The notes under the pieces: generated by a model | What the model saw: only the letters and a program-made list of their open reading frames with translations | What the model was told of the DNA's origin: nothing | Databases searched by the model: none | Position numbers and translations under genes: made by a program | Shown here: piece by piece, positions 1 to 64,000 of the stretch | How the letters are laid out: each line of letters begins with the position of its first letter | Numbering within the stretch: the first letter of the stretch is position 1 | NCBI RefSeq assembly: GCF_900112245.1 | Contig: NZ_FOYX01000001.1 | Span: 1,785,856-1,849,855 of the forward strand | Source of the DNA: Maribacter stanieri | Lineage (GTDB): Bacteria > Bacteroidota > Bacteroidia > Flavobacteriales > Flavobacteriaceae | Direction: 5' to 3' | DNA: 64,000 nt

Positions 1-35
1 GTTCGTTTACCTTCAACTTACAGGTTAATTTCTAA
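1..35 (+). CDS. SusC/RagA-type TonB-dependent transporter, 3' end only
   Basis: Only the last codons are in the window. The third frame reads SFTFNLQVNF followed by TAA at 33-35. Alternating hydrophobic residues ending in phenylalanine are the usual C-terminal beta-strand of an outer-membrane barrel. A SusD gene follows 30 bases later, and SusC directly before SusD is the standard order. The identity as SusC is inferred from this strand and the neighbour. Confidence 0.7.
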   Translation, partial: SFTFNLQVNF

Positions 36-65
36 TAGAAGTAGCTACAATAAAATAAAGAAATC

Positions 66-1619
66 ATGAAAAAAACATTAGTAATAATATTTACCCTAGT
101 TATGGCGGTAAGCTGTACCGAGGATTTTGAAACGATCAATATTAATCCTAATTATCCCGCTTCTGCACAACCAGAACTATTGTTGCCGGGCATTCAAAGA
201 GAGATGGCATACAATTGGGGCAGTCAAGGTTGGGAAGAAGGTTTTACCGTAGTACAATATGGCGCACGATTACAGTTTACTAGTGGCGATACCTATAATT
301 GGTCACCTTCTGGCGATCCGTATGATAATGCCTATGCATCTTTACGTGATGTGGAAAATATCATTAGGGATACTAGGGAAAATGAAGATGCACAGAATTA
401 CTATGGGGTTGCTTTGGTAATGAAATCTTGGATATACTCTTATGTTACCGATGCGTATGGCGATGTTCCTTATTCAGAAGCCACTAGTGGTATCGAAAAC
501 GGAAATGTAACACCTGTTTTTGATGCTCAAAGTACTATTTATGCTGGTATTCTGTCAGATTTGGAAATGGCGAATACGCTGTTGACCGATGCTGATAATA
601 TTTCGGGTGATATTTTCTACGATGGTGATATTGCAAAATGGAGAAAATTTGCAAACTCCCTTAGACTACGTTTGTTAATGCGTATCAGTGATGTTGATAA
701 TGCAACTGCAGTTGCAGGTATGACCCAAATAACAAGTAATCCTTCATTATATCCAATTTTTGAAAGTAACGATGATATGACTTTCGTGGAATGGAATTCT
801 GATAATCCACAACCTAAATATGATACCCGTAGTGGTAGTTTTGATGAGGTTCGTTTAAGCCAGACTTTAGAGAAACGTTTAAAAGAGTTAGGGGATAACC
901 GTTTGTATGTTTTTGCACAACCCACTTCAAATTCTGAAAAAGGAATTTTCTCTGAAGATTTTGATGATTATGTAGGTATGCCAAACGGATTAGATGATGA
1001 GGCTGCTTTAGGATACAGTCCTACGGGAAACCCTGATGAGTCTGGATCTAACTTTATTTCTAGATTAGGTATTTTACTAGGATGTAGAGCATGTAATCCA
1101 GAAGAAGCTTCAGCTACAGCTTCACATACAATTATTATGAGTTACTCTGAGCTACAGTTTATTTTAGCTGAAGCAGCAGAAAGAGGATTCATAACTTCTG
1201 GTGATGCAGCAATGTACTATGAAAATGGAATTAAAGCTTCTTTTGAGTATTATACGGAAAGAGTTGCTGCAGGCGGATGGTCAGATATTACCAATGCAAT
1301 GCAGGCTACAGATCTTGACGCATATGTAGCACAAGATGCTGTAGCTTTTACAGGTGATTCCGATGATAACTTAGCTAAAATTGCACTTCAAAAATGGATT
1401 TCTCTTTTCTATACCGGTTTTGAAGGCTGGTCAGATTGGAGAAGAACTGGTATGCCAGAGGTGACGCCTGGTCCAGATGCTGTTAATGATGGTCGGGTTC
1501 CAGTTCGTTTTCAATACCCAAATTCTGTAAAATCTACAAACAGTGAAAATTATAACGCTGCTGTTCAAAACATGGGTGCAGATAATATTAATACCAAACT
1601 TTGGTGGGATGTTTATTAA
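66..1619 (+). CDS. SusD/RagB-like outer-membrane nutrient-binding lipoprotein
   Basis: This 517-residue protein begins with a lipoprotein signal (hydrophobic residues 5-15, lipobox MAVSC with Cys17). The body fits the SusD-like family: an early NPNYPA stretch, a helical TPR-like core and the aromatic-rich C-terminal part with the GWSDWRRTG motif. SusD proteins sit on the cell surface as the lid of a SusC channel and bind the incoming nutrient. Here the partners downstream are phosphoesterases and ethanolamine genes rather than glycoside hydrolases, so the cargo is probably a phosphorylated amino-alcohol or its glycerol ester; that substrate is inference. The gene overlaps the next one by 11 bases, which implies coupled expression. 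Confidence 0.9.
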   Translation: MKKTLVIIFTLVMAVSCTEDFETININPNYPASAQPELLLPGIQREMAYNWGSQGWEEGFTVVQYGARLQFTSGDTYNWSPSGDPYDNAYASLRDVENIIRDTRENEDAQNYYGVALVMKSWIYSYVTDAYGDVPYSEATSGIENGNVTPVFDAQSTIYAGILSDLEMANTLLTDADNISGDIFYDGDIAKWRKFANSLRLRLLMRISDVDNATAVAGMTQITSNPSLYPIFESNDDMTFVEWNSDNPQPKYDTRSGSFDEVRLSQTLEKRLKELGDNRLYVFAQPTSNSEKGIFSEDFDDYVGMPNGLDDEAALGYSPTGNPDESGSNFISRLGILLGCRACNPEEASATASHTIIMSYSELQFILAEAAERGFITSGDAAMYYENGIKASFEYYTERVAAGGWSDITNAMQATDLDAYVAQDAVAFTGDSDDNLAKIALQKWISLFYTGFEGWSDWRRTGMPEVTPGPDAVNDGRVPVRFQYPNSVKSTNSENYNAAVQNMGADNINTKLWWDVY

Positions 1620-3288
1620 GCACGTGGATCTTAAAATCTTAGTGAGATTTATACCAATTTTTTTACTGACCATAGGGATGACCTCCCTATGGTCTTGTAA
1701 TTATGATAAATTAGATGATCTAAGTAGCAATCCAACCCATGTTGTAGTAATAGGGTTTGATGGGTTAAGTCCTGACGGATTACAACAAGCCAATACACCT
1801 ACTTTTGATAAAATAATGGTAGAAGGGGCATCTACTATGCATGCAAGATCTGTATTGCCAACAAGTTCTAGTACTAATTGGGCTTCCATGATTATGGGTG
1901 CCGGACCAGAACAACATGGTATTACCTCAAATTCTTGGGAACGGGATAATTTTGTCTTACCCGCGGTTACACAAAGCGAACCGTTTTTATTTCCATCTAT
2001 TTTTCATTTAATACGTGAACAAAAAAGTGCTGGAGAAATTGGTGCTATTTATCACTGGGGTGGTTTTGGCAGACTGTTTGAAAAAAGTGATGTGGACTTT
2101 GATGAGCACCCAGTAACGGAAGAAGAAACTGCCGTAAATGCCAGTAGCTATATAAAAGTGAAAAATCCACTGTTTACGTTTATTCACTTTGATCATATAG
2201 ATCACGCTGGTCATGAATATGGGCATGGTACAAAAGAATACTATACTTCTGTTGAAAAGGCAGATTCATTATTGGCAGAGGTTATGAAAGCAATTGCAGA
2301 GTCAGACATGGCAGAAAACACAATGGTCATAATTAGCTCCGACCATGGTGGAACAGGAAAAGGTCACGGCGGCGAGTCATTAGATGAAATAGAGATACCT
2401 TTTATTGTATGGGGTAAAGGTATAAGAAAGAACTATCAAATAAAGTATCCGGTATATCAATATGATAATGCGGCAACAGTAGCATATGCATTGCAAATTG
2501 AAACACCACGTGCTTGGATCGGTAAACCGGTTATTGAAGCCTTTGAGGGTGAAAAAGTGATTGATAAGTATCCTATCCTAGTGCAGTTAAAACAACCGGA
2601 ATTAGGGATGCATGCTAAAGGGTATTCTTCTGAAGGCGGATTGTATAATGATTCCGCAGAGCTTATTTTAAAAAATCCTAATGATAAGGGCGAAATTAAA
2701 TACACACTCAATGGTGCCATGCCAAAAAGTAACTCCGAAACGTTTACTTCCTCTGTTTTACTTAAGGAAAATACAGTGGTAAAGAGTGCCGTTTTCGTTG
2801 ATGGGAAACTAAGTAGTCCAGTAAATGAGGCTTATTTCAGAATAAAACCGGTAGCTCTTGTAAAGCCTATTGATTTTGAGGTTTTTCATTTAGATAACTT
2901 GTCTTTTATTCCATCTATAGGAAATAGAAAACCAGATGCAAAGGGTAATACTTTTGAATTTTCATCAGTAGAAGTCCGGTCGCACATAAAGCCAAACACT
3001 TTATTCAAATTTACCAGTAATCTTAAAATCGAAGAAGAAGATAACTACGAATTTGCTATTCGCTCAGATGACGGCAGCAAACTATTTATAGATGGAGCTT
3101 TGGTAGTTGATAATGATGGTGATCATGGTGTTAGAACAAAAAACGGGAGTATTGATTTAGAAAAAGGTAATCATACCATAGAAATGTTATGGTTTAATGG
3201 CGGTGGAGATGGTTGGTTAGATGTATATGTAAATAGCGATAAAATGCCTAACCAAATTTTGTCTACGAACCTTTTAAGAAAGAACTAG
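1609..3288 (+). CDS. Lipoprotein type I phosphodiesterase / nucleotide pyrophosphatase (alkaline phosphatase superfamily) with C-terminal PA14 domain
   Basis: The chosen ATG gives a 559-residue protein with a clear lipoprotein signal and lipobox LWSC at Cys30; a reading frame extends upstream to 1543 but would bury the signal. Metal-site motifs of the NPP family are present: Asp51 in GFDGL, the nucleophile region PTSSSTNW (84-91), DHIDHAGH (195-202) and SSDHGG (Asp245, His246). Residues about 345-435 look like a chitobiase C-terminal (CHB_HEX_C) domain and about 455-555 like a PA14 domain (RSDDGSKLFIDG). NPP enzymes hydrolyse phosphodiesters, and some mammalian members act on glycerophosphocholine, so a glycerophosphoethanolamine-type substrate is plausible here but not shown. 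Confidence 0.85.
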   Translation: MFIKHVDLKILVRFIPIFLLTIGMTSLWSCNYDKLDDLSSNPTHVVVIGFDGLSPDGLQQANTPTFDKIMVEGASTMHARSVLPTSSSTNWASMIMGAGPEQHGITSNSWERDNFVLPAVTQSEPFLFPSIFHLIREQKSAGEIGAIYHWGGFGRLFEKSDVDFDEHPVTEEETAVNASSYIKVKNPLFTFIHFDHIDHAGHEYGHGTKEYYTSVEKADSLLAEVMKAIAESDMAENTMVIISSDHGGTGKGHGGESLDEIEIPFIVWGKGIRKNYQIKYPVYQYDNAATVAYALQIETPRAWIGKPVIEAFEGEKVIDKYPILVQLKQPELGMHAKGYSSEGGLYNDSAELILKNPNDKGEIKYTLNGAMPKSNSETFTSSVLLKENTVVKSAVFVDGKLSSPVNEAYFRIKPVALVKPIDFEVFHLDNLSFIPSIGNRKPDAKGNTFEFSSVEVRSHIKPNTLFKFTSNLKIEEEDNYEFAIRSDDGSKLFIDGALVVDNDGDHGVRTKNGSIDLEKGNHTIEMLWFNGGGDGWLDVYVNSDKMPNQILSTNLLRKN

Positions 3289-3290
3289 AC

Positions 3291-4568
3291 TTGAAAAATT
3301 ATAGACATCTAAGTTTGGTTTTTATACTCTTTATTTCAGCATTGTGTTCGGCCCAAAGTAATGGTGAGCAGCTGCCATCTTGGGAAGAAGGTATGTTATA
3401 TATTCACCACATCAATACGGGTAGGGGAGATGCTGCTTTTGCAATTTTACCAGATGGTACTACATTGTTGATTGATGCGGGCGATACGTCAGAGAAGCAC
3501 CCAAGAACTTTATCTGCACGAAATGCGCAACGTATGCCTAATACTAATAAATCGGCTCCAGGTTGGCTTATAGATTATATACAGCAGTTTTTTCCAAAAG
3601 GATATAAAAAACAGTTGAATTATGCATTGATTACTCATTACCACGATGATCATTTTGGTGAGTTGGATAGTTTGAGGTTGAAGGCTTCTGATGGAGATTA
3701 TTTGCTTACCGGTATTACCGAAGTAGGTCATACTATACCTATTAATAAGATGTTGGATAGAGGGTTTTCATATCCAATTAATTTAAAGGATTACGCTATC
3801 CAAAACCAAGAACGGTTTACAAGCGATATCTACGGTATGGTACCAACCCTTAAAAATTATTGGAAGTTTTTAGAGGTTAAAAAGCATAAAACAGGAATGG
3901 TTCACGAGCAATTGGTCGCTGGTCAAAAAAATCAAATAGCACTAGTAAATAACCCCAATAAATTTCCAGAATTTCAGATCCGCAACATTGCTGTTAACGG
4001 TACCATATGGACAGGAATCGATAATGATACGCTAGCACTTTTTTCCAATGGTATTTACCCAGGTGAAAATCCGTTGAGCACCGGTATAAAAATCAGCTAC
4101 GGAGCGTTCGATTACTTTACAGGCGGAGATATAAGTGGCGTGAACGATTTTGGCGGAACAGATATGAATTCTATAGAAGCCAATATTGCACCTGTTATAG
4201 GAGCCGTTGATGTGGCAACATTGAATCATCATGGTAATCGTGATTCTCAAAATACGTACTATGTTCGTTCGCTAAGACCTAGAGTTTGGATTCAGCAAAA
4301 TTGGTCATCAGACCATCCGGGTGATGAAGTTTTAAGGCGTATCACCTCTGAAAAACTGTATCCGGGGCAGCGCGATATCTTTTCAAATGTAATGTTGCAA
4401 GCAAATAAAGATGTAATTGGTGATCGGTTGAATCAATATAAAAGTCAGAACGGACATATTGTACTTCGTGTGCATCCAGAAGGGAAATCATACACTATTT
4501 TTATTCTTGACGACACTTCGGTGAAGCGAGAAATAACAGCACAATTCGGACCTTATGAAGCAAGATAA
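3291..4568 (+). CDS. Exported metallo-beta-lactamase-fold hydrolase
   Basis: The 425-residue product starts at TTG, two bases after the previous stop, and has a signal peptide ending near CSAQ (about residue 22). The metal signature is THYHDDHFG with His116, His118, Asp120 and His121; a second ligand region is LNHHGN. The N-terminal strand IHHINTGRGDAAF resembles the ComEC/Rec2-like branch of the fold, which also includes the pneumococcal phosphorylcholine esterase. The product probably acts in the periplasm. A phosphodiesterase role beside the NPP enzyme is inference from context; the substrate is unknown. The 3' end overlaps the next gene by 14 bases. Confidence 0.75.
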   Translation: MKNYRHLSLVFILFISALCSAQSNGEQLPSWEEGMLYIHHINTGRGDAAFAILPDGTTLLIDAGDTSEKHPRTLSARNAQRMPNTNKSAPGWLIDYIQQFFPKGYKKQLNYALITHYHDDHFGELDSLRLKASDGDYLLTGITEVGHTIPINKMLDRGFSYPINLKDYAIQNQERFTSDIYGMVPTLKNYWKFLEVKKHKTGMVHEQLVAGQKNQIALVNNPNKFPEFQIRNIAVNGTIWTGIDNDTLALFSNGIYPGENPLSTGIKISYGAFDYFTGGDISGVNDFGGTDMNSIEANIAPVIGAVDVATLNHHGNRDSQNTYYVRSLRPRVWIQQNWSSDHPGDEVLRRITSEKLYPGQRDIFSNVMLQANKDVIGDRLNQYKSQNGHIVLRVHPEGKSYTIFILDDTSVKREITAQFGPYEAR

Positions 4569-5907
4569 ATCACAGAATAGGCGTACAGAAGGTGATATTA
4601 ATGGTACGAAGGCAAGGAAAGAATGGCATGCGGGTATTACTGATGCGAAGACGTTGCAACTTTTAGAAAAAGATGCCCGTTACTTTTTTCATCAAGCCTT
4701 GTCTACACCTTGTTTAGATGTATTAGATAATTGCAATGGTGCATATATTGAAAACATATCGGGTAAAAAATATCTTGATTTTCATGGAAATAATGTGCAC
4801 CAATTGGGTTTTTCGCATCCAAAATTAGTACAATGTTTAACGGAACAATTACAGGGACTTACATTTTCAACAAGAAGATATACCAATGAGCCTGCTATCC
4901 GATTTGCGGAAAAGCTGACTTCTTTGCTTCCCTCAGATTTGAACAGAGTCTTAATGACACCTAATGGAAGCTCGGCAATAGGTATTGCGTTGAAATTAGC
5001 GCGCGCTATTACCGGTAAATTTAAGGTAGTATCATTTTGGGATTCGTTTCATGGTGCTTCACTTGATGCAATTAGTGTGGGTGGTGAAGCTGTATTTAGG
5101 GAGTATATGGGACCTATGATGCCGGGTGTTGAAAGAATACCGCCACCGGTAACCTATCGTGGAATTTTTGAAGGTAACGAAAGCAAATGTTTAGAGCATT
5201 TAGAATATGTGTTCGCCAAAGAAGGTGATATCGGTGCTTTTATAACAGAAACAGTGCGTAACACAGATGTGCAATTGCCTTCGGTTGAATTTTGGCAAGA
5301 AGCCCGTGCCTTATGTGATAAATATGGAGTTGTTCTCATTTTAGACGAAATACCTATTGCATTGGGCAGAACAGGAAAAATGTTCGCTTTCGAGCATTAT
5401 GGAATAGAACCAGATATTCTGTGTTTGGGAAAAGGATTAGGAGGAGGCATTTTTCCACAAGCGGCAATTGTAACCCGAGATCGGTATAATAATTTTTCGG
5501 ATATATCATTGGGACATTACACCCATGAGAAGAGTCCACTAGGTGCAATAGCTGCATTGACAACCTTGGAAATTATTGTGGAAGAGAAAATTTTGCATAA
5601 GATTGCGGGTGACTCATTGACCATGTGTACTGCAATGACTATTTTAAAAGATAAATATGACTTGATCGGTGATGTTCGTGGTCGTGGATTGTTATGGGGA
5701 ATAGAGCTGGTAACCAATAGGGATACTAAAGAGAAAGCAATACATCAAGCGGAACAGGTAATGTATGAATGCCTTCATAATGGATTAAGCTTTAAGGTTT
5801 CTGCAGGCAATGTGCTGCAATTGGCACCGGCATTGACTATTTCTCGCAAAGAATTAAAAGATGCAATTCAAATATTAGATAATGCGCTATATCGCGTCAG
5901 TAATTAA
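4555..5907 (+). CDS. Class III PLP-dependent enzyme, candidate phosphoethanolamine phospho-lyase or related amino-alkylphosph(on)ate lyase
   Basis: This 450-residue protein has no signal peptide and is cytosolic. It shows the class III aminotransferase fold signatures: LDEIP with Asp264 (pyridine nitrogen contact), then GRTGK and PDILCLGKGLGGG with the Schiff-base lysine Lys293. The distinctive segment GHYTHEKSP follows. The family contains true aminotransferases but also lyases for phosphoethanolamine (AGXT2L1/ETNPPL type) and for (R)-1-hydroxy-2-aminoethylphosphonate (PbfA). Lying among phosphoesterases and eutBC, a lyase producing an aldehyde plus ammonia and phosphate fits best, though this is inference. 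It overlaps the preceding gene by 14 bases. Confidence 0.75.
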   Translation: MKQDKSQNRRTEGDINGTKARKEWHAGITDAKTLQLLEKDARYFFHQALSTPCLDVLDNCNGAYIENISGKKYLDFHGNNVHQLGFSHPKLVQCLTEQLQGLTFSTRRYTNEPAIRFAEKLTSLLPSDLNRVLMTPNGSSAIGIALKLARAITGKFKVVSFWDSFHGASLDAISVGGEAVFREYMGPMMPGVERIPPPVTYRGIFEGNESKCLEHLEYVFAKEGDIGAFITETVRNTDVQLPSVEFWQEARALCDKYGVVLILDEIPIALGRTGKMFAFEHYGIEPDILCLGKGLGGGIFPQAAIVTRDRYNNFSDISLGHYTHEKSPLGAIAALTTLEIIVEEKILHKIAGDSLTMCTAMTILKDKYDLIGDVRGRGLLWGIELVTNRDTKEKAIHQAEQVMYECLHNGLSFKVSAGNVLQLAPALTISRKELKDAIQILDNALYRVSN

Positions 5908-5913
5908 ACAGTT

Positions 5914-7500
5914 ATGAAAATACTTAAATTTATTTGGGTGGCTATCTTATTAATAGGGGCTGCAACATATGCACAAGATAAGGTTGTTTTTGTGGTACAA
6001 CCCTATTTACAAAATGCAAGTCCCACCGAAATGACTATTATGTGGGAGACTTCTATGGGAGAAGAGAGTGTAGTTGAATATGGAACTTCTCCTAAATTGG
6101 GCAAAAAAGCTACGGGTGTTGCTAATGATATTAATTTTACCAAAGCTCGTATTCATGAAGTGAATATTACAGGGCTAAAACGTTTTACGGAATATTTTTA
6201 TAGAGTAAAAACGGGTAAGTTATTATCAGATATCTATCAGTTTAAAACTCCTCCATTTGCAAGTGATCATGAATCATTCAATCTATTGGCAATGAGTGAT
6301 ATGCAAATAGATCATCAGAACCCTGATAAGTTCAATGAAATAGTAAATAAGGGGATAGTACCATTTTTAAAATCGGAATACGGTAACGAGGTGCCAGATG
6401 ATCTAGCATTGGTTTTAGTCCCTGGAGATTTGGTGGAGAACGGGGCAAAATATGAGCAATGGCAAAATGATTTTTTTAAACCTGCGAAAAATTTATTTTC
6501 AGAAGTACCTGTGTATCCTGTTTTGGGTAATCACGAGCGTAATTCTAACTTCTATTTCAAATATTTCAGCCTTCCTAAAAACGGAACACCAGCATATGCA
6601 GAGCATTGGTGGTATAAAGATTATGGAAATACCAGAATAATAGGACTGAATTCAAATGAAGGCTATAGAGATAGCCGTGAGCAATTTGCGTGGTTGAAAT
6701 CCTTACTTGAAGAAACAGCGAAAAACGAGGATATTGATTTTGTTTTTGCGCAATTACATCATCCACACAAATCGGAATTATGGATTCCTGGTGAAGAAGA
6801 ATCTTCAGGTAAAGTGGTGAAAATGTTAGAGGAGTTTACAACAGAAACAGGAAAACCAAGTCTTCACTTTTTTGGACATACGCATGGCTATTCTCGTGGG
6901 CAATCTAAAGACCATAAACATTTATGGGTTAATGTTGCAACGGCAGGCGGAGCAATTGATAATTGGGGTGAATTTGAAGGTAGGGATTATGATGAATTTA
7001 GTGTAACCCAAGATGAATACGGTTTTGTTATGGTTGAGGTAGATGGTGATAAAACAAACCCAAAATTCACCATAATAAGAATTAGTCGGGGTAATGAAAA
7101 TGTATTTCGAGAAAACGAACAGACCGATGAGATAACTATATATGCCAATGAGCATAAACCAAATATTCCAATAGCTGTTTCACCAAATGAAGTAATAGAA
7201 TTTACAGGAGGTATGTTAAAGGCAGAACCTTTTGAAAGTACTTTTGAGAATGCCTATCATGCAGCTTCGCACTGGCAGATTTCTACTACTGATGATTTTA
7301 CTAATTTGGTGTTGGATAGCTGGAAGCAATCTGAAAATTGGTATTATTTGGAAAACCGTCAAAAAGGTGATGATTTAACCGATGAACCTACTAGAAGATT
7401 ACAACCAAACACCTCTTATTTTTGGCGTGTTCGTTATAGAGATCAACATTTAAACTGGAGTGACTGGTCTACAATACAATCATTTAAAACTAATAATTAA
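5914..7500 (+). CDS. Exported purple-acid-phosphatase-like metallophosphoesterase with N-terminal and C-terminal Fn3-like domains
   Basis: The 528-residue product has a signal peptide (about residues 1-20, ending ATYAQ). Residues about 25-110 form the Fn3-like N-terminal domain of purple acid phosphatases (VQPYLQNASPTEMTIMWET). The calcineurin-type catalytic core follows with SDMQ (Asp129), PGDL (Asp172), GNHE (Asn206, His207), a histidine pair in QLHHPH and GHTHG (321-325). The C-terminal 100 residues resemble another Fn3 domain (NTSYFWRVRYRD). It should remove phosphate from monoesters in the periplasm, for example phosphoethanolamine. It starts six bases after the PLP-enzyme gene and belongs to the same apparent operon. 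Confidence 0.85.
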   Translation: MKILKFIWVAILLIGAATYAQDKVVFVVQPYLQNASPTEMTIMWETSMGEESVVEYGTSPKLGKKATGVANDINFTKARIHEVNITGLKRFTEYFYRVKTGKLLSDIYQFKTPPFASDHESFNLLAMSDMQIDHQNPDKFNEIVNKGIVPFLKSEYGNEVPDDLALVLVPGDLVENGAKYEQWQNDFFKPAKNLFSEVPVYPVLGNHERNSNFYFKYFSLPKNGTPAYAEHWWYKDYGNTRIIGLNSNEGYRDSREQFAWLKSLLEETAKNEDIDFVFAQLHHPHKSELWIPGEEESSGKVVKMLEEFTTETGKPSLHFFGHTHGYSRGQSKDHKHLWVNVATAGGAIDNWGEFEGRDYDEFSVTQDEYGFVMVEVDGDKTNPKFTIIRISRGNENVFRENEQTDEITIYANEHKPNIPIAVSPNEVIEFTGGMLKAEPFESTFENAYHAASHWQISTTDDFTNLVLDSWKQSENWYYLENRQKGDDLTDEPTRRLQPNTSYFWRVRYRDQHLNWSDWSTIQSFKTNN

Positions 7501-7507
7501 ATTACTT

Positions 7508-8593
7508 ATGGAAAGATTATTTAAAGTAACTGCTATTATCATGTTATTGACTTCTATGTCAATAAAAGCGCAGCAAGACAAGAATCCAAATGTGTTTTTG
7601 ATTACATTAGATGGGGTACGTTGGCAAGATGTATTTACTGGCATGGATACTAACTTGTTAAATAGCGACTATACTGAAAACAAGGAGCTATTAACCAGTA
7701 AATTTATGGGAAGCTCTTTAGAAGAAAACAGAAAATTACTGATGCCATTTTTCTGGAATACCATTGCCAAAGAAGGTCAATTACATGGGAATAGAACAAA
7801 AGGAAGTAAAGTAGACCTCACCAATAAAATGCTATTTTCTTACCCAGGATATAATGAGATTTTAACGGGTAAAGCTGATGATGAAAATATAGACAGTAAT
7901 GATAAAAATTACAATAAGAATAGTACCATCTTAGAAACAGCGAACATGTCTAATGGTTATAAGGGGAAAGTGGCAGCCTTTGGTAGCTGGGATGTTTTTC
8001 CGTTCATTATTAATGATAAGAGAAGTGGAGTGCCGGTTAATGCTGGTTATATGGATGCTTCTGGTGATTTAAATGAAAAAGAAAAGTTTTTAAATGAGAT
8101 ACAACGTCAAGCGCCTATAGTATGGGAGAGTGTTAGGTTAGATGTTTTTACGCATCATTTTGCAAAAGAATATGTAAAAAAGAACCATCCCAAATTAGTA
8201 TATATTTCATATGGCGAGACTGATGATTTTGCGCACGGTGGCTTGTTTGATTTCTACATGAAGTCATTACAAAATACAGATGCTTTAATTGCCGACTTAT
8301 GGAGTTTTGTTCAAAATGACCCTATATATAAAGACAATACTTATTTTATAATAACAACCGATCATGGAAGGGGAGAAGGTATTGAGGAAGGTTCTAAATG
8401 GACAGGTCATGGTTCAGATGTAAAAGGAGCAGAACATACATGGCTGGCTATATTGGGTCCAGATGTTAAGGCAATTGGAGAAGTTAGTAATGGGCAATTA
8501 TACACCAATCAAATTGCGCCAACAGTTGCTAAAATTTTAAACTTAAAAATAGATGCAGAGGTGATGCCGGGGAATCCACTTGAACTAAATTAG
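7508..8593 (+). CDS. Exported alkaline-phosphatase-superfamily hydrolase
   Basis: The selected ATG, seven bases after the previous stop, gives 361 residues with a clean signal peptide ending SIKAQQ; an in-frame extension to 7460 would overlap the previous gene and lacks a signal. Metal-ligand motifs of the superfamily are visible: ITLDG (Asp35), DDFAH (Asp239, His243), TTDHG (Asp285, His286) and GHGS (His301). It resembles the phosphoglyceromutase/phosphodiesterase branch and lacks the added domains of the NPP enzyme upstream. It is probably the last gene of the first transcription unit, since a strong terminator follows. Its 3' end is duplicated as a fragment at 12306-12401. Confidence 0.8.
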   Translation: MERLFKVTAIIMLLTSMSIKAQQDKNPNVFLITLDGVRWQDVFTGMDTNLLNSDYTENKELLTSKFMGSSLEENRKLLMPFFWNTIAKEGQLHGNRTKGSKVDLTNKMLFSYPGYNEILTGKADDENIDSNDKNYNKNSTILETANMSNGYKGKVAAFGSWDVFPFIINDKRSGVPVNAGYMDASGDLNEKEKFLNEIQRQAPIVWESVRLDVFTHHFAKEYVKKNHPKLVYISYGETDDFAHGGLFDFYMKSLQNTDALIADLWSFVQNDPIYKDNTYFIITTDHGRGEGIEEGSKWTGHGSDVKGAEHTWLAILGPDVKAIGEVSNGQLYTNQIAPTVAKILNLKIDAEVMPGNPLELN

Positions 8594-8643
8594 TCTAGTT
8601 GCATATAATGCTAAAATTTGTTTGCAACTTATCATGAGATAAT

Positions 8644-8678
8644 AACCGATACATCTTTAATGTGTATCGGTTTTTTTA
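8644..8678 (+). terminator. Rho-independent terminator after the phosphoesterase operon
   Basis: A perfect 10-bp stem (8644-8653 with 8663-8672, core CCGATACA/TGTATCGG) with a 9-base loop runs into seven T residues. It separates the SusD-phosphatase unit from the permease-eutBC unit. Confidence 0.85.
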
Positions 8679-8871
8679 TTACTACGGTTGGTTTAAATGT
8701 AGTTTATGTGTGCTTAAAATTCAAATTACCCAATTATTTTGTGTGATTTTTAATGATTTCGAAGTTTTTTACGAGTCCCTTTAAATAAAAATACATGTAT
8801 GGGTTTACGCCTATAAATTAAGCTATTTTTAAGATGATTATGATTCAACTTAATTTTATTAGAATTTAGAA

Positions 8872-10194
8872 ATGATAGTATCTGAAGATAATAAACAATC
8901 TAAAAAACTTGGAATTTTTGCCATCTGGGCTATTGGTGTGGGAATGGTTATTTCTGGCGAGTCTTTTGGTTGGAATTTAGGTTGGGCCATTACAGGACCA
9001 CTATGGTTTTTTGTTCCGGTTGCTGTAGCGGCACTAATGTATTTTGGCTTGGTACAAACATTAATTGAATTGGCATGTGTATACCCAGATGCTACAGGGC
9101 CACATACTTATGTAGAAAAAGCTTTTAATAAAAAATGGGGGGCATTTATAGGATTAGCCATTCTCTTTGAGTTTTTATTTGCCACACCGGCTATAGCAAG
9201 TTCATTGGGTGAGTATTTAGGGTTTTTAATGAATGATCTCTCTTTATCACCTTGGATAAGTACACTATTTTTGTTGGGTTTTTCGATTGTTAATCTTTTT
9301 GAAATGCACATAGGTGTCCGTTTTTTAATTCTATTGACCCTTTTGGCTATTTTGGAACTTTTTATGTATCAGGGTTCAGTATTTACTGCTTTTGAACTTC
9401 AGAACTTGTCAAATTCAAACGTGGGTAGTATAGATTTACAAAGTTTTGTGGAAGCAATTCCGTATGCGATGTGGTTATTTTTGGCAATTGAAGGGATATC
9501 GCTGATGACTAACGCAGTGGATAGAAAAAACTTTAGAAAAGTTATTGGGCGAGGTTATAATTTAGCATTTTTTACACTTCTTATACTTGCAGTTTTAGTT
9601 TTGGTGTTGGCTGCCGGAGGTATTGATTGGAATTTGCCCGAGAGTTTAGGATTATTGGAAGAAAACCACCCAATGCCAGCATCTATGGCTTTGATATTGG
9701 GAAAGGATCATTTTCTGGTGCAGGTCTTTACTTTTATTGGTTTATTTGGACTTATAGCTTCATTACAAGGAATAGCATTTGCGGCAACCAAACAGTTAGA
9801 ACCATTATTGCCAAGTATTAAGGATAATTTGGTGTCAAAACGAGTTATAGCCTCTACAATAGTATTTGTCATAAGTTTAGCGGCTATTTGGACAAGTCAA
9901 ACCGGTTTTTTAATTGAGGTATCTGTATTTGGGGCAGTATGTATGTATTTTGCGGTAAGTAGTTCTTTATTGGTATTGAGAAAACGAAACAATATACTGG
10001 CAGCGGGCGTTAATGTAAAAAATACAGCCTATTCACATAATAATTTTAATGGTATATTTTCATCTTTCAATGCATGGGTGGCAGTTATAATTTCACTAAT
10101 TTGTATAGGGTCATTTGCTTATCTACAATTTCAAGCCTTTATTATTTTTATAATCTGTAGTTTGGGCTATGTGTTTTTAATTAGAAGAAAATAA
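8872..10194 (+). CDS. eat: Ethanolamine permease, APC superfamily
   Basis: The 440-residue protein has about twelve hydrophobic segments. The N-terminal part GIFAIWAIGVGMVISGESFG and the segment GWAITGP are characteristic of the proton-coupled ethanolamine permeases of the APC superfamily. It would bring ethanolamine across the inner membrane for the ammonia-lyase encoded directly downstream. Its stop codon abuts the eutB start with no spacer, so the three genes form a tight operon. Confidence 0.9.
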   Translation: MIVSEDNKQSKKLGIFAIWAIGVGMVISGESFGWNLGWAITGPLWFFVPVAVAALMYFGLVQTLIELACVYPDATGPHTYVEKAFNKKWGAFIGLAILFEFLFATPAIASSLGEYLGFLMNDLSLSPWISTLFLLGFSIVNLFEMHIGVRFLILLTLLAILELFMYQGSVFTAFELQNLSNSNVGSIDLQSFVEAIPYAMWLFLAIEGISLMTNAVDRKNFRKVIGRGYNLAFFTLLILAVLVLVLAAGGIDWNLPESLGLLEENHPMPASMALILGKDHFLVQVFTFIGLFGLIASLQGIAFAATKQLEPLLPSIKDNLVSKRVIASTIVFVISLAAIWTSQTGFLIEVSVFGAVCMYFAVSSSLLVLRKRNNILAAGVNVKNTAYSHNNFNGIFSSFNAWVAVIISLICIGSFAYLQFQAFIIFIICSLGYVFLIRRK

Positions 10195-11565
10195 ATGGTA
10201 TATCGTTTCACATTAGGACACCAAAACTACCTTTTTGATGATTTAAAAACTCTAATGGCTAAGGCAAGTCCGCACCGTTCGGGAGATGTTTTGGCGGGTA
10301 TAGCGGCTAAAAACAATGTAGAACGAATTGCTGCTCAATATGCATTAAGTGAATTACCGTTAAAAACATTTTTAAAGGAGGCTGTAGTACCGTATGAAAG
10401 TGATGAGGTTACCCGCCTAATTATTGATACCCATGATGCTAAATCCTTTGAGCGTATCTCGCATTTAACTGTGGGTGAATTAAGAGATTTTTTTTTGGAA
10501 GACACTACAAATGGAAATACAATTCTCGAGTTAAGTAGAGCACTTACACCTGAGATGGTTGCAGCAGTTTCTAAATTAATGAGAAATCAAGATCTCATTG
10601 TGGTATCTTCTAAAATTGAATTAGTCACGCGTTTTAGAAATACATTAGGCTTAAAAGGTAATGTATCTATTCGACTACAACCCAATCATCCGACCGATGA
10701 TTTAAAAGGAATTTTAGCAAGTACTATAGATGGTTTGTTATATGGTTGCGGAGATGCCGTAATTGGTATCAACCCGGCTACAGATAGTCCGGAGGTGACG
10801 ATTAATTTATTAAAAATGCTTGAAGACCTTCGACTAAAATTTGAAATACCAACACAAAGTTGTGTGCTTTGCCATGTAACTACTGCAATGCAAATTATGA
10901 AGAAGGCTCCTGTAGATCTGGTGTTTCAGTCCATTACAGGTACAGAAAAGGCAAATAGTTCTTTTGGGATAAATTTAAATCTATTGTCTGAGGCTCATCA
11001 AGCTACTTTAGAGCTTGATCGTGGTACAATAGGTAACCAATGTATGTATTTTGAAACAGGTCAAGGATCTGCGCTATCTGCCAATGCCCACCATGGTGTA
11101 GATCAACAAACTATGGAAGCAAGGGCTTATGCGGTTGCTAGGCATTATGATCCATTATTGGTGAATTCTGTAGTGGGTTTTATAGGACCCGAATATTTGT
11201 ATGACGGTAAACAAATTATACGTGCTGGTCTAGAAGATCATTTTTGTGCAAAGGTAGTAGGCTTACCTATGGGGATGGATGTATGCTATACCAATCATGC
11301 AAATGCTGATCAAGATGATATGGATAATCTGCTAACACTTTTAGGTGTTGCCGGCTGTAATTTTTTTATGGGTGTTCCAGGAACAGATGATATCATGTTG
11401 AATTATCAATCTACTTCATTTCACGATGCGCTTTTTATACGAAAAGTGTTACAGAAAAAACCTGCGCCAGAATTTGAATCTTGGCTATTAAAAATGGGTA
11501 TTATAGATGGTGATGGGGTTAAATTAGATGTAAGGGGTTCACATAAATTATTAACCAATCTATGA
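10195..11565 (+). CDS. eutB: Ethanolamine ammonia-lyase large subunit
   Basis: The 456-residue protein is full length for EutB (about 450-465). Recognisable conserved stretches are ASPHRSGDVLAG near residue 25, the active-site region IGINPATDSPE, IPTQSCVLCHVTT, and the C-terminal FFMGVPGTDDIMLNYQSTS. EutB holds the barrel that, with EutC and adenosylcobalamin, converts ethanolamine to acetaldehyde and ammonia. The start codon follows the permease stop immediately and the 3' end overlaps eutC by four bases (ATGA). No reactivase gene (eutA) is found in the window. Confidence 0.97.
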   Translation: MVYRFTLGHQNYLFDDLKTLMAKASPHRSGDVLAGIAAKNNVERIAAQYALSELPLKTFLKEAVVPYESDEVTRLIIDTHDAKSFERISHLTVGELRDFFLEDTTNGNTILELSRALTPEMVAAVSKLMRNQDLIVVSSKIELVTRFRNTLGLKGNVSIRLQPNHPTDDLKGILASTIDGLLYGCGDAVIGINPATDSPEVTINLLKMLEDLRLKFEIPTQSCVLCHVTTAMQIMKKAPVDLVFQSITGTEKANSSFGINLNLLSEAHQATLELDRGTIGNQCMYFETGQGSALSANAHHGVDQQTMEARAYAVARHYDPLLVNSVVGFIGPEYLYDGKQIIRAGLEDHFCAKVVGLPMGMDVCYTNHANADQDDMDNLLTLLGVAGCNFFMGVPGTDDIMLNYQSTSFHDALFIRKVLQKKPAPEFESWLLKMGIIDGDGVKLDVRGSHKLLTNL

Positions 11566-12305
11566 GCAATAAGTTAGAAATACCAGCTAAATGGCAGCAA
11601 CTTAAAAGTTATACAAAAGCTAGAGTAGCATTGGGCAATGTTGGTACTAGTTTGCCTTTAAACGACGTACTTGCACTTAAGCATGCACATGCCTTAGCTA
11701 AAGATGCTATTCTTACTCAATTAGATAAAGAGTTTCTTAAGATCAAGGCTAAAGAACATGGTGTTTTATGCAGTGAATTCAAAAGTCAGGTTAAAGATCG
11801 GTTAGAATATTTAAAAAGACCTGATTTAGGTCGTAAACTAGTAAATACTTCTGAAGTTGAAAACATAAAAAAAGTAGATATTGTCATTGTTATTACCGAT
11901 GGTTTATCTGCAACGGCGGTCAATTCAAATGCTTTTTCAGTTTTGGATGCTGTTTTGCCAGATTTAAAAGAAAAATTTTCTATTTGTATTGCTTTAGTTG
12001 AACTAGGAAGGGTTGCAATAGGAGATCAGGTGGCAGAATTTTACAATGCTGATTTTGTTGCTGTTTTAATAGGAGAACGCCCAGGTCTTTCGTCTCCAGA
12101 AAGTATGGGTATTTATGTAACTTATAAACCTAAAATAGGATTTACAGATGAACGTAGAAATTGTATTTCCAATATTCATAAGGATGGTTTATCGAGTATT
12201 CAGGCGGCTACCTTACTTAAATATCTGATTGATCGTTCTTTTGCATTAAAGATTAGTGGAGTAGAGTTGAAGATTGATCTAGGAGCTATACTAGGTGATG
12301 AGTAA
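11562..12305 (+). CDS. eutC: Ethanolamine ammonia-lyase small subunit
   Basis: The 247-residue protein matches EutC: TKARVALGNVGTSLP near the start, DGLSATAVNSNA in the middle and the GERPGLSSPESMGIY motif near residue 190. EutC completes the cobalamin-binding site of the lyase. It overlaps eutB by four bases, which indicates translational coupling. A decayed gene fragment begins directly after its stop codon. Confidence 0.97.
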   Translation: MSNKLEIPAKWQQLKSYTKARVALGNVGTSLPLNDVLALKHAHALAKDAILTQLDKEFLKIKAKEHGVLCSEFKSQVKDRLEYLKRPDLGRKLVNTSEVENIKKVDIVIVITDGLSATAVNSNAFSVLDAVLPDLKEKFSICIALVELGRVAIGDQVAEFYNADFVAVLIGERPGLSSPESMGIYVTYKPKIGFTDERRNCISNIHKDGLSSIQAATLLKYLIDRSFALKISGVELKIDLGAILGDE

Positions 12306-12401
12306 TTTTACACAAATTAAATTTCACCTACAGTTGCTAAAATTTTAAACTTAAAAATAGATGCAGAGGTGATGCCTGCTACCACTTTAAATTTGGAATA
12401 A
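12306..12401 (+). pseudogene. 3' remnant of an alkaline-phosphatase-superfamily gene
   Basis: This short stretch matches the last 32 codons of the gene at 7508-8593. Bases 12330-12376 are identical to 8522-8568 (47 of 47), and the match continues more weakly on both sides. The reading frame gives FYTN, then a TAA where the intact gene has CAA (Gln), then ISPTVAKILNLK and the ending ATTLNLE instead of GNPLELN. No upstream coding part remains because eutC ends immediately before it. It is a relic of a second copy or of a rearrangement. Confidence 0.85.
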
Positions 12402-12428
12402 AAGATTATTCTAAGTTTTCTATAATTA

Positions 12429-12466
12429 AAATGGACCTGTTTATACGTTAAACAGGTCCATTTTTT
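12429..12466. terminator. Bidirectional terminator between eutC and the SIMPL-domain gene
   Basis: A perfect 15-bp stem (12429-12443 with 12449-12463; core ATGGACCTGTTTA) with a 5-base loop has A and T runs on its two sides. It lies between convergent genes and can serve both. Confidence 0.9.
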
Positions 12467-12481
12467 ATAAGAATTAAGCTG

Positions 12482-13093
12482 TTATTTCATTTGGTAAACA
12501 ACATTTACTGTGAATTGTTCTTGATAATCAGTGTAGTAGCTAGTCCAGTCTTCATTGTGGTATTGATTGCTACTAATAGAAATTATTTCACCAACGCTAG
12601 TGTTTATTGCCTTACATAAGCTATTTGCATTTTTCATAGCATCTTTTAATGCTAATTCAAGAGCTGCTTTATTTTTTTCTGAAGATACATGTTGTTTAAC
12701 TTGAAATTGTAATTGTACACCTTGCAAATTGGTCTTTACTAATTTCATAGCTATTTCTTTAGAGTTGGTTTCATAATAAAGTACTGTACCATCTCTTTGG
12801 TAGCCTAAAGAAAAATATTCCATTTCTTTTTCTTCAAATTTAGATACATCAACACCATTTTCTTTTAGAGCAGTAAAGTATTGTTTTTTTAATTGCTCCA
12901 AATTCTCCATTCGGGTATCGGCATAATAGACTTGATCCATACTCAAGGTAGCCTTAATACGATACTTTTCAATTGTCTTCTCTAAAGGCGCTGCGCCAGA
13001 TACAGTCACTGTACGTTCTTTTGGATTAGTTTGGGCTTCAGTAGATGAAATTCCAATTAAAATTAGTACTAAGAACAGTGTGAATTTTTTCAT
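12482..13093 (-). CDS. SIMPL-domain (DUF541) exported protein
   Basis: The second in-frame ATG gives 203 residues starting MKKFTLFLVLILIG with a signal peptide ending STEAQ; the frame extends upstream to 13120 but would put nine polar residues before the signal. The body contains the SIMPL-like pattern RTVTVSGAAPLEK, ALKDAMKNANSLCKAI and a C-terminal VNVVYQMK strand. Proteins of this family are periplasmic and of uncertain role. The gene stands alone, convergent with eutC. Confidence 0.8.
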   Translation of the reverse strand: MKKFTLFLVLILIGISSTEAQTNPKERTVTVSGAAPLEKTIEKYRIKATLSMDQVYYADTRMENLEQLKKQYFTALKENGVDVSKFEEKEMEYFSLGYQRDGTVLYYETNSKEIAMKLVKTNLQGVQLQFQVKQHVSSEKNKAALELALKDAMKNANSLCKAINTSVGEIISISSNQYHNEDWTSYYTDYQEQFTVNVVYQMK

Positions 13094-13293
13094 TTTTATG
13101 TGTAGTTTATTTTTTATCAAATTTATGATTTTGTAACCTAAATACTCTGTTATGTTTACTCAATATAGGGGTTATAGGCAATTTTACACCTTGAAAAGTG
13201 ATTTAGTATATAAAAAATTTGTGAGTTTTATCTTGTTAACTTATATTAACAAATAAAATTGCTAGGTAATATTTATAAAGAAAATAGTTTGTT

Positions 13294-13698
13294 ATGAAAG
13301 TTGATACGGTTTGTATAATTGATGATGATCCAATTTGCGTTTATGGTACTAAAATTTTGTTGAATCATAATAATTTTGTGAGTGCAAATATTCTAGTTTA
13401 TGAAGATGGAGAAGAGGCGTTAATAAATCTTACTTCTCAATTATTAAATAGGCAGCGAATGCCAGATATAATTTTGTTGGATTTAAATATGCCTATTATG
13501 AATGGATGGGAATTTTTAGATAAATTTCAAAAATTAACTTTCACAAATAAACCTCAAGTATTTATAGTCAGTTCACACTTTGATAAAAAAGCAATTGAAA
13601 AGGGAAGAAGTTATGAATTGGTTCGTGATTTTATTTCAAAACCATTAATAGCAAAGAATCTTAACGATATTATTTCTATGAGTAAGATTGCAGTTTAA
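13294..13698 (+). CDS. Single-domain response regulator (CheY-like receiver)
   Basis: The 134-residue protein is a receiver domain without an output domain. It has the acidic cluster Asp10-Asp12 (IIDDDP), the phosphoacceptor Asp63 in ILLDLNMPIMNGWEF and the conserved lysine in FISKPL. Such proteins relay phosphate from a histidine kinase; no partner kinase is adjacent. It lies just outside the left end of the genomic island. Confidence 0.9.
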   Translation: MKVDTVCIIDDDPICVYGTKILLNHNNFVSANILVYEDGEEALINLTSQLLNRQRMPDIILLDLNMPIMNGWEFLDKFQKLTFTNKPQVFIVSSHFDKKAIEKGRSYELVRDFISKPLIAKNLNDIISMSKIAV

Positions 13699-13718
13699 AC
13701 GCGCAAAGTTCATAGAAT

Positions 13719-13747
13719 AAAAAACCACGTCATATGACGTGGTTTTT
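13719..13747. terminator. Terminator at the left island boundary
   Basis: A palindromic hairpin (CCACGTCATATGACGTGG with flanking A and T runs) follows the response-regulator gene. Read on the minus strand, it also lies directly downstream of the first ssrA-end core at 13754-13765, so it is probably the original ssrA terminator displaced by the island. Confidence 0.75.
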
Positions 13748-13753
13748 TATTTT

Positions 13754-13765
13754 GTGGAGCCGGAG
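13754..13765. repeat. Outer-left attachment-site core (ssrA 3' end copy)
   Basis: GTGGAGCCGGAG is identical to the last bases of ssrA on the plus strand (24224-24235). Together with the hairpin at its left it looks like the 3' end of tmRNA plus its terminator, left behind after integration. Confidence 0.65.
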
Positions 13766-13855
13766 ACGACCTTGCGTTTATAAAAGGTCTAGTAGACCTT
13801 TTTAGCATGGTGCGAGCTATTGCACTGGCTTTCAAATCCTGTAGGTATAACGAAA

Positions 13856-13877
13856 AAAACCACCCTAAGGTGGTTTT
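13856..13877. terminator. Second core-linked terminator hairpin
   Basis: AAAACCACC, loop CTAA, GGTGGTTTT. On the minus strand it lies five bases downstream of the core at 13883-13895, the same arrangement as at the first core and at ssrA itself. Confidence 0.65.
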
Positions 13878-13882
13878 GTTTT

Positions 13883-13895
13883 GTGGAGCCGGAGG
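13883..13895. repeat. Inner-left attachment-site core (ssrA 3' end copy)
   Basis: GTGGAGCCGGAGG is identical over 13 bases to 24224-24236 at the ssrA end. It is the best candidate for the left attachment site of the present island, since the integrase gene starts 180 bases further on. Confidence 0.65.
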
Positions 13896-14035
13896 TACCA
13901 CAATATTACAACTTCATTCAATATCCTTCACACTATAATTTATTTCGAACCCCTTTAAATGCTTAAAATAAAGGGATTATATGAATTTTAAATAATTGAA
14001 CGAAAACGGATGTAGTTGGTCTAATAAGTGGTTAG

Positions 14036-14053
14036 CCGTACAAATACCGTACA
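14036..14053 (+). repeat. Left CCGTACA pair (candidate recombinase arm site)
   Basis: CCGTACA occurs twice with four bases between (11-bp period, one helical turn), 22 bases before the integrase start. The same arrangement recurs in the same orientation at 24159-24176 at the other end of the island. Confidence 0.65.
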
Positions 14054-14061
14054 AATAATCC

Positions 14062-14069
14062 TATCTTTA
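14062..14069 (+). promoter_or_regulatory. Candidate -7 promoter element of the integrase gene
   Basis: TATCTTTA is close to the Bacteroidota -7 consensus TANNTTTG and ends five bases before the ATG, so the transcript would be nearly leaderless. The CCGTACA pair lies just upstream, where recombinase binding could repress its own gene. Confidence 0.4.
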
Positions 14070-14074
14070 CGGCT

Positions 14075-15337
14075 ATGGCTACAGTTAATTTTTTATACCG
14101 TTCTAGTAAGGATAAAGCAACTTTGAATATTAGATTACTTTATCGCTTCAATAATAAGGATGTAGTTGTAGGAGGTAAAACACAATTAAAGGTTAGCCGG
14201 GAATATTGGGGAAATGCCCATAAAAAGACTTTAAAGAATATTAGAGATGTAGAGACCCGGAATACTTACAATGAGGTAAATGAACATCTAACCGCTTTAG
14301 AAAATCATATATTAAAATCATTCGAGGCCGTTAATCCATCGCTAGTTAATAAAGGTTGGTTGAAGGCTGTAATTGATTTCTATTACGATCCAACTAGTAA
14401 AAAGACTATACCCTTAGATCTTGTTAATTACTTTGACTATTATCTAGATCGAAAAAAGAACGATATAAGTATTATGAGTTCTCGCCGTATTTCAGTGGTA
14501 AAGAAGAAAATACAAAGGATGGAGGATTACTTAGGTAGGGTAATTTTAGTTAAGGATATAAACGAAGATTTTAAAAAACAGTTTCAAGAATATTATGATA
14601 AGGAGAGTTATAGTCCGAATACGCAACAAAGGGAATTTAAAATGATTAAGTCTATTTGTTATCATGCTAGTTTTAATGGCTTAGAAATACACCCGCAAAT
14701 CAAGAGTTTAAAACTAAAACCACAAGAGGTAACCCATATTTACTTGACTAAAGAGGAAATAAATAAAATTTCAAAATTAGAATTAACCTTGGAGCATTTA
14801 GATAATGCTAGGGATTGGTTAATAATCTCATGTTATACCGGGCAAAGGGTTTCAGATTTTCTAAGATTCACTAAGGATATGATTAGGAAAAAAGGAGATA
14901 GGAATCTATTGGAGTTTAGGCAACAGAAAACGGGTAAGCTAATGACTATACCGGTATTAAATGAAGTGTTAACTATTCTAAAGAAACGTAACGGGGAGTT
15001 CCCTCGAATTATATCCGATCAGAGATATAACGACTATATAAAGGATGTAGCGGAGACCGCCGGATTAGATCAGCTTAGTAGAGGAAAGAGGCGTATCAAT
15101 ATAACGCCTAAAGCAAAGAAAGGAACTTACCGGGATATATCAGGGGAATACCCAAAATGGCAATTAGTAAGCTCTCATATAGGACGCCGTTCATTTGCAA
15201 CGAACTATTACGGGAATATACCTACATCCGTTTTAATCGGTATTACAGGACACGCCTCAGAAACTCAATTTTTAAACTACATACAGAAATCTAGTGAACA
15301 ATCGGCAATAGATGCCTTTGAACATTTTTATAATTAA
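14075..15337 (+). CDS. Tyrosine site-specific recombinase (island integrase)
   Basis: The 420-residue protein has the Bacteroidota integrase layout: an N-terminal arm-binding domain, a SAM-like core-binding domain (about residues 110-215) and a C-terminal catalytic domain. Catalytic residues are visible as Arg258 (TGQRVSD), His368 and Arg371 (SHIGRRSFAT), His393 (GITGHAS) and Tyr402 (LNYIQ). It catalyses integration and excision at the ssrA end. It is the first gene inside the left border. Confidence 0.95.
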   Translation: MATVNFLYRSSKDKATLNIRLLYRFNNKDVVVGGKTQLKVSREYWGNAHKKTLKNIRDVETRNTYNEVNEHLTALENHILKSFEAVNPSLVNKGWLKAVIDFYYDPTSKKTIPLDLVNYFDYYLDRKKNDISIMSSRRISVVKKKIQRMEDYLGRVILVKDINEDFKKQFQEYYDKESYSPNTQQREFKMIKSICYHASFNGLEIHPQIKSLKLKPQEVTHIYLTKEEINKISKLELTLEHLDNARDWLIISCYTGQRVSDFLRFTKDMIRKKGDRNLLEFRQQKTGKLMTIPVLNEVLTILKKRNGEFPRIISDQRYNDYIKDVAETAGLDQLSRGKRRINITPKAKKGTYRDISGEYPKWQLVSSHIGRRSFATNYYGNIPTSVLIGITGHASETQFLNYIQKSSEQSAIDAFEHFYN

Positions 15338-15347
15338 ACAAAACAAG

Positions 15348-15569
15348 ATGGAAACAATTACAAGAATTAAATTAGAGGGTATTATTGAAAGAAAACTGAA
15401 TGAGGGAGAGAATGGTTTAGCGGATGCAATGGAGCTATCATTAATCGAATATGATAACCCGGAAATTATGGAACCTCTTTTAAAAGTAATATATCAAACC
15501 TCGGATAATGTTGATGAGGTATTAATCGGATGGGCAAATGTTTTGAACGATTTCGATAAAGTATGTTAA
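15348..15569 (+). CDS. Small acidic protein of unknown function
   Basis: Starting at the ATG ten bases after the integrase stop gives 73 residues (METITRIKLEGIIERKL...); the frame also runs upstream to 15312 inside the integrase gene. It is acidic and predicted helical without membrane segments or known motifs. The tight spacing suggests cotranscription with the integrase, where some elements encode a directionality factor, but the sequence has no HTH that I can see. Confidence 0.55.
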   Translation: METITRIKLEGIIERKLNEGENGLADAMELSLIEYDNPEIMEPLLKVIYQTSDNVDEVLIGWANVLNDFDKVC

Positions 15570-16113
15570 AATCAACAAAGGATATTCTATGTATTACAAT
15601 GTAGGTTAAAAATGAAATTTAATGCCTTACAACCATTTAAATCATTAATAATATTCATTTACATTTTCGACAAAGCTAATAAACTAAGGTGTTTCGAGAG
15701 GAAATCAAAAGTTAAAACCGTTGGTAGCTTGTTGAATTAGGTTGTAAGTTTACAGTATAATTAAATGCGTGTCCATTCATTTGATGATAGTCGGATGAAA
15801 TAAAACGTTAAGGCGTTTCCCTACAATTTTACTTAGGTGAAACTTAGAAGTAACTTAGAAAAGTGTGATTTTAGAAGGACTCCCGGCACATGAGCTAGGC
15901 TTTTATTATCAACCTGTATATACTATGATGATACCATAGAAAGGATAGGAAAACATATCAATGGCAATTTTGCCACCCAAAAAGGAAACATAGTTAGGTT
16001 TCTAATAGGGTTTGTTTTCTTGAATACAGGCCGCACTAAGGCGCAATAGTAAAATTCAAAATTCACTCTCCTTATTAGCTTTCTAATTGTGTTTCCCACG
16101 ACACAAAATAGAT
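15570..16113. other. Non-coding stretch in the island
   Basis: About 540 bases without a credible gene on either strand. A 67-codon minus-strand frame at 15923-16126 has no supporting motif. A near-repeat of AACTTAGAA occurs at about 15841-15860. No stable terminator or RNA gene was recognised. Confidence 0.5.
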
Positions 16114-16383
16114 ATGCATTCCACAATCTTAAATAGTATTAGTCCTTCGGACTTAAAAGAAATGATAGAATCCGCATTGGATTCAAGACTAGACAAATTA
16201 TCGAACAAACCCAACGGGAACGAATTACTAACCCGAAATGAGGTTTGCGAAATATTCAAAATCGATTTATCAACCTTACACCATTGGAGAAAAAAAGGTA
16301 GGATTAAAGCCTCTGGAATTGGTGGTAGAGTCTACTTCAAACGTTCGGATGTAGAGGCGGCGTTAATTATCATTATAGAGTAA
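16114..16383 (+). CDS. Helix-turn-helix (MerR/excisionase-type, HTH_17) protein
   Basis: The second ATG gives 89 residues beginning MHSTILNSISPSDLKEM; nine more codons exist upstream. The C-terminal half is a typical HTH_17 domain: LLTRNEVCEIFKIDLSTLHHW, then KKGRIKASGIGGRVYFKRSDVEAAL. In Bacteroidota islands such proteins act as excisionases or regulators of the element. Confidence 0.85.
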   Translation: MHSTILNSISPSDLKEMIESALDSRLDKLSNKPNGNELLTRNEVCEIFKIDLSTLHHWRKKGRIKASGIGGRVYFKRSDVEAALIIIIE

Positions 16384-16442
16384 TTGATACGTCTTACTTA
16401 GAAACGAAAGAGAATAATGTCATAGCACAAAATTTAAAATAA

Positions 16443-16880
16443 ATGGAAATTGGATTGGAATTAGTGAAAAATAAAAGTAATAGTTTGAAGCTTAGTGAAG
16501 TAGTAGGTCTTTCCCATAGTAAAACACTTAGAAAAATTAAGCCAATAATAGATAACTATAACAAGGGTAAGGGAGATCGAACCAAAATTGGTTCGATTGA
16601 TTACTTAGATAGTAAGGGAAGGAAACAACCTATGTATATATTTGATAATAAACAACTTATGTATATACAAAGTGCTTTTGATGATAAGTTGAGGGAGCTT
16701 ATAATTGATATGTTATTCGGTTTTCATGATAAATTGGTTAGGAGTATTGAGAAAGAGAAATATTATGAGCATAAAAATGGTATGGAGTTGAGTTTCAATC
16801 TTGATAAGTGGAAAAAACGTGCTTTACTTGCGGAATACTTATTGGATGATCATATAGCATTAAAGTTTAATAGAAGTTAG
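16443..16880 (+). CDS. Rha-like phage/element regulatory protein
   Basis: The 145-residue protein resembles the Rha (pRha) family: an N-terminal winged-helix-like part LKLSEVVGLSHSKTLRKI, then a variable Gly/Lys segment, then a DSKGRKQPMYIFDNKQL block and a helical tail. Rha-type proteins regulate temperate phages and related elements. The assignment rests on pattern only. It follows the HTH gene by 59 bases. Confidence 0.5.
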   Translation: MEIGLELVKNKSNSLKLSEVVGLSHSKTLRKIKPIIDNYNKGKGDRTKIGSIDYLDSKGRKQPMYIFDNKQLMYIQSAFDDKLRELIIDMLFGFHDKLVRSIEKEKYYEHKNGMELSFNLDKWKKRALLAEYLLDDHIALKFNRS

Positions 16881-17318
16881 GATTATGGTTTCGGATTTGC
16901 TTTTGAGGCTAATTTAGTTAGGCAGTTTTAAAGAGGTTAACTAACCCAAACTTAACAGGGGAGGGGGTTCAGAGCGTTTTTATTGATTAGTTAGGCAAGT
17001 CATGTACTTCTCAAACATATCCTAGGATATTTTAAATACTACAATAAATATACTAAACGGCCTTTCCCTCTCAAATTAAAGATTTATACCATTTCTACTT
17101 AACTACTTAACTAATCTTATAAAAAGGGTATATAAAGTAAAGGTAATCAATTCTTTAGGCTTGAATAAAATTAGTTAGGCTCCGATTTTCTGCATGGCAA
17201 CTTGCTAGGCACTGCCTAACTAATTTATGTTGAATTTAAAATCCTTAAACGCATTCCATTTTAATGTGAAATATGCAGAGTTGGTATTTATAATTAATAA
17301 TTAATAAAAGATTTTATA
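16881..17318. other. Non-coding, repeat-bearing stretch in the island
   Basis: About 440 bases without a gene. It contains four copies of TTAGTTAGGC: direct at 16914-16923, 16987-16996 and 17171-17180, and inverted at 17214-17223. The last two form a perfect 13-bp inverted repeat (17168-17180 with 17214-17226) around 33 bases. It may be an origin, transfer site or operator cluster. Confidence 0.6.
17168..17226. repeat. 13-bp inverted repeat built from the TTAGTTAGGC motif
   Basis: AAATTAGTTAGGC at 17168-17180 is mirrored exactly at 17214-17226. The 33-base spacer itself holds a GCTAGGCACTGCC stretch that varies the same theme. Confidence 0.7.
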
Positions 17319-18371
17319 ATGAATAAGAAAAAAGATATGATAGAAAAATTACTAGTGAGGATAGGATTAAAGACTAAACCACTTGCAATATTAACTGTAG
17401 GAGAGAATAAGCCTAGCGGCGTTAGATTAAAGGGTAAGAGATTAACGGTAAAACCAAAAATAAAGGCCGAGGTTACCTTACCTAACCCTAAAACAATAAA
17501 GGACGTAGATCAAGAGAGCATTGATATTATGAAGTTGGTAGATTCTAATCCTGTAAAGGCTATGCAAATGGCAGTTTTAAGAGATAAGAGGGTATCTAAT
17601 GAACGGAAAGAAAAGGCAAGGTTTTTAGCTCTTAGTCCGTTGGAAATTGAACGGGAGGCAGAGCGTAAAGTATTGATAGAAAAAGCGGCTCTATCGTTAA
17701 CTGCTAATCTTCCAAAGGTTAGGGAGATTCAATTAGATATTAATTGGAATGAAGATGTACTTCTACAGCATATAGCTGAGGCGGCGTTTAGAAGTAGTCT
17801 TGAATCGGATGTGCTTTGGATCGGTGGAGGTAATTTTGGAGGCAATTTATACGTAAAAATCGGAGCCGTTACTGAGGAAATAAAAACGAATGATATGGAA
17901 TTGCTAGATACCGCCGCCGCTAAACTTTTTTCTTGGAGCGGTGTAGTTAATGTTCTTGAAGATCCAACAAGCTCAGAATTAAAAAGATTTCTAAGTAATG
18001 CGGCGGATAGCTACACGGCATCCCAAAGGAAATTAAAATCAAGTGAGTATTATTTAGGTTTGTTAGTAGAAAAAGCTATTGAGGCTCCTTTAAAGTACAT
18101 TAAGGAATCGGCTAAACGCTTGGAAATACTCGAGGCCTTAGCACTCGCAACCGCTGAGGCAGGAATTGCTATAGGATTTTTTAAGGATTCAAAAAAGAAT
18201 GTTCATATTGATTGTAGTGATAACCGTTTTGGAACTACCCAGCTAACTAGTAAAATCATGTTGCCTTATATGCAATCTATAATAGATGGTAGCTCGGTTG
18301 CCGGGCGGTTGACTTCGGGAACGGATTCAGCTAAATTATTGGAGGCATTTACTAACCTTTTAAAGAAATAG
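17319..18371 (+). CDS. Protein of unknown function, 350 residues
   Basis: I do not recognise this family. The N-terminal 60 residues are strongly basic (RLKGKRLTVKPKIKAE), the middle is rich in charged helix, and residues about 165-190 contain a glycine-rich segment WIGGGNFGGN. There is no signal peptide or membrane segment. It is the longest cargo gene of the island and is followed one base later by another unknown gene, so the two are probably an operon. The basic N-terminus could bind nucleic acid, which is speculation. Confidence 0.7.
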   Translation: MNKKKDMIEKLLVRIGLKTKPLAILTVGENKPSGVRLKGKRLTVKPKIKAEVTLPNPKTIKDVDQESIDIMKLVDSNPVKAMQMAVLRDKRVSNERKEKARFLALSPLEIEREAERKVLIEKAALSLTANLPKVREIQLDINWNEDVLLQHIAEAAFRSSLESDVLWIGGGNFGGNLYVKIGAVTEEIKTNDMELLDTAAAKLFSWSGVVNVLEDPTSSELKRFLSNAADSYTASQRKLKSSEYYLGLLVEKAIEAPLKYIKESAKRLEILEALALATAEAGIAIGFFKDSKKNVHIDCSDNRFGTTQLTSKIMLPYMQSIIDGSSVAGRLTSGTDSAKLLEAFTNLLKK

Positions 18372-18372
18372 C

Positions 18373-18846
18373 ATGATAGGATATATAACAAAAAGACACG
18401 GCGGGTTATTCCTTAATGGAATACAAATATTACAGGATAAGGTAGATAATTATGATAAAGTATTAGAGGAAGTCAAGCAAAGGCAATTAAGCAAACAAAA
18501 TCTATTAACTGCCTCGGAAATTTTCGTAAAAATTGAAACTAGGTTAAAGGAAGTGAGTGTTATTTGTGAACAGGGTGAGGGCAAAAAATGTGGGGTAGAC
18601 ATGGCCGTAGCAATCTTAAAAGAGTTCGATAATGAAGGAATATATATATCAACCAACCACCGGAGATTGTTAATCTTTCCGAGGATTGATAAAAATGAAA
18701 CCATGACTCTGGAATTTTTAGGAGGGATTTGGCAAAATTTTATAAATGCAATCAATCCGAAAATAGAGAACTCATCAACAACATATTCCGGGATAAATGG
18801 AGCGGAACTCTATCAAATTTTTCTGATATACTTAACCATGAATTAG
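18373..18846 (+). CDS. Protein of unknown function, possibly frameshifted at its 3' end
   Basis: The 157-residue frame starts one base after the previous stop. Its N-terminal 115 residues read as a coherent soluble protein (DKVLEEVKQRQLSKQNLL, CGVDMAVAILKEFDNE). From about 18700 another frame also reads like protein (RDLAKFYKCN, then INNIFRDKWSGTLSNFSDIL) and stays open to about 18867, so a frameshift near there is possible. No function can be given. Confidence 0.5.
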   Translation: MIGYITKRHGGLFLNGIQILQDKVDNYDKVLEEVKQRQLSKQNLLTASEIFVKIETRLKEVSVICEQGEGKKCGVDMAVAILKEFDNEGIYISTNHRRLLIFPRIDKNETMTLEFLGGIWQNFINAINPKIENSSTTYSGINGAELYQIFLIYLTMN

Positions 18847-18850
18847 AGTT

Positions 18851-19185
18851 ATGGAATTACTATCATGGGAGAGGGAGTTAGACAAAATAACATCCAATTG
18901 TAAATGGTATCCGTTAATCACAAACCTTAGTATTAGAAAAGCGAATCGAATCTTACAAAGGGCGTTTTATTCATCCGTTAATATTTTGGGCATAGACCTA
19001 AAGAGAGGGGTTAACGGAGAATATTTAATTCAATCCAATTGAGAAGATATAGAGTTAGCGTTAGAGGATTTTGAGCTATGTGAATATCAATTGGCGCATC
19101 AAACAGGTTTAGATAATTACATAATAGATAAAGATGTGGTTAAGTTCGTTTTAGATAAGACCTATATTAAAAAGGAAGTAGTTTA
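18851..19185 (+). pseudogene. Unknown gene interrupted by an in-frame TGA
   Basis: The frame from ATG 18851 reads 63 codons (MELLSWERELDKIT...EYLIQSN) to TGA at 19040-19042. The same frame then stays open for 47 more sense codons (EDIELALEDFELCEYQLA...YIKKEVV) to TAA at 19183-19185. The composition of the second part is protein-like, so the TGA looks like a nonsense mutation. Alternatively only the first 63 codons are used. Function unknown. Confidence 0.45.
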
Positions 19186-19209
19186 AATTTAAAATATAGC
19201 CCCTATGGA

Positions 19210-20055
19210 TTATTCTTTAGGGGTTAATTCTACCAATTTTTCTTCTGTAGTAGCTAAAATATATGATAGTTTATTATGGATTGTTCTTCCTGTTTGTTTT
19301 AATGCTTTAAGGTTAACTTTCATATCAGTTCTCATTTTAGTTATAGGGACATATTCCTTAATCTCAATGCTTAGTATTGAATCATAACTATTAGAAATAA
19401 AAAGATTTTCAATTTTAGCGGTTACATACTTAATAGTGTATATAACATTTTTATCATTTGATGTATTCAATGACTTTAAAAGGATGTCAGTAATAATGCT
19501 AAAATTATGATATGTAAAAAAAACTTTATCTATTGAATATTTGATTTCTTTAATAGCGGTTTCTAAAAGATAGGTACTTTGGTAAGTATCACTTGTTGCA
19601 TCGTAATCCTCGCTTGGATTTTGTTTTAATTTATAAGAATCGTTTATTTTTTCGAACCCATTGTGTAATACGTTACCCCATCCAATACTCGTATCTTTTT
19701 TATCATTTTCATAATAATCTTTTTCAATATTATTATACAGATTTAGGAGAAAATTGATTGTTTGCTCACTTAAAATAGCATCCATCTGAATTTTATGATT
19801 TCTATTCTGCTGTGCATTAGCTTCGATTTGGGCTTTAAAAGATTTATATACTAAATAAGCAGCGAGTAGGTTTACAAATGGAGCGGTTACTCCTCCAATA
19901 ACATCTCCAATATCTCCAAGTCCATTGAAGTGTATGCCTGTGTAATAATTAGTTAATAGCCAAGGAGCTATTACGATAATTAATAGAAAAATTCCTATTC
20001 CTGCAATTTCCCAATTATTAAAACCTATCAATTTTTTTGGTTTACCTCCCTCCAT
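19210..20055 (-). CDS. Membrane protein resembling PutAbiC-type phage abortive infection proteins
   Basis: The 281-residue protein has two N-terminal membrane segments (about 18-38 and 55-75). Between and into the second lies GLGDIGDVIGGVTAPFVNLLAAYLVYKSFKAQ, a pattern like the G-GD-GG-P signature at the start of putative AbiC proteins. A long cytoplasmic helical domain follows. AbiC-like proteins are proposed to abort phage infection. Family membership is inferred from architecture and this short motif. The gene is on the opposite strand from its neighbours, typical of an independent cargo gene. Confidence 0.5.
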   Translation of the reverse strand: MEGGKPKKLIGFNNWEIAGIGIFLLIIVIAPWLLTNYYTGIHFNGLGDIGDVIGGVTAPFVNLLAAYLVYKSFKAQIEANAQQNRNHKIQMDAILSEQTINFLLNLYNNIEKDYYENDKKDTSIGWGNVLHNGFEKINDSYKLKQNPSEDYDATSDTYQSTYLLETAIKEIKYSIDKVFFTYHNFSIITDILLKSLNTSNDKNVIYTIKYVTAKIENLFISNSYDSILSIEIKEYVPITKMRTDMKVNLKALKQTGRTIHNKLSYILATTEEKLVELTPKE

Positions 20056-20160
20056 CTTTTAAATACTTTGACTCGAATATATTTCTTTTAATGTAAATAG
20101 CTTTATAAAATTTATTGAAAATATCTATATGGATTATATCCAAATAATTGGAATATATCC

Positions 20161-20168
20161 TAATTTTG
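20161..20168 (+). promoter_or_regulatory. Candidate -7 promoter element for a leaderless transcript
   Basis: TAATTTTG matches TANNTTTG exactly and ends four bases before the ATG at 20173. No convincing -33 element is seen. Confidence 0.35.
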
Positions 20169-20172
20169 AATT

Positions 20173-20436
20173 ATGATTATTTATAGAAATTTCGATACCA
20201 AAATTATAAGGGAACTTATCATAGAAATAGGTAGGCATAAATATGAGCAAGCCTTACAGAATATGCAAGTCAGGCAAAAGCCGTTAAGTATGAAAGGATG
20301 GTATTTAGAAGCCCGTGACGGTTACGTTAAGTTGTGTTATAGATACCCTAGTAGATATATCCTTATGCTAATGAATGTAGAAAGATTTAATAATATTCCG
20401 GCTAACGGTTGGGAGCGTATAAAAGTAGAAAGATGA
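20173..20436 (+). CDS. Small protein of unknown function
   Basis: This 87-residue basic protein (IIRELIIEIGRHKYEQAL, CYRYPSRYILMLMNVERF) has no motif I recognise. Its stop overlaps the start of the next gene by four bases (ATGA), so the two are probably translated together and may work together. Confidence 0.55.
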   Translation: MIIYRNFDTKIIRELIIEIGRHKYEQALQNMQVRQKPLSMKGWYLEARDGYVKLCYRYPSRYILMLMNVERFNNIPANGWERIKVER

Positions 20437-20675
20437 AAATGTACCGGGAACAAATTTTAGTTGAAACCTTAATAAAATACAGATTTAGAAAATACGGATT
20501 TCAAAAAATAAAAGTAGAATGTTTTAACCAGTACAATGGGGATTCCACCAAATGCCGAGTTGAGGTTTTTAAGGATGGTAAACGGTTAATGAAACATGAG
20601 GCGGAATTAAACGAAAAATTCGTTATTGATGCGGAAAATAGGTTATCAACAATTATGGTTGAAAAGGAAATCTAA
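20433..20675 (+). CDS. Small basic protein of unknown function
   Basis: The ATG at 20433 overlaps the previous stop (ATGA) and gives 80 residues; a TTG at 20409 is a less likely start. The sequence (YRFRKYGFQKIKVECFN, CRVEVFKDGKRLMKHEAELNE) suggests a small mixed alpha/beta fold without membrane segments. Function unknown. Confidence 0.55.
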   Translation: MKMYREQILVETLIKYRFRKYGFQKIKVECFNQYNGDSTKCRVEVFKDGKRLMKHEAELNEKFVIDAENRLSTIMVEKEI

Positions 20676-20715
20676 TATTATGTCGATGAAATGTAGGAAA
20701 TTATTACATTGCTAA

Positions 20716-21177
20716 ATGGATAAATATGACGTTCTAACAATTGTATTATCATTTATCGCAATAGCCTTTAGTTGGTACGCAAATAACCAAGCTGTTAGAG
20801 CAAATACGATTGCGGAAAATGCAAACAGGACAAATATAAAGATGTTTAAGAGGCAAGGTGTAATAGATTTACACATGGCTTGGAGCGATATCTATGATAT
20901 TGATGAAGATAATTTGATTACACCCCACATTGTTAAGGCAATTAATGCACTTTCATTAACTGCATCATTGTGGAATCACGATGTTATAGAGAAACCAATT
21001 CTATATCAATCTTATTGGATGCCATATAAAAAGTTATTCGACCAAATAGATTCTATAGATAAGCTTGTGCCGGGAAAACAAGAGAAATGTAAGGACTTAT
21101 TGAGTAGGGATATTAAAAAAGCTTATAGTGGCATGAATAATACAGATTTAAGTAAAGTACTAACAACAAATTTATAA
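20716..21177 (+). CDS. Small membrane-anchored protein of unknown function
   Basis: The 153-residue protein has one N-terminal membrane segment (about residues 5-23, VLTIVLSFIAIAFSWYA) followed by a short coiled region with NQAVRANTIAENANR and a soluble helical domain. This layout resembles many small membrane sensors or effectors in defence islands, but no family is recognised. A 59-residue gene starts two bases after its stop. Confidence 0.6.
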   Translation: MDKYDVLTIVLSFIAIAFSWYANNQAVRANTIAENANRTNIKMFKRQGVIDLHMAWSDIYDIDEDNLITPHIVKAINALSLTASLWNHDVIEKPILYQSYWMPYKKLFDQIDSIDKLVPGKQEKCKDLLSRDIKKAYSGMNNTDLSKVLTTNL

Positions 21178-21178
21178 G

Positions 21179-21358
21179 ATGAGAAAAATTGAAATAAAGC
21201 AGAAATTGGAGGAACTGGTTAAGGAGTTAAGAAATAGTGAGGATAGTTCTACACTTTGGGATAAAGAAATTAACGAATCATTAGTTAATTTACGTAAACA
21301 CATGACCCATTCGGGCGGGAATCCCTGTAGTTGTTGTGGTGGGTCGGGTGTTGGTTAG
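21179..21358 (+). CDS. 59-residue protein with C-terminal Cys-rich tail
   Basis: ATG at 21179, one base after the previous stop, opens a frame to TAG at 21356-21358. The N-terminal two thirds are charged helix (KQKLEELVKELRNSED) and the tail reads HSGGNPCSCCGGSGVG with three cysteines. The cysteines plus nearby histidines (RKHMTH) could bind zinc. The coupling to the membrane-protein gene and the protein-like composition support it as real. Its end overlaps the convergent gene by four bases. Confidence 0.5.
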   Translation: MRKIEIKQKLEELVKELRNSEDSSTLWDKEINESLVNLRKHMTHSGGNPCSCCGGSGVG

Positions 21359-21918
21359 GGTTTAGAATCCTCGTATACCGATATCATTAACTCAGCTTTG
21401 TAAAGCTTTTCTTTTAGTTCCGTATTTTCTTTTTTAAAGTCAGACCTAAGACTATCTATTTTGTTGTGGATAGTTTTAATCTCGTCTTTTGTTACTTCTG
21501 TATGTTTTCTTGTAAGAGGGTAGACTGCGAAGCATAAACTTAGGAAAGATACCGCTATAGGAACCCACCAATAAAGGGTTTTCTTATCAGATGCCTTTTT
21601 TACTTTTCGTTCCATCAGCAAATCCTTTTCCCTTTGCTCATATATACTTGTAAATCCTCCAATTTCTAAAAAGGGTTTAGTTAAATCAGTCTTATAATAT
21701 ATGGTTCCCGAATCATTTTCATCATATTGTAATCCTTGCCTTATTTTGAAATATTTATGGTCGTGTCTAAACATATCTAGGGCAACCTCTCGGAATTGGT
21801 CTATGTGGTTCGTTGGTTTGTCAAGAGCCTTGAATACATCCTCCGCCTTGGAATTATCATTATCCAGTAAGTATCTTAATATTCTATCTTTTACTTGCGC
21901 TAATTCTAATTCGTCCAT
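21355..21918 (-). CDS. Membrane protein with winged-helix-like N-terminus and coiled coil
   Basis: The 187-residue protein starts with a helical segment like a small wHTH (VKDRILRYLLDNDNSKAEDVFKAL), has one membrane segment at about residues 113-132 (LYWWVPIAVSFLSLCFAVYP) and ends in a coiled coil (IHNKIDSLRSDFKKENTELKEKL). It is unknown. The gene upstream on the same strand (21921-22163) ends two bases before its start, so they form a pair. Confidence 0.6.
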   Translation of the reverse strand: MDELELAQVKDRILRYLLDNDNSKAEDVFKALDKPTNHIDQFREVALDMFRHDHKYFKIRQGLQYDENDSGTIYYKTDLTKPFLEIGGFTSIYEQREKDLLMERKVKKASDKKTLYWWVPIAVSFLSLCFAVYPLTRKHTEVTKDEIKTIHNKIDSLRSDFKKENTELKEKLYKAELMISVYEDSKP

Positions 21919-21920
21919 AA

Positions 21921-22163
21921 TTAAATCTCATTTATATCAACACTACCGGAATATCTATCCAAAGTATCCCCGGTTTTAAAATGCCCCTTGCCTAATATTT
22001 TATTGGATTTAGGGTCGTATTCGACCTCCACGAAAAAAGCGTACAAGGCGTAGAGGTTGTACTTTCTATCGGGTTCTATGTGATTAGTCAAGTAAGTGCC
22101 GTTTTCCCATAGGTCGTTCCATTGATCTGTTTCGGATAACATCATGTATTCATATAATCCCAT
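21921..22163 (-). CDS. Small protein of unknown function
   Basis: The 80-residue acidic protein (ETDQWNDLWENGTYL, YALYAFFVEVEYDPKSNKI) has no recognised motif. It is the first gene of a two-gene unit with the membrane protein that follows. The pattern FVEVEYDPKSNKILG could be a beta-rich fold. Confidence 0.6.
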   Translation of the reverse strand: MGLYEYMMLSETDQWNDLWENGTYLTNHIEPDRKYNLYALYAFFVEVEYDPKSNKILGKGHFKTGDTLDRYSGSVDINEI

Positions 22164-22188
22164 GGAATAAATGTAGGGAAATTGGTTT

Positions 22189-22196
22189 TATATTTG
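22189..22196 (+). promoter_or_regulatory. Candidate -7 promoter element for a leaderless transcript
   Basis: TATATTTG matches TANNTTTG and ends four bases before the ATG at 22201. Confidence 0.4.
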
Positions 22197-22200
22197 TAAG

Positions 22201-23103
22201 ATGGATTGGATTAAGATAAAATTTAAAGAATATCCCACTACATTTTTGTTCATAATACTTTTTGTGGTAGTTATCATTGGTTTATTAGGGATTGATTTCC
22301 TAACGGTTTCGGATTCGGATAGTTTTAAAGAAAATATTTTAGTTGAGGCTCATGGAGTGTTGGGAGATATATTCATTTTTGGGATAATTATTTCTATTTA
22401 CGATACAATTAGAATCAACTCAGAACGAAAAGGAGATAAGGAAAATCAAAAGCAGTTACAAATTGATAGGTATAATGAGGAATTAGACGATTTTAGAGGA
22501 TGGAACGAAAGTGAGGCGATGTATAGAAATGTCGGGAATATAAAGAGATTAATAAGACTTGGGGAACAAAATTTAAATCTTTGCTATTGTAATTTATCTG
22601 AGGCTATCCTGATTAAAATAGAACTAGTAGGAGCCTCATTGATAGAAGCTAATTTAAAGGATGTAAAATTTACTTCTGTAACATTTATAAACTGTGTGTT
22701 TATAGGTTCGAATTTAGAAAATACTTTGTTTTCATCTTTGAACATGAATAATGCGAATTTGGATATGCTAGGCTCTAATTTGTATAACTGTAATTTTCAG
22801 CAGGCAAACCTAAGAGGAGCTAGTTTTATAGGTGCTAAATTATCGGAAACAAGATTATTAGGTGCCGATTTAAGTATGTTGTTTGTAACAGATAAAAATT
22901 GGATTGATGGACTAGAAATTAGTTCTAAAAAATATGTAGAGGATAATTATGTTTTGCTTGACCATAACTTATATACATCTGCTATATTTAGTAGAAATGG
23001 GGATAAGCTGTGGAGTAACACTTTTTTTCTAGTAGATAAAACAGATATTGAAATGTATAAATTCTATAATGAGAGAGTCGATCCACGGGCAACACCATTT
23101 TAA
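22201..23103 (+). CDS. Membrane-anchored pentapeptide-repeat protein
   Basis: The 300-residue protein has two N-terminal membrane segments (about 14-34 and 52-70), a charged linker, and then a run of pentapeptide repeats from about residue 118 to 225 (for example ANLKDVKF, ANLRGASF, AKLSETRL, ADLS). Pentapeptide repeats form a right-handed beta-helix used for protein interaction. Membrane-anchored versions occur in stress and defence systems. The role here is unknown. Confidence 0.75.
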   Translation: MDWIKIKFKEYPTTFLFIILFVVVIIGLLGIDFLTVSDSDSFKENILVEAHGVLGDIFIFGIIISIYDTIRINSERKGDKENQKQLQIDRYNEELDDFRGWNESEAMYRNVGNIKRLIRLGEQNLNLCYCNLSEAILIKIELVGASLIEANLKDVKFTSVTFINCVFIGSNLENTLFSSLNMNNANLDMLGSNLYNCNFQQANLRGASFIGAKLSETRLLGADLSMLFVTDKNWIDGLEISSKKYVEDNYVLLDHNLYTSAIFSRNGDKLWSNTFFLVDKTDIEMYKFYNERVDPRATPF

Positions 23104-23104
23104 T

Positions 23105-23704
23105 CTAGAGTAATAACCCCTTAACCTTTTGAACCGTGGATAAACTTACCCCGGCCAATTTAACCGTATTTCTTAAGGATTGACCTTTCTTTAGGTGTTT
23201 AACTACTTCCGGATATTTTCGTAATATTTCCTCTTTTGATTCTTTAGTTCCCCTTAAACGACCTTTGTAATTTCCTTTTGCCTTTGCTATAGCTATGCCC
23301 TCCCTTTGTCGTTCTAACATCGTTTCCCGTTCCATTTCTGCAATGTTACCCATTACACTTACTATTAGATTAAAGGCCGGGTTAACCTTTCCTTTTATCA
23401 TAGAGTCGATTCCTAGATTATCTACCTTAAGAATTACCCCGGCATCCGTAAAGGTTTTAAGCGTGGTTAGTATATCCAAAAGATTACGGCCTAATCTATC
23501 GATAGCGTGAACACTTACTAAATCAATTTTCGTGGCCGCTACTGCCTCTAATAATTCTTTACCCTTAGTTCTTTGGTTAAAGGGAACGGAGCCGCTACAA
23601 ACATCTATAAAGATTAATTCGTTTGGATGCTCGTTTATTAGTTGGCGTTCCTTATTCTGATCCGGGGTTGATATTCTAATGTATCTTGCTTTCATGTTAT
23701 CCAT
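23105..23704 (-). CDS. Serine recombinase (resolvase/invertase family)
   Basis: The 199-residue protein has the resolvase N-terminal domain with catalytic Ser12 (YIRISTPDQN), the arginine-rich active-site region HAIDRLGRNLLD, the long E helix (NIAEMERETMLERQREGI) and a C-terminal HTH (SLRNTVKLAGVSLSTVQKV). Length and layout fit small resolvases/invertases. It lies at the right end of the island beside a large inverted repeat that could be its site. A -7-like element lies four bases upstream of its ATG. Confidence 0.95.
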   Translation of the reverse strand: MDNMKARYIRISTPDQNKERQLINEHPNELIFIDVCSGSVPFNQRTKGKELLEAVAATKIDLVSVHAIDRLGRNLLDILTTLKTFTDAGVILKVDNLGIDSMIKGKVNPAFNLIVSVMGNIAEMERETMLERQREGIAIAKAKGNYKGRLRGTKESKEEILRKYPEVVKHLKKGQSLRNTVKLAGVSLSTVQKVKGLLL

Positions 23705-23707
23705 AAC

Positions 23708-23716
23708 GTAAATATA
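23708..23716 (-). promoter_or_regulatory. Candidate -7 element of the serine recombinase gene
   Basis: On the minus strand TATATTTAC lies three bases before the ATG, the same layout as the integrase promoter. Confidence 0.35.
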
Positions 23717-23974
23717 GGCGGTGTATTTTTTTTAGGGTGGGTATTATCAGTATATTCGTTAAAGCGTAAATCCATCCGATCAATCGCATAAAAATGTATT
23801 GTGTTTAGACCATGCCCTAAAAGTAGTACATTTTATACATTTTGTTCTATATTTAAAACCCTAGTAGATTAGTGGGGTAATAGAATTTAAGGGGAGGGGG
23901 TACGCCAACGGAGGCGGATTTTATAGGTAAACCTAAATTTTGCGCCTAGAGATTCTAGTCATACGAAAAAAGAA

Positions 23975-24112
23975 AGTGGTAGAGTGGAGGTTCTAAAAAG
24001 TTATTTATATATAGTATTTCTATTATATATATAATTATTTTGAAAAGTTTTAAAAAGATATAATATTAAACTACAACTATAAATAACTTTTTAAGTCTTC
24101 CACTACACCACT
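23975..24112. repeat. 35-bp imperfect inverted repeat with AT-rich centre
   Basis: Bases 23975-24009 and the complement of 24078-24112 agree at 29 of 35 positions, with the inner 16 identical (AAAAAGTTATTTATA plus T). The 68-base spacer is nearly all A and T. It could be a resolvase site or an origin. Confidence 0.75.
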
Positions 24113-24158
24113 ATTTTTATAATGTTCGCATAGCTTTCTTGACTTATTTAATGTAGAG

Positions 24159-24176
24159 CCGTACATAAACCGTACA
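24159..24176 (+). repeat. Right CCGTACA pair (candidate recombinase arm site)
   Basis: CCGTACA, four bases, CCGTACA, preceded by AG as at 14036-14053. It lies 48 bases inside the ssrA end. Confidence 0.65.
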
Positions 24177-24180
24177 GTAA

Positions 24181-24215
24181 AAAACAAAAAACCCCGTAAA
24201 CGTTAGTCTACAGGG
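24181..24215 (-). terminator. Terminator of ssrA
   Basis: On the minus strand, a 10-bp stem with two G-U pairs (24206-24215 with 24192-24201), a 4-base loop and a T run follow the tmRNA end by nine bases. Confidence 0.75.
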
Positions 24216-24224
24216 CTATATAAG

Positions 24225-24622
24225 TGGAGCCGGAGGGATTCGAACCCTCGTCCAAACAAGCAATTAAAATGCTTTCTACATGCTTAGAATCTGATTGATT
24301 TTCGATGCGTACCTGACCAGAAACCGCCTAATACACACTTATCTTCTTAAGATTTTGGTGGTGTCGCCAAAGTGAGCGGACACCCTTATGTTGACTTTTC
24401 TGGTGCTCCTATAAGAATCGCCATCAACAAGGGCTATTCAGGAACATCTCGCTTCCCTACCTGGTAGGGACGAGGCTAAATCCTACTATAATTCAGATTA
24501 AGCGGCAAGAGCGTAATTATTTTCGCCAATTAAAAGTGTGAAAAATGAGATTAACGAGCTGTTTCCCAGCGCTCGACATGCTTACATTCCAACTGGTCTC
24601 GCTGTCAAAACCGGTCGGCCCC
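24225..24622 (-). ncRNA. ssrA: Transfer-messenger RNA
   Basis: The minus strand begins GGGGCCGACCGG and ends CCGGCTCCA, giving the acceptor stem GGGGCCG/CGGCUCC with one G-U pair and discriminator A; the CCA end is not encoded. The T arm reads GGGTTCGAATCCC. The tag frame at 24527-24498 reads GENNYALAA and stop, the usual Bacteroidota tag. tmRNA with SmpB frees stalled ribosomes and tags the peptide for proteolysis. Its 3' end is the integration site of the neighbouring island and remains intact. Confidence 0.97.
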
Positions 24623-24798
24623 AAAATGTAAAAGAACTTCCTAATCTAAATAATAGCTGCATCAAATTAATCGACTTCAACTATTAAATAGCGGGCAGCA
24701 AAGCTAACAAAACTTTACGATCCCCTATAATTTTTATTTTGACCGAAGCCAAGTGTTTCTAATTGCATATTTTAGTACAATATTTATACCAAACCTAT

Positions 24799-26004
24799 AT
24801 GAAGTTCGGAATCATCAGAGAACGTAAGGATCCACCAGATAAGAGGGTTGTTCTATCTCCAAAAGCATGTCAAAAAGTCTTAAAAACGCATACAAAGGCA
24901 CAAATAATTGTTGAGCCATCTCCTATTCGTGCTTATGCCGATGAGGATTATAAGCAATTAGGTATTACTGTTGCCAGTGAAATGGATAATTGTGATGTTC
25001 TTTTAGGAGTTAAAGAAGTGCCAATTGATTCCCTTATTCCCAATAAGAAGTATTTCTTCTTTTCGCATACTATAAAAAAGCAGCCGTACAATAGAGATTT
25101 GTTACGTGCTATTTTAGAAAAGAATATAGAAATGTATGACCATGAGGTTATTACCAACATGCAAGAACAACGTGTTGTTGCATTTGGTAGATATGCAGGT
25201 ATTGTTGGGGCGTATAACGGATTCAGAGCATACGGACTCAAATATAATGTGTTCACTTTGCCAAAAGCCAATGACCTGGCTGACCAAGCTGCATTAATTG
25301 CCGAACTTAAGAATCTCAAATTACCGAATATAAAAGTATTGTTAACTGGTAGGGGTAGAGTAGGTAATGGCGCAAGAGAAATGTTAGACGGAATGGGTAT
25401 GCGCAGAGTGACAGTTGCTGATTATTTGGAAGAGGAGTTCAAAGAACCAGTGTACTGCCAAATAGACGCTGGTGAATATAATAAGCGTAAAGATGGTGTT
25501 CGTGGTAATAAAGCGAATTTTTTTGCAAACCCAGAGGAGTATAAATCTAATTTCTTTCGTTTTGCAAAGGTGACGGATTTCTATATTGCCGGACATTTTT
25601 TTGGACAAGGTTCTCCATATTTATTTACAAGGGAAGATGCCAAGCATCAAGATTTTAAAATTCGTGTAGTTGCCGATATTAGTTGTGATATTGATGGACC
25701 GGTTGCTTCTACCATACGCCCTTCAACCATTGCTGATCCAATTTATGGATATGATGCTATGACGGAATCTGAAGCTGATTTCAAAAAACCTGAAGCAATT
25801 GCTGTTATGGCAGTTGATAATTTACCGTGTGAATTACCTAGAGATGCAAGTGAAGGTTTTGGTGAGGCATTTATTAAAAATGTAATTCCTGCCTTTTTTA
25901 ACGAAGATAAAGATGGTGTACTTGAAAGAGCTCGTATGACGCAAAACGGGAAGCTGACAGAACGTTATTCATATCTTCAAGACTATGTTGATGGTAAAGA
26001 ATAA
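24799..26004 (+). CDS. NAD(P)-dependent alanine/saccharopine-dehydrogenase-like oxidoreductase
   Basis: Starting at the second ATG gives 401 residues (MKFGIIRERKDPPDKRVVLSP); twelve upstream codons have no family similarity. The N-terminal domain has the AlaDh/PNT pattern (VVLSPKACQKV, KEVPIDSLIPNKKYFFFSHT) and residues about 180-200 carry a Rossmann dinucleotide motif TGRGRVGNGA. The C-terminal part (DISCDIDGPVASTIRPSTI) resembles lysine-forming saccharopine dehydrogenases. The exact substrate cannot be fixed. The gene is upstream-divergent from ssrA. Confidence 0.8.
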   Translation: MKFGIIRERKDPPDKRVVLSPKACQKVLKTHTKAQIIVEPSPIRAYADEDYKQLGITVASEMDNCDVLLGVKEVPIDSLIPNKKYFFFSHTIKKQPYNRDLLRAILEKNIEMYDHEVITNMQEQRVVAFGRYAGIVGAYNGFRAYGLKYNVFTLPKANDLADQAALIAELKNLKLPNIKVLLTGRGRVGNGAREMLDGMGMRRVTVADYLEEEFKEPVYCQIDAGEYNKRKDGVRGNKANFFANPEEYKSNFFRFAKVTDFYIAGHFFGQGSPYLFTREDAKHQDFKIRVVADISCDIDGPVASTIRPSTIADPIYGYDAMTESEADFKKPEAIAVMAVDNLPCELPRDASEGFGEAFIKNVIPAFFNEDKDGVLERARMTQNGKLTERYSYLQDYVDGKE

Positions 26005-26013
26005 ACTTAGGTT

Positions 26014-26406
26014 TTACTTTTTAAAATATTTTAATTGAAATCGTTTTTTGAATTCTAAACTGGTTACGGTAAGTATACCTAAAGTATATGCCAGTAAATC
26101 TTGAATGCTAAAATAGTTTCCGAAGATTAAGTTTGCCCATTTAGATTGTTCCACCCCAAAGTAGCTTAACATATTGGTAAGCTGCAAAAATTCAATTGCA
26201 TACGCTATAAGTAAAGTGATAATGCCCAGGGTAATATCATTTGCCTTCACGAAAGATTTAAAAAAGTAAAACATAAGAATGACCACAAGGTAATCTCCGA
26301 ATGTGTGTCGAATAAAGCCTGATTTTAAAAACACGGCAATTAAGATTTCGATTCCCAGCAGTGCAAGAAAGTATATAAAATAAATGTGGTTAAATTTGAA
26401 TTTCAT
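26014..26406 (-). CDS. DUF2809 family membrane protein
   Basis: The 130-residue protein has four membrane segments. The pattern FIRHTFGDYLVVILMFYFFKSF followed by a helix with IEFLQL and then SIQDLLAYTLG is typical of the DUF2809 family, whose function is unknown. It is the last gene of a minus-strand cluster of membrane proteins. Confidence 0.75.
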   Translation of the reverse strand: MKFKFNHIYFIYFLALLGIEILIAVFLKSGFIRHTFGDYLVVILMFYFFKSFVKANDITLGIITLLIAYAIEFLQLTNMLSYFGVEQSKWANLIFGNYFSIQDLLAYTLGILTVTSLEFKKRFQLKYFKK

Positions 26407-26417
26407 GTGTTGAAAGT

Positions 26418-26711
26418 TTAAGCGTTTATTAAATAGATATAAAGCATACTTATTGGGTAATTCATAATCAGTAAGACAAGCACCATGGTATGCTCTTGTA
26501 TATCCTTCGAATTACTAAGAACATTTACCAAAATTATAATCAACGCTATACAGGTAACGATGATATAGCTGAGATATAACATAATTCCTATAACGGTGGT
26601 GATTTCATTTTCTGGTATTAAGGCAATACACAGTAGTAAGGTCGAGACTAGGAAATACAATGAAACTACTCTCAAAATTCTACGGTTCCATTTATGTTTA
26701 AATAAAACCAT
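26418..26711 (-). CDS. Small membrane protein, paralogue of 28222-28512
   Basis: The 97-residue protein has three or four membrane segments and ends in NYPISMLYIYL. The gene at 28222-28512 has the same layout and a similar ending (NIPITIFYLNL), so the two are diverged paralogues flanking the DUF4173-type gene. Its start overlaps the stop of the upstream gene. Function unknown. Confidence 0.6.
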   Translation of the reverse strand: MVLFKHKWNRRILRVVSLYFLVSTLLLCIALIPENEITTVIGIMLYLSYIIVTCIALIIILVNVLSNSKDIQEHTMVLVLLIMNYPISMLYIYLINA

Positions 26712-28111
26712 TATTTGGTATCGTTTTTAGCTAGTTGGGCAAACGTATATTCTTGCCATGTTTTTTCTGATTGTAAGGTGATATATTCTTCGTGTTTTTC
26801 TAGAATACTAATGTTAAGATCATAATTAACTTCTTTCTCTTTAGCATAGTTATATAATTGAATGCTATTGGTATCCCCTAAATCGATGAGGTAATGAATA
26901 TCTGGATTTTCTAGTGTACTTAAATTAAAATACGTAATTGTTTTATCCCACGGCACTGCAGCGCTTAGTACTAAGAAAGTAAACACTGTGGCGATATTGG
27001 TGCGTACTAAATAAACAAAGCTTTTTATTTCCGCTACTTTAATATAGGCTGTAATTAATCCGGTAAGGGTAAGTAGCAGATATACGAAAACACCAATGCG
27101 TTTATAAGTAAGACCTAAGGCTTCAACATAGGTAAAGTTCTTGTAAGATGTAAAGACAATTAGTATAATATTTAAAGAGATCCAAACATAGGTTAGCGTT
27201 TTTATTTGCGTATTCTCTTTATAAAAATTGAGGTTTCCTCTAAAGAAATAAAGAATTAAAATAATTGCTAACACTATCGAAAACATTAGGGCATAGACAC
27301 CTTGATGAACAGATGCCGAATATTCTGCATTAGAAATATCGCCTTTTTGGAATAGGTAAATTCCGTCGGTTACTAAAAAGAATACCAGTAAAAAATTAAG
27401 GGCGATAAAAATAAATGAGCCTAAGGTATGCTCACTTTCAAGTTGCTTTTTTTGACCTATTATTTCTATTTCGGTCGGAGTCTCCAATTCGTTTTTCTGA
27501 GATACATCAACTGCTATTAATTCTTGTGCATCTAACGGACGTAAAATGTTTAGAAATATAACATACCCCAGAAATGTGAAGAATACCCAAGGGAAACTAA
27601 TAAAGTCAAAAGAGATTTGGTCTACCAGATTTTCAAAAACAGGATTCGCATTCTTATAAAGCGTGGCAAATAAGATTAGTAGAATACCAGCAAAGAAGCC
27701 ACCTTTTAAGCGGTTCAACAGTTTTGGTGAAGTCTCTTTCTTTGTATCTTTTTCTTCTTCTGAATTTTGTCTTTGAATGAAATTTGCGATAGACGCAACC
27801 AATAAATTAGTAAACCCAAGTAACCAAGAAAGGTATAATGAGGTTTTGCTTGATATGGACTTTCCTATGAACACCATCAATGCCATGAAATGAACAAATA
27901 CGGTAAACCCCGTTGGGTTAATAAGAATAAAGATGGAAGTTAAAATATAGGTAAGTGCATAGCCCCAAGACATGGCTCTAGTTTCTTTTAAGGTAGAGAC
28001 AAGCACTACCACTAAAATTGATATTAAGAATAGATTTAGACCAAAGCTTTTACTGTAGAATAATAAACTGAAGGCTAAGGCAGATAAGATTGATTTTATA
28101 TGAATATTCAT
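26711..28111 (-). CDS. Polytopic membrane protein, DUF4173/DUF4153-like
   Basis: The 466-residue protein has about twelve membrane segments with a charged loop near residues 115-130 (NSEEEKDTKKETSPK) and a soluble C-terminal tail of about 70 residues. Layout and the segment PLDAQELIAVD fit the DUF4173 family. Function unknown. It lies between two small paralogous membrane proteins in a minus-strand cluster that begins with the Coq4-like gene. Confidence 0.7.
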   Translation of the reverse strand: MNIHIKSILSALAFSLLFYSKSFGLNLFLISILVVVLVSTLKETRAMSWGYALTYILTSIFILINPTGFTVFVHFMALMVFIGKSISSKTSLYLSWLLGFTNLLVASIANFIQRQNSEEEKDTKKETSPKLLNRLKGGFFAGILLILFATLYKNANPVFENLVDQISFDFISFPWVFFTFLGYVIFLNILRPLDAQELIAVDVSQKNELETPTEIEIIGQKKQLESEHTLGSFIFIALNFLLVFFLVTDGIYLFQKGDISNAEYSASVHQGVYALMFSIVLAIILILYFFRGNLNFYKENTQIKTLTYVWISLNIILIVFTSYKNFTYVEALGLTYKRIGVFVYLLLTLTGLITAYIKVAEIKSFVYLVRTNIATVFTFLVLSAAVPWDKTITYFNLSTLENPDIHYLIDLGDTNSIQLYNYAKEKEVNYDLNISILEKHEEYITLQSEKTWQEYTFAQLAKNDTK

Positions 28112-28221
28112 AATATGATGTATTTAAAAGGTCGTTAATGATTAAAGTTATCTCAGTATCTTTTTGAATATGAATACAAGTATTAGGCTTGCAGATAGTT
28201 GTCGAAATTGTTTGTTATAAC

Positions 28222-28512
28222 CTATAAAAGATTTAGGTAAAAAATAGTAATGGGTATATTGACTATAACAATGAGCATGGTACTAATGTGTTCGGTGCAG
28301 TCTTTGTAGTACCGTATGCTATTTATTACTATGAGGAGAAGTAAAATTGTATTGGTAAAAGTAGCTAGAATCGTGTACAAGTAACCTATTCTTACAAAAT
28401 AGGAATCACCAGTTGTTTTAAATAATAGGAGTAAAACAGTACCAAGAATAAAGCTGATTATTGCAGTCAATACAGCTATATAATTAATTGAGTGTGTAAA
28501 TTTTGTTTTCAT
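28222..28512 (-). CDS. Small membrane protein, paralogue of 26418-26711
   Basis: The ATG at 28512 gives 96 residues (MKTKFTHSINYIAVLTAIISF) with three or four membrane segments; the frame is open upstream to 28647 but that part lies inside the Coq4-like gene. It starts 12 bases after the Coq4-like stop, so the two are probably cotranscribed. Function unknown. Confidence 0.6.
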   Translation of the reverse strand: MKTKFTHSINYIAVLTAIISFILGTVLLLLFKTTGDSYFVRIGYLYTILATFTNTILLLLIVINSIRYYKDCTEHISTMLIVIVNIPITIFYLNLL

Positions 28513-28523
28513 TATTGTAGGAT

Positions 28524-28976
28524 TTATGGAATTAAAAATGTGGATTTTATTCGTTGGATGGGTTGATGCAGCAGCTTCTGAAACTCTAATTGATGAAAGG
28601 GTAGTGCAGATTTTCCAAGTGTGTATTTCGATTTGAAGAATCTCCAATACTCCGGATATAGAATAGAACCTATTAATATTACGGTAAATAGGTAAAGACT
28701 TCTTTTTCCATTTCCCAATAAATAGAACTGCATGCTTATTTCTTCGGGTACCGTAGTTCCCGTGTTCGTGAGTACATGAAATACATCATGACTCTCTAGT
28801 TTTTCTTGTAACTGAAAGTTATTGGCAATAAGAAATTCACCCATATGATAGCCTAACGAGTTGCTTGGATACTCTTTTAGCACTTCAGCATTATATTGCC
28901 AAGCTTCATTTTTCTTGAAGTATTGATAGGGTGTCACGCTCCAATCATATAATTTTTCTAAAACGGTTGCTCTCAT
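28524..28976 (-). CDS. Coq4-like family protein
   Basis: The 150-residue protein carries the Coq4-type metal signature: SHDVFHVLTNTGTTVPEEISMQF (HD-x2-H with the downstream Glu about residue 78), plus NSLGYHMGEFL before it. In eukaryotes Coq4 is needed for ubiquinone synthesis; bacterial homologues in Flavobacteriaceae, which use menaquinone, are uncharacterised. A palindromic operator lies just upstream of the start. Confidence 0.75.
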   Translation of the reverse strand: MRATVLEKLYDWSVTPYQYFKKNEAWQYNAEVLKEYPSNSLGYHMGEFLIANNFQLQEKLESHDVFHVLTNTGTTVPEEISMQFYLLGNGKRSLYLFTVILIGSILYPEYWRFFKSKYTLGKSALPFHQLEFQKLLHQPIQRIKSTFLIP

Positions 28977-28994
28977 TATTTATTATTTTAAAAG

Positions 28995-29013
28995 TACTTT
29001 GAAATTCAAAGTA
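28995..29013. promoter_or_regulatory. Palindromic operator upstream of the Coq4-like gene
   Basis: TACTTTGAAATTCAAAGTA is a palindrome with 6-bp arms, 19 bases before the start at 28976. The same element with one change occurs at 29987-30003, upstream of the regulator's own operon. Confidence 0.7.
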
Positions 29014-29031
29014 AAATGATAAAAAAATATA

Positions 29032-29322
29032 TTACTTACCTATGAGTTTTTCTAAAGCATTAATATGCTTCTTAAATTGTGCTTTGCCAAGTGGGGTGGC
29101 AGAATAACGTGTGTTTGGTTTACGACCAATAAATTGCTTTTCCACTTTTATATATTCCTCTTTTTCGAGCGCTTTGGTGTGACTGGCTAAATTGCCGTCG
29201 GTTGCACCTAACAGTTCCTTCAACATTTTAAAATCAGCATAATCGTTCACCATTAGAATAGACATTATGCCCAATCGTATTCGGTGGTCAAAAGCTTTAT
29301 TTATGTTGTCAATTAAACTCAT
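29032..29322 (-). CDS. Small winged-helix transcriptional regulator
   Basis: The 96-residue protein is a stand-alone wHTH (HTH_34 type): FDHRIRLGIMSILMVNDY, the recognition helix region ATDGNLASHTKALEKEEYI and the wing KQFIGRKPNTRYSATPLG. Such regulators commonly control neighbouring membrane-protein operons. It lies 20 bases after the membrane-protein gene on the same strand, and the duplicated palindrome around it is the likely binding site. Confidence 0.9.
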   Translation of the reverse strand: MSLIDNINKAFDHRIRLGIMSILMVNDYADFKMLKELLGATDGNLASHTKALEKEEYIKVEKQFIGRKPNTRYSATPLGKAQFKKHINALEKLIGK

Positions 29323-29342
29323 ATATCAATAGCTAACTAATC

Positions 29343-29978
29343 TTAATTTCTATCATACTTATAATACATTAATCCACCATATAGAATATGGCAAACGCCA
29401 AACCCTAAAGCCCAAAAATACAATCCATATCCTATAAACTGAGTATTAATCAATCCAATTGCTATAAAAGCTAAACCCATATAACGTACATCGCCCATGG
29501 TATACTTGCTTGCATTTACACAAGCCAGACCATAAAATATAAGCGTCGCAGGAGCAACGAGACCGGCAATACCCTGTTGCATTAATACTAGGCAGAAAAA
29601 ACCACCGACAACTAAAGGAATTAGAAAGTTAAATACCAGTCGTTTACTTGTGCTGTCCCAAATTTTCTCGCCACTTTTTTTGGCTTTTCTTAAGGTCATT
29701 ATAAATCCGGTAAATGCAGCTAAAACTAAAACGGCAGTTGCGATGATTGTTAAATCTTTAACCACATCAGTTCCCCAAAGAGAGGTGCTTCTTCCAGAAA
29801 GACCATCATAGTTGCTGGTAGAAAAACTTTTTAACCTAGTGTATGCTAATCCTGCACCTATTAACGCGTATACGCCAGCTAGAATACCAGATAGGCCACT
29901 TAGAGAAATAAATCGTGAAGAACGATTCATTAAATTCTTGATTTCGGTAATATCGTTTAGATACTTATTTGCCTCCAT
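29343..29978 (-). CDS. Six-helix membrane protein of unknown function
   Basis: The 211-residue protein has six membrane segments, the first from about residue 25. It is of a kind often found before a small wHTH regulator in Flavobacteriaceae. It forms an operon with the regulator at 29032-29322. Function unknown. Confidence 0.75.
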   Translation of the reverse strand: MEANKYLNDITEIKNLMNRSSRFISLSGLSGILAGVYALIGAGLAYTRLKSFSTSNYDGLSGRSTSLWGTDVVKDLTIIATAVLVLAAFTGFIMTLRKAKKSGEKIWDSTSKRLVFNFLIPLVVGGFFCLVLMQQGIAGLVAPATLIFYGLACVNASKYTMGDVRYMGLAFIAIGLINTQFIGYGLYFWALGFGVCHILYGGLMYYKYDRN

Positions 29979-29986
29979 ATTAAAGT

Positions 29987-30003
29987 ACTTTGAAATACAA
30001 AGT
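29987..30003. promoter_or_regulatory. Second copy of the palindromic operator
   Basis: ACTTTGAAATACAAAGT differs by one base from 28996-29012. On the minus strand it overlaps TAACTTTG, a match to the -7 consensus, so a bound protein would block transcription of the membrane-protein/regulator operon. Confidence 0.7.
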
Positions 30004-30055
30004 TAAATTAAATATGGAATTCAGCACTATAGATTTTAAAAAAAAATGATTTTTA

Positions 30056-31171
30056 CTACTTAACCGTAATGCTGTATGAAATTGTAGGTTGTTGTTTTGG
30101 CGCTGTAAAACAACCTAGTGCTTTTAGTTTTAATAAGACTTCGCGCTTATTTTCTAATGTTTTAAGGGATATTTTTTTTGTTTCGCCGGCTTTAATTTCA
30201 AATACAGGTGAGTTGTCGTAAAAAGTGTATTCAGATTCATTTTCAAAAAGAAGGTCACTACTGGTAATATTTTTTACTTCTAGAAGAAGTACATGTGTGT
30301 TGTTGGCATAACTGGCTTTTTCAACTATCAGGCTTTGCTCTAAAAGCGGAATTAAAAATTCTTCCTTACCAACCATTAGGTCATTGTACACCGCAACTGT
30401 TCTTCCTGCAAATAGCGCTTCTTGCATACTTTCTATGCTCCTTTCCTTTGCAAATACCAGCGTAATTGGTCGTTGGTTGCCTTTTTCAGTATAATCCCAA
30501 TCTATGAGTCCGTGAATGTCACTGGTACCCATTATGGTTAGATTATGTTCTAAAGCTAACGCTAATGATTCTTGAGCATAATCCACAGAATTGATTACTT
30601 CTATTCCGTGTAATTCACCCTTTTTTAAGCGTTCTTTTTGAAAGTCGCTGAATATAGGATTTCCTTTTGGAGATTGATTATACCATGCCGGATGGTTCCA
30701 AAATACAAAAGCACCTTGTTTTTTGGCTTCCATAAAAGCATCTTCTGCCTTGTCTTGTAAAATAGGATTTGCATCTTTTATAAAAACGGCATTATTGTGA
30801 CCCGCAGGTTCGCTTCTCGTGATTTCTGATCCATGAACAATCATTAAATCATGCTCCTTGGCTTCCGCCATAGCAATAGTATAAGAACGGTTTCTATCTG
30901 GATGCGGAATGTCAGTTAAGTGTGGTTGATATTCTAAATGTTCAGTTAATGAAATAGCATCCAAGTTATCTCGTAGTGCCTCCATCACTCTAATATTAGG
31001 CCAAACATATCCATCTGAGAAAACGGTATGAATATGTAAATCTGTCTTTAGACTTTTATACCCTGGTATATCTGGAAAATTTAGAGGTCGTGCACTGCTA
31101 TGCTTATGCTCTTGTGCTAGAATAGAAAAGGAGATTAATAAGAAATAAAGAAAGGCAAGTCGAGTTTTCAT
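30056..31171 (-). CDS. Exported PHP-domain phosphoesterase (Sb-PDE-like)
   Basis: The 371-residue protein has a signal peptide ending SILAQ. The PHP metal motifs are clear: DLHIHTVFSDG, SLTEHLEYQP, IVHGSEITRS, FWNHPAW and GTSDIHG. PHP proteins are metal-dependent phosphoesterases; exported versions in this phylum are annotated as Sb-PDE family phosphodiesterases. The C-terminal 100 residues form a beta-rich domain. It stands between the regulator cluster and the iron-uptake cluster and need not belong to either. Confidence 0.85.
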   Translation of the reverse strand: MKTRLAFLYFLLISFSILAQEHKHSSARPLNFPDIPGYKSLKTDLHIHTVFSDGYVWPNIRVMEALRDNLDAISLTEHLEYQPHLTDIPHPDRNRSYTIAMAEAKEHDLMIVHGSEITRSEPAGHNNAVFIKDANPILQDKAEDAFMEAKKQGAFVFWNHPAWYNQSPKGNPIFSDFQKERLKKGELHGIEVINSVDYAQESLALALEHNLTIMGTSDIHGLIDWDYTEKGNQRPITLVFAKERSIESMQEALFAGRTVAVYNDLMVGKEEFLIPLLEQSLIVEKASYANNTHVLLLEVKNITSSDLLFENESEYTFYDNSPVFEIKAGETKKISLKTLENKREVLLKLKALGCFTAPKQQPTISYSITVK

Positions 31172-31250
31172 GAGTCGGTTATTTATCCAAATGTATGAAA
31201 ATCGACTCGCCTATCTATAAATGAGGTGTTTACTATAGATTAATAAATGG

Positions 31251-32813
31251 TTATTTATTGATGCTATTATTTTTCTGAGTCTTAATAATTTTGCTAAAAA
31301 TGAGCAGACCAACTATGCCAATAACAATCCAAAAAATATCTATGAACAAAATTTGGTCATATCCCTTTTCAAAGCTTACCCATATCCAATTGCCTGTACA
31401 GATACCATTCACAATTGGTATGCTTAAGCCAATTATACTGCCAGAAAGTAAACTGTAGGTATTGGTGAGATAATTGTCTTTTTTTAATATGAAGAAAATA
31501 GAAATCAATAACCACCCTATAAAATAAAACTGGTAGAGAAGGCTCATTCCCGCAGGATTCACCACTTTAACTAATATAAATGATAAAGCTGTTATAGGGT
31601 ACATACTTAAACAAATGGCTAAATAGTACCTGACTACTGCCTCATTGAATTTTCTTTTTTTAACGGGAATATTTTTCTTGTTTCTGGCGGTCAACCATAT
31701 AAGTACACCGCTCAGTATTACGAAACAACCAATAAGACCTAGTAAAAATGAAATGATGCGCAACCCATATCCACCATAATCACCAAAGTGCAATCGATAG
31801 AAGATACCTTTAACCGCATCTAAGTAAGATGTTTTTTGGGTAGGGTCTTTAATACCATATATACTACCGTCTGTTACATTATATATGGTATATCCGTAGC
31901 CGTTAATTTTATTTTTATAATCTAGATTTCCACTAACAGATACATGCATCCCTTTATCTCCATAATTGAAAATATGAACTTCGTTCACATTAAAATTATT
32001 CCATTTAGACTTTACTTGTTTTACGTAGCTATTAATATTTATTGATTTATTTATAGGCGTATTTTGAAATTCGAAATGTGGATGCGCATATTCTAAATCT
32101 TCATATAGTTTTTTATCATCGCCATCATATAGCGCTAATACCGTAGGTGCCACCAAAAGTATTTTTAACATAAAAAAAGTTCCTGTAACTGCATATACCA
32201 ATTGAAACGGAAAACCAATAACACCTAATGCAGTATGTGCATCTGTCCAAACTGTTTTTAACTTAGTCATTGGTCTGAAAACATAAAAGTTGGAAATAAT
32301 TTTATCCCAATGGACCACTATGCCGGTAATTAATGCGAACAAGAAAAATAGGGCTACAAAACCAGATAGGTAATACCCGAACGGGTGTGGCATTTGAGCG
32401 AAAAAATGTAAACGATATAGGAATTCGCCTAATGAGTAGGAGGTAGCATAATCAGTAGTAGATTTGTCATCTGTATTTAAATAGTAAAATGCACCTGCAG
32501 CTTTTTCTTTGGTAAGTAAAGTATCTTTTGAAGCTCCTAAGTTTACACCAATATGTTGTTCATTGTAGTACTGCTTAAACTCAATGTCTCGACCAAACAA
32601 GTTTCTTTCCTTGGACATTTGCTCCAAGGTCTCATCAAAATCTAAGTTTATTTCTTCTGGCGCTTTAACCGTGTGGCCGCGCTCCCAATTAACAATTTCA
32701 TCTCTAAAAAAGGAAAAGGAGCCAGTGAAGAAAATTACATAGAGTGCTACACTTATTACAATGCCACTAACCGTATGTAAATGAAATAAAATGTTATATG
32801 TTCTTTTAGACAT
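31251..32813 (-). CDS. PepSY-associated TM-helix protein
   Basis: The 520-residue protein has an N-terminal membrane helix (LHTVSGIVISVALYVIFFTG), two PepSY-like extracytoplasmic segments, further membrane helices with the heme-ligand-like histidines found in this family (LHFFAQMPHP, WTDAHTALG, LHFGDYGGYG) and a hydrophobic C-terminus. Members of this family are linked to siderophore uptake and may reduce ferric chelates. It overlaps the upstream gene by one base, within a minus-strand iron-type operon. Confidence 0.85.
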   Translation of the reverse strand: MSKRTYNILFHLHTVSGIVISVALYVIFFTGSFSFFRDEIVNWERGHTVKAPEEINLDFDETLEQMSKERNLFGRDIEFKQYYNEQHIGVNLGASKDTLLTKEKAAGAFYYLNTDDKSTTDYATSYSLGEFLYRLHFFAQMPHPFGYYLSGFVALFFLFALITGIVVHWDKIISNFYVFRPMTKLKTVWTDAHTALGVIGFPFQLVYAVTGTFFMLKILLVAPTVLALYDGDDKKLYEDLEYAHPHFEFQNTPINKSININSYVKQVKSKWNNFNVNEVHIFNYGDKGMHVSVSGNLDYKNKINGYGYTIYNVTDGSIYGIKDPTQKTSYLDAVKGIFYRLHFGDYGGYGLRIISFLLGLIGCFVILSGVLIWLTARNKKNIPVKKRKFNEAVVRYYLAICLSMYPITALSFILVKVVNPAGMSLLYQFYFIGWLLISIFFILKKDNYLTNTYSLLSGSIIGLSIPIVNGICTGNWIWVSFEKGYDQILFIDIFWIVIGIVGLLIFSKIIKTQKNNSINK

Positions 32814-33112
32814 TATATAAGAGGGTTTAGAGCTTTACCGTAAAACATTATTATTGCCAGTATAATGGAGGTTATAACGTAAATACCCCAAATTTTCCAT
32901 CCGTTTTTAGCCAAAAAAGCTATAATCATTAAGCAGACCCAAAGTATTATAGCGCTGTAAGTGCTGGTAATTATTACATCAACATGGTCTAACCAACTGG
33001 CAATGGCCAAGTGAAAAAGTATTGAAACGATAAAACCACCTATAATGGCAGCCGTAATTTTAGAAAAGCGAGGCCAAAAAGACGGATTCAGATATTTTGA
33101 ATTAGCGGGCAT
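32813..33112 (-). CDS. Small membrane protein in the iron-uptake operon
   Basis: The 99-residue protein has three membrane segments and starts MPANSKYLNPSFWPRFSKI. Similar small proteins usually accompany PepSY and TonB-receptor genes. One base separates it from the gene upstream and it overlaps the PepSY gene. Confidence 0.65.
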   Translation of the reverse strand: MPANSKYLNPSFWPRFSKITAAIIGGFIVSILFHLAIASWLDHVDVIITSTYSAIILWVCLMIIAFLAKNGWKIWGIYVITSIILAIIMFYGKALNPLI

Positions 33113-33113
33113 A

Positions 33114-33446
33114 TTAAAAAAATGAGAATTCCATTAGGAAAATTAGTAGTAAGGTTAGGCTTATTGTTTTGTAGGTAATAAGATGAAGTGGCTGCAATAG
33201 TATTATGAGACTTGCCACGGTCATTAAGAAAATTAAATAGGTAAAAATGCCCGAGCCCCATCCAAATTTATATATGGAAAGGGCACAGGCGATAAAAATT
33301 AATATAGAGCCTATTGCATTGGCTTGGGTACTTTTTTTAAGGCACCAAGTTTCTATTTTTAAATTTATGGGCACCTTTTGCCTTTTTGTTGTTGCGTAAC
33401 AAGTATAAAATCCGGTAAAGGTTAATAATAGAATTATAGTTATCAT
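33114..33446 (-). CDS. Small membrane protein, DUF3325-like
   Basis: The ATG at 33446 gives 110 residues with four membrane segments and avoids overlapping the gene upstream; a longer frame exists to 33488. Position and layout fit the small four-helix proteins (DUF3325 type) of iron-uptake operons. Family assignment is tentative. Confidence 0.6.
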   Translation of the reverse strand: MITIILLLTFTGFYTCYATTKRQKVPINLKIETWCLKKSTQANAIGSILIFIACALSIYKFGWGSGIFTYLIFLMTVASLIILLQPLHLITYKTISLTLLLIFLMEFSFF

Positions 33447-33454
33447 CTCTGTTT

Positions 33455-34174
33455 TTACTGGTTGATACAATAAGTAGCACAATGCCAAACAAATTCATAA
33501 TCTTTTCCATTATAGGAACCTGGGACTCTTTCTTCATAAACAGTTTCCATAGTGTACTTAGTATTCCATGGTAATTGAAAGCTTACTTCACCATTATCAT
33601 CTGTTTCAAGAGTTTTACTCCATAAATCTGACACATATATTTGAAACTCATTTTTAGTCAAAGGTTTTCCTTTAAAAAGCACTTGTAATTTAATTTCACC
33701 ATTGGTGCTCTTTAATTCCTTTATTACTATGCCGTCAGTATTTAAGGTTTTGGTATCGGCTATTATATTACCCACCTGTACTTTGGCGGTAGATTGATAA
33801 TGGGTTTTGAAGATGCCAAAATCCCATTCTGTATAATCCAGTACTTCAATATTGTCATTATTTAATGCTACTGTATAAGTTCCATTAGCTTTTGGAATGA
33901 AATAGGCTACATAGTAATCTTCTTTCGCAGTAGTTTTTAAAACTTTTTTTGAACCATCTGGCTGTATAAGCCACAAATTGAATTTTGCAACTGACGGAAA
34001 ATTATCCCCTTTTACTTTCTCAATAACTCCGTGAGTGTATTCGCCAAAATAGACCCTAACTTCTTGTTCTTTTTGTAAGCTGCCGGTTCGGTCGGTTTCT
34101 AGCCATAAATAGTGGGCAAACATTGGTGAAATGGTGAATAGAAGTAGGGAAATCGTAATTATTATTTTTTTCAT
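33455..34174 (-). CDS. DUF4198 exported protein
   Basis: The 239-residue protein has a signal peptide ending SPMFAH and begins its mature part with HYLWLETDRTG, the usual N-terminal His motif of DUF4198 proteins. Residues about 95-120 and 165-225 form two Ig-like beta domains. The family is seen with metal-uptake receptors and may bind metal. It lies 88 bases after the TonB-receptor gene on the same strand. Confidence 0.85.
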   Translation of the reverse strand: MKKIIITISLLLFTISPMFAHYLWLETDRTGSLQKEQEVRVYFGEYTHGVIEKVKGDNFPSVAKFNLWLIQPDGSKKVLKTTAKEDYYVAYFIPKANGTYTVALNNDNIEVLDYTEWDFGIFKTHYQSTAKVQVGNIIADTKTLNTDGIVIKELKSTNGEIKLQVLFKGKPLTKNEFQIYVSDLWSKTLETDDNGEVSFQLPWNTKYTMETVYEERVPGSYNGKDYEFVWHCATYCINQ

Positions 34175-34262
34175 GATTATTTATTTATGGTTAAACCCTC
34201 GGCATTTTGCCGAGGGATAACCGGATTGCACTAACTCAACAAGAATTAATTAATATGTTTTT

Positions 34263-36596
34263 CTAGAAATTATAGGTTACTGTTACCCTACCATTGATGC
34301 CGGGTTCTGATTGCCAGTATAAATAAGTGGCATAATTAGATCCGGAATACAAGTATTCATTTAAAAGGTTGTTCACGTTAAACTGAACTCTAAACTGATC
34401 ATTGCTCCAGGAGAGTGCGCCATCTAGTCTAAAGTAATCGGGTAATTGAGATTCATTATCTGCACCCCATGACCATGTAGAACGATCAATTTGATATTGG
34501 TAGCCTAAAGAAGCACCAAAACCTTGAAGCTTGGATATTTCTGGAAATTTATAATTAAGCCAGCCATTTGTTAAATGCTTTGCATGCCCAGCTACACGTT
34601 GTGCTATATTTTCAGGGTTGGTGTCTTCTGTAATTTCAACATTTGTATTGGCGTAATTTAGTATAACGTTTAATTCAGGCGTAATCTCACCTTGCAAATC
34701 AAATTCTATACCTTTAGATTGAATTTCACCCAACTGTATTGAGAAGTTAGGATTCTCTGGATCTGTTACCAGTACATTTTGTTTGGTGATTTGATATGCA
34801 CCTAATGAAGTTCTTAACCTACCATCAAAAAAGCTCTTTTTAATACCACCTTCAATATCATTGGCATCAACTGGATCAAAGGTTTCTCCTGTAAAGCTTA
34901 CTCCATTTTGTCCAATAAATGAGCGGTCGTATAAGGCATATGCTGTAAGACTTGGTAATATGTTTACACTTAAACCTATACGTGGTGTAATTTTTGAATC
35001 GGTTTCATCTTTGCCCCGGGTAAATAAATTGGTATATCTACCTGCAAGTGTTAAACGTGCCTTGTCATTAAAAAAACCAATTTCATCCTGTACATAAACA
35101 GAGCGGTTAATACCACCGTAATTATAAATGTTATCGCGATATTGAACGGGTACAGACTTGTTGAATACCGGTAGTTCTGTGTTTCCGTATACAGGATTAT
35201 AAATATTAAATGGTTGGTCTATATCGGTGAGACCAAATTGATTGAAATCTGCCCAATATTCCTTTTGGCTATAATCGAATCCACCTAATAGTTTATGGCT
35301 TACGCCACCAGTTTGAAAGGCTCCAGATACATAAGTTTGAAAGTACTTGCCTATAGAGAGCGCATCCCAATTACTTATGTAACGTACTGCATCGCCATTT
35401 TGCTCCATTGACCACACCCAAGTAGAATTACCTATTTGATTATAACGTAAAGAACCAAATTTGGTTTCCCAACTCCAATCCTTATTAAAGTCATGTTTTA
35501 CGGTTCCAAAAAAGGTAACTTCCTGTATGTCTGAAGCTGGGTAATTCGTATCTGTAAATTTAAAATCTCGATCTAAACTACCGTAACCGTCCTCATTCGG
35601 AGCAAAAACATAGGCTGCTCCCATATAGCTTTCTGCTTGTTGAACACTTAATTCTGCCGTAACAGACGTTTTTTGAGATAGATTGTAGGTTAGGGCAGGA
35701 GCAAAGCCGTAACGCTCAGCATCTTCATTACCTCTATGACTATCAGATGTTTGGTACATGGCATTAAATCGATATAATAATTTCCCGTTTTCGGTAGCCT
35801 TTCCTCCAAGGTCTAATGTTGCTCGATAGTTATCAAAACTACCTGCCATTAGTGATACTTGTCTAATTGTTTTTTCAGATGGTTTTTTAGTGACCACATT
35901 ATAGAATCCGCCAGGTTCGCCAGCAGACATCATAAAACCTGCAGGACCTTTTACAAATTCTATTTGATCTACAAATGCCATATCTTCAGATAATGGTCCC
36001 CAAGTGTCTTGTACATTAAATCCGTTTCTAAATGCCGGTAACCTAAAACCTCGCATATTTACTCTAGCAAAATTCCCCCAGTGCTCTAAAAGTGTAACTC
36101 CAGAAACATTTCTAATAACCCCGTCCATTATACTTGTAGCTTGTTGGTCTTGTAGTAGTTCGCTACTAATGATTTGAATGTTCTGAGGTAGTTTGGCTAT
36201 TTCTGTTTTTAAGCGTAACGATGATGATGGGGTTTTTACGGCATACTTGTTATGATGCCCTTTTACTACTACTTCATTAAGTTGTTCACTTTGCTCTGGT
36301 AGCGAAACAGTGACTATTTCTATTGATTTATTGGCTAATACGGTAGTTGAGATTTGTTTAGAAACATGACCTACGATAGACAATGTCAATGTATATGTAC
36401 CAGCAGCTAAATTCTTTATTTCAAATCTACCTTTGGCGTTAGTGGTTGTTCCTAAACTGGTCTTGGAGATACTAATATTAACATTAGATAGTGGGTTGTT
36501 GTTTTGGTCTACAACGGTACCTTTTAAGTCACCACTTTGTGCAAAAGTGAAAGAGGTGCCGATTAGAAAGAGCAGAATTGTGTAAATATTCTTCAT
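34263..36596 (-). CDS. TonB-dependent siderophore-type receptor
   Basis: The 777-residue protein has a signal peptide (ending TFAQ), a carboxypeptidase-like beta-sandwich domain (about 22-105), a plug domain (LRLKTEIAKLPQNIQIISSELLQDQ, then the FVKGPAGFMMSAGEPGG segment) and a 22-strand barrel ending VTVTYNF. The plug pattern is that of FhuA/FpvA-type siderophore receptors. It probably imports a ferric chelate, with the PepSY protein downstream and an AraC regulator divergent. Confidence 0.95.
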   Translation of the reverse strand: MKNIYTILLFLIGTSFTFAQSGDLKGTVVDQNNNPLSNVNISISKTSLGTTTNAKGRFEIKNLAAGTYTLTLSIVGHVSKQISTTVLANKSIEIVTVSLPEQSEQLNEVVVKGHHNKYAVKTPSSSLRLKTEIAKLPQNIQIISSELLQDQQATSIMDGVIRNVSGVTLLEHWGNFARVNMRGFRLPAFRNGFNVQDTWGPLSEDMAFVDQIEFVKGPAGFMMSAGEPGGFYNVVTKKPSEKTIRQVSLMAGSFDNYRATLDLGGKATENGKLLYRFNAMYQTSDSHRGNEDAERYGFAPALTYNLSQKTSVTAELSVQQAESYMGAAYVFAPNEDGYGSLDRDFKFTDTNYPASDIQEVTFFGTVKHDFNKDWSWETKFGSLRYNQIGNSTWVWSMEQNGDAVRYISNWDALSIGKYFQTYVSGAFQTGGVSHKLLGGFDYSQKEYWADFNQFGLTDIDQPFNIYNPVYGNTELPVFNKSVPVQYRDNIYNYGGINRSVYVQDEIGFFNDKARLTLAGRYTNLFTRGKDETDSKITPRIGLSVNILPSLTAYALYDRSFIGQNGVSFTGETFDPVDANDIEGGIKKSFFDGRLRTSLGAYQITKQNVLVTDPENPNFSIQLGEIQSKGIEFDLQGEITPELNVILNYANTNVEITEDTNPENIAQRVAGHAKHLTNGWLNYKFPEISKLQGFGASLGYQYQIDRSTWSWGADNESQLPDYFRLDGALSWSNDQFRVQFNVNNLLNEYLYSGSNYATYLYWQSEPGINGRVTVTYNF

Positions 36597-36676
36597 GAAT
36601 TATTTGTTATTTTTAATTAGTCTAAATAAGTTTGATGCGAATTTATGACCTAGTCATGGATTAGAAATGACGTGAA

Positions 36677-37663
36677 ATGGTAAAAAAAAGACGCAATTTT
36701 ACAGATGCGCAGATTGTTGATTTAACCGAGTCGCAAGAAATTGCGTATCATAAATTGGCGGACTGTGTTAAAGAAAATGGTAATAATGAGGTGAACCATA
36801 AGGTCTATCATGTTAAAGAGGAGTATGGTAAGGGACGTATTGACGAAATACATTTTGAAGATGTAATTATATCTACTCTGGTATTTAAATTGAAGAGAGA
36901 TGTCGTTTTAAAGCAGAAATTAAAAATCGACTTTGTGCAATTATCTTTTCTGATTGAGGGTGAGCGAGTAATTTCAATTTTAAATTGTGATGATATTTTT
37001 TTAGAGAGTGGAGACTCTTACTTGGCAAATATCAAATCTTTTGAAGGAACCTCTAAGATTACCGGAAATAAAACATATAAAGAGGTTAAGGTGAAGTTAT
37101 CAAATTCATTTTTAGCTAAGCATGGTTTTTTCAATGATTTAAAATTAAAAGAACTTATAGATGATAATTTAATATTGCCCATAACTAATGAAATGATGTC
37201 TATTTTAGAAACTTTTGAAAAGGTGAGATTTGAAGGAACGGCAAGACTTATTTATTTAAAAGCAAAGGTTTTTGAGATGTTGGCCGTTCAAGTTTCCAAT
37301 TACAAAAATGAACATCTTAGTAATAATGCCTTTCAAAATAGTAATGTGTTGAAGAAATTGTTATGTATTCAAAAACGTATTAACGAGAATTTAGCCATTA
37401 ACTATTCCGTAGCAGAATTGGCTAAAGAAGTTGGTATTAATAAAACTGTTTTAAACAAAGAGTTTTTAAGGGTTTTTGGAAAAACTGTACATGAATATAG
37501 TATTGATAAAAAGATAGAAAAATCAAAATCTCTATTATTAAATACAGATATACCTATCTATGAGATCGCCGAACAAATAGGTTACAAAAATGCCACGCAT
37601 TTCTCTGCAGCATTTAAACGTCAAGAAGGTATAACACCAAAGAAATTTAAAAATAGTTTGTAG
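36677..37663 (+). CDS. AraC-family transcriptional regulator
   Basis: The 328-residue protein has a variable N-terminal sensing domain and a C-terminal pair of HTH motifs (YSVAELAKEVGINKTVLNKEF and IYEIAEQIGYKNATHFSAAFKRQEGITPKKFK). It resembles PchR-type regulators, which respond to siderophores. It is divergent from the receptor gene across about 80 bases, so it probably controls that operon. Confidence 0.9.
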   Translation: MVKKRRNFTDAQIVDLTESQEIAYHKLADCVKENGNNEVNHKVYHVKEEYGKGRIDEIHFEDVIISTLVFKLKRDVVLKQKLKIDFVQLSFLIEGERVISILNCDDIFLESGDSYLANIKSFEGTSKITGNKTYKEVKVKLSNSFLAKHGFFNDLKLKELIDDNLILPITNEMMSILETFEKVRFEGTARLIYLKAKVFEMLAVQVSNYKNEHLSNNAFQNSNVLKKLLCIQKRINENLAINYSVAELAKEVGINKTVLNKEFLRVFGKTVHEYSIDKKIEKSKSLLLNTDIPIYEIAEQIGYKNATHFSAAFKRQEGITPKKFKNSL

Positions 37664-37685
37664 TAATCTTGTGAAGTTAATAGTA

Positions 37686-38591
37686 TCAATTTATCAAAGA
37701 AACTCCAATGCCAAAGGTGGTTTGTCTATGGTTATAATCAATGAGAGTTTCTCCGTACCCATCAAAAAGTTGTAAATGCCCGTTGAAGTTCTCGTAAATA
37801 GGAAAAGACCAGGTGAATTGTAAACTGCCGCGACTCTTATCTCCTAAGTTTAACGAATGTCTGGCTATTGTTCTAAAACGCTGTCTACCCCAATCATAAG
37901 TGATATCAGCCTCGCCACGTCCAACGTAATCAGATATATTTTCGTTGTCATCAATTTTACTTCCTATACGTATCCAAGGTTTTAGCATTACTTGCCAATT
38001 ATCACGCTCAAATGCAGCATGAAAGGCAATACGGTTCCAGCTTCTTGAAATTGGGTCAGACTGCCCGTTAGATTCATGTATGACTGAAGCGCCAACCATT
38101 TTGGTATCAAAACCAAGTAATTTAAATTTAATAGGAAAGTTGGCGATAATTTCGGGTTGATAATTCAATTCTCTAAATGGTCTTGAACGTTCTGTGTTAT
38201 AAATTTGCCAATAAGCGGTCTGCGAATAGCCCATCCATAAATCCATTCGACCATCAAACATACCATGAAAAATTTTTGTTTTTAGGCTAATCTGAAATTT
38301 TGATTCTACAGCATTTAAGCTATTTGGCTCATCTAAAACTTTATCTGAATTTTCTGCCTGTGGAAATTCATTTGGGTTGGTAGAATATTTTGCGGCGGTT
38401 ATGTATATAGGTTTGTAAGAAGTAAGAATGAATGTGCCACGTTGATGCTCATCATCTAGTTCCCATAATTCACTTAAACTTTTACTATTATTGAAATACC
38501 AATTGTGATCGTGATCGTCTTGCGAAACACATTGATGGCTGAAGGTTATTATAAAAGCAAATATTAAAACTGTTGTTGTTTTATGTAACAT
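37686..38591 (-). CDS. pldA: Outer-membrane phospholipase A
   Basis: The 301-residue protein has a signal peptide and a barrel architecture. The OMPLA active site is present as His172, Ser174 (HESNGQSDP) and Asn186 (SRSWNR), with the same spacing as His142, Ser144 and Asn156 of the E. coli enzyme. OMPLA hydrolyses acyl chains of phospholipids in the outer leaflet. It stands alone here; its products could feed glycerophosphodiester pathways such as the one at the left of the window, which is speculation. Confidence 0.9.
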   Translation of the reverse strand: MLHKTTTVLIFAFIITFSHQCVSQDDHDHNWYFNNSKSLSELWELDDEHQRGTFILTSYKPIYITAAKYSTNPNEFPQAENSDKVLDEPNSLNAVESKFQISLKTKIFHGMFDGRMDLWMGYSQTAYWQIYNTERSRPFRELNYQPEIIANFPIKFKLLGFDTKMVGASVIHESNGQSDPISRSWNRIAFHAAFERDNWQVMLKPWIRIGSKIDDNENISDYVGRGEADITYDWGRQRFRTIARHSLNLGDKSRGSLQFTWSFPIYENFNGHLQLFDGYGETLIDYNHRQTTFGIGVSLIN

Positions 38592-38679
38592 CGATAAATT
38601 TTAAAGGAGTCAAAATTATATATTTGAATGCGTATTAGTAAATGAATTCGTATTTTAAATTAATACAATCAATTTAATA

Positions 38680-39057
38680 ATGAAACCAGCAGAGAACTAC
38701 ATTTTTAATCAGCCCGAACCTTACAAGAGTATTTTAATGCATTTACAAATGATGATTGAAACTACTTTGCCAGAGGTAGAGTTAAAGTTTAAATGGAATA
38801 TTCCTTGTTTTTATATTGGAAAATCTCCGATCTGCTATTTAAATGCATCACACAAAAAGCAATTTGTGGATATTGCTTTCTGGAACTCTGCACACCTTAC
38901 AAAACATTTGAACGTACTAATTTCTGAAAACAGAAAAGTAGTACGTTCATTGCGTTATAGTACCCTTGAAGATATTGATAACGAGATTCTTATTGATGTT
39001 TTACAAGATGCTTATTCCGTTCGTAAAAATGGGTTTTACAAACGAAAAGACATATAA
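38680..39057 (+). CDS. DUF1801 family protein
   Basis: The 125-residue protein fits DUF1801 (YdhG-like): QPEPYKSILMHLQMMIE, ELKFKWNIPCFYIGKSPICYL and the C-terminal helix. The fold is a small alpha/beta protein of unknown role. It is convergent with kdsA with one base between their ends. Confidence 0.85.
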   Translation: MKPAENYIFNQPEPYKSILMHLQMMIETTLPEVELKFKWNIPCFYIGKSPICYLNASHKKQFVDIAFWNSAHLTKHLNVLISENRKVVRSLRYSTLEDIDNEILIDVLQDAYSVRKNGFYKRKDI

Positions 39058-39058
39058 A

Positions 39059-39877
39059 TTAAAATTGATTTACCACAGCTCTCAGCGCCACTAAATCTGT
39101 CAATAGTTTTTTCATTAGTCCTAAGTCTAGCATATTGGCACCATCACTTTTTGCATTGGCACAATCAAAATGAGTTTCTATAAAAAGTCCGTCAACACCA
39201 GCGGCAACACCTGCACGAGCCATAGTACCAATTAATGCTGGTCTACCTCCTGTAACACCAGAAGTTTGATTTGGCTGTTGTAACGAATGTGTAACATCTA
39301 AAACTACAGGTGCATATTGTTTCATGGTCGGTACACCTCTAAAATCTACAATCATATCTTGATAACCGAACATGGTTCCACGATCGGTAATTATAGCTTG
39401 CTCGTTTCCAGTTTCAGTTACTTTGTTGACAGCATGTTTCATGCTCTCCGGACTCATAAATTGCCCTTTTTTAATATTTACCGTTTTACCTGTGTTAGCA
39501 GCAGCAACCACTAAATCTGTTTGGCGTGCTAAAAAAGCTGGTATTTGTAGCACATCAACATATTCTGCGGCCATGATGGCATCTTGCTCGGTATGTATAT
39601 CGGTAACCGTTGGCACCTTAAATGTTTCAGATACTTTTCTTAGTATTTTCAATGCTTTTTCATCGCCTATACCCGTAAATGAATCTAACCTACTACGATT
39701 TGCTTTCTTGAAACTTCCTTTAAAAACATAAGGAATTTTAAGCTCATCGGTTATGGTTACAATATGCTCTGCAATACGCATTGCCATGTCTTCACCTTCA
39801 ATGGCACAAGGACCAGAAAGAAGAAAGAAATTATTACTATCTGTGTGTTTTATTTGGGGTATTAGAGATAAGTTCAT
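39059..39877 (-). CDS. kdsA: 3-deoxy-8-phosphooctulonate synthase
   Basis: The internal ATG gives 272 residues (MNLSLIPQIKHTDSNNFFLLSGPCAIEGED); seven upstream codons exist. The KdsA motifs are clear: GPCAIE, KGSFKKANRSRLDSFTGIG, TDIHTEQDA, KKGQFMSPESM, DVTHSLQQPNQ and ETHFDCANAKSDG. It condenses PEP with arabinose 5-phosphate to make KDO 8-phosphate for lipopolysaccharide. Confidence 0.97.
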   Translation of the reverse strand: MNLSLIPQIKHTDSNNFFLLSGPCAIEGEDMAMRIAEHIVTITDELKIPYVFKGSFKKANRSRLDSFTGIGDEKALKILRKVSETFKVPTVTDIHTEQDAIMAAEYVDVLQIPAFLARQTDLVVAAANTGKTVNIKKGQFMSPESMKHAVNKVTETGNEQAIITDRGTMFGYQDMIVDFRGVPTMKQYAPVVLDVTHSLQQPNQTSGVTGGRPALIGTMARAGVAAGVDGLFIETHFDCANAKSDGANMLDLGLMKKLLTDLVALRAVVNQF

Positions 39878-39960
39878 TCGTCGAATATTTTTAAACAAAG
39901 ATACTATTTTAAGCAGCTTACTGTTCTATTAGGATAAGATTGTCGAAAACCCAAATCGGA

Positions 39961-40527
39961 ATGAACTTTAAGAAGTACCTACCTATAATTATACTTGCCT
40001 TATTTGCTTATAAAGGCAGTGCCCAATTTGGTAAGAATTGTGAATTGAGACAGGTGAAAATCAATATAATCAATCCGGGTTTGGAGTATGAAATGGCATT
40101 AGGTGCCAATACAACTTTTGATATTAAGGTTGGTATTCAGGCGGCATTAGATCCATTACTGCCAGATGTGTATAGTGAGTTGGGAGTTTTTCCTGCCATT
40201 GCAGGACAGTACAGGTATTATTATAATTTTGAGAAACGACAAAGAAAAAGAAAACAGATTTACGGTAATTCTGCCAATTATGTAGCGCCTGCGGTTGCTG
40301 TATTTTTTCCGGGTTCACGTACAATTGGTACAGAGAACGTAAAAGGTGCCTTTGGTTATGCAGGTTTGGTAACCGGTATTCAGCGTAGTTATGATTCTGG
40401 GTTTAACTTTTCGGTAGATGTTGGGGCAGCATATTATGATGGGCAATTTGAAGGTGGTATTTACCCTGTTGCCAACTTAAGTATTGGTTTTATAATTAGT
40501 GAAAAACGATGGTGTGTAGGTCGATAA
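39961..40527 (+). CDS. Outer-membrane beta-barrel family protein, copy 1 of 3
   Basis: The ATG gives 188 residues with a signal peptide ending KGSAQ. It shares with the next two genes the words NPGLEYEMALG, RYYYNFEKRQRKRK and GNSANY. Predicted amphipathic strands suggest an 8-stranded barrel. Function unknown. Confidence 0.75.
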   Translation: MNFKKYLPIIILALFAYKGSAQFGKNCELRQVKINIINPGLEYEMALGANTTFDIKVGIQAALDPLLPDVYSELGVFPAIAGQYRYYYNFEKRQRKRKQIYGNSANYVAPAVAVFFPGSRTIGTENVKGAFGYAGLVTGIQRSYDSGFNFSVDVGAAYYDGQFEGGIYPVANLSIGFIISEKRWCVGR

Positions 40528-40616
40528 TCACGTAAGTAATTTCTTAATATTTCTATAAATCAAGTGGTTACTTTTTTTTAATCATGTAGTTTTAGTTGCA
40601 ACATCAATCTAACTAT

Positions 40617-41201
40617 ATGAAAAAAATTACGCTGATTTTTCTATTCTTATCTATTACGACAGCACATTCTCAGATTAGGGATTTTTCTGAAAAAGGTAAC
40701 GGACTCATCAACCTAGAGCGCCATCAATTTACAATTAATCTACTTGGACCTGGTATTAGATATGAGTTAGGCTTATTTAAAAATGTAAGTGCATCAACCA
40801 GTTTTACTCCAGCATTTGCAAGATACCAAGAAGGCTATGCTTTAGGTTTTGCTTGGCATACCAGAATAAGATATTACCATAATTTTCAGGAGCGTTTAGA
40901 TGTCAATAAGAATACGGTAGGTAATTCTGCAAATTACTTTGGTCCTGCACGCAGCATTTTCTGGGAACCTGTTCAGTTTACCGATAATATATCTGACGGA
41001 AATAGTAACTATGCCTTTGCTTTCTATGGCGGAGTGTATGGCGTGCAACGTACCAATAGAAAGGGGTTTAATTTTAATGGGGAAATTGGTTATGGTTATT
41101 TTAGGGGTGACGGTTTGGATAACGGTCATGGTTTTATGGTAAACTTAAATTTTGGATGGGTAGCAACAAAAAGAAAATCTACAAAACCAACTTTTGATTA
41201 A
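40617..41201 (+). CDS. Outer-membrane beta-barrel family protein, copy 2 of 3
   Basis: The ATG gives 194 residues with a signal peptide ending TAHSQ. It has the same landmarks as its neighbours: GPGIRYELGL, RIRYYHNFQERLDVNK and GNSANYFGPA. It follows copy 1 after 89 bases. Function unknown. Confidence 0.75.
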   Translation: MKKITLIFLFLSITTAHSQIRDFSEKGNGLINLERHQFTINLLGPGIRYELGLFKNVSASTSFTPAFARYQEGYALGFAWHTRIRYYHNFQERLDVNKNTVGNSANYFGPARSIFWEPVQFTDNISDGNSNYAFAFYGGVYGVQRTNRKGFNFNGEIGYGYFRGDGLDNGHGFMVNLNFGWVATKRKSTKPTFD

Positions 41202-41253
41202 CGTGGTCTAATATTTGATATACATCCCAAATAATATCAAAACAAACTACAAC

Positions 41254-41799
41254 ATGAAAAAAGTCATTTTTCTATTAGTTATTCTTTTGTCCGCTTTTTA
41301 TGTGAATGCACAATCAGGGAAATTAGTAGAGGACGGACTTTTTAAAATTAACGCATTGGCACCTGGTGTATCTTATGAATTTGGCGTTGGCTCTAAAACT
41401 ACATTGAACTTGGAAGGTTTTTTAGGTTTTGCATTGAACGGAGGATTTGGTAGGGATACTGATTTTGGACTTTTTCCTGGCTTGGCTGCAGAAGTTAGAC
41501 AGTATATTAATTTCGATAGAAGGCTTAGAAAAGGCAAGAATATATCTGGTAACACAGGTAATTATATTTCATTTTTAAATCAAATGCAATTTGGTACACC
41601 CATAATTGGTAATTTAGAATATGCTTCAGATTACTATTATAATATTGTCTTAGCATATGGTTTACAGCGTACTTACAAAAAGGGATTCTATTTTGGTTTA
41701 GCCTTTGGACCAGGTATTTTTGTTAATGAATTTGATGCAAATACAGGTGTTTTAATAGATGCTAGACTTGGTTGGGTAATTGGCGGTAGAAAAAAGTAG
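41254..41799 (+). CDS. Outer-membrane beta-barrel family protein, copy 3 of 3
   Basis: The ATG gives 181 residues with a signal peptide ending YVNAQ. Shared landmarks are APGVSYEFGVG, VRQYINFDRRLRKGK and GNTGNYISF, and the last strand reads LGWVIGGRKK. Three copies in a row point to tandem duplication with divergence. Function unknown. Confidence 0.75.
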   Translation: MKKVIFLLVILLSAFYVNAQSGKLVEDGLFKINALAPGVSYEFGVGSKTTLNLEGFLGFALNGGFGRDTDFGLFPGLAAEVRQYINFDRRLRKGKNISGNTGNYISFLNQMQFGTPIIGNLEYASDYYYNIVLAYGLQRTYKKGFYFGLAFGPGIFVNEFDANTGVLIDARLGWVIGGRKK

Positions 41800-41877
41800 C
41801 CTAAGCTCAAGGGAACTCTCTCAAAATCAATAAGATAAAAATAACAAAAGTTTAAGTGCAACTATTAATATTTAAAG

Positions 41878-41885
41878 TATCTTTG
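41878..41885 (+). promoter_or_regulatory. Promoter -7 element of typA
   Basis: TATCTTTG matches the Bacteroidota consensus TANNTTTG, 19 bases before the ATG. The -33 element is weak. Confidence 0.6.
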
Positions 41886-41904
41886 CACGCTTAAAATAGA
41901 CCTT

Positions 41905-43704
41905 ATGTCCACTACAAAGAATATTGCGATCATTGCGCACGTTGACCACGGTAAGACCACCTTGGTAGACAAAATAATGTACCACTGTAGCTTGTTTCGT
42001 GAAAACGAGAATACAGGTGATTTAATTTTGGATAATAACGACTTGGAAAGAGAACGTGGTATTACCATTACTTCCAAGAACGTTTCCGTTATATATAAGG
42101 ATACTAAGATAAATATTATCGATACTCCTGGTCACGCCGATTTTGGTGGTGAAGTAGAGCGTGTATTGAACATGGCTGATGGTGTTTTGTTGTTGGTAGA
42201 TGCTTTTGAAGGACCAATGCCGCAGACTCGTTTTGTATTACAGAAAGCGATTGATTTAGGATTAAAGCCTTGTTTGGTTATTAATAAAGTTGATAAAGAA
42301 AACTGTACTCCAGAAGAAGTACATGAAAAAGTTTTTGATCTAATGTTTGAACTAGGTGCTGAAGAATGGCAGTTAGACTTTCCTACAGTTTATGGTTCTG
42401 CAAAGAACAACTGGATGAGCGAAGATTGGAAAAACGAAACAACTAACATAGAGCCATTATTAGATATGGTTATCGAGCATATTCCTGTTTTTGAACCAAA
42501 AGAAGGAAATACGCAAATGTTAATTACCTCTTTAGATTTCTCTTCATTTACAGGTAGAATTGCTATCGGTAGATTACAAAGAGGGTCTTTAAAAGAAGGT
42601 CAAGCTATATCTTTGGTTAAGAGAGACGGTTCTATCGTTAAATCTAAAATTAAAGAATTGTACGTATTTGAAGGTTTAGGCCGTAAAAAAGTACAAGAAG
42701 TTGAAACTGGTGATATTTGTGCCTTAGTTGGTGTTGAAGGTTTTGAGATTGGTGATACCGTTGCTGATTTAGAAAATCCAGAAGCGTTAAAAACTATCGC
42801 AATAGATGAGCCTACAATGAGTATGTTGTTTACTATTAACGATAGCCCATTCTTTGGTCAAGATGGTAAATTTGTTACTTCTAGACATATTAAAGATCGT
42901 TTGGCGAAGGAATTGGAGAAAAACCTTGCCCTACGTGTAAATGATACTGATAGTGCTGATAAGTTTTTAGTATTCGGTCGTGGTGTATTACACCTTTCTG
43001 TTTTAATAGAAACTATGCGTCGTGAAGGATACGAATTGCAAATTGGACAACCACAAGTAATTATAAAAGAAATAGACGGTGTTAAATGTGAGCCTATTGA
43101 GCATTTAACTATTGATTTACCTGAAGAAGTTTCAGGTAGAGCTGTTGAAATGGTATCTATCCGTAAGGGTGAGATGACTAAGATGGAAGCAAAAGGTAAC
43201 CGTATGTTATGTGAATTTCAAATTCCATCGCGTGGTATCATCGGTCTTCGTAACCAATTATTGACTGCTACTGCTGGTGAAGCTATTATGGCACACCGTT
43301 TCTTAGAGTATCAACCAATGAAAGGTGATATTCCTCAACGTCAGAATGGTTCTTTAGTTTCTATGGAAAAAGGAAAAGCTATTCCTTATTCTATTGATAA
43401 ATTACAGGATCGTGGTAAGTTTTTCGTTGATCCGGGTGAAGATATTTACGAAGGTCAAGTTATTGGAGAAAACTCTCGTGGAGATGATATGACCGTGAAC
43501 ATTACGAAAACTAAAAAGATGTCTAACGTACGTTCTTCAGGAGCGGATGATAAAGCTAAAATTGTACCAGCAATTAAGTTTTCATTAGAAGAAGCTTTAG
43601 AATATATTCAGAAAGATGAATATGTAGAGGTTACTCCTAAGCATTTACGTCTTCGTAAAATTTACCTTACGGAAAATGACCGTAAGCGTAATAAAATTGC
43701 ATAA
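41905..43704 (+). CDS. typA: Ribosome-associated translational GTPase TypA/BipA
   Basis: The 599-residue protein has the G domain with G1 AHVDHGKTTL, the switch region RERGITI, DTPGHADFGG and NKVDKEN. Domains II, III, V and the TypA-specific C-terminus follow. TypA acts on ribosomes under stress and in 50S assembly. It stands alone with its own promoter and terminator. Confidence 0.98.
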   Translation: MSTTKNIAIIAHVDHGKTTLVDKIMYHCSLFRENENTGDLILDNNDLERERGITITSKNVSVIYKDTKINIIDTPGHADFGGEVERVLNMADGVLLLVDAFEGPMPQTRFVLQKAIDLGLKPCLVINKVDKENCTPEEVHEKVFDLMFELGAEEWQLDFPTVYGSAKNNWMSEDWKNETTNIEPLLDMVIEHIPVFEPKEGNTQMLITSLDFSSFTGRIAIGRLQRGSLKEGQAISLVKRDGSIVKSKIKELYVFEGLGRKKVQEVETGDICALVGVEGFEIGDTVADLENPEALKTIAIDEPTMSMLFTINDSPFFGQDGKFVTSRHIKDRLAKELEKNLALRVNDTDSADKFLVFGRGVLHLSVLIETMRREGYELQIGQPQVIIKEIDGVKCEPIEHLTIDLPEEVSGRAVEMVSIRKGEMTKMEAKGNRMLCEFQIPSRGIIGLRNQLLTATAGEAIMAHRFLEYQPMKGDIPQRQNGSLVSMEKGKAIPYSIDKLQDRGKFFVDPGEDIYEGQVIGENSRGDDMTVNITKTKKMSNVRSSGADDKAKIVPAIKFSLEEALEYIQKDEYVEVTPKHLRLRKIYLTENDRKRNKIA

Positions 43705-43745
43705 ATAGTAAAGTCCTTTTTTAAGCGATTTTATTTACTTTATAT

Positions 43746-43776
43746 AAAAAAAGCCACCTTTCTAGGTGGCTTTTTT
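43746..43776 (+). terminator. Terminator of typA
   Basis: AAGCCACCT, loop TTCT, AGGTGGCTT followed by T residues. Confidence 0.85.
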
Positions 43777-43997
43777 GGTTGTGTAATTTTGGTATTGGGC
43801 CATTGTTTGTCAATTGAGGTTATTACTAAGCTGATTTAATGAGATTTAAAGCTATTGTATTAAGGAAAATGCAAAAAATTAAGATAGATTTTCCTACTTT
43901 CTTAATAATGATTGCATCGTTCGTTTTTCTTCGTTTCTGCATAGATTTTTATCTAATTTAAAGTGCGATTTAAACTCAACTCAAACAAAAACATAGT

Positions 43998-44786
43998 ATG
44001 CAATTAAAAGGTAAAAATGTACTTATTACAGGAGGTACTCGTGGCATTGGTAAATGCATGGTAGAATATCTTATTGAAAAAGGGGTAACCAATATTGCCG
44101 TAATAGCTCGAGACAAGAAGAATCTAAAGCTATTATCGGAAGAATTTGCAGATGTCAATTTCATTAGAATAACCGGTGATGTAGCAAATATTCAAGTATT
44201 AAGAGACGCTGCCGCACGTATAGAAGATAAATGGGGACATTTAGATATACTGATCAATAATGCAGGTATTGTAGCTGCAGGTCCTTTAGAGGATATACAA
44301 GATGAAGACTTATATGATCAAGTAGCCATAAACTACACAGCAGTAATGTTATTGACCAAATACTGTATCCCTCTTTTAAAATTCTCTGAAGATGCTTATA
44401 TCTTAAATATTTCATCAGGATTAGGATTAATAGGTATGCCTTTCTATGCCGTGTACGGAAGTACAAAAGCTGCAGTGCGTCAGTTTTCAGATTCTATGAG
44501 AAGAGAATTGGCTCCTTTTAACATTTCGGTTACGTGTGCTTTTCCAACCGCTACGGATACGGAAATGATGCAAAAATTTACAGGTAGAAAAATGGATGCC
44601 CCAGATTATGTTGCACAACGATCATTAGAAGGTTTATTAAAAAAAGAAATCCAAGTTATTTTTGGCGGTGATGACCGACTGAAAGAAAATACCTTAAATT
44701 TTGAAGCACCAGAAGAACTAGATAAGCAGGTGGCACAGAATTATGAGGAACGTAAAACTGCTAGTTTAGATCATAAAGCCGTCTGA
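43998..44786 (+). CDS. Short-chain dehydrogenase/reductase
   Basis: The 262-residue protein has the classical SDR features: GGTRGIG cofactor motif (residues 12-18), NNAG in the DILINNAGIV segment, and the catalytic Tyr in VYGSTKAA. The substrate is not evident. It lies 35 bases before a lipoprotein gene, which may be cotranscribed. Confidence 0.9.
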   Translation: MQLKGKNVLITGGTRGIGKCMVEYLIEKGVTNIAVIARDKKNLKLLSEEFADVNFIRITGDVANIQVLRDAAARIEDKWGHLDILINNAGIVAAGPLEDIQDEDLYDQVAINYTAVMLLTKYCIPLLKFSEDAYILNISSGLGLIGMPFYAVYGSTKAAVRQFSDSMRRELAPFNISVTCAFPTATDTEMMQKFTGRKMDAPDYVAQRSLEGLLKKEIQVIFGGDDRLKENTLNFEAPEELDKQVAQNYEERKTASLDHKAV

Positions 44787-44821
44787 TCTCTACTAGGTAA
44801 TAAACTAAACGGCACACAACT

Positions 44822-45721
44822 ATGAAATTACTTTACAAATTTTCACTCTTATCAGTATTTGCAGTTATTTTATCCTGTAAAGAAACTCCTAAATCTGTTA
44901 ATAAAGCTACTGATGTATCGGTAACTGAAACTGATGTTATCTCTATCCCAGAATCTTGGGTTAATTCGCGAGTTGCAAAAGCTAAAGAAAAACTAAATAG
45001 CTCTGAAGCAGGAAAAGTTGTATGGAATGCAATGGAGGCTCATGGTGGATTGGATACTTGGTTCGCAAACGGACCAATTACTTTTCGTTTTAATTATCAA
45101 CCTTTAGATGGTAAAACAGCGAGAGATAGTTACCAAACCGTGGATACATGGAGTAACAGATCTGTGCATACAAGTGCTACGGATAGTTCTGCCAAATTTG
45201 GGTGGACAGGAGAACAAGCTTGGGTAAAAGCTAAAGATAGTACCGCATTTGCCTATGATACTAAATTCTGGGCGCTAACTCCGTTATGGTTTGTTGGTCA
45301 TCCGTTTGTTTTGAGTGGGGAAGGTGTGAACTTAGAGTTGTTGGAGCCTACTACTTACAAAGAGAAAGAGTATAACGTAGTCAAAGTAACTTTTGATGCT
45401 GAAACTGGTGATGCGCCAGATGATTATTACATTCTATATGTAAACAAAGAATCTAATAAATTGGCGGTTATGAGGTACATAGTTTCTTATCCTCAATATT
45501 TTAAAGATGGCGGGCATGCGCCAGAAAAATTTACTGAGTTCATAGGAGAACAAGTTGTAGATGGTATTACAATGCCAGGCGGTTTTAAAACCTATTGGAC
45601 AGTAAAAGACAATCAACCTGGAGATTATATTACCAAAATTGATTTCACCGATGTATCTTTTGAAAAGGATTTGTCTAAAGATTTCTTTGATGCTCCTGAA
45701 GGTGCTAAAATTCTTGAATAA
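44822..45721 (+). CDS. Lipoprotein of unknown function, DUF6503-like
   Basis: The 299-residue protein has a lipobox ILSC at Cys19. The region WNAMEAHGGLDTWFANGPITF and the C-terminal pattern with TWKV-like strands and FTDVSF resemble DUF6503 proteins, a family of periplasmic lipid-binding-like beta proteins. Function unknown. Confidence 0.75.
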   Translation: MKLLYKFSLLSVFAVILSCKETPKSVNKATDVSVTETDVISIPESWVNSRVAKAKEKLNSSEAGKVVWNAMEAHGGLDTWFANGPITFRFNYQPLDGKTARDSYQTVDTWSNRSVHTSATDSSAKFGWTGEQAWVKAKDSTAFAYDTKFWALTPLWFVGHPFVLSGEGVNLELLEPTTYKEKEYNVVKVTFDAETGDAPDDYYILYVNKESNKLAVMRYIVSYPQYFKDGGHAPEKFTEFIGEQVVDGITMPGGFKTYWTVKDNQPGDYITKIDFTDVSFEKDLSKDFFDAPEGAKILE

Positions 45722-45742
45722 TTATTTCAACATATTAAACAT

Positions 45743-45777
45743 AAAAAAGCCCCAAAGTTATCTTTGAGGCTTTTTTT
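45743..45777. terminator. Terminator between convergent genes
   Basis: AAGCCCCAAAG, loop TTAT, CTTTGAGGCTT with one mismatch, A run before and T run after. Confidence 0.8.
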
Positions 45778-45793
45778 ATAAAAGTAATTTATC

Positions 45794-46537
45794 TTATTCT
45801 CCTTTATGTAGCGATGCTACCGCTGCGCCAATTATTCCAGCATGGTTTTGAAGTTCTGCTGCTATAACCTTAGTATCAATCTTAATTTTAGATTTAAATT
45901 CATTAAAATCTTTAGATGCTCCACCACCAAGAATAATTAAATCTGGAGAAACAATCAACTCAACATATTCTAAAAAGGTGTTGAATCTTTTTCCCCATTT
46001 TTTATAAGATAGCCCTTCTTTATCTTTAGCCGAACCAGCCGCCCATTTTTCAATCTTGGAATATTTTTTATAGGGTATTTGACCCAATTCAAAATTAGGA
46101 ATCAATCTGCCATCTAAAAATGCCCCACTACCTAAGCCTGTACCTATGGTTATCATAATAACAAGACCTTTTTCGCCTTTACCGATACCATAGTTCATTG
46201 TGGCATAACCAGCGGCATCGGCATCATTGATAACGGTGAAATCTAAACCGGTCTTTTTCTCCAACAATTCTTCAACGTTAACACCTAACCAGCTTTTATG
46301 AAGATTACCGGTAGCTTTGCAAACACCATTTTTTATTATCGTAGGAAAACCACAACCAACTTTACCTTTGTAGTCAAAATGTGCAACAATTTCAGCAATT
46401 ACATCGGTCATTGCTTCTGGTGTTCTAGGTATGGGAGTAGGTATTCTAAAGCGCTCAGAGATCATTTCTCCGGTTTCAGAATTAACTAAAGCTCCTTTAA
46501 TTCCAGAACCACCAACATCAATACCAAGTAAAGTCAT
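45794..46537 (-). CDS. ppgK: Polyphosphate glucokinase, ROK family
   Basis: The 247-residue protein shows the PPGK pattern: [13 protein letters not shown] at the N-terminus, [31 protein letters not shown] and [12 protein letters not shown]. Such enzymes phosphorylate glucose with polyphosphate (and sometimes ATP). Length matches the family. It stands alone on the minus strand. Confidence 0.9.
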
Positions 46538-46643
46538 TTTATTTTTTTGTTATGAATTACAAAGAAACGAAAAAGAATCGGCTCTTTGAAGTGAGATTGT
46601 TTTGTGTGTTTTACTTCTTTAAACTACCACTAAAATAGGACAT

Positions 46644-46669
46644 AAAAAAAGGACCTGTTTAGGTCCTTT
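46644..46669 (-). terminator. Terminator of the small exported protein gene
   Basis: On the minus strand AAAGGACCT, loop AAAC, AGGTCCTTT followed by T residues. Confidence 0.8.
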
Positions 46670-46676
46670 AGATTAT

Positions 46677-46982
46677 TTATTCTGGCATTAGCAGGTCTAC
46701 AATGGTGCTAACTTGAATTTCTTCATCGTCTTCATCCAATTCAGAGTCAACTGTAAAAGTGATAGAAAACTGTCTACCAACAAATTTTTGACTAGTTAAA
46801 TCGTACTTGCTGCTTACTTCGTTGGTAACATTATTGAATTCTACAATTTCGCCTTCATCATCTGTAAAAGAGTAAATGCCATTGCTATAGCCTTCATAAG
46901 TTGCATTCATGGTACCTGTGTCTTGACCAAATGTGGTAAACGAAGAAACTGCTACGAACAATACTATTAAAAGTGATTTCAT
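46677..46982 (-). CDS. Small exported protein of unknown function
   Basis: The 101-residue protein has a signal peptide ending SFTTFGQ and a beta-rich acidic mature part (DEDDEEIQVSTIVD). No family recognised. It has its own terminator and is divergent from the dikinase-like gene. Confidence 0.7.
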   Translation of the reverse strand: MKSLLIVLFVAVSSFTTFGQDTGTMNATYEGYSNGIYSFTDDEGEIVEFNNVTNEVSSKYDLTSQKFVGRQFSITFTVDSELDEDDEEIQVSTIVDLLMPE

Positions 46983-47212
46983 TTTTTGCTTGTTAAGTTA
47001 ATTTTCGATTTTTTTTGCCCGGTTTTCAAGCCTGTTTTTGAGACTTGAAAAGTTGTTACAAATGAAATCTAATTAGTTGAATAACGATTAAATTTATCAT
47101 TTTATTATGAAAGTTTTTTTTAAACTTAATGAACTGTAAACCAGTGGGCTATTTTTGATTTATTGCAATAAAATAATTGATGTTTAGACTATAAAGTAGC
47201 ATAATTAGATAC

Positions 47213-47220
47213 TACCTTTA
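47213..47220 (+). promoter_or_regulatory. Candidate -7 element of the dikinase-like operon
   Basis: TACCTTTA is near the TANNTTTG consensus, 23 bases before the TTG start at 47244. Confidence 0.35.
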
Positions 47221-47243
47221 CCCAATTAATCAATACCACTCCA

Positions 47244-50171
47244 TTGAAAAACTATAATTTACCTAAGCTACTTGTTGTTTTGATACTTGTTTCTTTTGGG
47301 ATAACACGATTAGGTTATTCCCAGACTCAAGTGTCACCAGATAAGGTTCAAAATTTAATTGGCGTCTATAAAAATGATATTAGGGGTCCGTATAAAGATA
47401 TTCGTTGGTTTTGTACAGATGGTAGCGTACGCCAGCCAAAAGATCCTTGTCCAGATAATATAGGTCCAGGGGTGCAGCATGCGCGCTATAAAGATGAGGT
47501 AGTTGCTTTGGGTAAAAGCAACCATATTTACTTTGGTCAAATTCTAGCTTATACAACTATTGATGAACTTTGGGATGCTAACCACAACCATTCTCGTTTA
47601 AAACAATATCAATTAGATAAGTATTTGCGTTTGGTCGATGACGGATGGATCAATCAGAAAGGACAGTTTTACAGAGGATCGGTTCAGGTAGAAGATGAAG
47701 AAGCATGGGGTATTTCTTTCTACAAATCTATATTATCGCAAGATGCTATCATTGCCAATAATTTCTACCTTATTAGACAGTCTTTAAAAGACATCCCTCA
47801 TAACGGTGATGATAATATTGCGCAATTAATGCGAAGCGAATCGAAAGTGATTTCAGATTTGTATACTCCGTTTATGGACTTGAGAACTAAGATTCACAGT
47901 CAACCAGAAAAATTGGATATTCAAAAAGTAATTGATTTCAAATCAAAAAATCAGAAATTACTAACTACAGATTTGAATAAGAAGCTAGATGGCTTGGTAA
48001 GCACTATGCAAGTTTTCTTTAAGCCAGTAGATGTTCAGGCTTTATTAGATAAGTCCAAATTGATTAAAGGAACTTCACTTGGCGATAAAGTTCAAGCTTT
48101 TATAAATAGTAAAGAGGCAAATGATACCGCAAGCTATAGTGTAAACGAAGCTGCATTGTTACTAGTTGATATTCGTGAAGAATTAATAGCCGAAAAGCGA
48201 CCATTGGCACGCTTACAATTATTAGATATCTCATTAAAATTAGAAGAACTTCTATTTCAAAATGCACCTAATTGGGAGCCAACCAGCGTTAGCGGGCAAT
48301 TAGAAAAAATTTGTGCTTTAGCAACGGCTTCAGTTGGTGCTGGATATTTAGAGCTGTGGGAGTGGGAGCAAATTTCTGGTACATTAAGCAAATTTAATCA
48401 AGATCAATTAAGCTTGGCAGAATTAACCCAAGTATTGGAAACTGCAAGAGCAGCAGTAGAATGGAGTGCTGCTATGGTAAAGGCAAACTACCAAGAAGTG
48501 GTAAATGTGTATACCGCTTTTGAGCCTAAGGCATATGCTTTTATCGATGATAGAATTAGAGGTTCTGTAGCATTGCATTTAGGGCAAAGTGTAGGAGAGC
48601 TTGGTGATTTTATAGCAAAAGAATCTGCCTTGACCAATAAAGTGATGGATGTTGCTAACCAAAGTACGTTTAGAGGTTTAAACCCTGGGTATGCTTATGG
48701 TGAATTAGTGGTTGTAGATGGCTCATCTGAAGATGTAGAAGTATCTGCCGATAAAATTTATGTATTTCAACGTTCACCTTCAGATTTAAAACCGGTTGCG
48801 GGTATTGCTACGGTGGCAGAAGGGAACATGGTTTCTCATGTGCAATTACTGGCGCGTAATTTAGGGATACCAAATGCGGCTTTGTCAGATGCTAACCTTC
48901 AAAGTTTAAAGAAGTACGACGGTACAAGGGTGTTTTATGCAGTTTCTAATAAAGGGAATGTAATCTTGCAACCAGAGTCTCAGATGACAGATCAAGAACG
49001 TGGACTATTTGTAAAAAAAGAACGTAATACCGATAAGATAGAAGTACCTGTTGAAAAAATTCAATTGAGAAATACCGATGTTTTGAATATGCGCGATGTT
49101 GATGCTAGCGATTCGGGAGCGTTATGCGGACCAAAAGCTGCGAACCTTGGACAGTTGAAAAAAATGTTTCCTGAGCAGGTGGTTGAGGGGTTAGTGATTC
49201 CGTTCGGAATTTTTAGAGACCATATGGATCAGCAAATGCCAGGCAAGAATGGTTCATATTGGGAATATTTGAATGCGATGTTTGTGGAAGCTGAGCGTAT
49301 GCGCAGTGCAAATGTGTCAGAGCCAGAAGTTGAAAATTATCAATTGCGTCAATTGGAAATACTAAGAGCTGCAATTAAGAAAATGCCTTTGAAAGTAGAT
49401 TTTATGAATCAACTGGAAAGTAAATTCAAATCTGTTCTTGGGTCGGACTTTGGAAAAATTCCTGTGTTCTTACGCAGCGACACCAATATGGAGGATTTAA
49501 AAGAGTTTACTGGTGCAGGTTTAAACTTAACATTATTCAATGTGTTGGATAAAGAGAAAGTTTTAGAAGGTATAAAAGATGTGTGGGCTTCACCATACAC
49601 TGAACGTAGCTTTAAATGGAGACAGGTGTATTTATTGAACCCTGAGAATGTTTTTCCTTCTATTTTGGTGATACCAAGTGTTGATGTAGATTACTCGGGT
49701 GTATTAATTACAAAGGGTATCAATTCTGGTAACGATAAAGATTTAACCGTGGCATTCAGCAGAGGTGCAGGTGGTGCCGTAGATGGTCAGTCAGCAGAAA
49801 CGTATACTATATATGATAGTAATGGCTATCGTTTATTAGCGCCAGCACGCGAGCCAATGTACAATACCTTACCAGCAACAGGCGGTACAGGTAAAAAAGC
49901 AGCTACTTTTCAGAATAGAGTAGTGAATGAAAAGAACATGACCGAAATCAAGACTTTGGCAAAAACTATTCGTGAAACACTACCAAAAGAAACAAATTCA
50001 GAATACGAAGGTGCTTATGATGTAGAGCTTGGTTTTAAAGAAGATAAATTATGGTTGTTTCAAATTAGACCATTTGTCGAGAATAAAAAAGCGTTGAGTT
50101 CTGGGTATTTAGAATCTATTACACCGAAAATTAATACAGAGAAAGAAATCTCTTTAAAGACAAAATTGTAA
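47244..50171 (+). CDS. Exported PEP-synthase/dikinase-like protein (PEP-mobile and PPDK_N-type domains)
   Basis: The 975-residue protein starts at TTG with an apparent signal peptide (hydrophobic residues 7-25, ending LGYSQ). Residues about 30-430 match no domain I recognise. A swivelling phospho-histidine domain follows with His532 in VSHVQLLARNLGIPNAAL. From about 620 an ATP-grasp PEP/pyruvate-binding domain is seen (GPKAANLGQLKK, VFLRSDTNMEDLKEFTGAGL, FSRGAGGAVDGQSAETY, LWLFQIRPF). The His domain before the ATP domain is the order of glucan water dikinases, not of PEP synthase. An exported ATP-dependent dikinase is unexpected. It leads an operon with a lipoprotein and a serine hydrolase. 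Confidence 0.8.
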   Translation: MKNYNLPKLLVVLILVSFGITRLGYSQTQVSPDKVQNLIGVYKNDIRGPYKDIRWFCTDGSVRQPKDPCPDNIGPGVQHARYKDEVVALGKSNHIYFGQILAYTTIDELWDANHNHSRLKQYQLDKYLRLVDDGWINQKGQFYRGSVQVEDEEAWGISFYKSILSQDAIIANNFYLIRQSLKDIPHNGDDNIAQLMRSESKVISDLYTPFMDLRTKIHSQPEKLDIQKVIDFKSKNQKLLTTDLNKKLDGLVSTMQVFFKPVDVQALLDKSKLIKGTSLGDKVQAFINSKEANDTASYSVNEAALLLVDIREELIAEKRPLARLQLLDISLKLEELLFQNAPNWEPTSVSGQLEKICALATASVGAGYLELWEWEQISGTLSKFNQDQLSLAELTQVLETARAAVEWSAAMVKANYQEVVNVYTAFEPKAYAFIDDRIRGSVALHLGQSVGELGDFIAKESALTNKVMDVANQSTFRGLNPGYAYGELVVVDGSSEDVEVSADKIYVFQRSPSDLKPVAGIATVAEGNMVSHVQLLARNLGIPNAALSDANLQSLKKYDGTRVFYAVSNKGNVILQPESQMTDQERGLFVKKERNTDKIEVPVEKIQLRNTDVLNMRDVDASDSGALCGPKAANLGQLKKMFPEQVVEGLVIPFGIFRDHMDQQMPGKNGSYWEYLNAMFVEAERMRSANVSEPEVENYQLRQLEILRAAIKKMPLKVDFMNQLESKFKSVLGSDFGKIPVFLRSDTNMEDLKEFTGAGLNLTLFNVLDKEKVLEGIKDVWASPYTERSFKWRQVYLLNPENVFPSILVIPSVDVDYSGVLITKGINSGNDKDLTVAFSRGAGGAVDGQSAETYTIYDSNGYRLLAPAREPMYNTLPATGGTGKKAATFQNRVVNEKNMTEIKTLAKTIRETLPKETNSEYEGAYDVELGFKEDKLWLFQIRPFVENKKALSSGYLESITPKINTEKEISLKTKL

Positions 50172-50172
50172 A

Positions 50173-50766
50173 ATGAAAAGGATCTATTGGTTTTTAATTG
50201 CTTCGTTCTTTTTTGTTTTCACTGGGTGTGATGATGAGGATGACAATGTTGTTAATGAAGAATTGCCAATATCTACAATAGCAGGCTTAAATACATTTGG
50301 ATGCCTTATTAATGGACAAGTATATGTACCTGAAAAAGGAAGCTTTTGTTTAGATTGTGAAGATGCACCTAAATTGCAATTAACCTATGGCGAAGTCTTT
50401 GAAGAGTATCGGTTTTCTTTAGGTACATTCAATGATACAGACGGTGATGTTTCTATTGTTTTAGAACTTTTTAATGGAGATGAACCGTTAACGGAAGGTC
50501 TATATTCTCTTTCACAAACTATATTAGAAACTAATGACACACCCGTAGCTAATGCAACTTGCAGTATTAATAAAAAAATTAGTGGCGAAAAAATTGAGTC
50601 GGAATTTTACTCTAATGAAAATATTGGTGGAGTTTTGGAAATCATTAAAATTGATGAAGAAAAGAAGTTTATATCAGGGACTTTTTATTTTTCAGCAGTA
50701 GATGGCAACGGTCAATTCGTTAATATAACCGACGGTCGTTTTGATGTTACGTATAATAGTTTTTAA
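50173..50766 (+). CDS. Lipoprotein of unknown function, DUF6252-like
   Basis: The 197-residue protein starts two bases after the dikinase stop and has a lipobox FTGC at Cys19, followed by an acidic linker DDEDDN that favours surface export in Bacteroidota. The mature part starts with a LINGQVYVPEKG-type strand as in DUF6252 proteins. Function unknown. Confidence 0.75.
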   Translation: MKRIYWFLIASFFFVFTGCDDEDDNVVNEELPISTIAGLNTFGCLINGQVYVPEKGSFCLDCEDAPKLQLTYGEVFEEYRFSLGTFNDTDGDVSIVLELFNGDEPLTEGLYSLSQTILETNDTPVANATCSINKKISGEKIESEFYSNENIGGVLEIIKIDEEKKFISGTFYFSAVDGNGQFVNITDGRFDVTYNSF

Positions 50767-50780
50767 GAATTAGTATTGAT

Positions 50781-52049
50781 ATGAGTATGAAGAAAATTGT
50801 AGTATTACTAATTGTTGTGTTAAGTGCATCTGCATTTACAACCTACAAATATTACCCAATTGACGGTTACGAGCGTACAGGTATAAAAAGGTTAAAGCGT
50901 TTAGAATTAATTAAAAGCGGCGAGCTTAAAGATGCAACGGCATTACCGGCTGGGGCTTTAAAATCGTACAGCGATATTCAATTGAACCTACTCTCAAGAA
51001 AGAGTGATAGTGCAATGGGTTTAATGCTGGTGAACGAAGATTTTCAGAAAGAGATAAGTGCACTTTTCCGCGGATTGGATAAAAGCTATTCGCTAACTGT
51101 CTTGGATATTTCTGACCCTGAGAATGTTCGTTATGCCGAACGAAATGAAACGGCAGGCTATCAGCCAGGTAGTGTTGGTAAATTGGCGGTGTTATTAGGC
51201 TTGTTCACCCAGTTAGAAATAATTTATCCGGATTCATTCGAAAAAAGAACGGAGCTGTTAAAGAACAAATCTGTGAAAGCAGGAGTATGGGGCTTAACCG
51301 ATGAGCACACTATTCCTATCTATAATATTGAAAAGAATACGTTGGTAAAACGACAGGTGATTGCTAGCGATGTTTTCTCATTATATGAATGGGCTGATCA
51401 TATGTTATCTGTAAGTAATAATGGTGCAGCAAGTATAGTGTGGCGAGAAGTTTTGTTAATGGCAGCTTTTGGTAAAAAATATCCTGACTTAACTCAAGAA
51501 GAAACGGATGTCTATTTTAAAGAAACCCCAAAAAAGGAGTTGACAGATTTAAGTAATGATGTAGTGAATTTACCATTGCGAGATTTAGGAATTACAAGCG
51601 ATGAATGGCGTTTGGGTAGTTTCTTCACTAGAGGTGCAAACACTTATGTTGGTGATAAAGGTGGTAGTATTGGGTCGCCACAAGGGTTAATGAAATTTTT
51701 GGTTCAGTTAGAGCAGGGTAAAGTTGTAGATGAGGCTTCTAGTTTAGAAATGAAACGATTGATGTATATGACAGATCGTAGAATTCGCTATGCACAATCA
51801 CCTGCCTTAAAAGAAGCAGCCGTATATTTTAAATCTGGTTCACTTTATAAGTGTGATAGAAGTAAAGGTGAAGCTTGTGGTAAATATATGGGTAATGTCA
51901 CCAATTTTATGAACTCTGTTATCATTGTTGAGCATCCAGATAATTGCAGGTATATGGTTGTATTAATGACGAATGTACTTCGCAAAAACTCCGCTAGTGA
52001 CCACATGTATTTGGCTGGAAATATTGATAAAATTATTAGAAAGGGGTAA
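50781..52049 (+). CDS. Class A beta-lactamase-like exported serine hydrolase
   Basis: The 422-residue protein has a signal peptide and the penicillin-recognising triad: SxxK as Ser131-Lys134 (PGSVGK), the SxN-like Ser212-Asn214 (VSNN) and KSG at 351-353. It is longer than class A beta-lactamases (about 290) and has an N-terminal extension of about 70 residues, so it may be a peptidase or other hydrolase rather than an antibiotic-resistance enzyme. It is the third gene of the dikinase operon. Confidence 0.8.
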   Translation: MSMKKIVVLLIVVLSASAFTTYKYYPIDGYERTGIKRLKRLELIKSGELKDATALPAGALKSYSDIQLNLLSRKSDSAMGLMLVNEDFQKEISALFRGLDKSYSLTVLDISDPENVRYAERNETAGYQPGSVGKLAVLLGLFTQLEIIYPDSFEKRTELLKNKSVKAGVWGLTDEHTIPIYNIEKNTLVKRQVIASDVFSLYEWADHMLSVSNNGAASIVWREVLLMAAFGKKYPDLTQEETDVYFKETPKKELTDLSNDVVNLPLRDLGITSDEWRLGSFFTRGANTYVGDKGGSIGSPQGLMKFLVQLEQGKVVDEASSLEMKRLMYMTDRRIRYAQSPALKEAAVYFKSGSLYKCDRSKGEACGKYMGNVTNFMNSVIIVEHPDNCRYMVVLMTNVLRKNSASDHMYLAGNIDKIIRKG

Positions 52050-52173
52050 AATTAAAACTTCAGACCCATCTAATTTAAATAACCTATTGTGCTATATGTC
52101 AATAGGTTATTTTCGTTTTAAGAGGTTTTATTGCCCAATAATACTTAATCTAAAGTTAAAAGTTTTTTTATAT

Positions 52174-52189
52174 CAAAGCACTTGCTTAG
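52174..52189. promoter_or_regulatory. Candidate TetR operator before the regulator gene
   Basis: CAAAGCACTTGCTTAG resembles the perfect palindrome at 52795-52810 (13 of 16 bases) and overlaps the -7 element TAGTTTTG at 52187-52194, which fits autorepression. Confidence 0.6.
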
Positions 52190-52194
52190 TTTTG
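52187..52194 (+). promoter_or_regulatory. Promoter -7 element of the TetR gene
   Basis: TAGTTTTG matches TANNTTTG, 17 bases before the ATG. Confidence 0.5.
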
Positions 52195-52211
52195 TAGTGT
52201 AATTAGAAATA

Positions 52212-52775
52212 ATGGCACGTAAAAAACAATATAACGAAACTGAAGTCATAGATAAGGCCATGCGCTTGTTCTGGCGTAATGGCTATGAAAGCACATCGGT
52301 TCGTATGTTGGAGAAAGAAATGGGTATAAACCAGTTCTCTATTTATGCCAGCTTTAAAAATAAAGAAGGTGTATTCTTAGAAAGTATTAAACTTTATAAT
52401 ACTCAAATTAAAGCCATCACCAATACCTTAGAAAAATCTAATAATGGGGTAGAAGGTATTAAAGATTATTTTTTTGATTTTCTAGATTTTTCTAGAGAAG
52501 GTGCAATTTTCAAAGGATGTTTGGTTACCAATACGGTAAACGAAATTAAAGAAGATTCGAGTCCGGTTATTATGGCGGCTTTGAAACGTTTTTCTTCAAA
52601 TATTAGAGAACTTTTTGTAAGGAACCTAAAACAAGACGACTTAAGGGATGAAAAAGAAATAGAAGCACAAGCTGACTATTTAATGAACGCTCTTTTAGGT
52701 CTGTCAATTTCATCAAAAGTATTTAAAGAGGAACAGTTAAAAGGCATTATTAGGATTACATTTTTACACTTGTAG
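52212..52775 (+). CDS. TetR/AcrR-family transcriptional regulator
   Basis: The 187-residue protein has the TetR HTH in its first 50 residues (VIDKAMRLFWRNGYESTSVRMLEKEMGINQFSIYASFKNKEG) and a helical ligand domain. The pattern resembles YcdC/AcuR-type regulators of redox or xenobiotic responses. Palindromes before it and before the next gene suggest that it represses both. Confidence 0.9.
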   Translation: MARKKQYNETEVIDKAMRLFWRNGYESTSVRMLEKEMGINQFSIYASFKNKEGVFLESIKLYNTQIKAITNTLEKSNNGVEGIKDYFFDFLDFSREGAIFKGCLVTNTVNEIKEDSSPVIMAALKRFSSNIRELFVRNLKQDDLRDEKEIEAQADYLMNALLGLSISSKVFKEEQLKGIIRITFLHL

Positions 52776-52794
52776 CATTTTTTTTAATCAATAA

Positions 52795-52810
52795 CTAAGC
52801 GGTTGCTTAG
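52795..52810. promoter_or_regulatory. Perfect palindrome, candidate TetR operator for the downstream cluster
   Basis: CTAAGC, GGTT, GCTTAG: a perfect 6-bp inverted repeat 40 bases before the AhpD-like gene. Confidence 0.7.
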
Positions 52811-52850
52811 ATTTAACATAAATATAATAATTAATAGAAATAATAAGATT

Positions 52851-53399
52851 ATGACAATTTTAAAAGTACACGACATAGAATCTGCACCAGAAGGTAGCAA
52901 AGCATTATTAGAGAACTCTCAAAAATCATTTGGTATGATTCCTGGTTTGCATGGTGTATTGGCATCTTCTCCAAAAATTTTAGAAGCATACCAAACATTA
53001 CATCAGTTATTTACTGAAACTTCATTCAATAATGATGAGTTAACGGTAGTATGGCAAACAATCAACGTTGAACATGCATGTCATTATTGTGTGCCGGCAC
53101 ATACAGGTATTGCTAAAATGATGAAGGTTGATGATGCTATTACAGAAGCATTACGTAACGAAACTCCGTTAGCAGACGCAAAATTAGAAGCACTAAGAAC
53201 TATGACTTTAACTATAGTTCGTAACCGTGGTAATGTAACTCAAGAAGATTTAGATACTTTTTACGCTGCAGGTTATGGAGAGCAACAAGTGTTGGAAATT
53301 ATTTTAGGATTATCTCAAAAGGTAATTAGTAACTATACAAATCATATAGCGCATACACCTGTCGATGCAGCTTTTGAAAAGTTTGCATGGTCTAAATAA
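52851..53399 (+). CDS. AhpD-like carboxymuconolactone-decarboxylase-family protein
   Basis: The ATG at 52851 gives 182 residues. The AhpD-type redox motif is present as EHACHYCVPAHTGIAK. Family members are peroxidase-linked reductases. As the first gene after the TetR operator it is probably the primary target of that regulator. Confidence 0.85.
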   Translation: MTILKVHDIESAPEGSKALLENSQKSFGMIPGLHGVLASSPKILEAYQTLHQLFTETSFNNDELTVVWQTINVEHACHYCVPAHTGIAKMMKVDDAITEALRNETPLADAKLEALRTMTLTIVRNRGNVTQEDLDTFYAAGYGEQQVLEIILGLSQKVISNYTNHIAHTPVDAAFEKFAWSK

Positions 53400-53507
53400 T
53401 TGAGGTTTCAGTTTTCCCGGAAACCATATGTTGATTGAGTGATTAATTGTAGCCTTCTGTCTTTAAGGCAGAAGGTTATTTAATTTTAATAAACTAAATA
53501 CATCAAA

Positions 53508-54500
53508 ATGAAAAAAATAGCGATAAACGGAATGGGGCGTATTGGTCGCGCTTCTTTAAAAGTAATTTTGGATACTCCAGAATTAGAATTAGTAGCAGTA
53601 AACGATATCGTATCTATAGAGAATATTGCTTATTTATTGAAGTATGATTCAGTCTATGGTATTTATGAAAAGGAAGTTTTACATGATGAAAACAACCTTA
53701 TCATAGATGGTAAAAAAATACAATACAACTCGCAACGTAATCCTGAGGATTTGCCTTGGGCAGAACACAAAATTGATGTCGTTATTGAAAGTACCGGTTT
53801 CTTTACCAAGAGTGAAGATGCTAAAAAACACATTAAAGCAGGTGCTAAATCTGTAATTATATCTGCACCTACTAAAAGTGAAGACATACCAACGGTAGTA
53901 CATGGTGTAAATACCGAAGCTGGTGAGACTAATATATTCTCTTGTGCTAGTTGTACTACGAATAATATTAGCCCGGTTGTAGAAGTATTGGGTCGTAGAA
54001 TTGGTATCAAAAAAGCCATTATGACTACGGTGCATGCTTATACTGCCTCTCAAGGTATTGTTGATGCACCTTCTCAAAAGAACTTGAGAATGGGTCGTGC
54101 AGGTGCGGCAAATATTGTACCTACTTCAACAGGTGCGGCAATTGCAACTACTAAGGCATTACCAGAATTAGCTGGTAAGTTTGATGGTGTTGCATTACGT
54201 GTGCCAATTCCGGTAGGGTCAATGTCCGATTTAACTTTTGTTATGGAACGCGATGTAACTATTGAAGAGGTGAATGCTATCTTTAAAGAAGAAGCGGCAA
54301 CTGATAGATATAAAAATATTTTGGACACTACAGATGAGCCTTTGGTATCTTCTGATATTGTAAAGAATCCACATGCTTCAACGGTTGATTTAGGTATGAC
54401 TAGAGTAGTAGATGGCGATTTATTGAAAGTGATGACATGGTATGATAATGAATGGGGATTCACCAATCAAATGATACGTCAAATTCTAGCAGAAATTTAA
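53508..54500 (+). CDS. gap: Glyceraldehyde-3-phosphate dehydrogenase, type I
   Basis: The 330-residue protein has the NAD motif NGMGRIGRA and the active-site Cys149 in SCASCTTNN. The nearby cysteine usual at position 153 (CTTNC) is Asn153 here. The substrate-binding TGAAIATTKALPEL and the C-terminal WYDNEWG are intact. It converts glyceraldehyde 3-phosphate to 1,3-bisphosphoglycerate. It stands among redox genes, so it may be a stress-linked copy; other copies cannot be checked from this window. Confidence 0.97.
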   Translation: MKKIAINGMGRIGRASLKVILDTPELELVAVNDIVSIENIAYLLKYDSVYGIYEKEVLHDENNLIIDGKKIQYNSQRNPEDLPWAEHKIDVVIESTGFFTKSEDAKKHIKAGAKSVIISAPTKSEDIPTVVHGVNTEAGETNIFSCASCTTNNISPVVEVLGRRIGIKKAIMTTVHAYTASQGIVDAPSQKNLRMGRAGAANIVPTSTGAAIATTKALPELAGKFDGVALRVPIPVGSMSDLTFVMERDVTIEEVNAIFKEEAATDRYKNILDTTDEPLVSSDIVKNPHASTVDLGMTRVVDGDLLKVMTWYDNEWGFTNQMIRQILAEI

Positions 54501-54513
54501 ATTCAAATTAGAC

Positions 54514-54545
54514 ACAGAAGCTCCATTATTTTTTGGAGTTTCTGT
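54514..54545 (+). terminator. Hairpin after gap
   Basis: ACAGAAGCTCCA pairs with TGGAGTTTCTGT (one G-U pair) around an 8-base loop. The T run after it is weak, so termination may be partial. Confidence 0.55.
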
Positions 54546-54573
54546 TATCATATTAATTATAAAAATATTTACG

Positions 54574-54888
54574 ATGATAAAAGTATCTGTAATGTACCCG
54601 AACAGCGAAGGCGTAAAGTTCAATGCTGATTATTACAAAAACTCACATTTGCCAATGGTATCTAAATTGGTAGGTAGTGCATTAAAAGGATTAGAATTAG
54701 ATTTAGGAGTTGGTGGTAGAGCACCTGGTGAGGCTGCGCCTTATGTTGCAATTGCTCATTTAAAATTTGATGATGTTGCTTCGTTTCAAGCTGCTTTTGG
54801 TCCGCATGCAGCAACATTCGCTGACGACGTTAAGAATTACAGTAACGTGCAAGGAGAAATTCAAATTAGTGACTTGGTATCTTTCTAA
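54574..54888 (+). CDS. EthD-family protein
   Basis: The 104-residue protein has the EthD ferredoxin-like pattern: VSVMYPNSEGVKFNADYYKNSHLPMV and a C-terminal FGPHAATFADDVKNYSNV. Members are small dimeric proteins that often accompany catabolic or redox genes. It stands in the TetR-controlled cluster. Confidence 0.9.
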   Translation: MIKVSVMYPNSEGVKFNADYYKNSHLPMVSKLVGSALKGLELDLGVGGRAPGEAAPYVAIAHLKFDDVASFQAAFGPHAATFADDVKNYSNVQGEIQISDLVSF

Positions 54889-54961
54889 AGTCTTTATTGA
54901 TTCAAACAATAAATTGCTAGCAGTTGGTATAAGTTTTTAATAATTAGTTGAAAGATTACAT

Positions 54962-55621
54962 ATGGAAAATACAGATGTATCTATTGAAAAATTAGCGCAA
55001 CAGTGTTTCCTTGCAGTTTTTAGAACAGATTCTGATAAGCCTGGTTTTAAACATTTTAATTTAGGTAAGAATAGAAGTCCATTAGAGTTTAGAACTATAA
55101 TGACATCACTTAAAAAGGAACTGTCAAAATTAAGCGAAACCTACTTTGGTAAAAAACTAAGTTACCATTGGTTGGTTCGTTTTGATCAGCAGGTAAATAC
55201 CCCTTTTCATGTGGATAACGCAGCACATCAATCTTTCCTTTTGCTAGGTTACGAGCCCAGTGTTATAGAGAGTGAACTTCATATTGCAGATTATCATGAG
55301 TTTGCAAAAGAAAATGATAAAGACTTTTTAACAAATTTCACTCCGGTGTTTAAGGATGTCAAATCAATATTAGCGCCATTTACAACGAAATTGAAGTCAT
55401 TTGATAAAGAAGCGTATCACATTGTAATCATGAATAACAGCAGCCCTATGCTTTCGGCAGAAACGTTAGGCGTATATCATAAAGCGGTTATAGTGGAGCA
55501 GGATTTTAGTGAAAGTAGAATCGTGAACTCTATGGTTCTGAATATGACATCCGAAGAAAAAAATATTGAAGATCAAAAGCGAGAAGAAAGCTATTTAAAT
55601 TCTAATGTTATTAGTACATAG
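54962..55621 (+). CDS. Protein of unknown function with a possible 2-oxoglutarate/Fe(II) oxygenase pattern
   Basis: The 219-residue protein has HWLVRFDQQVNTPFHVDNAAHQS followed about 90 residues later by YHIVIMNNSS. A His-x-Asp and a distal His before an Ile/Val strand are what the double-stranded beta-helix of Fe(II) oxygenases shows. The rest gives no family. Assignment is tentative. It lies between EthD and a DsbA-like gene. Confidence 0.45.
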   Translation: MENTDVSIEKLAQQCFLAVFRTDSDKPGFKHFNLGKNRSPLEFRTIMTSLKKELSKLSETYFGKKLSYHWLVRFDQQVNTPFHVDNAAHQSFLLLGYEPSVIESELHIADYHEFAKENDKDFLTNFTPVFKDVKSILAPFTTKLKSFDKEAYHIVIMNNSSPMLSAETLGVYHKAVIVEQDFSESRIVNSMVLNMTSEEKNIEDQKREESYLNSNVIST

Positions 55622-55674
55622 TACTGGTGAAATTTTAGCAGGGATAAAAAATATAGACCATAAAGAATGTAATT

Positions 55675-56319
55675 ATGAGTAAAAAATTAAAAATAGATAT
55701 TGTATCTGATGTTGTATGCCCATGGTGTGCAATTGGCTACAAGAGATTAGAAAAAGCAATTGACGAACTAGGTATTCAAGATCAGGTAGAGATTGAATGG
55801 CAACCTTTTGAATTGAATCCGGGTATGCCACCAGAAGGTCAGAATATTACAGAACATATTACTGAAAAATATGGTTCTACCATAGAACAACAAAATGAGT
55901 CGCGCCAAAATATGACAGATATTGGCGAAGAACTTGGCTTTAAATTCGATTATTTTGATGACATGCGTATGTCAAACACTTTTGATGCTCATGTGTTATT
56001 GGAGTATGCAAAAGATTTTGGGAAACAAACGGAACTAAAATTGCGCTTAATGACTTCATTTTTTGGAGAAAGAAAAGATGTGTCTGATAGAGAGGTCTTA
56101 AAACAAGCATTAATAGAAGTGGGTTTAAATGCAGAGGAAGCATTGTCGAAATTAGATAATGAAGAAGCCCGTTATAAAGTAAGGAATAAACAGGGACAAT
56201 GGAAAAATATGGGTGTAAACTCCGTACCAACTATTGTATTTAACATGAAAAGTGCAATAACAGGTGCCCAACTCGTAGATAGTTTTAAACAAGTACTTTC
56301 TGAATTGATTGCTGAATAG
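55675..56319 (+). CDS. DsbA-family (FrnE-like) thiol oxidoreductase
   Basis: The 214-residue protein has a thioredoxin fold with the active site CPWC at Cys15 and Cys18 (VVCPWCAIGYKRLEKA) and a helical insertion. The cis-proline region is VNSVPTIVFN. It has no signal peptide, as for FrnE proteins, which act on cytosolic disulphides. It belongs to the same redox cluster. Confidence 0.93.
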   Translation: MSKKLKIDIVSDVVCPWCAIGYKRLEKAIDELGIQDQVEIEWQPFELNPGMPPEGQNITEHITEKYGSTIEQQNESRQNMTDIGEELGFKFDYFDDMRMSNTFDAHVLLEYAKDFGKQTELKLRLMTSFFGERKDVSDREVLKQALIEVGLNAEEALSKLDNEEARYKVRNKQGQWKNMGVNSVPTIVFNMKSAITGAQLVDSFKQVLSELIAE

Positions 56320-56329
56320 AAAATTAAAA

Positions 56330-57004
56330 ATGCAGGTGATGAATAAAGCAGATAAAAACAAAGGTGAACTAGATGCATTGTTAGAGGTAAAACGTCAAGG
56401 AGCATCGAAATTTACTGAAGAGAAAAGGAAGATTTATGCTGATGGTATTAAAAGTGTTGCAGCATCTGGGGTTCTTGAGAACGTTTTAAATATAGGAGAT
56501 AAGGCGCCTAATTTTAGTTTAAAAAATGCATTGGGTGCATCTGTTTTGTTATACGATGAATTAAAAAACGGTCCAGTTGTCTTAACATGGTACAGAGGTG
56601 GTTGGTGTCCTTATTGTAACATTACACTGCACTATTTACAAGAAAAACTTCCTGAAATTAAAGAAGCAGGCGCTATATTAATTGCCATTACACCAGAATT
56701 GCCAGATAATTCATTGTCTACTTCAGAGAAGAATAAGTTAGAATTTTCTGTTTTAAGTGATGTTGGTAATGTAGTAGGAAAAGAATATGGCGTAGTTTAT
56801 ACATTAACCGATGAGGTTGCTACTATTTATGAAGCAGGATTTGGGTTAAGTGAAGTAAATGGAGATCATAGTAATGAACTGCCTTTGGCTGCGACTTATG
56901 TAATCGATACTGATGCTGTTATTCAATATGCTTTTTTAGATGCTGATTACACAGAAAGAGCAGAAGTGACGGATATCGTAGAGGCATTACATAAGCTGAA
57001 ATAA
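56330..57004 (+). CDS. Peroxiredoxin-like protein (AhpC/TSA family)
   Basis: From the ATG at 56330 the product has 224 residues; the next ATG at 56339 is also possible. The redoxin core GDKAPNFSLKNALG and the motif WYRGGWCPYCNITL carry the peroxidatic cysteine plus a second cysteine three residues on. It probably reduces peroxides. The start lies 11 bases after the DsbA stop. Confidence 0.9.
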   Translation: MQVMNKADKNKGELDALLEVKRQGASKFTEEKRKIYADGIKSVAASGVLENVLNIGDKAPNFSLKNALGASVLLYDELKNGPVVLTWYRGGWCPYCNITLHYLQEKLPEIKEAGAILIAITPELPDNSLSTSEKNKLEFSVLSDVGNVVGKEYGVVYTLTDEVATIYEAGFGLSEVNGDHSNELPLAATYVIDTDAVIQYAFLDADYTERAEVTDIVEALHKLK

Positions 57005-57034
57005 ATTAATATTTAACCACCAATAGTGTTAACC

Positions 57035-57385
57035 ATGAAAAGAGATAGAATCATTTATTACATAGCAACTGGTATTTTTAGTTTGGTGATATTATTTTCC
57101 GCAGGCATGTATTTTTTTAATCACGAATTTATAAAAGGTGCTTTCGTAAAATTGGGCTATCCTACGTATTTAATTTACCCATATGCTACGGCAAAATTGG
57201 TTGGTTTATTTGCTATTTGGAACCCTAAATTTCACATTTTAAAAGAGTGGGCGTATGCTGCATTTTTCTTTGCGGTAACATTAGCATTTTTCGCTCATAT
57301 TATGGTAAGTGATGGGGAGCAGATGGCAGCTGCTATTGCTTTGGTTTCATTGGTTGTTTCTTATATCTTTAGTAAAAGAATATAG
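57035..57385 (+). CDS. DoxX-like membrane protein
   Basis: The ATG gives 116 residues with four membrane segments. The segment LGYPTYLIYPYATAKLVGLFAIW is typical of DoxX-like proteins, which accompany redox functions. It lies 31 bases after the peroxiredoxin-like gene in the same cluster. Confidence 0.85.
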   Translation: MKRDRIIYYIATGIFSLVILFSAGMYFFNHEFIKGAFVKLGYPTYLIYPYATAKLVGLFAIWNPKFHILKEWAYAAFFFAVTLAFFAHIMVSDGEQMAAAIALVSLVVSYIFSKRI

Positions 57386-57411
57386 AAAACTTATAAAAAA
57401 AGAATATTGCT

Positions 57412-58125
57412 ATGATCGAAACTAGAGAAGATAAAATTTCTAAAAATATTCGTCCAAAAGTCCTATTCTTTGATGTTAATGAGACGCTTCTTGATCTTAC
57501 GATCATGAAAAAAGAAGTAGGTGAAGTGTTGGGCGGTAGAGAAGATTTACTCCCGCTTTGGTTTACAACAATGTTACAGTATTCATTAGTGGTGTCTGCA
57601 GGCGGACAATATAAACCATTTGGACATATAGGAGCTGCTGCATTACAAATGGTAGCTGCAAATAATGATATAGTTATTACAGAAAGCGAAGCTCGTAAAA
57701 CTATTGCCGAAGCTATGGGCAACTTGCCACCACATACTGAAGTAAAGGAAGCATTGTTGCAATTGAAGAAAGCAGGTTATAAACTAGTGGCATTCACTAA
57801 CTCATCTAAAGAAGGTTTAACCAAGCAATTTAAAAGTGCAGGATTAACGGAGTATTTCGATGAGATGCTAAGCGTTGAACCTACAGGAAAATTTAAACCA
57901 TTTACAGATACCTATGGTTGGGGGGCGAAAAAAATGGGAGTTGAACTAGACGAATGTATGCTTATAGCAGCACACGGTTGGGATGTAGCCGGAGCCTTAT
58001 GGGCTGGCTGGCGAGCAGCATTTATTAGTAGACCGGGTAAACAGCCATTTCCGTTATCAACAGAGACAGAAATTTCAGAATCTAATTTACAACGGGTAGC
58101 AGACATTCTTGTTGCTTATACTTAA
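57412..58125 (+). CDS. Haloacid dehalogenase type II (HAD superfamily)
   Basis: The 237-residue protein has the HAD motifs: VLFFDVNETLLDL (nucleophile Asp in FDVNE), FTNSS (motif II), KFKPFTDTYGWGAKKM (motif III lysine) and AAHGWDVAGA (motif IV). The DVNET variant and the AHGWD motif match L-2-haloacid dehalogenases. The natural substrate in this cluster is unknown. Confidence 0.9.
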   Translation: MIETREDKISKNIRPKVLFFDVNETLLDLTIMKKEVGEVLGGREDLLPLWFTTMLQYSLVVSAGGQYKPFGHIGAAALQMVAANNDIVITESEARKTIAEAMGNLPPHTEVKEALLQLKKAGYKLVAFTNSSKEGLTKQFKSAGLTEYFDEMLSVEPTGKFKPFTDTYGWGAKKMGVELDECMLIAAHGWDVAGALWAGWRAAFISRPGKQPFPLSTETEISESNLQRVADILVAYT

Positions 58126-58228
58126 GAGTATAAATATATATTACCATATTATTGGCACCACACATAGCTTATGAGTGGTGCCTTTTCTTTATTGAAAAGG
58201 TGCAGAATTGGATAGTAGGTAGATTATG

Positions 58229-58236
58229 TATCTTTG
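58229..58236 (+). promoter_or_regulatory. Promoter of the lipoprotein gene
   Basis: TATCTTTG matches TANNTTTG; TTG at 58208-58210 gives the -33 element with an 18-base spacer. The ATG lies 28 bases downstream. Confidence 0.65.
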
Positions 58237-58264
58237 CCGTACCATTAACTAAAGATGATATTAC

Positions 58265-58915
58265 ATGTTTAAAAAAACACTATTTGTTGCGCTTACTTTC
58301 CTTTTATTAACTTCTTGTTGGAAAGATAAAAGCCCTGAAGACCTTATTCGTTTAAAAGATAAATTTAAGTCTCAAGTGAACGATTTTGAAAGCAAGAAAG
58401 AAACTGCCAATAAAAACGTTAACAAAGGCTTAGAATCTTTAAATGCATTAAAAAGCGCTTTAGAAGATACTAAAAATGAAGATAAAGAATTCGCCAAAGT
58501 ATATGGTGATTGGGAGAAGGTAGATCGCCGTGTTCAGAATTTGAACAAAGAATACGAAGATTTAAAGGAAAAAGCTTCTAACTTATTCACAGCTATGGAA
58601 ACTCAGACCAATAGCCTAAGTGATGAAAAGAGTAAAAAAACACTTTTAGGTGCCATAGAAAAAGCGCGTACCAAGTATAATGGCACTTTGGCTAACACTT
58701 CAAAAGCTATTGATAAGTTGAAACTTTTACATGGCGATGCCCTAGAGGTAGTAAAAGCCCTAGAAGTAGCTGCTGCACTAAATTCTTTTGATAATATTAA
58801 TGATCAAATGAAAAGTATAGAAGGTCGTGTAGATGGCATTATGCAAGAGTTGAATGTTGCCGTTGTAGAAAGTAAAAAATTGTACGAGAAAAAGATTACA
58901 GAATTAGGAGAATAA
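58265..58915 (+). CDS. Coiled-coil lipoprotein of unknown function
   Basis: The 216-residue protein has a lipobox LTSC at Cys18 and is nearly all charged helix thereafter, with long heptad-like stretches (KSQVNDFESKKETANKNVNKG, NLNKEYEDLKEKA). It is a periplasmic or surface coiled coil. It has its own promoter and a terminator. Confidence 0.8.
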   Translation: MFKKTLFVALTFLLLTSCWKDKSPEDLIRLKDKFKSQVNDFESKKETANKNVNKGLESLNALKSALEDTKNEDKEFAKVYGDWEKVDRRVQNLNKEYEDLKEKASNLFTAMETQTNSLSDEKSKKTLLGAIEKARTKYNGTLANTSKAIDKLKLLHGDALEVVKALEVAAALNSFDNINDQMKSIEGRVDGIMQELNVAVVESKKLYEKKITELGE

Positions 58916-59235
58916 CAACCCCTTTATTGATATGCTCAAAAAGCATATCATCTTTTACAAAACAGCAAGTGCAGAGTGGGTTAACCACAAAACATTTGCT
59001 GTTTTCTGTTTTAGATTTTCCATGTTTTTTACCCGACCTTAACAATTATATTATGGGTATAACATATAATTATGGTGCTTTAAGGATATAGCGTATGTCT
59101 ATTTCATTATTTTTTTACAGTTAAAAATCCCATAATATTTGTTAATGGATTTTGATGCCATGGTCTTAAAATGAGGTATATTCATTTGTTGAAATATATG
59201 TAGTTAATAACACCTTATTTTACTCCATATTTTAA
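58916..59235. other. Intergenic region with two hairpins
   Basis: No gene is seen. A terminator at 58928-58956 is followed by a two-tier hairpin at 58959-59005 (outer arms AAAACAGCAA/TTGCTGTTTT, inner arms GTGG/CCAC) with a T-rich tail. The remaining 230 bases before the kinase gene are AT-rich. Confidence 0.55.
58928..58956 (+). terminator. Terminator of the lipoprotein gene
   Basis: TGATATGCT, loop CAAAA, AGCATATCA, then a short T run. Confidence 0.75.
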
Positions 59236-61488
59236 ATGTCAATCATATTTATGAGTTCTACAATAACGAAGTTAAAGGCTTTAATTGCTTCCACTAAAAC
59301 ATATATTGTTTTATTGATAATGGCCGTAGGTTTGCTTCTTTATACCGTAGCCGTGGGATATCAGCAAGTGAAAAGACTGCATAAAACTGGCGGCTTGGTT
59401 TCTCACACACTTGAAGTGCAACGAGCTATTGTAGAATTATCCGCTAAATTTTTAGAGGTGGAATCTATTCAGTTTAAAAAATATTTTGAGAAAGACGAAA
59501 GTAATCTCTCTTCTATAGTGGTAACAGAATTAGGTCAGTCTCTAGAAAGATTAAAATTACTTACTGCGGACAATGAAGCGCAACAAGAAAAGGTTAAGGC
59601 ATTACAGCAATTGCGAGATAAAATCATTATTGAAATAGATAGCAGTAGTCTATTAGATACGGTCTCTGTAAAAGATACCGCTGCAATTGATTTTTCTAGT
59701 ATTGGCTATAAGCATGTTGACCGTATTTCAAAAATTGTAGCAGAATCTCAGGTTATAAAAGAAAGAATGTTAGCTGAGGAAAATTATTTAATGGTTGAGC
59801 GTAAAGAAGAATATACCTCTCAATCATTTTTAACCCCAATGTCTTCATTACTGGTAGCATTAACTGCATTAGGCATATTTATAATTGGCTTTATTAGCAT
59901 TTATAAGCAGAAAGGAGAAATTCAAGATGTCAACAGTCAGGTTTATAATCAAAACAAAAAATTACAGGAAACAGAAGAATTTTTAAAAGGTGTTTATAAA
60001 AGTTCAAATAATGTCATTAGCCATTTTGAGCCACTATTAGATGCAGATGGAGGGATAACCGATTTTCAATTTCGATATACTTCTAACGCAATTGAAAAGG
60101 TGACAGGTGCAGAGCAGGATGATATTATTGGGAAATCTCTTTTAGAAATGTACCCAATGGTAAAAGAAAACGGACTTTTTGATTTGATGAAAGAATGTTA
60201 TTTAAGTGGCGCGTCTCAAGAGCATGAAAGTGTTTATAGGTTTGAAGGGCAAAATAAATATATACAGAATACAGTAGTAAAATCTGCAAATGGTATTACC
60301 AATACCGCATGGGATACTACAAAGGTTAAGGAAGGTGAAAAAATATTACAAAAACTAAATGAAGAATTAAGCCTACAAAACACCATATTTAAGGAGGCGG
60401 AAAATGTTGCGGGTGTAGGAAGTTTTATTTGGTATTTAGATAATGGTAGCGCAACCGTATCAGATAACTTTTATAGAATTCTTGGAGTTGAACCCGATCA
60501 TTTTGAGGTTACTTTTAACAGCTATAAAGAATTCATCCATCCAGAGGATATTTCAATATTTGAGGCACTAAGTTGTAATAAAGAAGAAAATGGCGTGTCT
60601 ACTGTATTTACCTATAGGGTTCAGACCAAAAATAAAGGTGTTAGGTATCTGGATTTAAAAGGCAGGCGTATAGAGATTGATGATAGACCTGTATCTGTTG
60701 GTATAGTACAAGATATTACCAGTCGTGTAGAAAAAGATAGACAGCTAATTGATAGTTTTGAAAAATTGAAAATTAGTAATGAGGAACTAGAATCTTTTAA
60801 TAGAGTGGCAAGTCATGATTTGCAAGAGCCGTTAAGAAAGATTCAAATGTTTATATCTCGAATAGAGGATACAGGTAATAAAGGAATACCGGATGAGGTT
60901 CATGGGTATTTTTCTAAAATTAAATCTGCAACATTTAGAATGCGAGAATTGATTCAAAATCTGCTATCTTATTCGAGGATAGATAAGATCAATTCAAAAT
61001 TTGAGAATATTGCTTTAGATGATGTTATTACTAAAGTTGAAGATGAACTATCACAGTTAATAAAGGATACGGGTACTATTATTTCGTATGATAAATTGCC
61101 GGTAATTAATGGTATTCCATTTAAGATAGAGCAGTTGTGTACCAACCTTATCAGTAATTCTATAAAATATAGAAAAACCAATACATCCCCAATTATTGAC
61201 ATTACTTCAGTTCGATTACGAAATATTGAAATACCAGAGAATTTCGCTAAAAATTCTGAATACTATTACAAACTTTCATTTACCGATAACGGTATTGGAT
61301 TTGATCCCGAATTTGCAAGTAATATTTTTGAAGTTTTTCAAAGATTACATACAAAAACCGAGTACTCTGGAACAGGTATTGGACTCTCTATATGTAAAAA
61401 AATTGTAGAGAAGCATAATGGTTATATACATGCAATTGGTAAAAAAGATGAAGGTTCAACATTTGTTATATATCTACCAAGTAATTAA
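59236..61488 (+). CDS. Membrane sensor histidine kinase with two PAS domains
   Basis: The 750-residue protein has two membrane segments (about 20-40 and 200-222) around a helical extracytoplasmic sensor, two PAS-type domains (about 250-360 and 385-500) and a C-terminal kinase. The H box is ASHDLQEPLRK with His527; N box NLISNSIKYRK and G boxes DNGIGFDPEF and GTGIGLSICKK follow. A second ATG at 59251 is possible. No response regulator is adjacent; the orphan receiver at 13294 lies far away. Confidence 0.93.
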   Translation: MSIIFMSSTITKLKALIASTKTYIVLLIMAVGLLLYTVAVGYQQVKRLHKTGGLVSHTLEVQRAIVELSAKFLEVESIQFKKYFEKDESNLSSIVVTELGQSLERLKLLTADNEAQQEKVKALQQLRDKIIIEIDSSSLLDTVSVKDTAAIDFSSIGYKHVDRISKIVAESQVIKERMLAEENYLMVERKEEYTSQSFLTPMSSLLVALTALGIFIIGFISIYKQKGEIQDVNSQVYNQNKKLQETEEFLKGVYKSSNNVISHFEPLLDADGGITDFQFRYTSNAIEKVTGAEQDDIIGKSLLEMYPMVKENGLFDLMKECYLSGASQEHESVYRFEGQNKYIQNTVVKSANGITNTAWDTTKVKEGEKILQKLNEELSLQNTIFKEAENVAGVGSFIWYLDNGSATVSDNFYRILGVEPDHFEVTFNSYKEFIHPEDISIFEALSCNKEENGVSTVFTYRVQTKNKGVRYLDLKGRRIEIDDRPVSVGIVQDITSRVEKDRQLIDSFEKLKISNEELESFNRVASHDLQEPLRKIQMFISRIEDTGNKGIPDEVHGYFSKIKSATFRMRELIQNLLSYSRIDKINSKFENIALDDVITKVEDELSQLIKDTGTIISYDKLPVINGIPFKIEQLCTNLISNSIKYRKTNTSPIIDITSVRLRNIEIPENFAKNSEYYYKLSFTDNGIGFDPEFASNIFEVFQRLHTKTEYSGTGIGLSICKKIVEKHNGYIHAIGKKDEGSTFVIYLPSN

Positions 61489-61677
61489 TACTTCCACTAC
61501 TAATATTAAAATGTAGTTTCATTAGCTCTTTTATATTGTACTTCATATCTGTATAAACTTCATACTCTACTAGTTAATAAAATTTAATGGCGTATTTGAT
61601 TGTGGTAGTTATTACCATGATTAAATGGTTCATTTATAAAAAGTTACTTTTAAGACTTTATAAGTACAACTATAGAA

Positions 61678-62238
61678 ATGGATCAACCAAAAATTATAAC
61701 GGAAAGATTAAAATTAAGATTAATTGAAATAACTGATTTAGAAGCTATTCATACGCTTCATATTTTACCTGAAACAGATAAGTATAATACGCTAGGTATT
61801 CCTAAGAATTTAGAAGAGACTAAGCGGGTTATAATTCCCTGGGTTGCGGCAAACAAATTATCAGAAATAACAAATTATACTTTCGCTATTATACTTAAAG
61901 AAACAGATGAATTTATGGGTCTATTTGGACTTAGACTTGGCGATAAAAAATACAGTAGAGCAGAAGTTTGGTATAAGCTACATCTCAATTTTTGGAATAA
62001 AGGGTATGCAACAGAATCTTTAAAAGCAGTATTGAATTTTGGATTTAATACGCTTAATTTACACCGTATAGAAGCTGGTTGTGCGGTAGAAAATGTTGGC
62101 TCAGCAAAAGTGATGGAAAAAGTAGGTATGACCAAAGAAGGTAGAAAAAGACAAATACTACCATTAAAAACAGGTTGGTCAGATAGTTTTGAATATGCTA
62201 TACTTAATAGTGATAAGCCAAACTATACAACGATATAA
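61678..62238 (+). CDS. GNAT-family N-acetyltransferase
   Basis: The 186-residue protein fits the RimJ/RimL branch: ITERLKLRLIEITDLEAIHTL, the acetyl-CoA region LHLNFWNKGYATESLKAVL and GCAVENVGSAKVMEKVGMTKEGRKR. It acetylates an amino group of a protein or small molecule; the target is unknown. Confidence 0.9.
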   Translation: MDQPKIITERLKLRLIEITDLEAIHTLHILPETDKYNTLGIPKNLEETKRVIIPWVAANKLSEITNYTFAIILKETDEFMGLFGLRLGDKKYSRAEVWYKLHLNFWNKGYATESLKAVLNFGFNTLNLHRIEAGCAVENVGSAKVMEKVGMTKEGRKRQILPLKTGWSDSFEYAILNSDKPNYTTI

Positions 62239-62294
62239 AATTTTTTATAGATTTTTTTTAAGTTATATAGCAATGACTTAGTCTGCCGAATATA

Positions 62295-62756
62295 TTAAAG
62301 AGGAACTGCGTATGAATGTTTTATGGTGCCAATAACAAAAGTACTATGAGCACTGCCTATGTTCTGTATGGCACCAAGATCATTGATGACGAAAGATTGG
62401 TAGTGCTTCATATCTTTAATTATGATTTTAAGTAAAAAATCATAATCGCCAGATATATTATAACATTCCGTTACCTCCTTTAAAGAGATAATATCTTTAA
62501 CGAATTTATTCCCAATTTCTTTGGTATGCTCTTTCAATGTTATATTACAAAAAACAGTGAGGGTCTTACCAATTTTTTCAGCTTCTACAATAGCAACATA
62601 TTTTTTAATGATGCCATTTTTCTCTAAACGTTTTATTCGTTCATAAACTGGTGTTGGAGATAAATTTACGTTTTGTGCAATCTCTTTAGTTGTAAGTTTT
62701 CCGTCCTCCTGTAGTATCTCTAATAATTTCCAGTCGGTTGAATCTAAATTATGCAT
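62295..62756 (-). CDS. Lrp/AsnC-family transcriptional regulator
   Basis: The ATG gives 153 residues beginning MHNLDSTDWKLLEIL, the normal Lrp start; an upstream ATG at 62789 is possible. The HTH is TTKEIAQNVNLSPTPVYERIKRLEKNG and the RAM effector domain follows (CYNISGDYDFLLKI). It is divergent from metE across about 155 bases and probably controls it, as Lrp-type regulators often respond to amino acids. Confidence 0.93.
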   Translation of the reverse strand: MHNLDSTDWKLLEILQEDGKLTTKEIAQNVNLSPTPVYERIKRLEKNGIIKKYVAIVEAEKIGKTLTVFCNITLKEHTKEIGNKFVKDIISLKEVTECYNISGDYDFLLKIIIKDMKHYQSFVINDLGAIQNIGSAHSTFVIGTIKHSYAVPL

Positions 62757-62880
62757 AGATAGTTTTTCTTTTAATGATTCAAAATACACCTAATAAAAGG
62801 TGTATTAATTATATTAATGCGTAAAATTAGTTATATTTTCTTACTTATTATCAAAGAGTAGATAATTTAATCATTATAAA

Positions 62881-62888
62881 TAATTTTG
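62881..62888 (+). promoter_or_regulatory. Candidate -7 element of metE
   Basis: TAATTTTG matches TANNTTTG, 22 bases before the ATG. Confidence 0.45.
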
Positions 62889-62910
62889 ATGGAAATTTAA
62901 ACTTTATCAA

Positions 62911-64000
62911 ATGAAAACAATTGTATTAGGTTATCCTAGAATAGGAGAAAAAAGGGAGCTCAAAAGGGCGATAGAAAAATACTGGAAAAATGATATTTCT
63001 GAGGACGTGTTGGTTAAGGTTACTAGTGAATTAAGAACTAAAGCTTGGAAGACACAACAGAACTATGGTATAGATTTAATTTCCTCAAATGACTTTTCAT
63101 TATATGACCAAGTTTTAGATATGTGCATTACCCTGGGCTGTATTCCTCAAAGGTTCAAAGATTTATTGGGATTACAGCAGTATTTTGCAATGGCAAGGGG
63201 TCATCAAGCTAATAGTGTAGATGTCACCGCCATGGAAATGACAAAATGGTTCGATACTAACTATCATTACATTGTGCCTGAATTTATTAAAAACCAGTAT
63301 TTTAAATTAAATTCAAATAAAATAATTAGTGAAATTAAAGAGGCTAAAGCACTAGGTATTACAACTAAACCTGTTATTATAGGACCCATTACATTTTTGC
63401 TTTTGGGAAAGGAAAAGGAAGAAGGCTTTAATAGGTTGAATTTGTTAAACAAGCTATTACCAGTTTATAAAGAATTGGTATTAGAAATTGACCAAGAAGG
63501 TGTCGATTACCTTCAAATTGATGAGCCCATTTTATCGACTGATCTTACAGAACAGGAACAAGCTGCTATAGTAAAGGCTTACAATTATTTCTCAAAAATT
63601 GGTGTAAATCTAAAGTTTATCCTAGCAAATTATTTTGATTGTTATGGAAAGAATTTAGAGCTAGCATTAAAATTACCTGTTCATGTGCTTCATATAGATG
63701 TGGTTCGTTGCTCATTACAATTAGAAGATATTTTAGAAACTAAATTATTAGGTGATAAAGTACTGTCTTTAGGGATTGTAGATGGCAGAAATATTTGGAT
63801 AAATGATTTTAAAAAGTCGTTAAAATTAATAGAAAGAGCCAAGAATGAATTAGGAGAAAACCAAGTTTGGATCGGTACTTCGTGTTCATTACTTCATGTG
63901 CCTTACAATTTAGAACTAGAAGAAAATAACGAAAATATAAATAGCGAAGTAAAGCAATGGCTAGCTTTTGCAAAGCAGAAATTACAAGAGATTGTTGTTC
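62911..64000 (+). CDS. metE: Cobalamin-independent methionine synthase, 5' part
   Basis: The frame from ATG 62911 is open to the end of the window (363 codons). It starts MKTIVLGYPRIGEKRELKRA and shows MetE landmarks: EMTKWFDTNYHYIVPE, GPITFLLLGK, YLQIDEPIL and HIDVV. MetE transfers a methyl group from 5-methyltetrahydropteroyl-triglutamate to homocysteine. The C-terminal catalytic half with the zinc site is beyond the window. Confidence 0.97.
   Translation, partial: MKTIVLGYPRIGEKRELKRAIEKYWKNDISEDVLVKVTSELRTKAWKTQQNYGIDLISSNDFSLYDQVLDMCITLGCIPQRFKDLLGLQQYFAMARGHQANSVDVTAMEMTKWFDTNYHYIVPEFIKNQYFKLNSNKIISEIKEAKALGITTKPVIIGPITFLLLGKEKEEGFNRLNLLNKLLPVYKELVLEIDQEGVDYLQIDEPILSTDLTEQEQAAIVKAYNYFSKIGVNLKFILANYFDCYGKNLELALKLPVHVLHIDVVRCSLQLEDILETKLLGDKVLSLGIVDGRNIWINDFKKSLKLIERAKNELGENQVWIGTSCSLLHVPYNLELEENNENINSEVKQWLAFAKQKLQEIVV

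Follow-up and report, generated by a model that had tools for sequence, protein, structure and literature searches.

The DNA analysed here, a 64,000-nucleotide stretch of Maribacter stanieri (the window), begins within a gene cluster which we consider likely to be a SusCD-linked aminophosphonate utilisation locus of Maribacter carrying an accessory ethanolamine module. Aminophosphonates are characterized by a carbon-phosphorus bond. As gauged from sequence, the conserved core of this locus is one of aminophosphonate breakdown and not of phosphoethanolamine breakdown, given a PLP enzyme which exceeds the cut-off for PbfA, Vibrio relatives of that enzyme which are flanked by phnW and phnX, and the company of PbfD- and PhnX-like genes. 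The substrate of the locus and the activities of its enzymes are predictions, among them the assignment of 2-aminoethylphosphonate (AEP) and hydroxy-AEP (HAEP) as putative natural substrates.

Gene content and conserved core

Searches with Pfam and NCBIfam profiles located every gene named in the original prediction, all on the + strand and in the same order. The first 35 bp of the window (1..35, +) represent the 3' end of susC2 (TIGR04056, 658.5 bits, cut-off 368.25), whose frame, completed with flanking contig sequence, starts to the left of the window (L002:16712) and specifies a protein of 1059 aa. It is followed on the same strand by susD2 (66..1619), encoding an outer-membrane lipoprotein of the SusD-like_2 type (PF12771, 326.8 bits), and by the gene for an NPP-type phosphodiesterase with a lipoprotein-like start and CHB_HEX_C and PA14 domains (1609..3288; PF01663, 103.4 bits; PF13290; PF07691), which probably starts at 1609, the listed ORF beginning at 1543. 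Next on the + strand are genes encoding an MBL-fold hydrolase with an HxHxDH motif (3291..4568), the class III PLP enzyme PbfA (4555..5907), a purple-acid-phosphatase-type metallophosphoesterase, PAP (5914..7500; PF16656, 75.8 bits; PF00149, 58.7 bits), and the alkaline-phosphatase-superfamily enzyme APx (7508..8593; PF01676, 30.4 bits), whose start is probably 7508, with the listed ORF beginning at 7460. The MBL, PAP and APx proteins have signal-peptide-like starts, export signals having been assessed by eye. The window takes in only half of the locus, which extends approximately 14 kb leftward beyond its edge and there harbors the remaining phosphonate genes, specifying an aminophosphonate oxidase of the PbfD type, a PhnX-like hydrolase and a putative DUF5690 transporter, together with a second SusCD pair with PhoA1 and, separated from susC2 by the xre-susC2 intergenic region, a gene for an XRE-cupin regulator.

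A Pfam scan of 17 locus proteins found no catalytic domain of a glycoside hydrolase or polysaccharide lyase; the locus lacks the CAZyme beside SusCD by which a PUL is recognized, and by gene content it presents the hallmark of a Pus system, namely SusCD joined to phosphatases and phosphodiesterases. The suggestion that SusCD departs here from its usual tie to glycans was thus upheld, as the adjoining genes encode phosphoester and phosphonate enzymes and no CAZymes.

The PLP enzyme scored 709.7 bits against the curated PbfA equivalog model NF049939 (cut-off 525), and no model named for ethanolamine-phosphate phospho-lyase appeared among the best 25 of 69 NCBIfam matches. Vibrio relatives of PbfA sit between phnW and phnX in two of the three plasmid regions inspected out of 20 records found, the third being without annotation. 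The PbfD-type oxidase exceeds the TIGR03364 cut-off (406.6 bits versus 285.1), an annotation which PbfD1 also carries in PMC10590968. As the hydrolase passes the TIGR03351 "PhnX-like" cut-off (231.1 versus 218.9) and falls far under that of the curated PhnX equivalog TIGR01422 (106.5 bits versus 220), it is filed as PhnX-like only. PhnX itself employs a catalytic Asp and a Schiff-base Lys. Residues D10 and K49 of the PhnX-like hydrolase are invariant across 25 aligned sequences (its own plus 24 of 62, alternate entries having been taken in order of identity without the lowest-ranking), and the alignment places K49 at the Lys of the PhnX structure in PDB entry 2iof. A profile search of the genome returned no PhnW over the cut-off (best 36.8, cut-off 400.8), which fits the PhnW-free PbfD2 and PhnX route described in PMC10590968.

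Of 349 Flavobacteriaceae genomes sampled, 25 encode PbfA, and the core recurs in this family, mostly in marine members. Across 25 further regions from the family (each with up to 20 kb per side, four of them shorter), the seven-gene core of DUF5690, PbfD, PhnX-like, SusC2, SusD2, NPP and PbfA is complete in 16; part of it is missing in nine, eight of which lack PbfD and PhnX-like. SusD2 occurs in 23 of these regions and in 72 of 80 named loci surveyed with 10 kb flanks, among which the genes for PbfD and PhnX-like neighbor each other in 61, NPP is present in 76, the MBL protein in 46, and PAP and APx in 62 each. Of the genes whose co-occurrence the original prediction proposed to survey, SusCD, NPP and the PLP enzyme recur together, whereas eutBC seldom adjoins them.

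Release, transport and regulation

The best solved relatives of the NPP-type phosphodiesterase are ENPP4 and bacterial NPP. The closest relatives of the MBL protein are the phosphorylcholine esterase Pce and the MBL domain of ComEC: its three PDB sequence matches all belong to Pce (best E 1.7e-7), while the fold of its model (pLDDT 70.8) is nearer to the ComEC MBL domain than to Pce (Z 18.8 versus 13.4). PhoA1, beside the second SusCD, combines PF00245 with PF13653 and bears a fused GDPD-type domain. The exported phosphatase families represented at the locus are unspecific.

For the predicted model of DUF5690, the best solved match was SLC37A4 (Z 34.0 over 362 residues, 3.2 A), which also ranked first in a second fold comparison, with other MFS carriers close behind at Z 30-32. 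Comparison by sequence profile with the organophosphate:phosphate antiporter (OPA) family, of which SLC37A4 is a member, gave an E of 0.57.

The word TATTTGTAAA, picked from the same intergenic regions in which it was counted, is present in 58 of 59 distinct xre-susC2 regions and in both orientations in 50, the Markov control for either orientation having a mean of 0.86 and a maximum of 5. Paired before susC2, it represents a conserved candidate operator at which the XRE-cupin regulator is predicted to bind and act.

It is proposed that the NPP with its PA14 domain, the MBL, PAP and APx proteins and the PhoA1 fusion would release AEP, HAEP and either phosphoethanolamine or ethanolamine from glycans or lipids, that the SusCD pairs would carry larger pieces over the outer membrane, and that DUF5690, to judge from its context and predicted fold an MFS carrier closest to exchangers of organophosphates, would import aminophosphonates to the cytoplasm. 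By analogy with characterized members of the families to which their profiles assign them, the PbfD-type oxidase would convert AEP, and PbfA R-HAEP, to phosphonoacetaldehyde, which the PhnX-like hydrolase, placed by its residues as well as its profile, would cleave to acetaldehyde and phosphate. Ethanolamine would be taken up by Eat and converted by EutBC with adenosylcobalamin to acetaldehyde and ammonia, making acetaldehyde the meeting point of all arms. Acetaldehyde, ammonia and phosphate are thus the predicted end products, and to this extent the original prediction is plausible, although the PbfA score, the Vibrio relatives and the accompanying genes place the core outside phosphoethanolamine breakdown. 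More tentatively, the cluster may constitute a zwitterion-utilisation locus, in which the SusCD/PUL plan is turned to the amine-bearing phosphonate and phosphate head groups carried by lipids and glycans of marine invertebrates or protists. In such a locus, a Pce-like esterase would cut aminoethylphosphonate or phosphoethanolamine off its carrier, DUF5690 would import aminophosphonates, and the AEP, HAEP and ethanolamine arms would converge on acetaldehyde.

It is conceivable, if short of probable, that the cluster is a general phosphate-starvation (Pus) locus whose exported enzymes take any phosphoester and whose phosphonate genes are one output among others, a reading which overlaps with that of an aminophosphonate locus and can coexist with it. 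The PF00245 and PF13653 domains of PhoA1 are shared with Fjoh_3249 of PUSII, located beside a Pi-responsive SusCD, and Pus clusters with phosphonate-degrading enzymes are on record (PMC8115612); however, the dedicated XRE-cupin regulator and the operator-like pair, which is conserved, point to a specific inducer, and NPP and SusD2 travel with PbfA in most named loci (76/80 and 72/80).

The ethanolamine module

The aminophosphonate locus is bordered in M. stanieri by eat (8872..10194, +; PF13520, 71.6 bits), specifying an ethanolamine-permease-type APC transporter which is filed as Eat-type only because it scores under the TIGR00908 equivalog cut-off (233.8 bits versus 381.75), and by eutB (10195..11565, +; PF06751, 718.2 bits) and eutC (11562..12305, +; PF05985, 258 bits), encoding the large and small subunits of ethanolamine ammonia-lyase. 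Both subunits exceed their curated NCBIfam cut-offs (NF011649, 706.3 versus 554; NF003971, 267.5 versus 230). The genome also encodes a cobalamin adenosyltransferase (197.4 bits) and yields a single EutA match of 32.7 bits (cut-off 27) covering 80 of 475 positions.

Between the phosphonate unit and eat lies a terminator-like hairpin (8644..8672, +) with an 11-pair stem and a T tail (fold z = -4.48), similar sequence preceding eat in three other genomes (alignment, by eye). Its position ahead of eat makes a single operon unlikely, and it probably splits the gene run into two transcription units. To be set against the hairpin, a scan of positions 8400-12600 gave four terminator-like sites versus 2.4 (sd 1.7) in shuffles and 18 promoter-like sites versus 17.8, counts which are near shuffle level and therefore uninformative alone. 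Around the end of eutC, a leftover duplicate of the apx 3' end (12295..12393, +) matches 8487-8591 with a local score of 136, the maximum in 200 single-base shuffles being 38; taken on its sequence, the remnant is a scar, eat-eutBC having arrived by insertion. No TATTTGTAAA site precedes eat-eutBC in any of the four genomes where the module adjoins the locus.

The hairpin and the scar favor the rather unlikely alternative that the phosphonate locus has an unrelated neighbor, with no functional tie to it, in an ethanolamine operon brought by recombination, as does the distribution of the module among relatives. A break in synteny between the phosphatases and eat-eutBC, named in advance as evidence against a single system, was largely what was found: eat-eutBC lies beside the locus in none of the 25 other family regions, and is absent from the 10 kb flanks of 79 of the 80 named loci, M. 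litoralis L131 being among these 79 with the module at the far left end of its locus, detected only when a longer stretch was read. In nine other PbfA genomes, the fused EutB is encoded on a different contig or 0.9-1.1 Mb away, and no pbfA locus was found within 24-40 kb around the canonical eutBC of four other genomes from three genera, one of these stretches being ended by a contig end. Against this, eutB occurs in three of 36 Maribacter genomes, all within the six carrying pbfA (P = 0.003, ignoring descent), and all three of this small sample, two of which have EutB 96% alike, have eat-eutBC adjoining the locus. The module occupies the left end in two of them and the right end in M. stanieri; the right end is also its place in Cellulophaga baltica (L132). 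In the family sample, pbfA and eutB coincide in 10 genomes versus 1.2 expected, with descent uncorrected and nine of the 10 carrying fused EutBC. The ethanolamine link to the aminophosphonate locus is real but accessory, and the original inclusion of ethanolamine breakdown stands for the three Maribacter genomes with eutB and not for most relatives. The module might be only loosely tied to the phosphonate core, considering the rare adjacency, the hairpin, the lack of TATTTGTAAA before eat-eutBC and the arrival by insertion.

Least credible is an ethanolamine-phosphoester locus in which a PLP enzyme like ethanolamine-phosphate phospho-lyase, which the class III group does include (PMC8154272), serves a single route from glycerophosphoethanolamine to acetaldehyde, for although the phosphodiesterases, eat-eutBC and the GDPD-type domain fused to PhoA1 would suit it, the PLP enzyme is over the PbfA equivalog cut-off, its Vibrio relatives have phnW and phnX on either side, PbfD and PhnX-like are frequent company (61/80), eat-eutBC mostly does not adjoin the locus, and Vibrio splendidus PbfA had no activity on ethanolamine in the account given in PMC8154272.

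Relation to known systems

Flavobacterium possesses P-responsive SusCD (Pus) systems, some with phosphonate-degrading enzymes (PMC8115612), and the earlier remark that no described system of this composition was known is in part wrong; by gene content, the present locus is a variant of Pus-type SusCD systems. As in Flavobacterium johnsoniae, SusCD is accompanied by phosphatases and phosphodiesterases in place of CAZymes, and by a PhoA1 of PF00245 and PF13653 (PMC8115612). The Maribacter locus differs in its defined set of PbfD, PhnX-like and PbfA, its two SusCD pairs and its ethanolamine module, whereas PbfA, PbfD and DUF5690 are not named in the accessible text of PMC8115612, in whose main text "ethanolamine" occurs 0 times.

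A second likeness is to the Vibrio phnWX clusters, in which PbfA feeds HAEP into phosphonoacetaldehyde hydrolysis (PMC8154272). In the regions inspected, the Vibrio clusters encode PhnW, canonical PhnX and an AEP ABC transporter, whereas Maribacter has a PbfD-type oxidase, a TIGR03351 PhnX-like hydrolase, DUF5690 and SusCD. Mariniblastus fucicola, to which the locus may also be compared, belongs to another phylum. Its PbfD2 and PhnX likewise represent PhnW-free oxidative AEP deamination followed by phosphonoacetaldehyde hydrolysis, while the accessible text makes no mention of PbfA, SusCD or ethanolamine genes for its cluster (PMC10590968).

Phosphonates are an important P source in some environments, above all marine ones (PMC8154272), and a literature search found little on the uptake and opening of phosphonate-bearing macromolecules by Bacteroidota. 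The locus supplies a candidate system for uptake across the outer membrane, candidate enzymes for releasing head groups, and a candidate inner-membrane transporter in DUF5690, a family of unknown function, besides a candidate regulator and its putative operator. It suggests that these bacteria obtain P, C and N from the amine-bearing head groups on lipids or glycans of marine origin. The SusCD pair P177_RS04595/04600 of Maribacter forsetii, assigned by its authors to laminarin uptake from expression, neighbors an alkaline phosphatase, an FAD-dependent oxidoreductase and a phosphonatase-like hydrolase in the description given in PMC11345257. These are the same kinds of genes as in the left half of the M. 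stanieri locus, the two being likened by description only, and SusCD expression alone is, therefore, a poor ground for inferring glycan uptake.

Gene content of the locus and the predicted aminophosphonate pathway

The genes named in the original prediction were all recovered, in the same order and on one strand, by means of an ORF list and family profile searches. The locus continues in the 19.9 kb to the left of the window (contig C9:1785856-1849855; assembly completeness score, 100%), a stretch designated L002, which encodes PhoA1, a fusion of GDPD and alkaline phosphatase (PF13653 and PF00245), the pair SusC1 and SusD1, a DUF5690 membrane protein, an FAD oxidoreductase (TIGR03364), a PhnX-like hydrolase (TIGR03351), a divergently oriented XRE-cupin regulator and SusC2, the final 35 bases of which form the start of the window. 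Among described systems, the Pi-responsive Pus loci of Flavobacterium come closest, judging from the available part of the source (PMC8115612). Searches of open-licence literature found no paper joining phosphonate, aminoethylphosphonate, Flavobacteriaceae and TonB-dependent uptake.

The PLP enzyme encoded by pbfA (4555-5907) passed the PbfA model at 709.7 bits, where the cut-off is 525, and its nearest named relatives come from Maribacter ulvicola, M. caenipelagi and M. litoralis (90, 89 and 88%, respectively). A Tblastn search of plasmids with this protein returned 20 records, the nine Vibrio records listed showing 55.7 to 58.1% identity, and in both annotated Vibrio regions that were read the relative lies between phnW and phnX, with 2-aminoethylphosphonate (AEP) transporter genes nearby. 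Such phnW-phnX surroundings represent the setting in which PbfA was discovered, as described in the accessible text of PMC8154272. A phospho-lyase identity for the PLP enzyme was rejected as unlikely, the grounds including the PbfA score and the position of the Vibrio relatives. The TIGR03364 protein of L002 (406.6 bits; cut-off, 285.1) is taken as a putative PbfD-type enzyme because PbfD1 carries this annotation in the consulted portion of PMC10590968, which also describes the oxidation of N-methyl-AEP and AEP to phosphonoacetaldehyde by PbfD1 and PbfD2 and the capacity of PbfD2 to replace PhnW. Profile searches of the genome detected neither PhnW nor PhnX over the respective cut-offs. In the PhnX-like protein, D10 (within DMAGT) and K49 are invariant across 25 aligned sequences (its own and 24 of 62, chosen by taking alternate sequences in order of identity and omitting the lowest-ranking). 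In the alignment, K49 matches a Lys of PhnX entry 2iof, a position occupied by Arg in entry 2ioh. Given the presence of PbfA, PbfD-type and PhnX-like families, both AEP and hydroxy-AEP (HAEP) should be converted to phosphonoacetaldehyde, and thence to acetaldehyde and phosphate. We propose with fair confidence that the core of the locus functions in aminophosphonate breakdown.

The domains of the NPP phosphodiesterase include PA14 and chitobiase-C-terminal domains, a hint that its substrate may be carbohydrate borne; no catalytic glycoside hydrolase domain was detected by Pfam among the 17 locus proteins scanned. The MBL-fold protein retains an intact HxHxDH motif in an alignment of its own and 20 of 46 sequences. 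Its three sequence matches in the PDB are all entries of Pce, a phosphorylcholine esterase from pneumococcus (best profile E value, 1.7e-7), whereas its predicted fold (pLDDT 70.8) agrees better with that of a ComEC domain (Z 18.8) than with that of Pce (Z 13.4). The DUF5690 protein, aligned with all 22 full-length sequences, yielded a model (pLDDT 83.5) for which SLC37A4, the human glucose-6-phosphate exchanger, ranked top in both fold comparisons, with other MFS carriers close behind; the open-licence literature returned no paper on DUF5690. According to the available sections of PMC4891362, phosphoethanolamine or AEP, including N-methylated forms, occurs on glycans and glycolipids of invertebrates, fungi and protists, and such structures could be a source for both arms, AEP/HAEP and ethanolamine.

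Conservation and putative regulation of the core

PbfA exceeded its cut-off in 25 of the 349 genomes of the Flavobacteriaceae sample, and 25 regions extending up to 20 kb on each side (shorter in G144, G329, G162 and G018) were taken from the 24 genomes other than that of M. stanieri. SusC2 and SusD2, whose low-identity labels may represent paralogues, were present in 23 of these regions, XRE, NPP and the purple-acid-phosphatase-type protein (PAP) in 20, DUF5690 in 18, PbfD and PhnX-like in 17, and MBL and the alkaline-phosphatase superfamily protein APx in 13; DUF5690, PbfD, PhnX-like, SusC2, SusD2, NPP and PbfA occurred all together in 16. A search of named genomes, performed with an alignment of 18 of the 27 PbfA hits from the family sample, yielded 253 relatives, among the best 80 of which NPP was encoded nearby in 76, SusD2 in 72, SusC2 in 70, XRE in 63, PAP, APx and PhnX-like in 62 each, PbfD in 61, MBL in 46 and DUF5690 in 34, the flanks stopping at 10 kb or the contig end, which affects the DUF5690 count most. 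The two samples overlap in genomes, and their counts are not additive. By name, the 80 loci belong mostly to marine genera, although Flavobacterium from fresh water or soil and a single MAG of the Cytophagales are also represented. A viral collection gave a single match of 25% identity.

The word TATTTGTAAA is present in 58 of 59 distinct xre-susC2 intergenic regions, and in both orientations in 50, compared with a mean of 0.86 regions (maximum, 5) with either orientation in 200 rounds of first-order Markov copies; this contrast is descriptive, because the word was chosen from an alignment of 15 of the same regions and the regions share descent. Sequence around the sites is poorly conserved in that alignment. 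The best curated relative of the XRE-cupin regulator is PuuR, at 48.1 of 211 bits and thus far under the cut-off.

Control of eat-eutBC by TATTTGTAAA was rejected, no site being found before eat, and a scan of the window for TATTTGTAAATA with one mismatch allowed gave 3 matches against 3.3 expected. At Rfam gathering thresholds, tmRNA alone was detected in 145 kb (the window, L002, the C. baltica stretch L132, and the fetched stretches L219 and L220; the G356 leader lay outside this set), with no described RNA family before eat. An intergenic element at L002:4954-5037 (G000:C9:1770953-1771036), which contains a terminator-like hairpin, looks like a small RNA. Its relatives in sibling Maribacter lie before PhoA1 or before eat, with a looser one after apx, and in the M. 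stanieri genome only the hairpin part is found again, immediately 5′ of eat (in the window). Four sibling Maribacter (G356 and G362, stretches L218 and L220-L221; also G354 and G380) carry, between PhoA1 and SusC1, a pair of genes encoding 187-189 and 321-339 aa, which we take to resemble a sigma factor of the ECF type and the cognate anti-sigma factor; this pair is absent from the corresponding place in M. stanieri.

Position and distribution of the ethanolamine module

In M. stanieri, eat-eutBC (8872-12305, + strand) is located at the right end of the locus. A terminator-like hairpin (8644-8672; z -4.48) precedes eat, and after eutC comes a remnant of 99 bases, a second copy of the apx 3′ end (12295-12393; score 136, with shuffles scoring at most 38). 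The original prediction had included eat-eutBC in a single route with the upstream genes. The module is joined to the locus, at one end or the other, in all 3 eutB-bearing Maribacter genomes, but rarely in relatives at large: it was seen in none of the 25 other family regions and was scored in 1 of the 80 named loci, that of Cellulophaga baltica, where it directly follows APx as in M. stanieri and where a short PhoA1-like ORF lies 3′ of eutC. The 79 loci scored without it include that of M. litoralis (L131), in which the module stands at the far left end, outside the 10-kb flanks. Absence beside the locus was not accepted as settling the matter, because two genomes of the genus survey carry eat-eutBC at its opposite end.

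Within that survey, eutB occurred in 3 of 36 Maribacter genomes, all three among the 6 with pbfA (P = 0.003, or 0.005 on the 30 best assemblies, both values ignoring descent). In both other eutB-bearing genomes (one being G362, probably the M. litoralis genome of L131), eat-eutB-eutC occupies the left end of the locus, approximately 0.4 kb before PhoA1; G354 and G380 possess the locus without eut genes. The modules of C. baltica and sibling Maribacter are about equally distant from that of M. stanieri (EutB, 83%; Eat, 75-79%; EutC, 67-68%). An insertion would be the simplest history, the inserted segment comprising an apx end and eat-eutBC arranged as in C. baltica. In light of these findings, the module is accessory, repeatedly found beside the locus in few genomes, and is probably transcribed separately from the phosphonate genes. 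Joint use of the aminophosphonate core with ethanolamine is, on balance, the likelier case. No open-licence paper was found to combine ethanolamine ammonia-lyase with phosphonate and aminoethylphosphonate.

A plasmid search with window positions 8300-12500 returned 60 records. In no case did the match extend over 80% of the query, and among the 20 records listed the matches are confined to the eutB-eutC part. On a plasmid of Vibrio sp. HDW18 (L231; from a freshwater mussel), a PbfA-type gene occurs together with phnW and phnX, and eutBC lies approximately 7 kb beyond phnX on the same strand; this eutBC was given no weight because unrelated genes stand between it and phnX.

EutB was also found in 9 of the 24 other PbfA genomes of the family sample, being of a fused EutB-EutC kind encoded either on a different contig or at a distance of 0.9-1.1 Mb. 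PbfA is present in 9 of the 12 genomes with the fusion (G211, G227, G329, G236, G262, G011, G172, G231, G108, G049, G347 and G144; stretches L094-L105 and L114-L125). By eye, the N termini of all 12 fusions resemble Tat or lipoprotein export signals (SRKDFLNTMGLLGAS is one example, and some have a Cys), which suggests an exported relative of ethanolamine ammonia-lyase.

In Maribacter forsetii, the SusCD pair P177_RS04595/04600 is reported as a laminarin transporter in the available text of PMC11345257, where its neighbours are given as an alkaline phosphatase, an FAD oxidoreductase and a phosphonatase-like hydrolase. As listed there, these are the kinds of genes found in the M. stanieri locus, and the laminarin assignment may merit re-examination.
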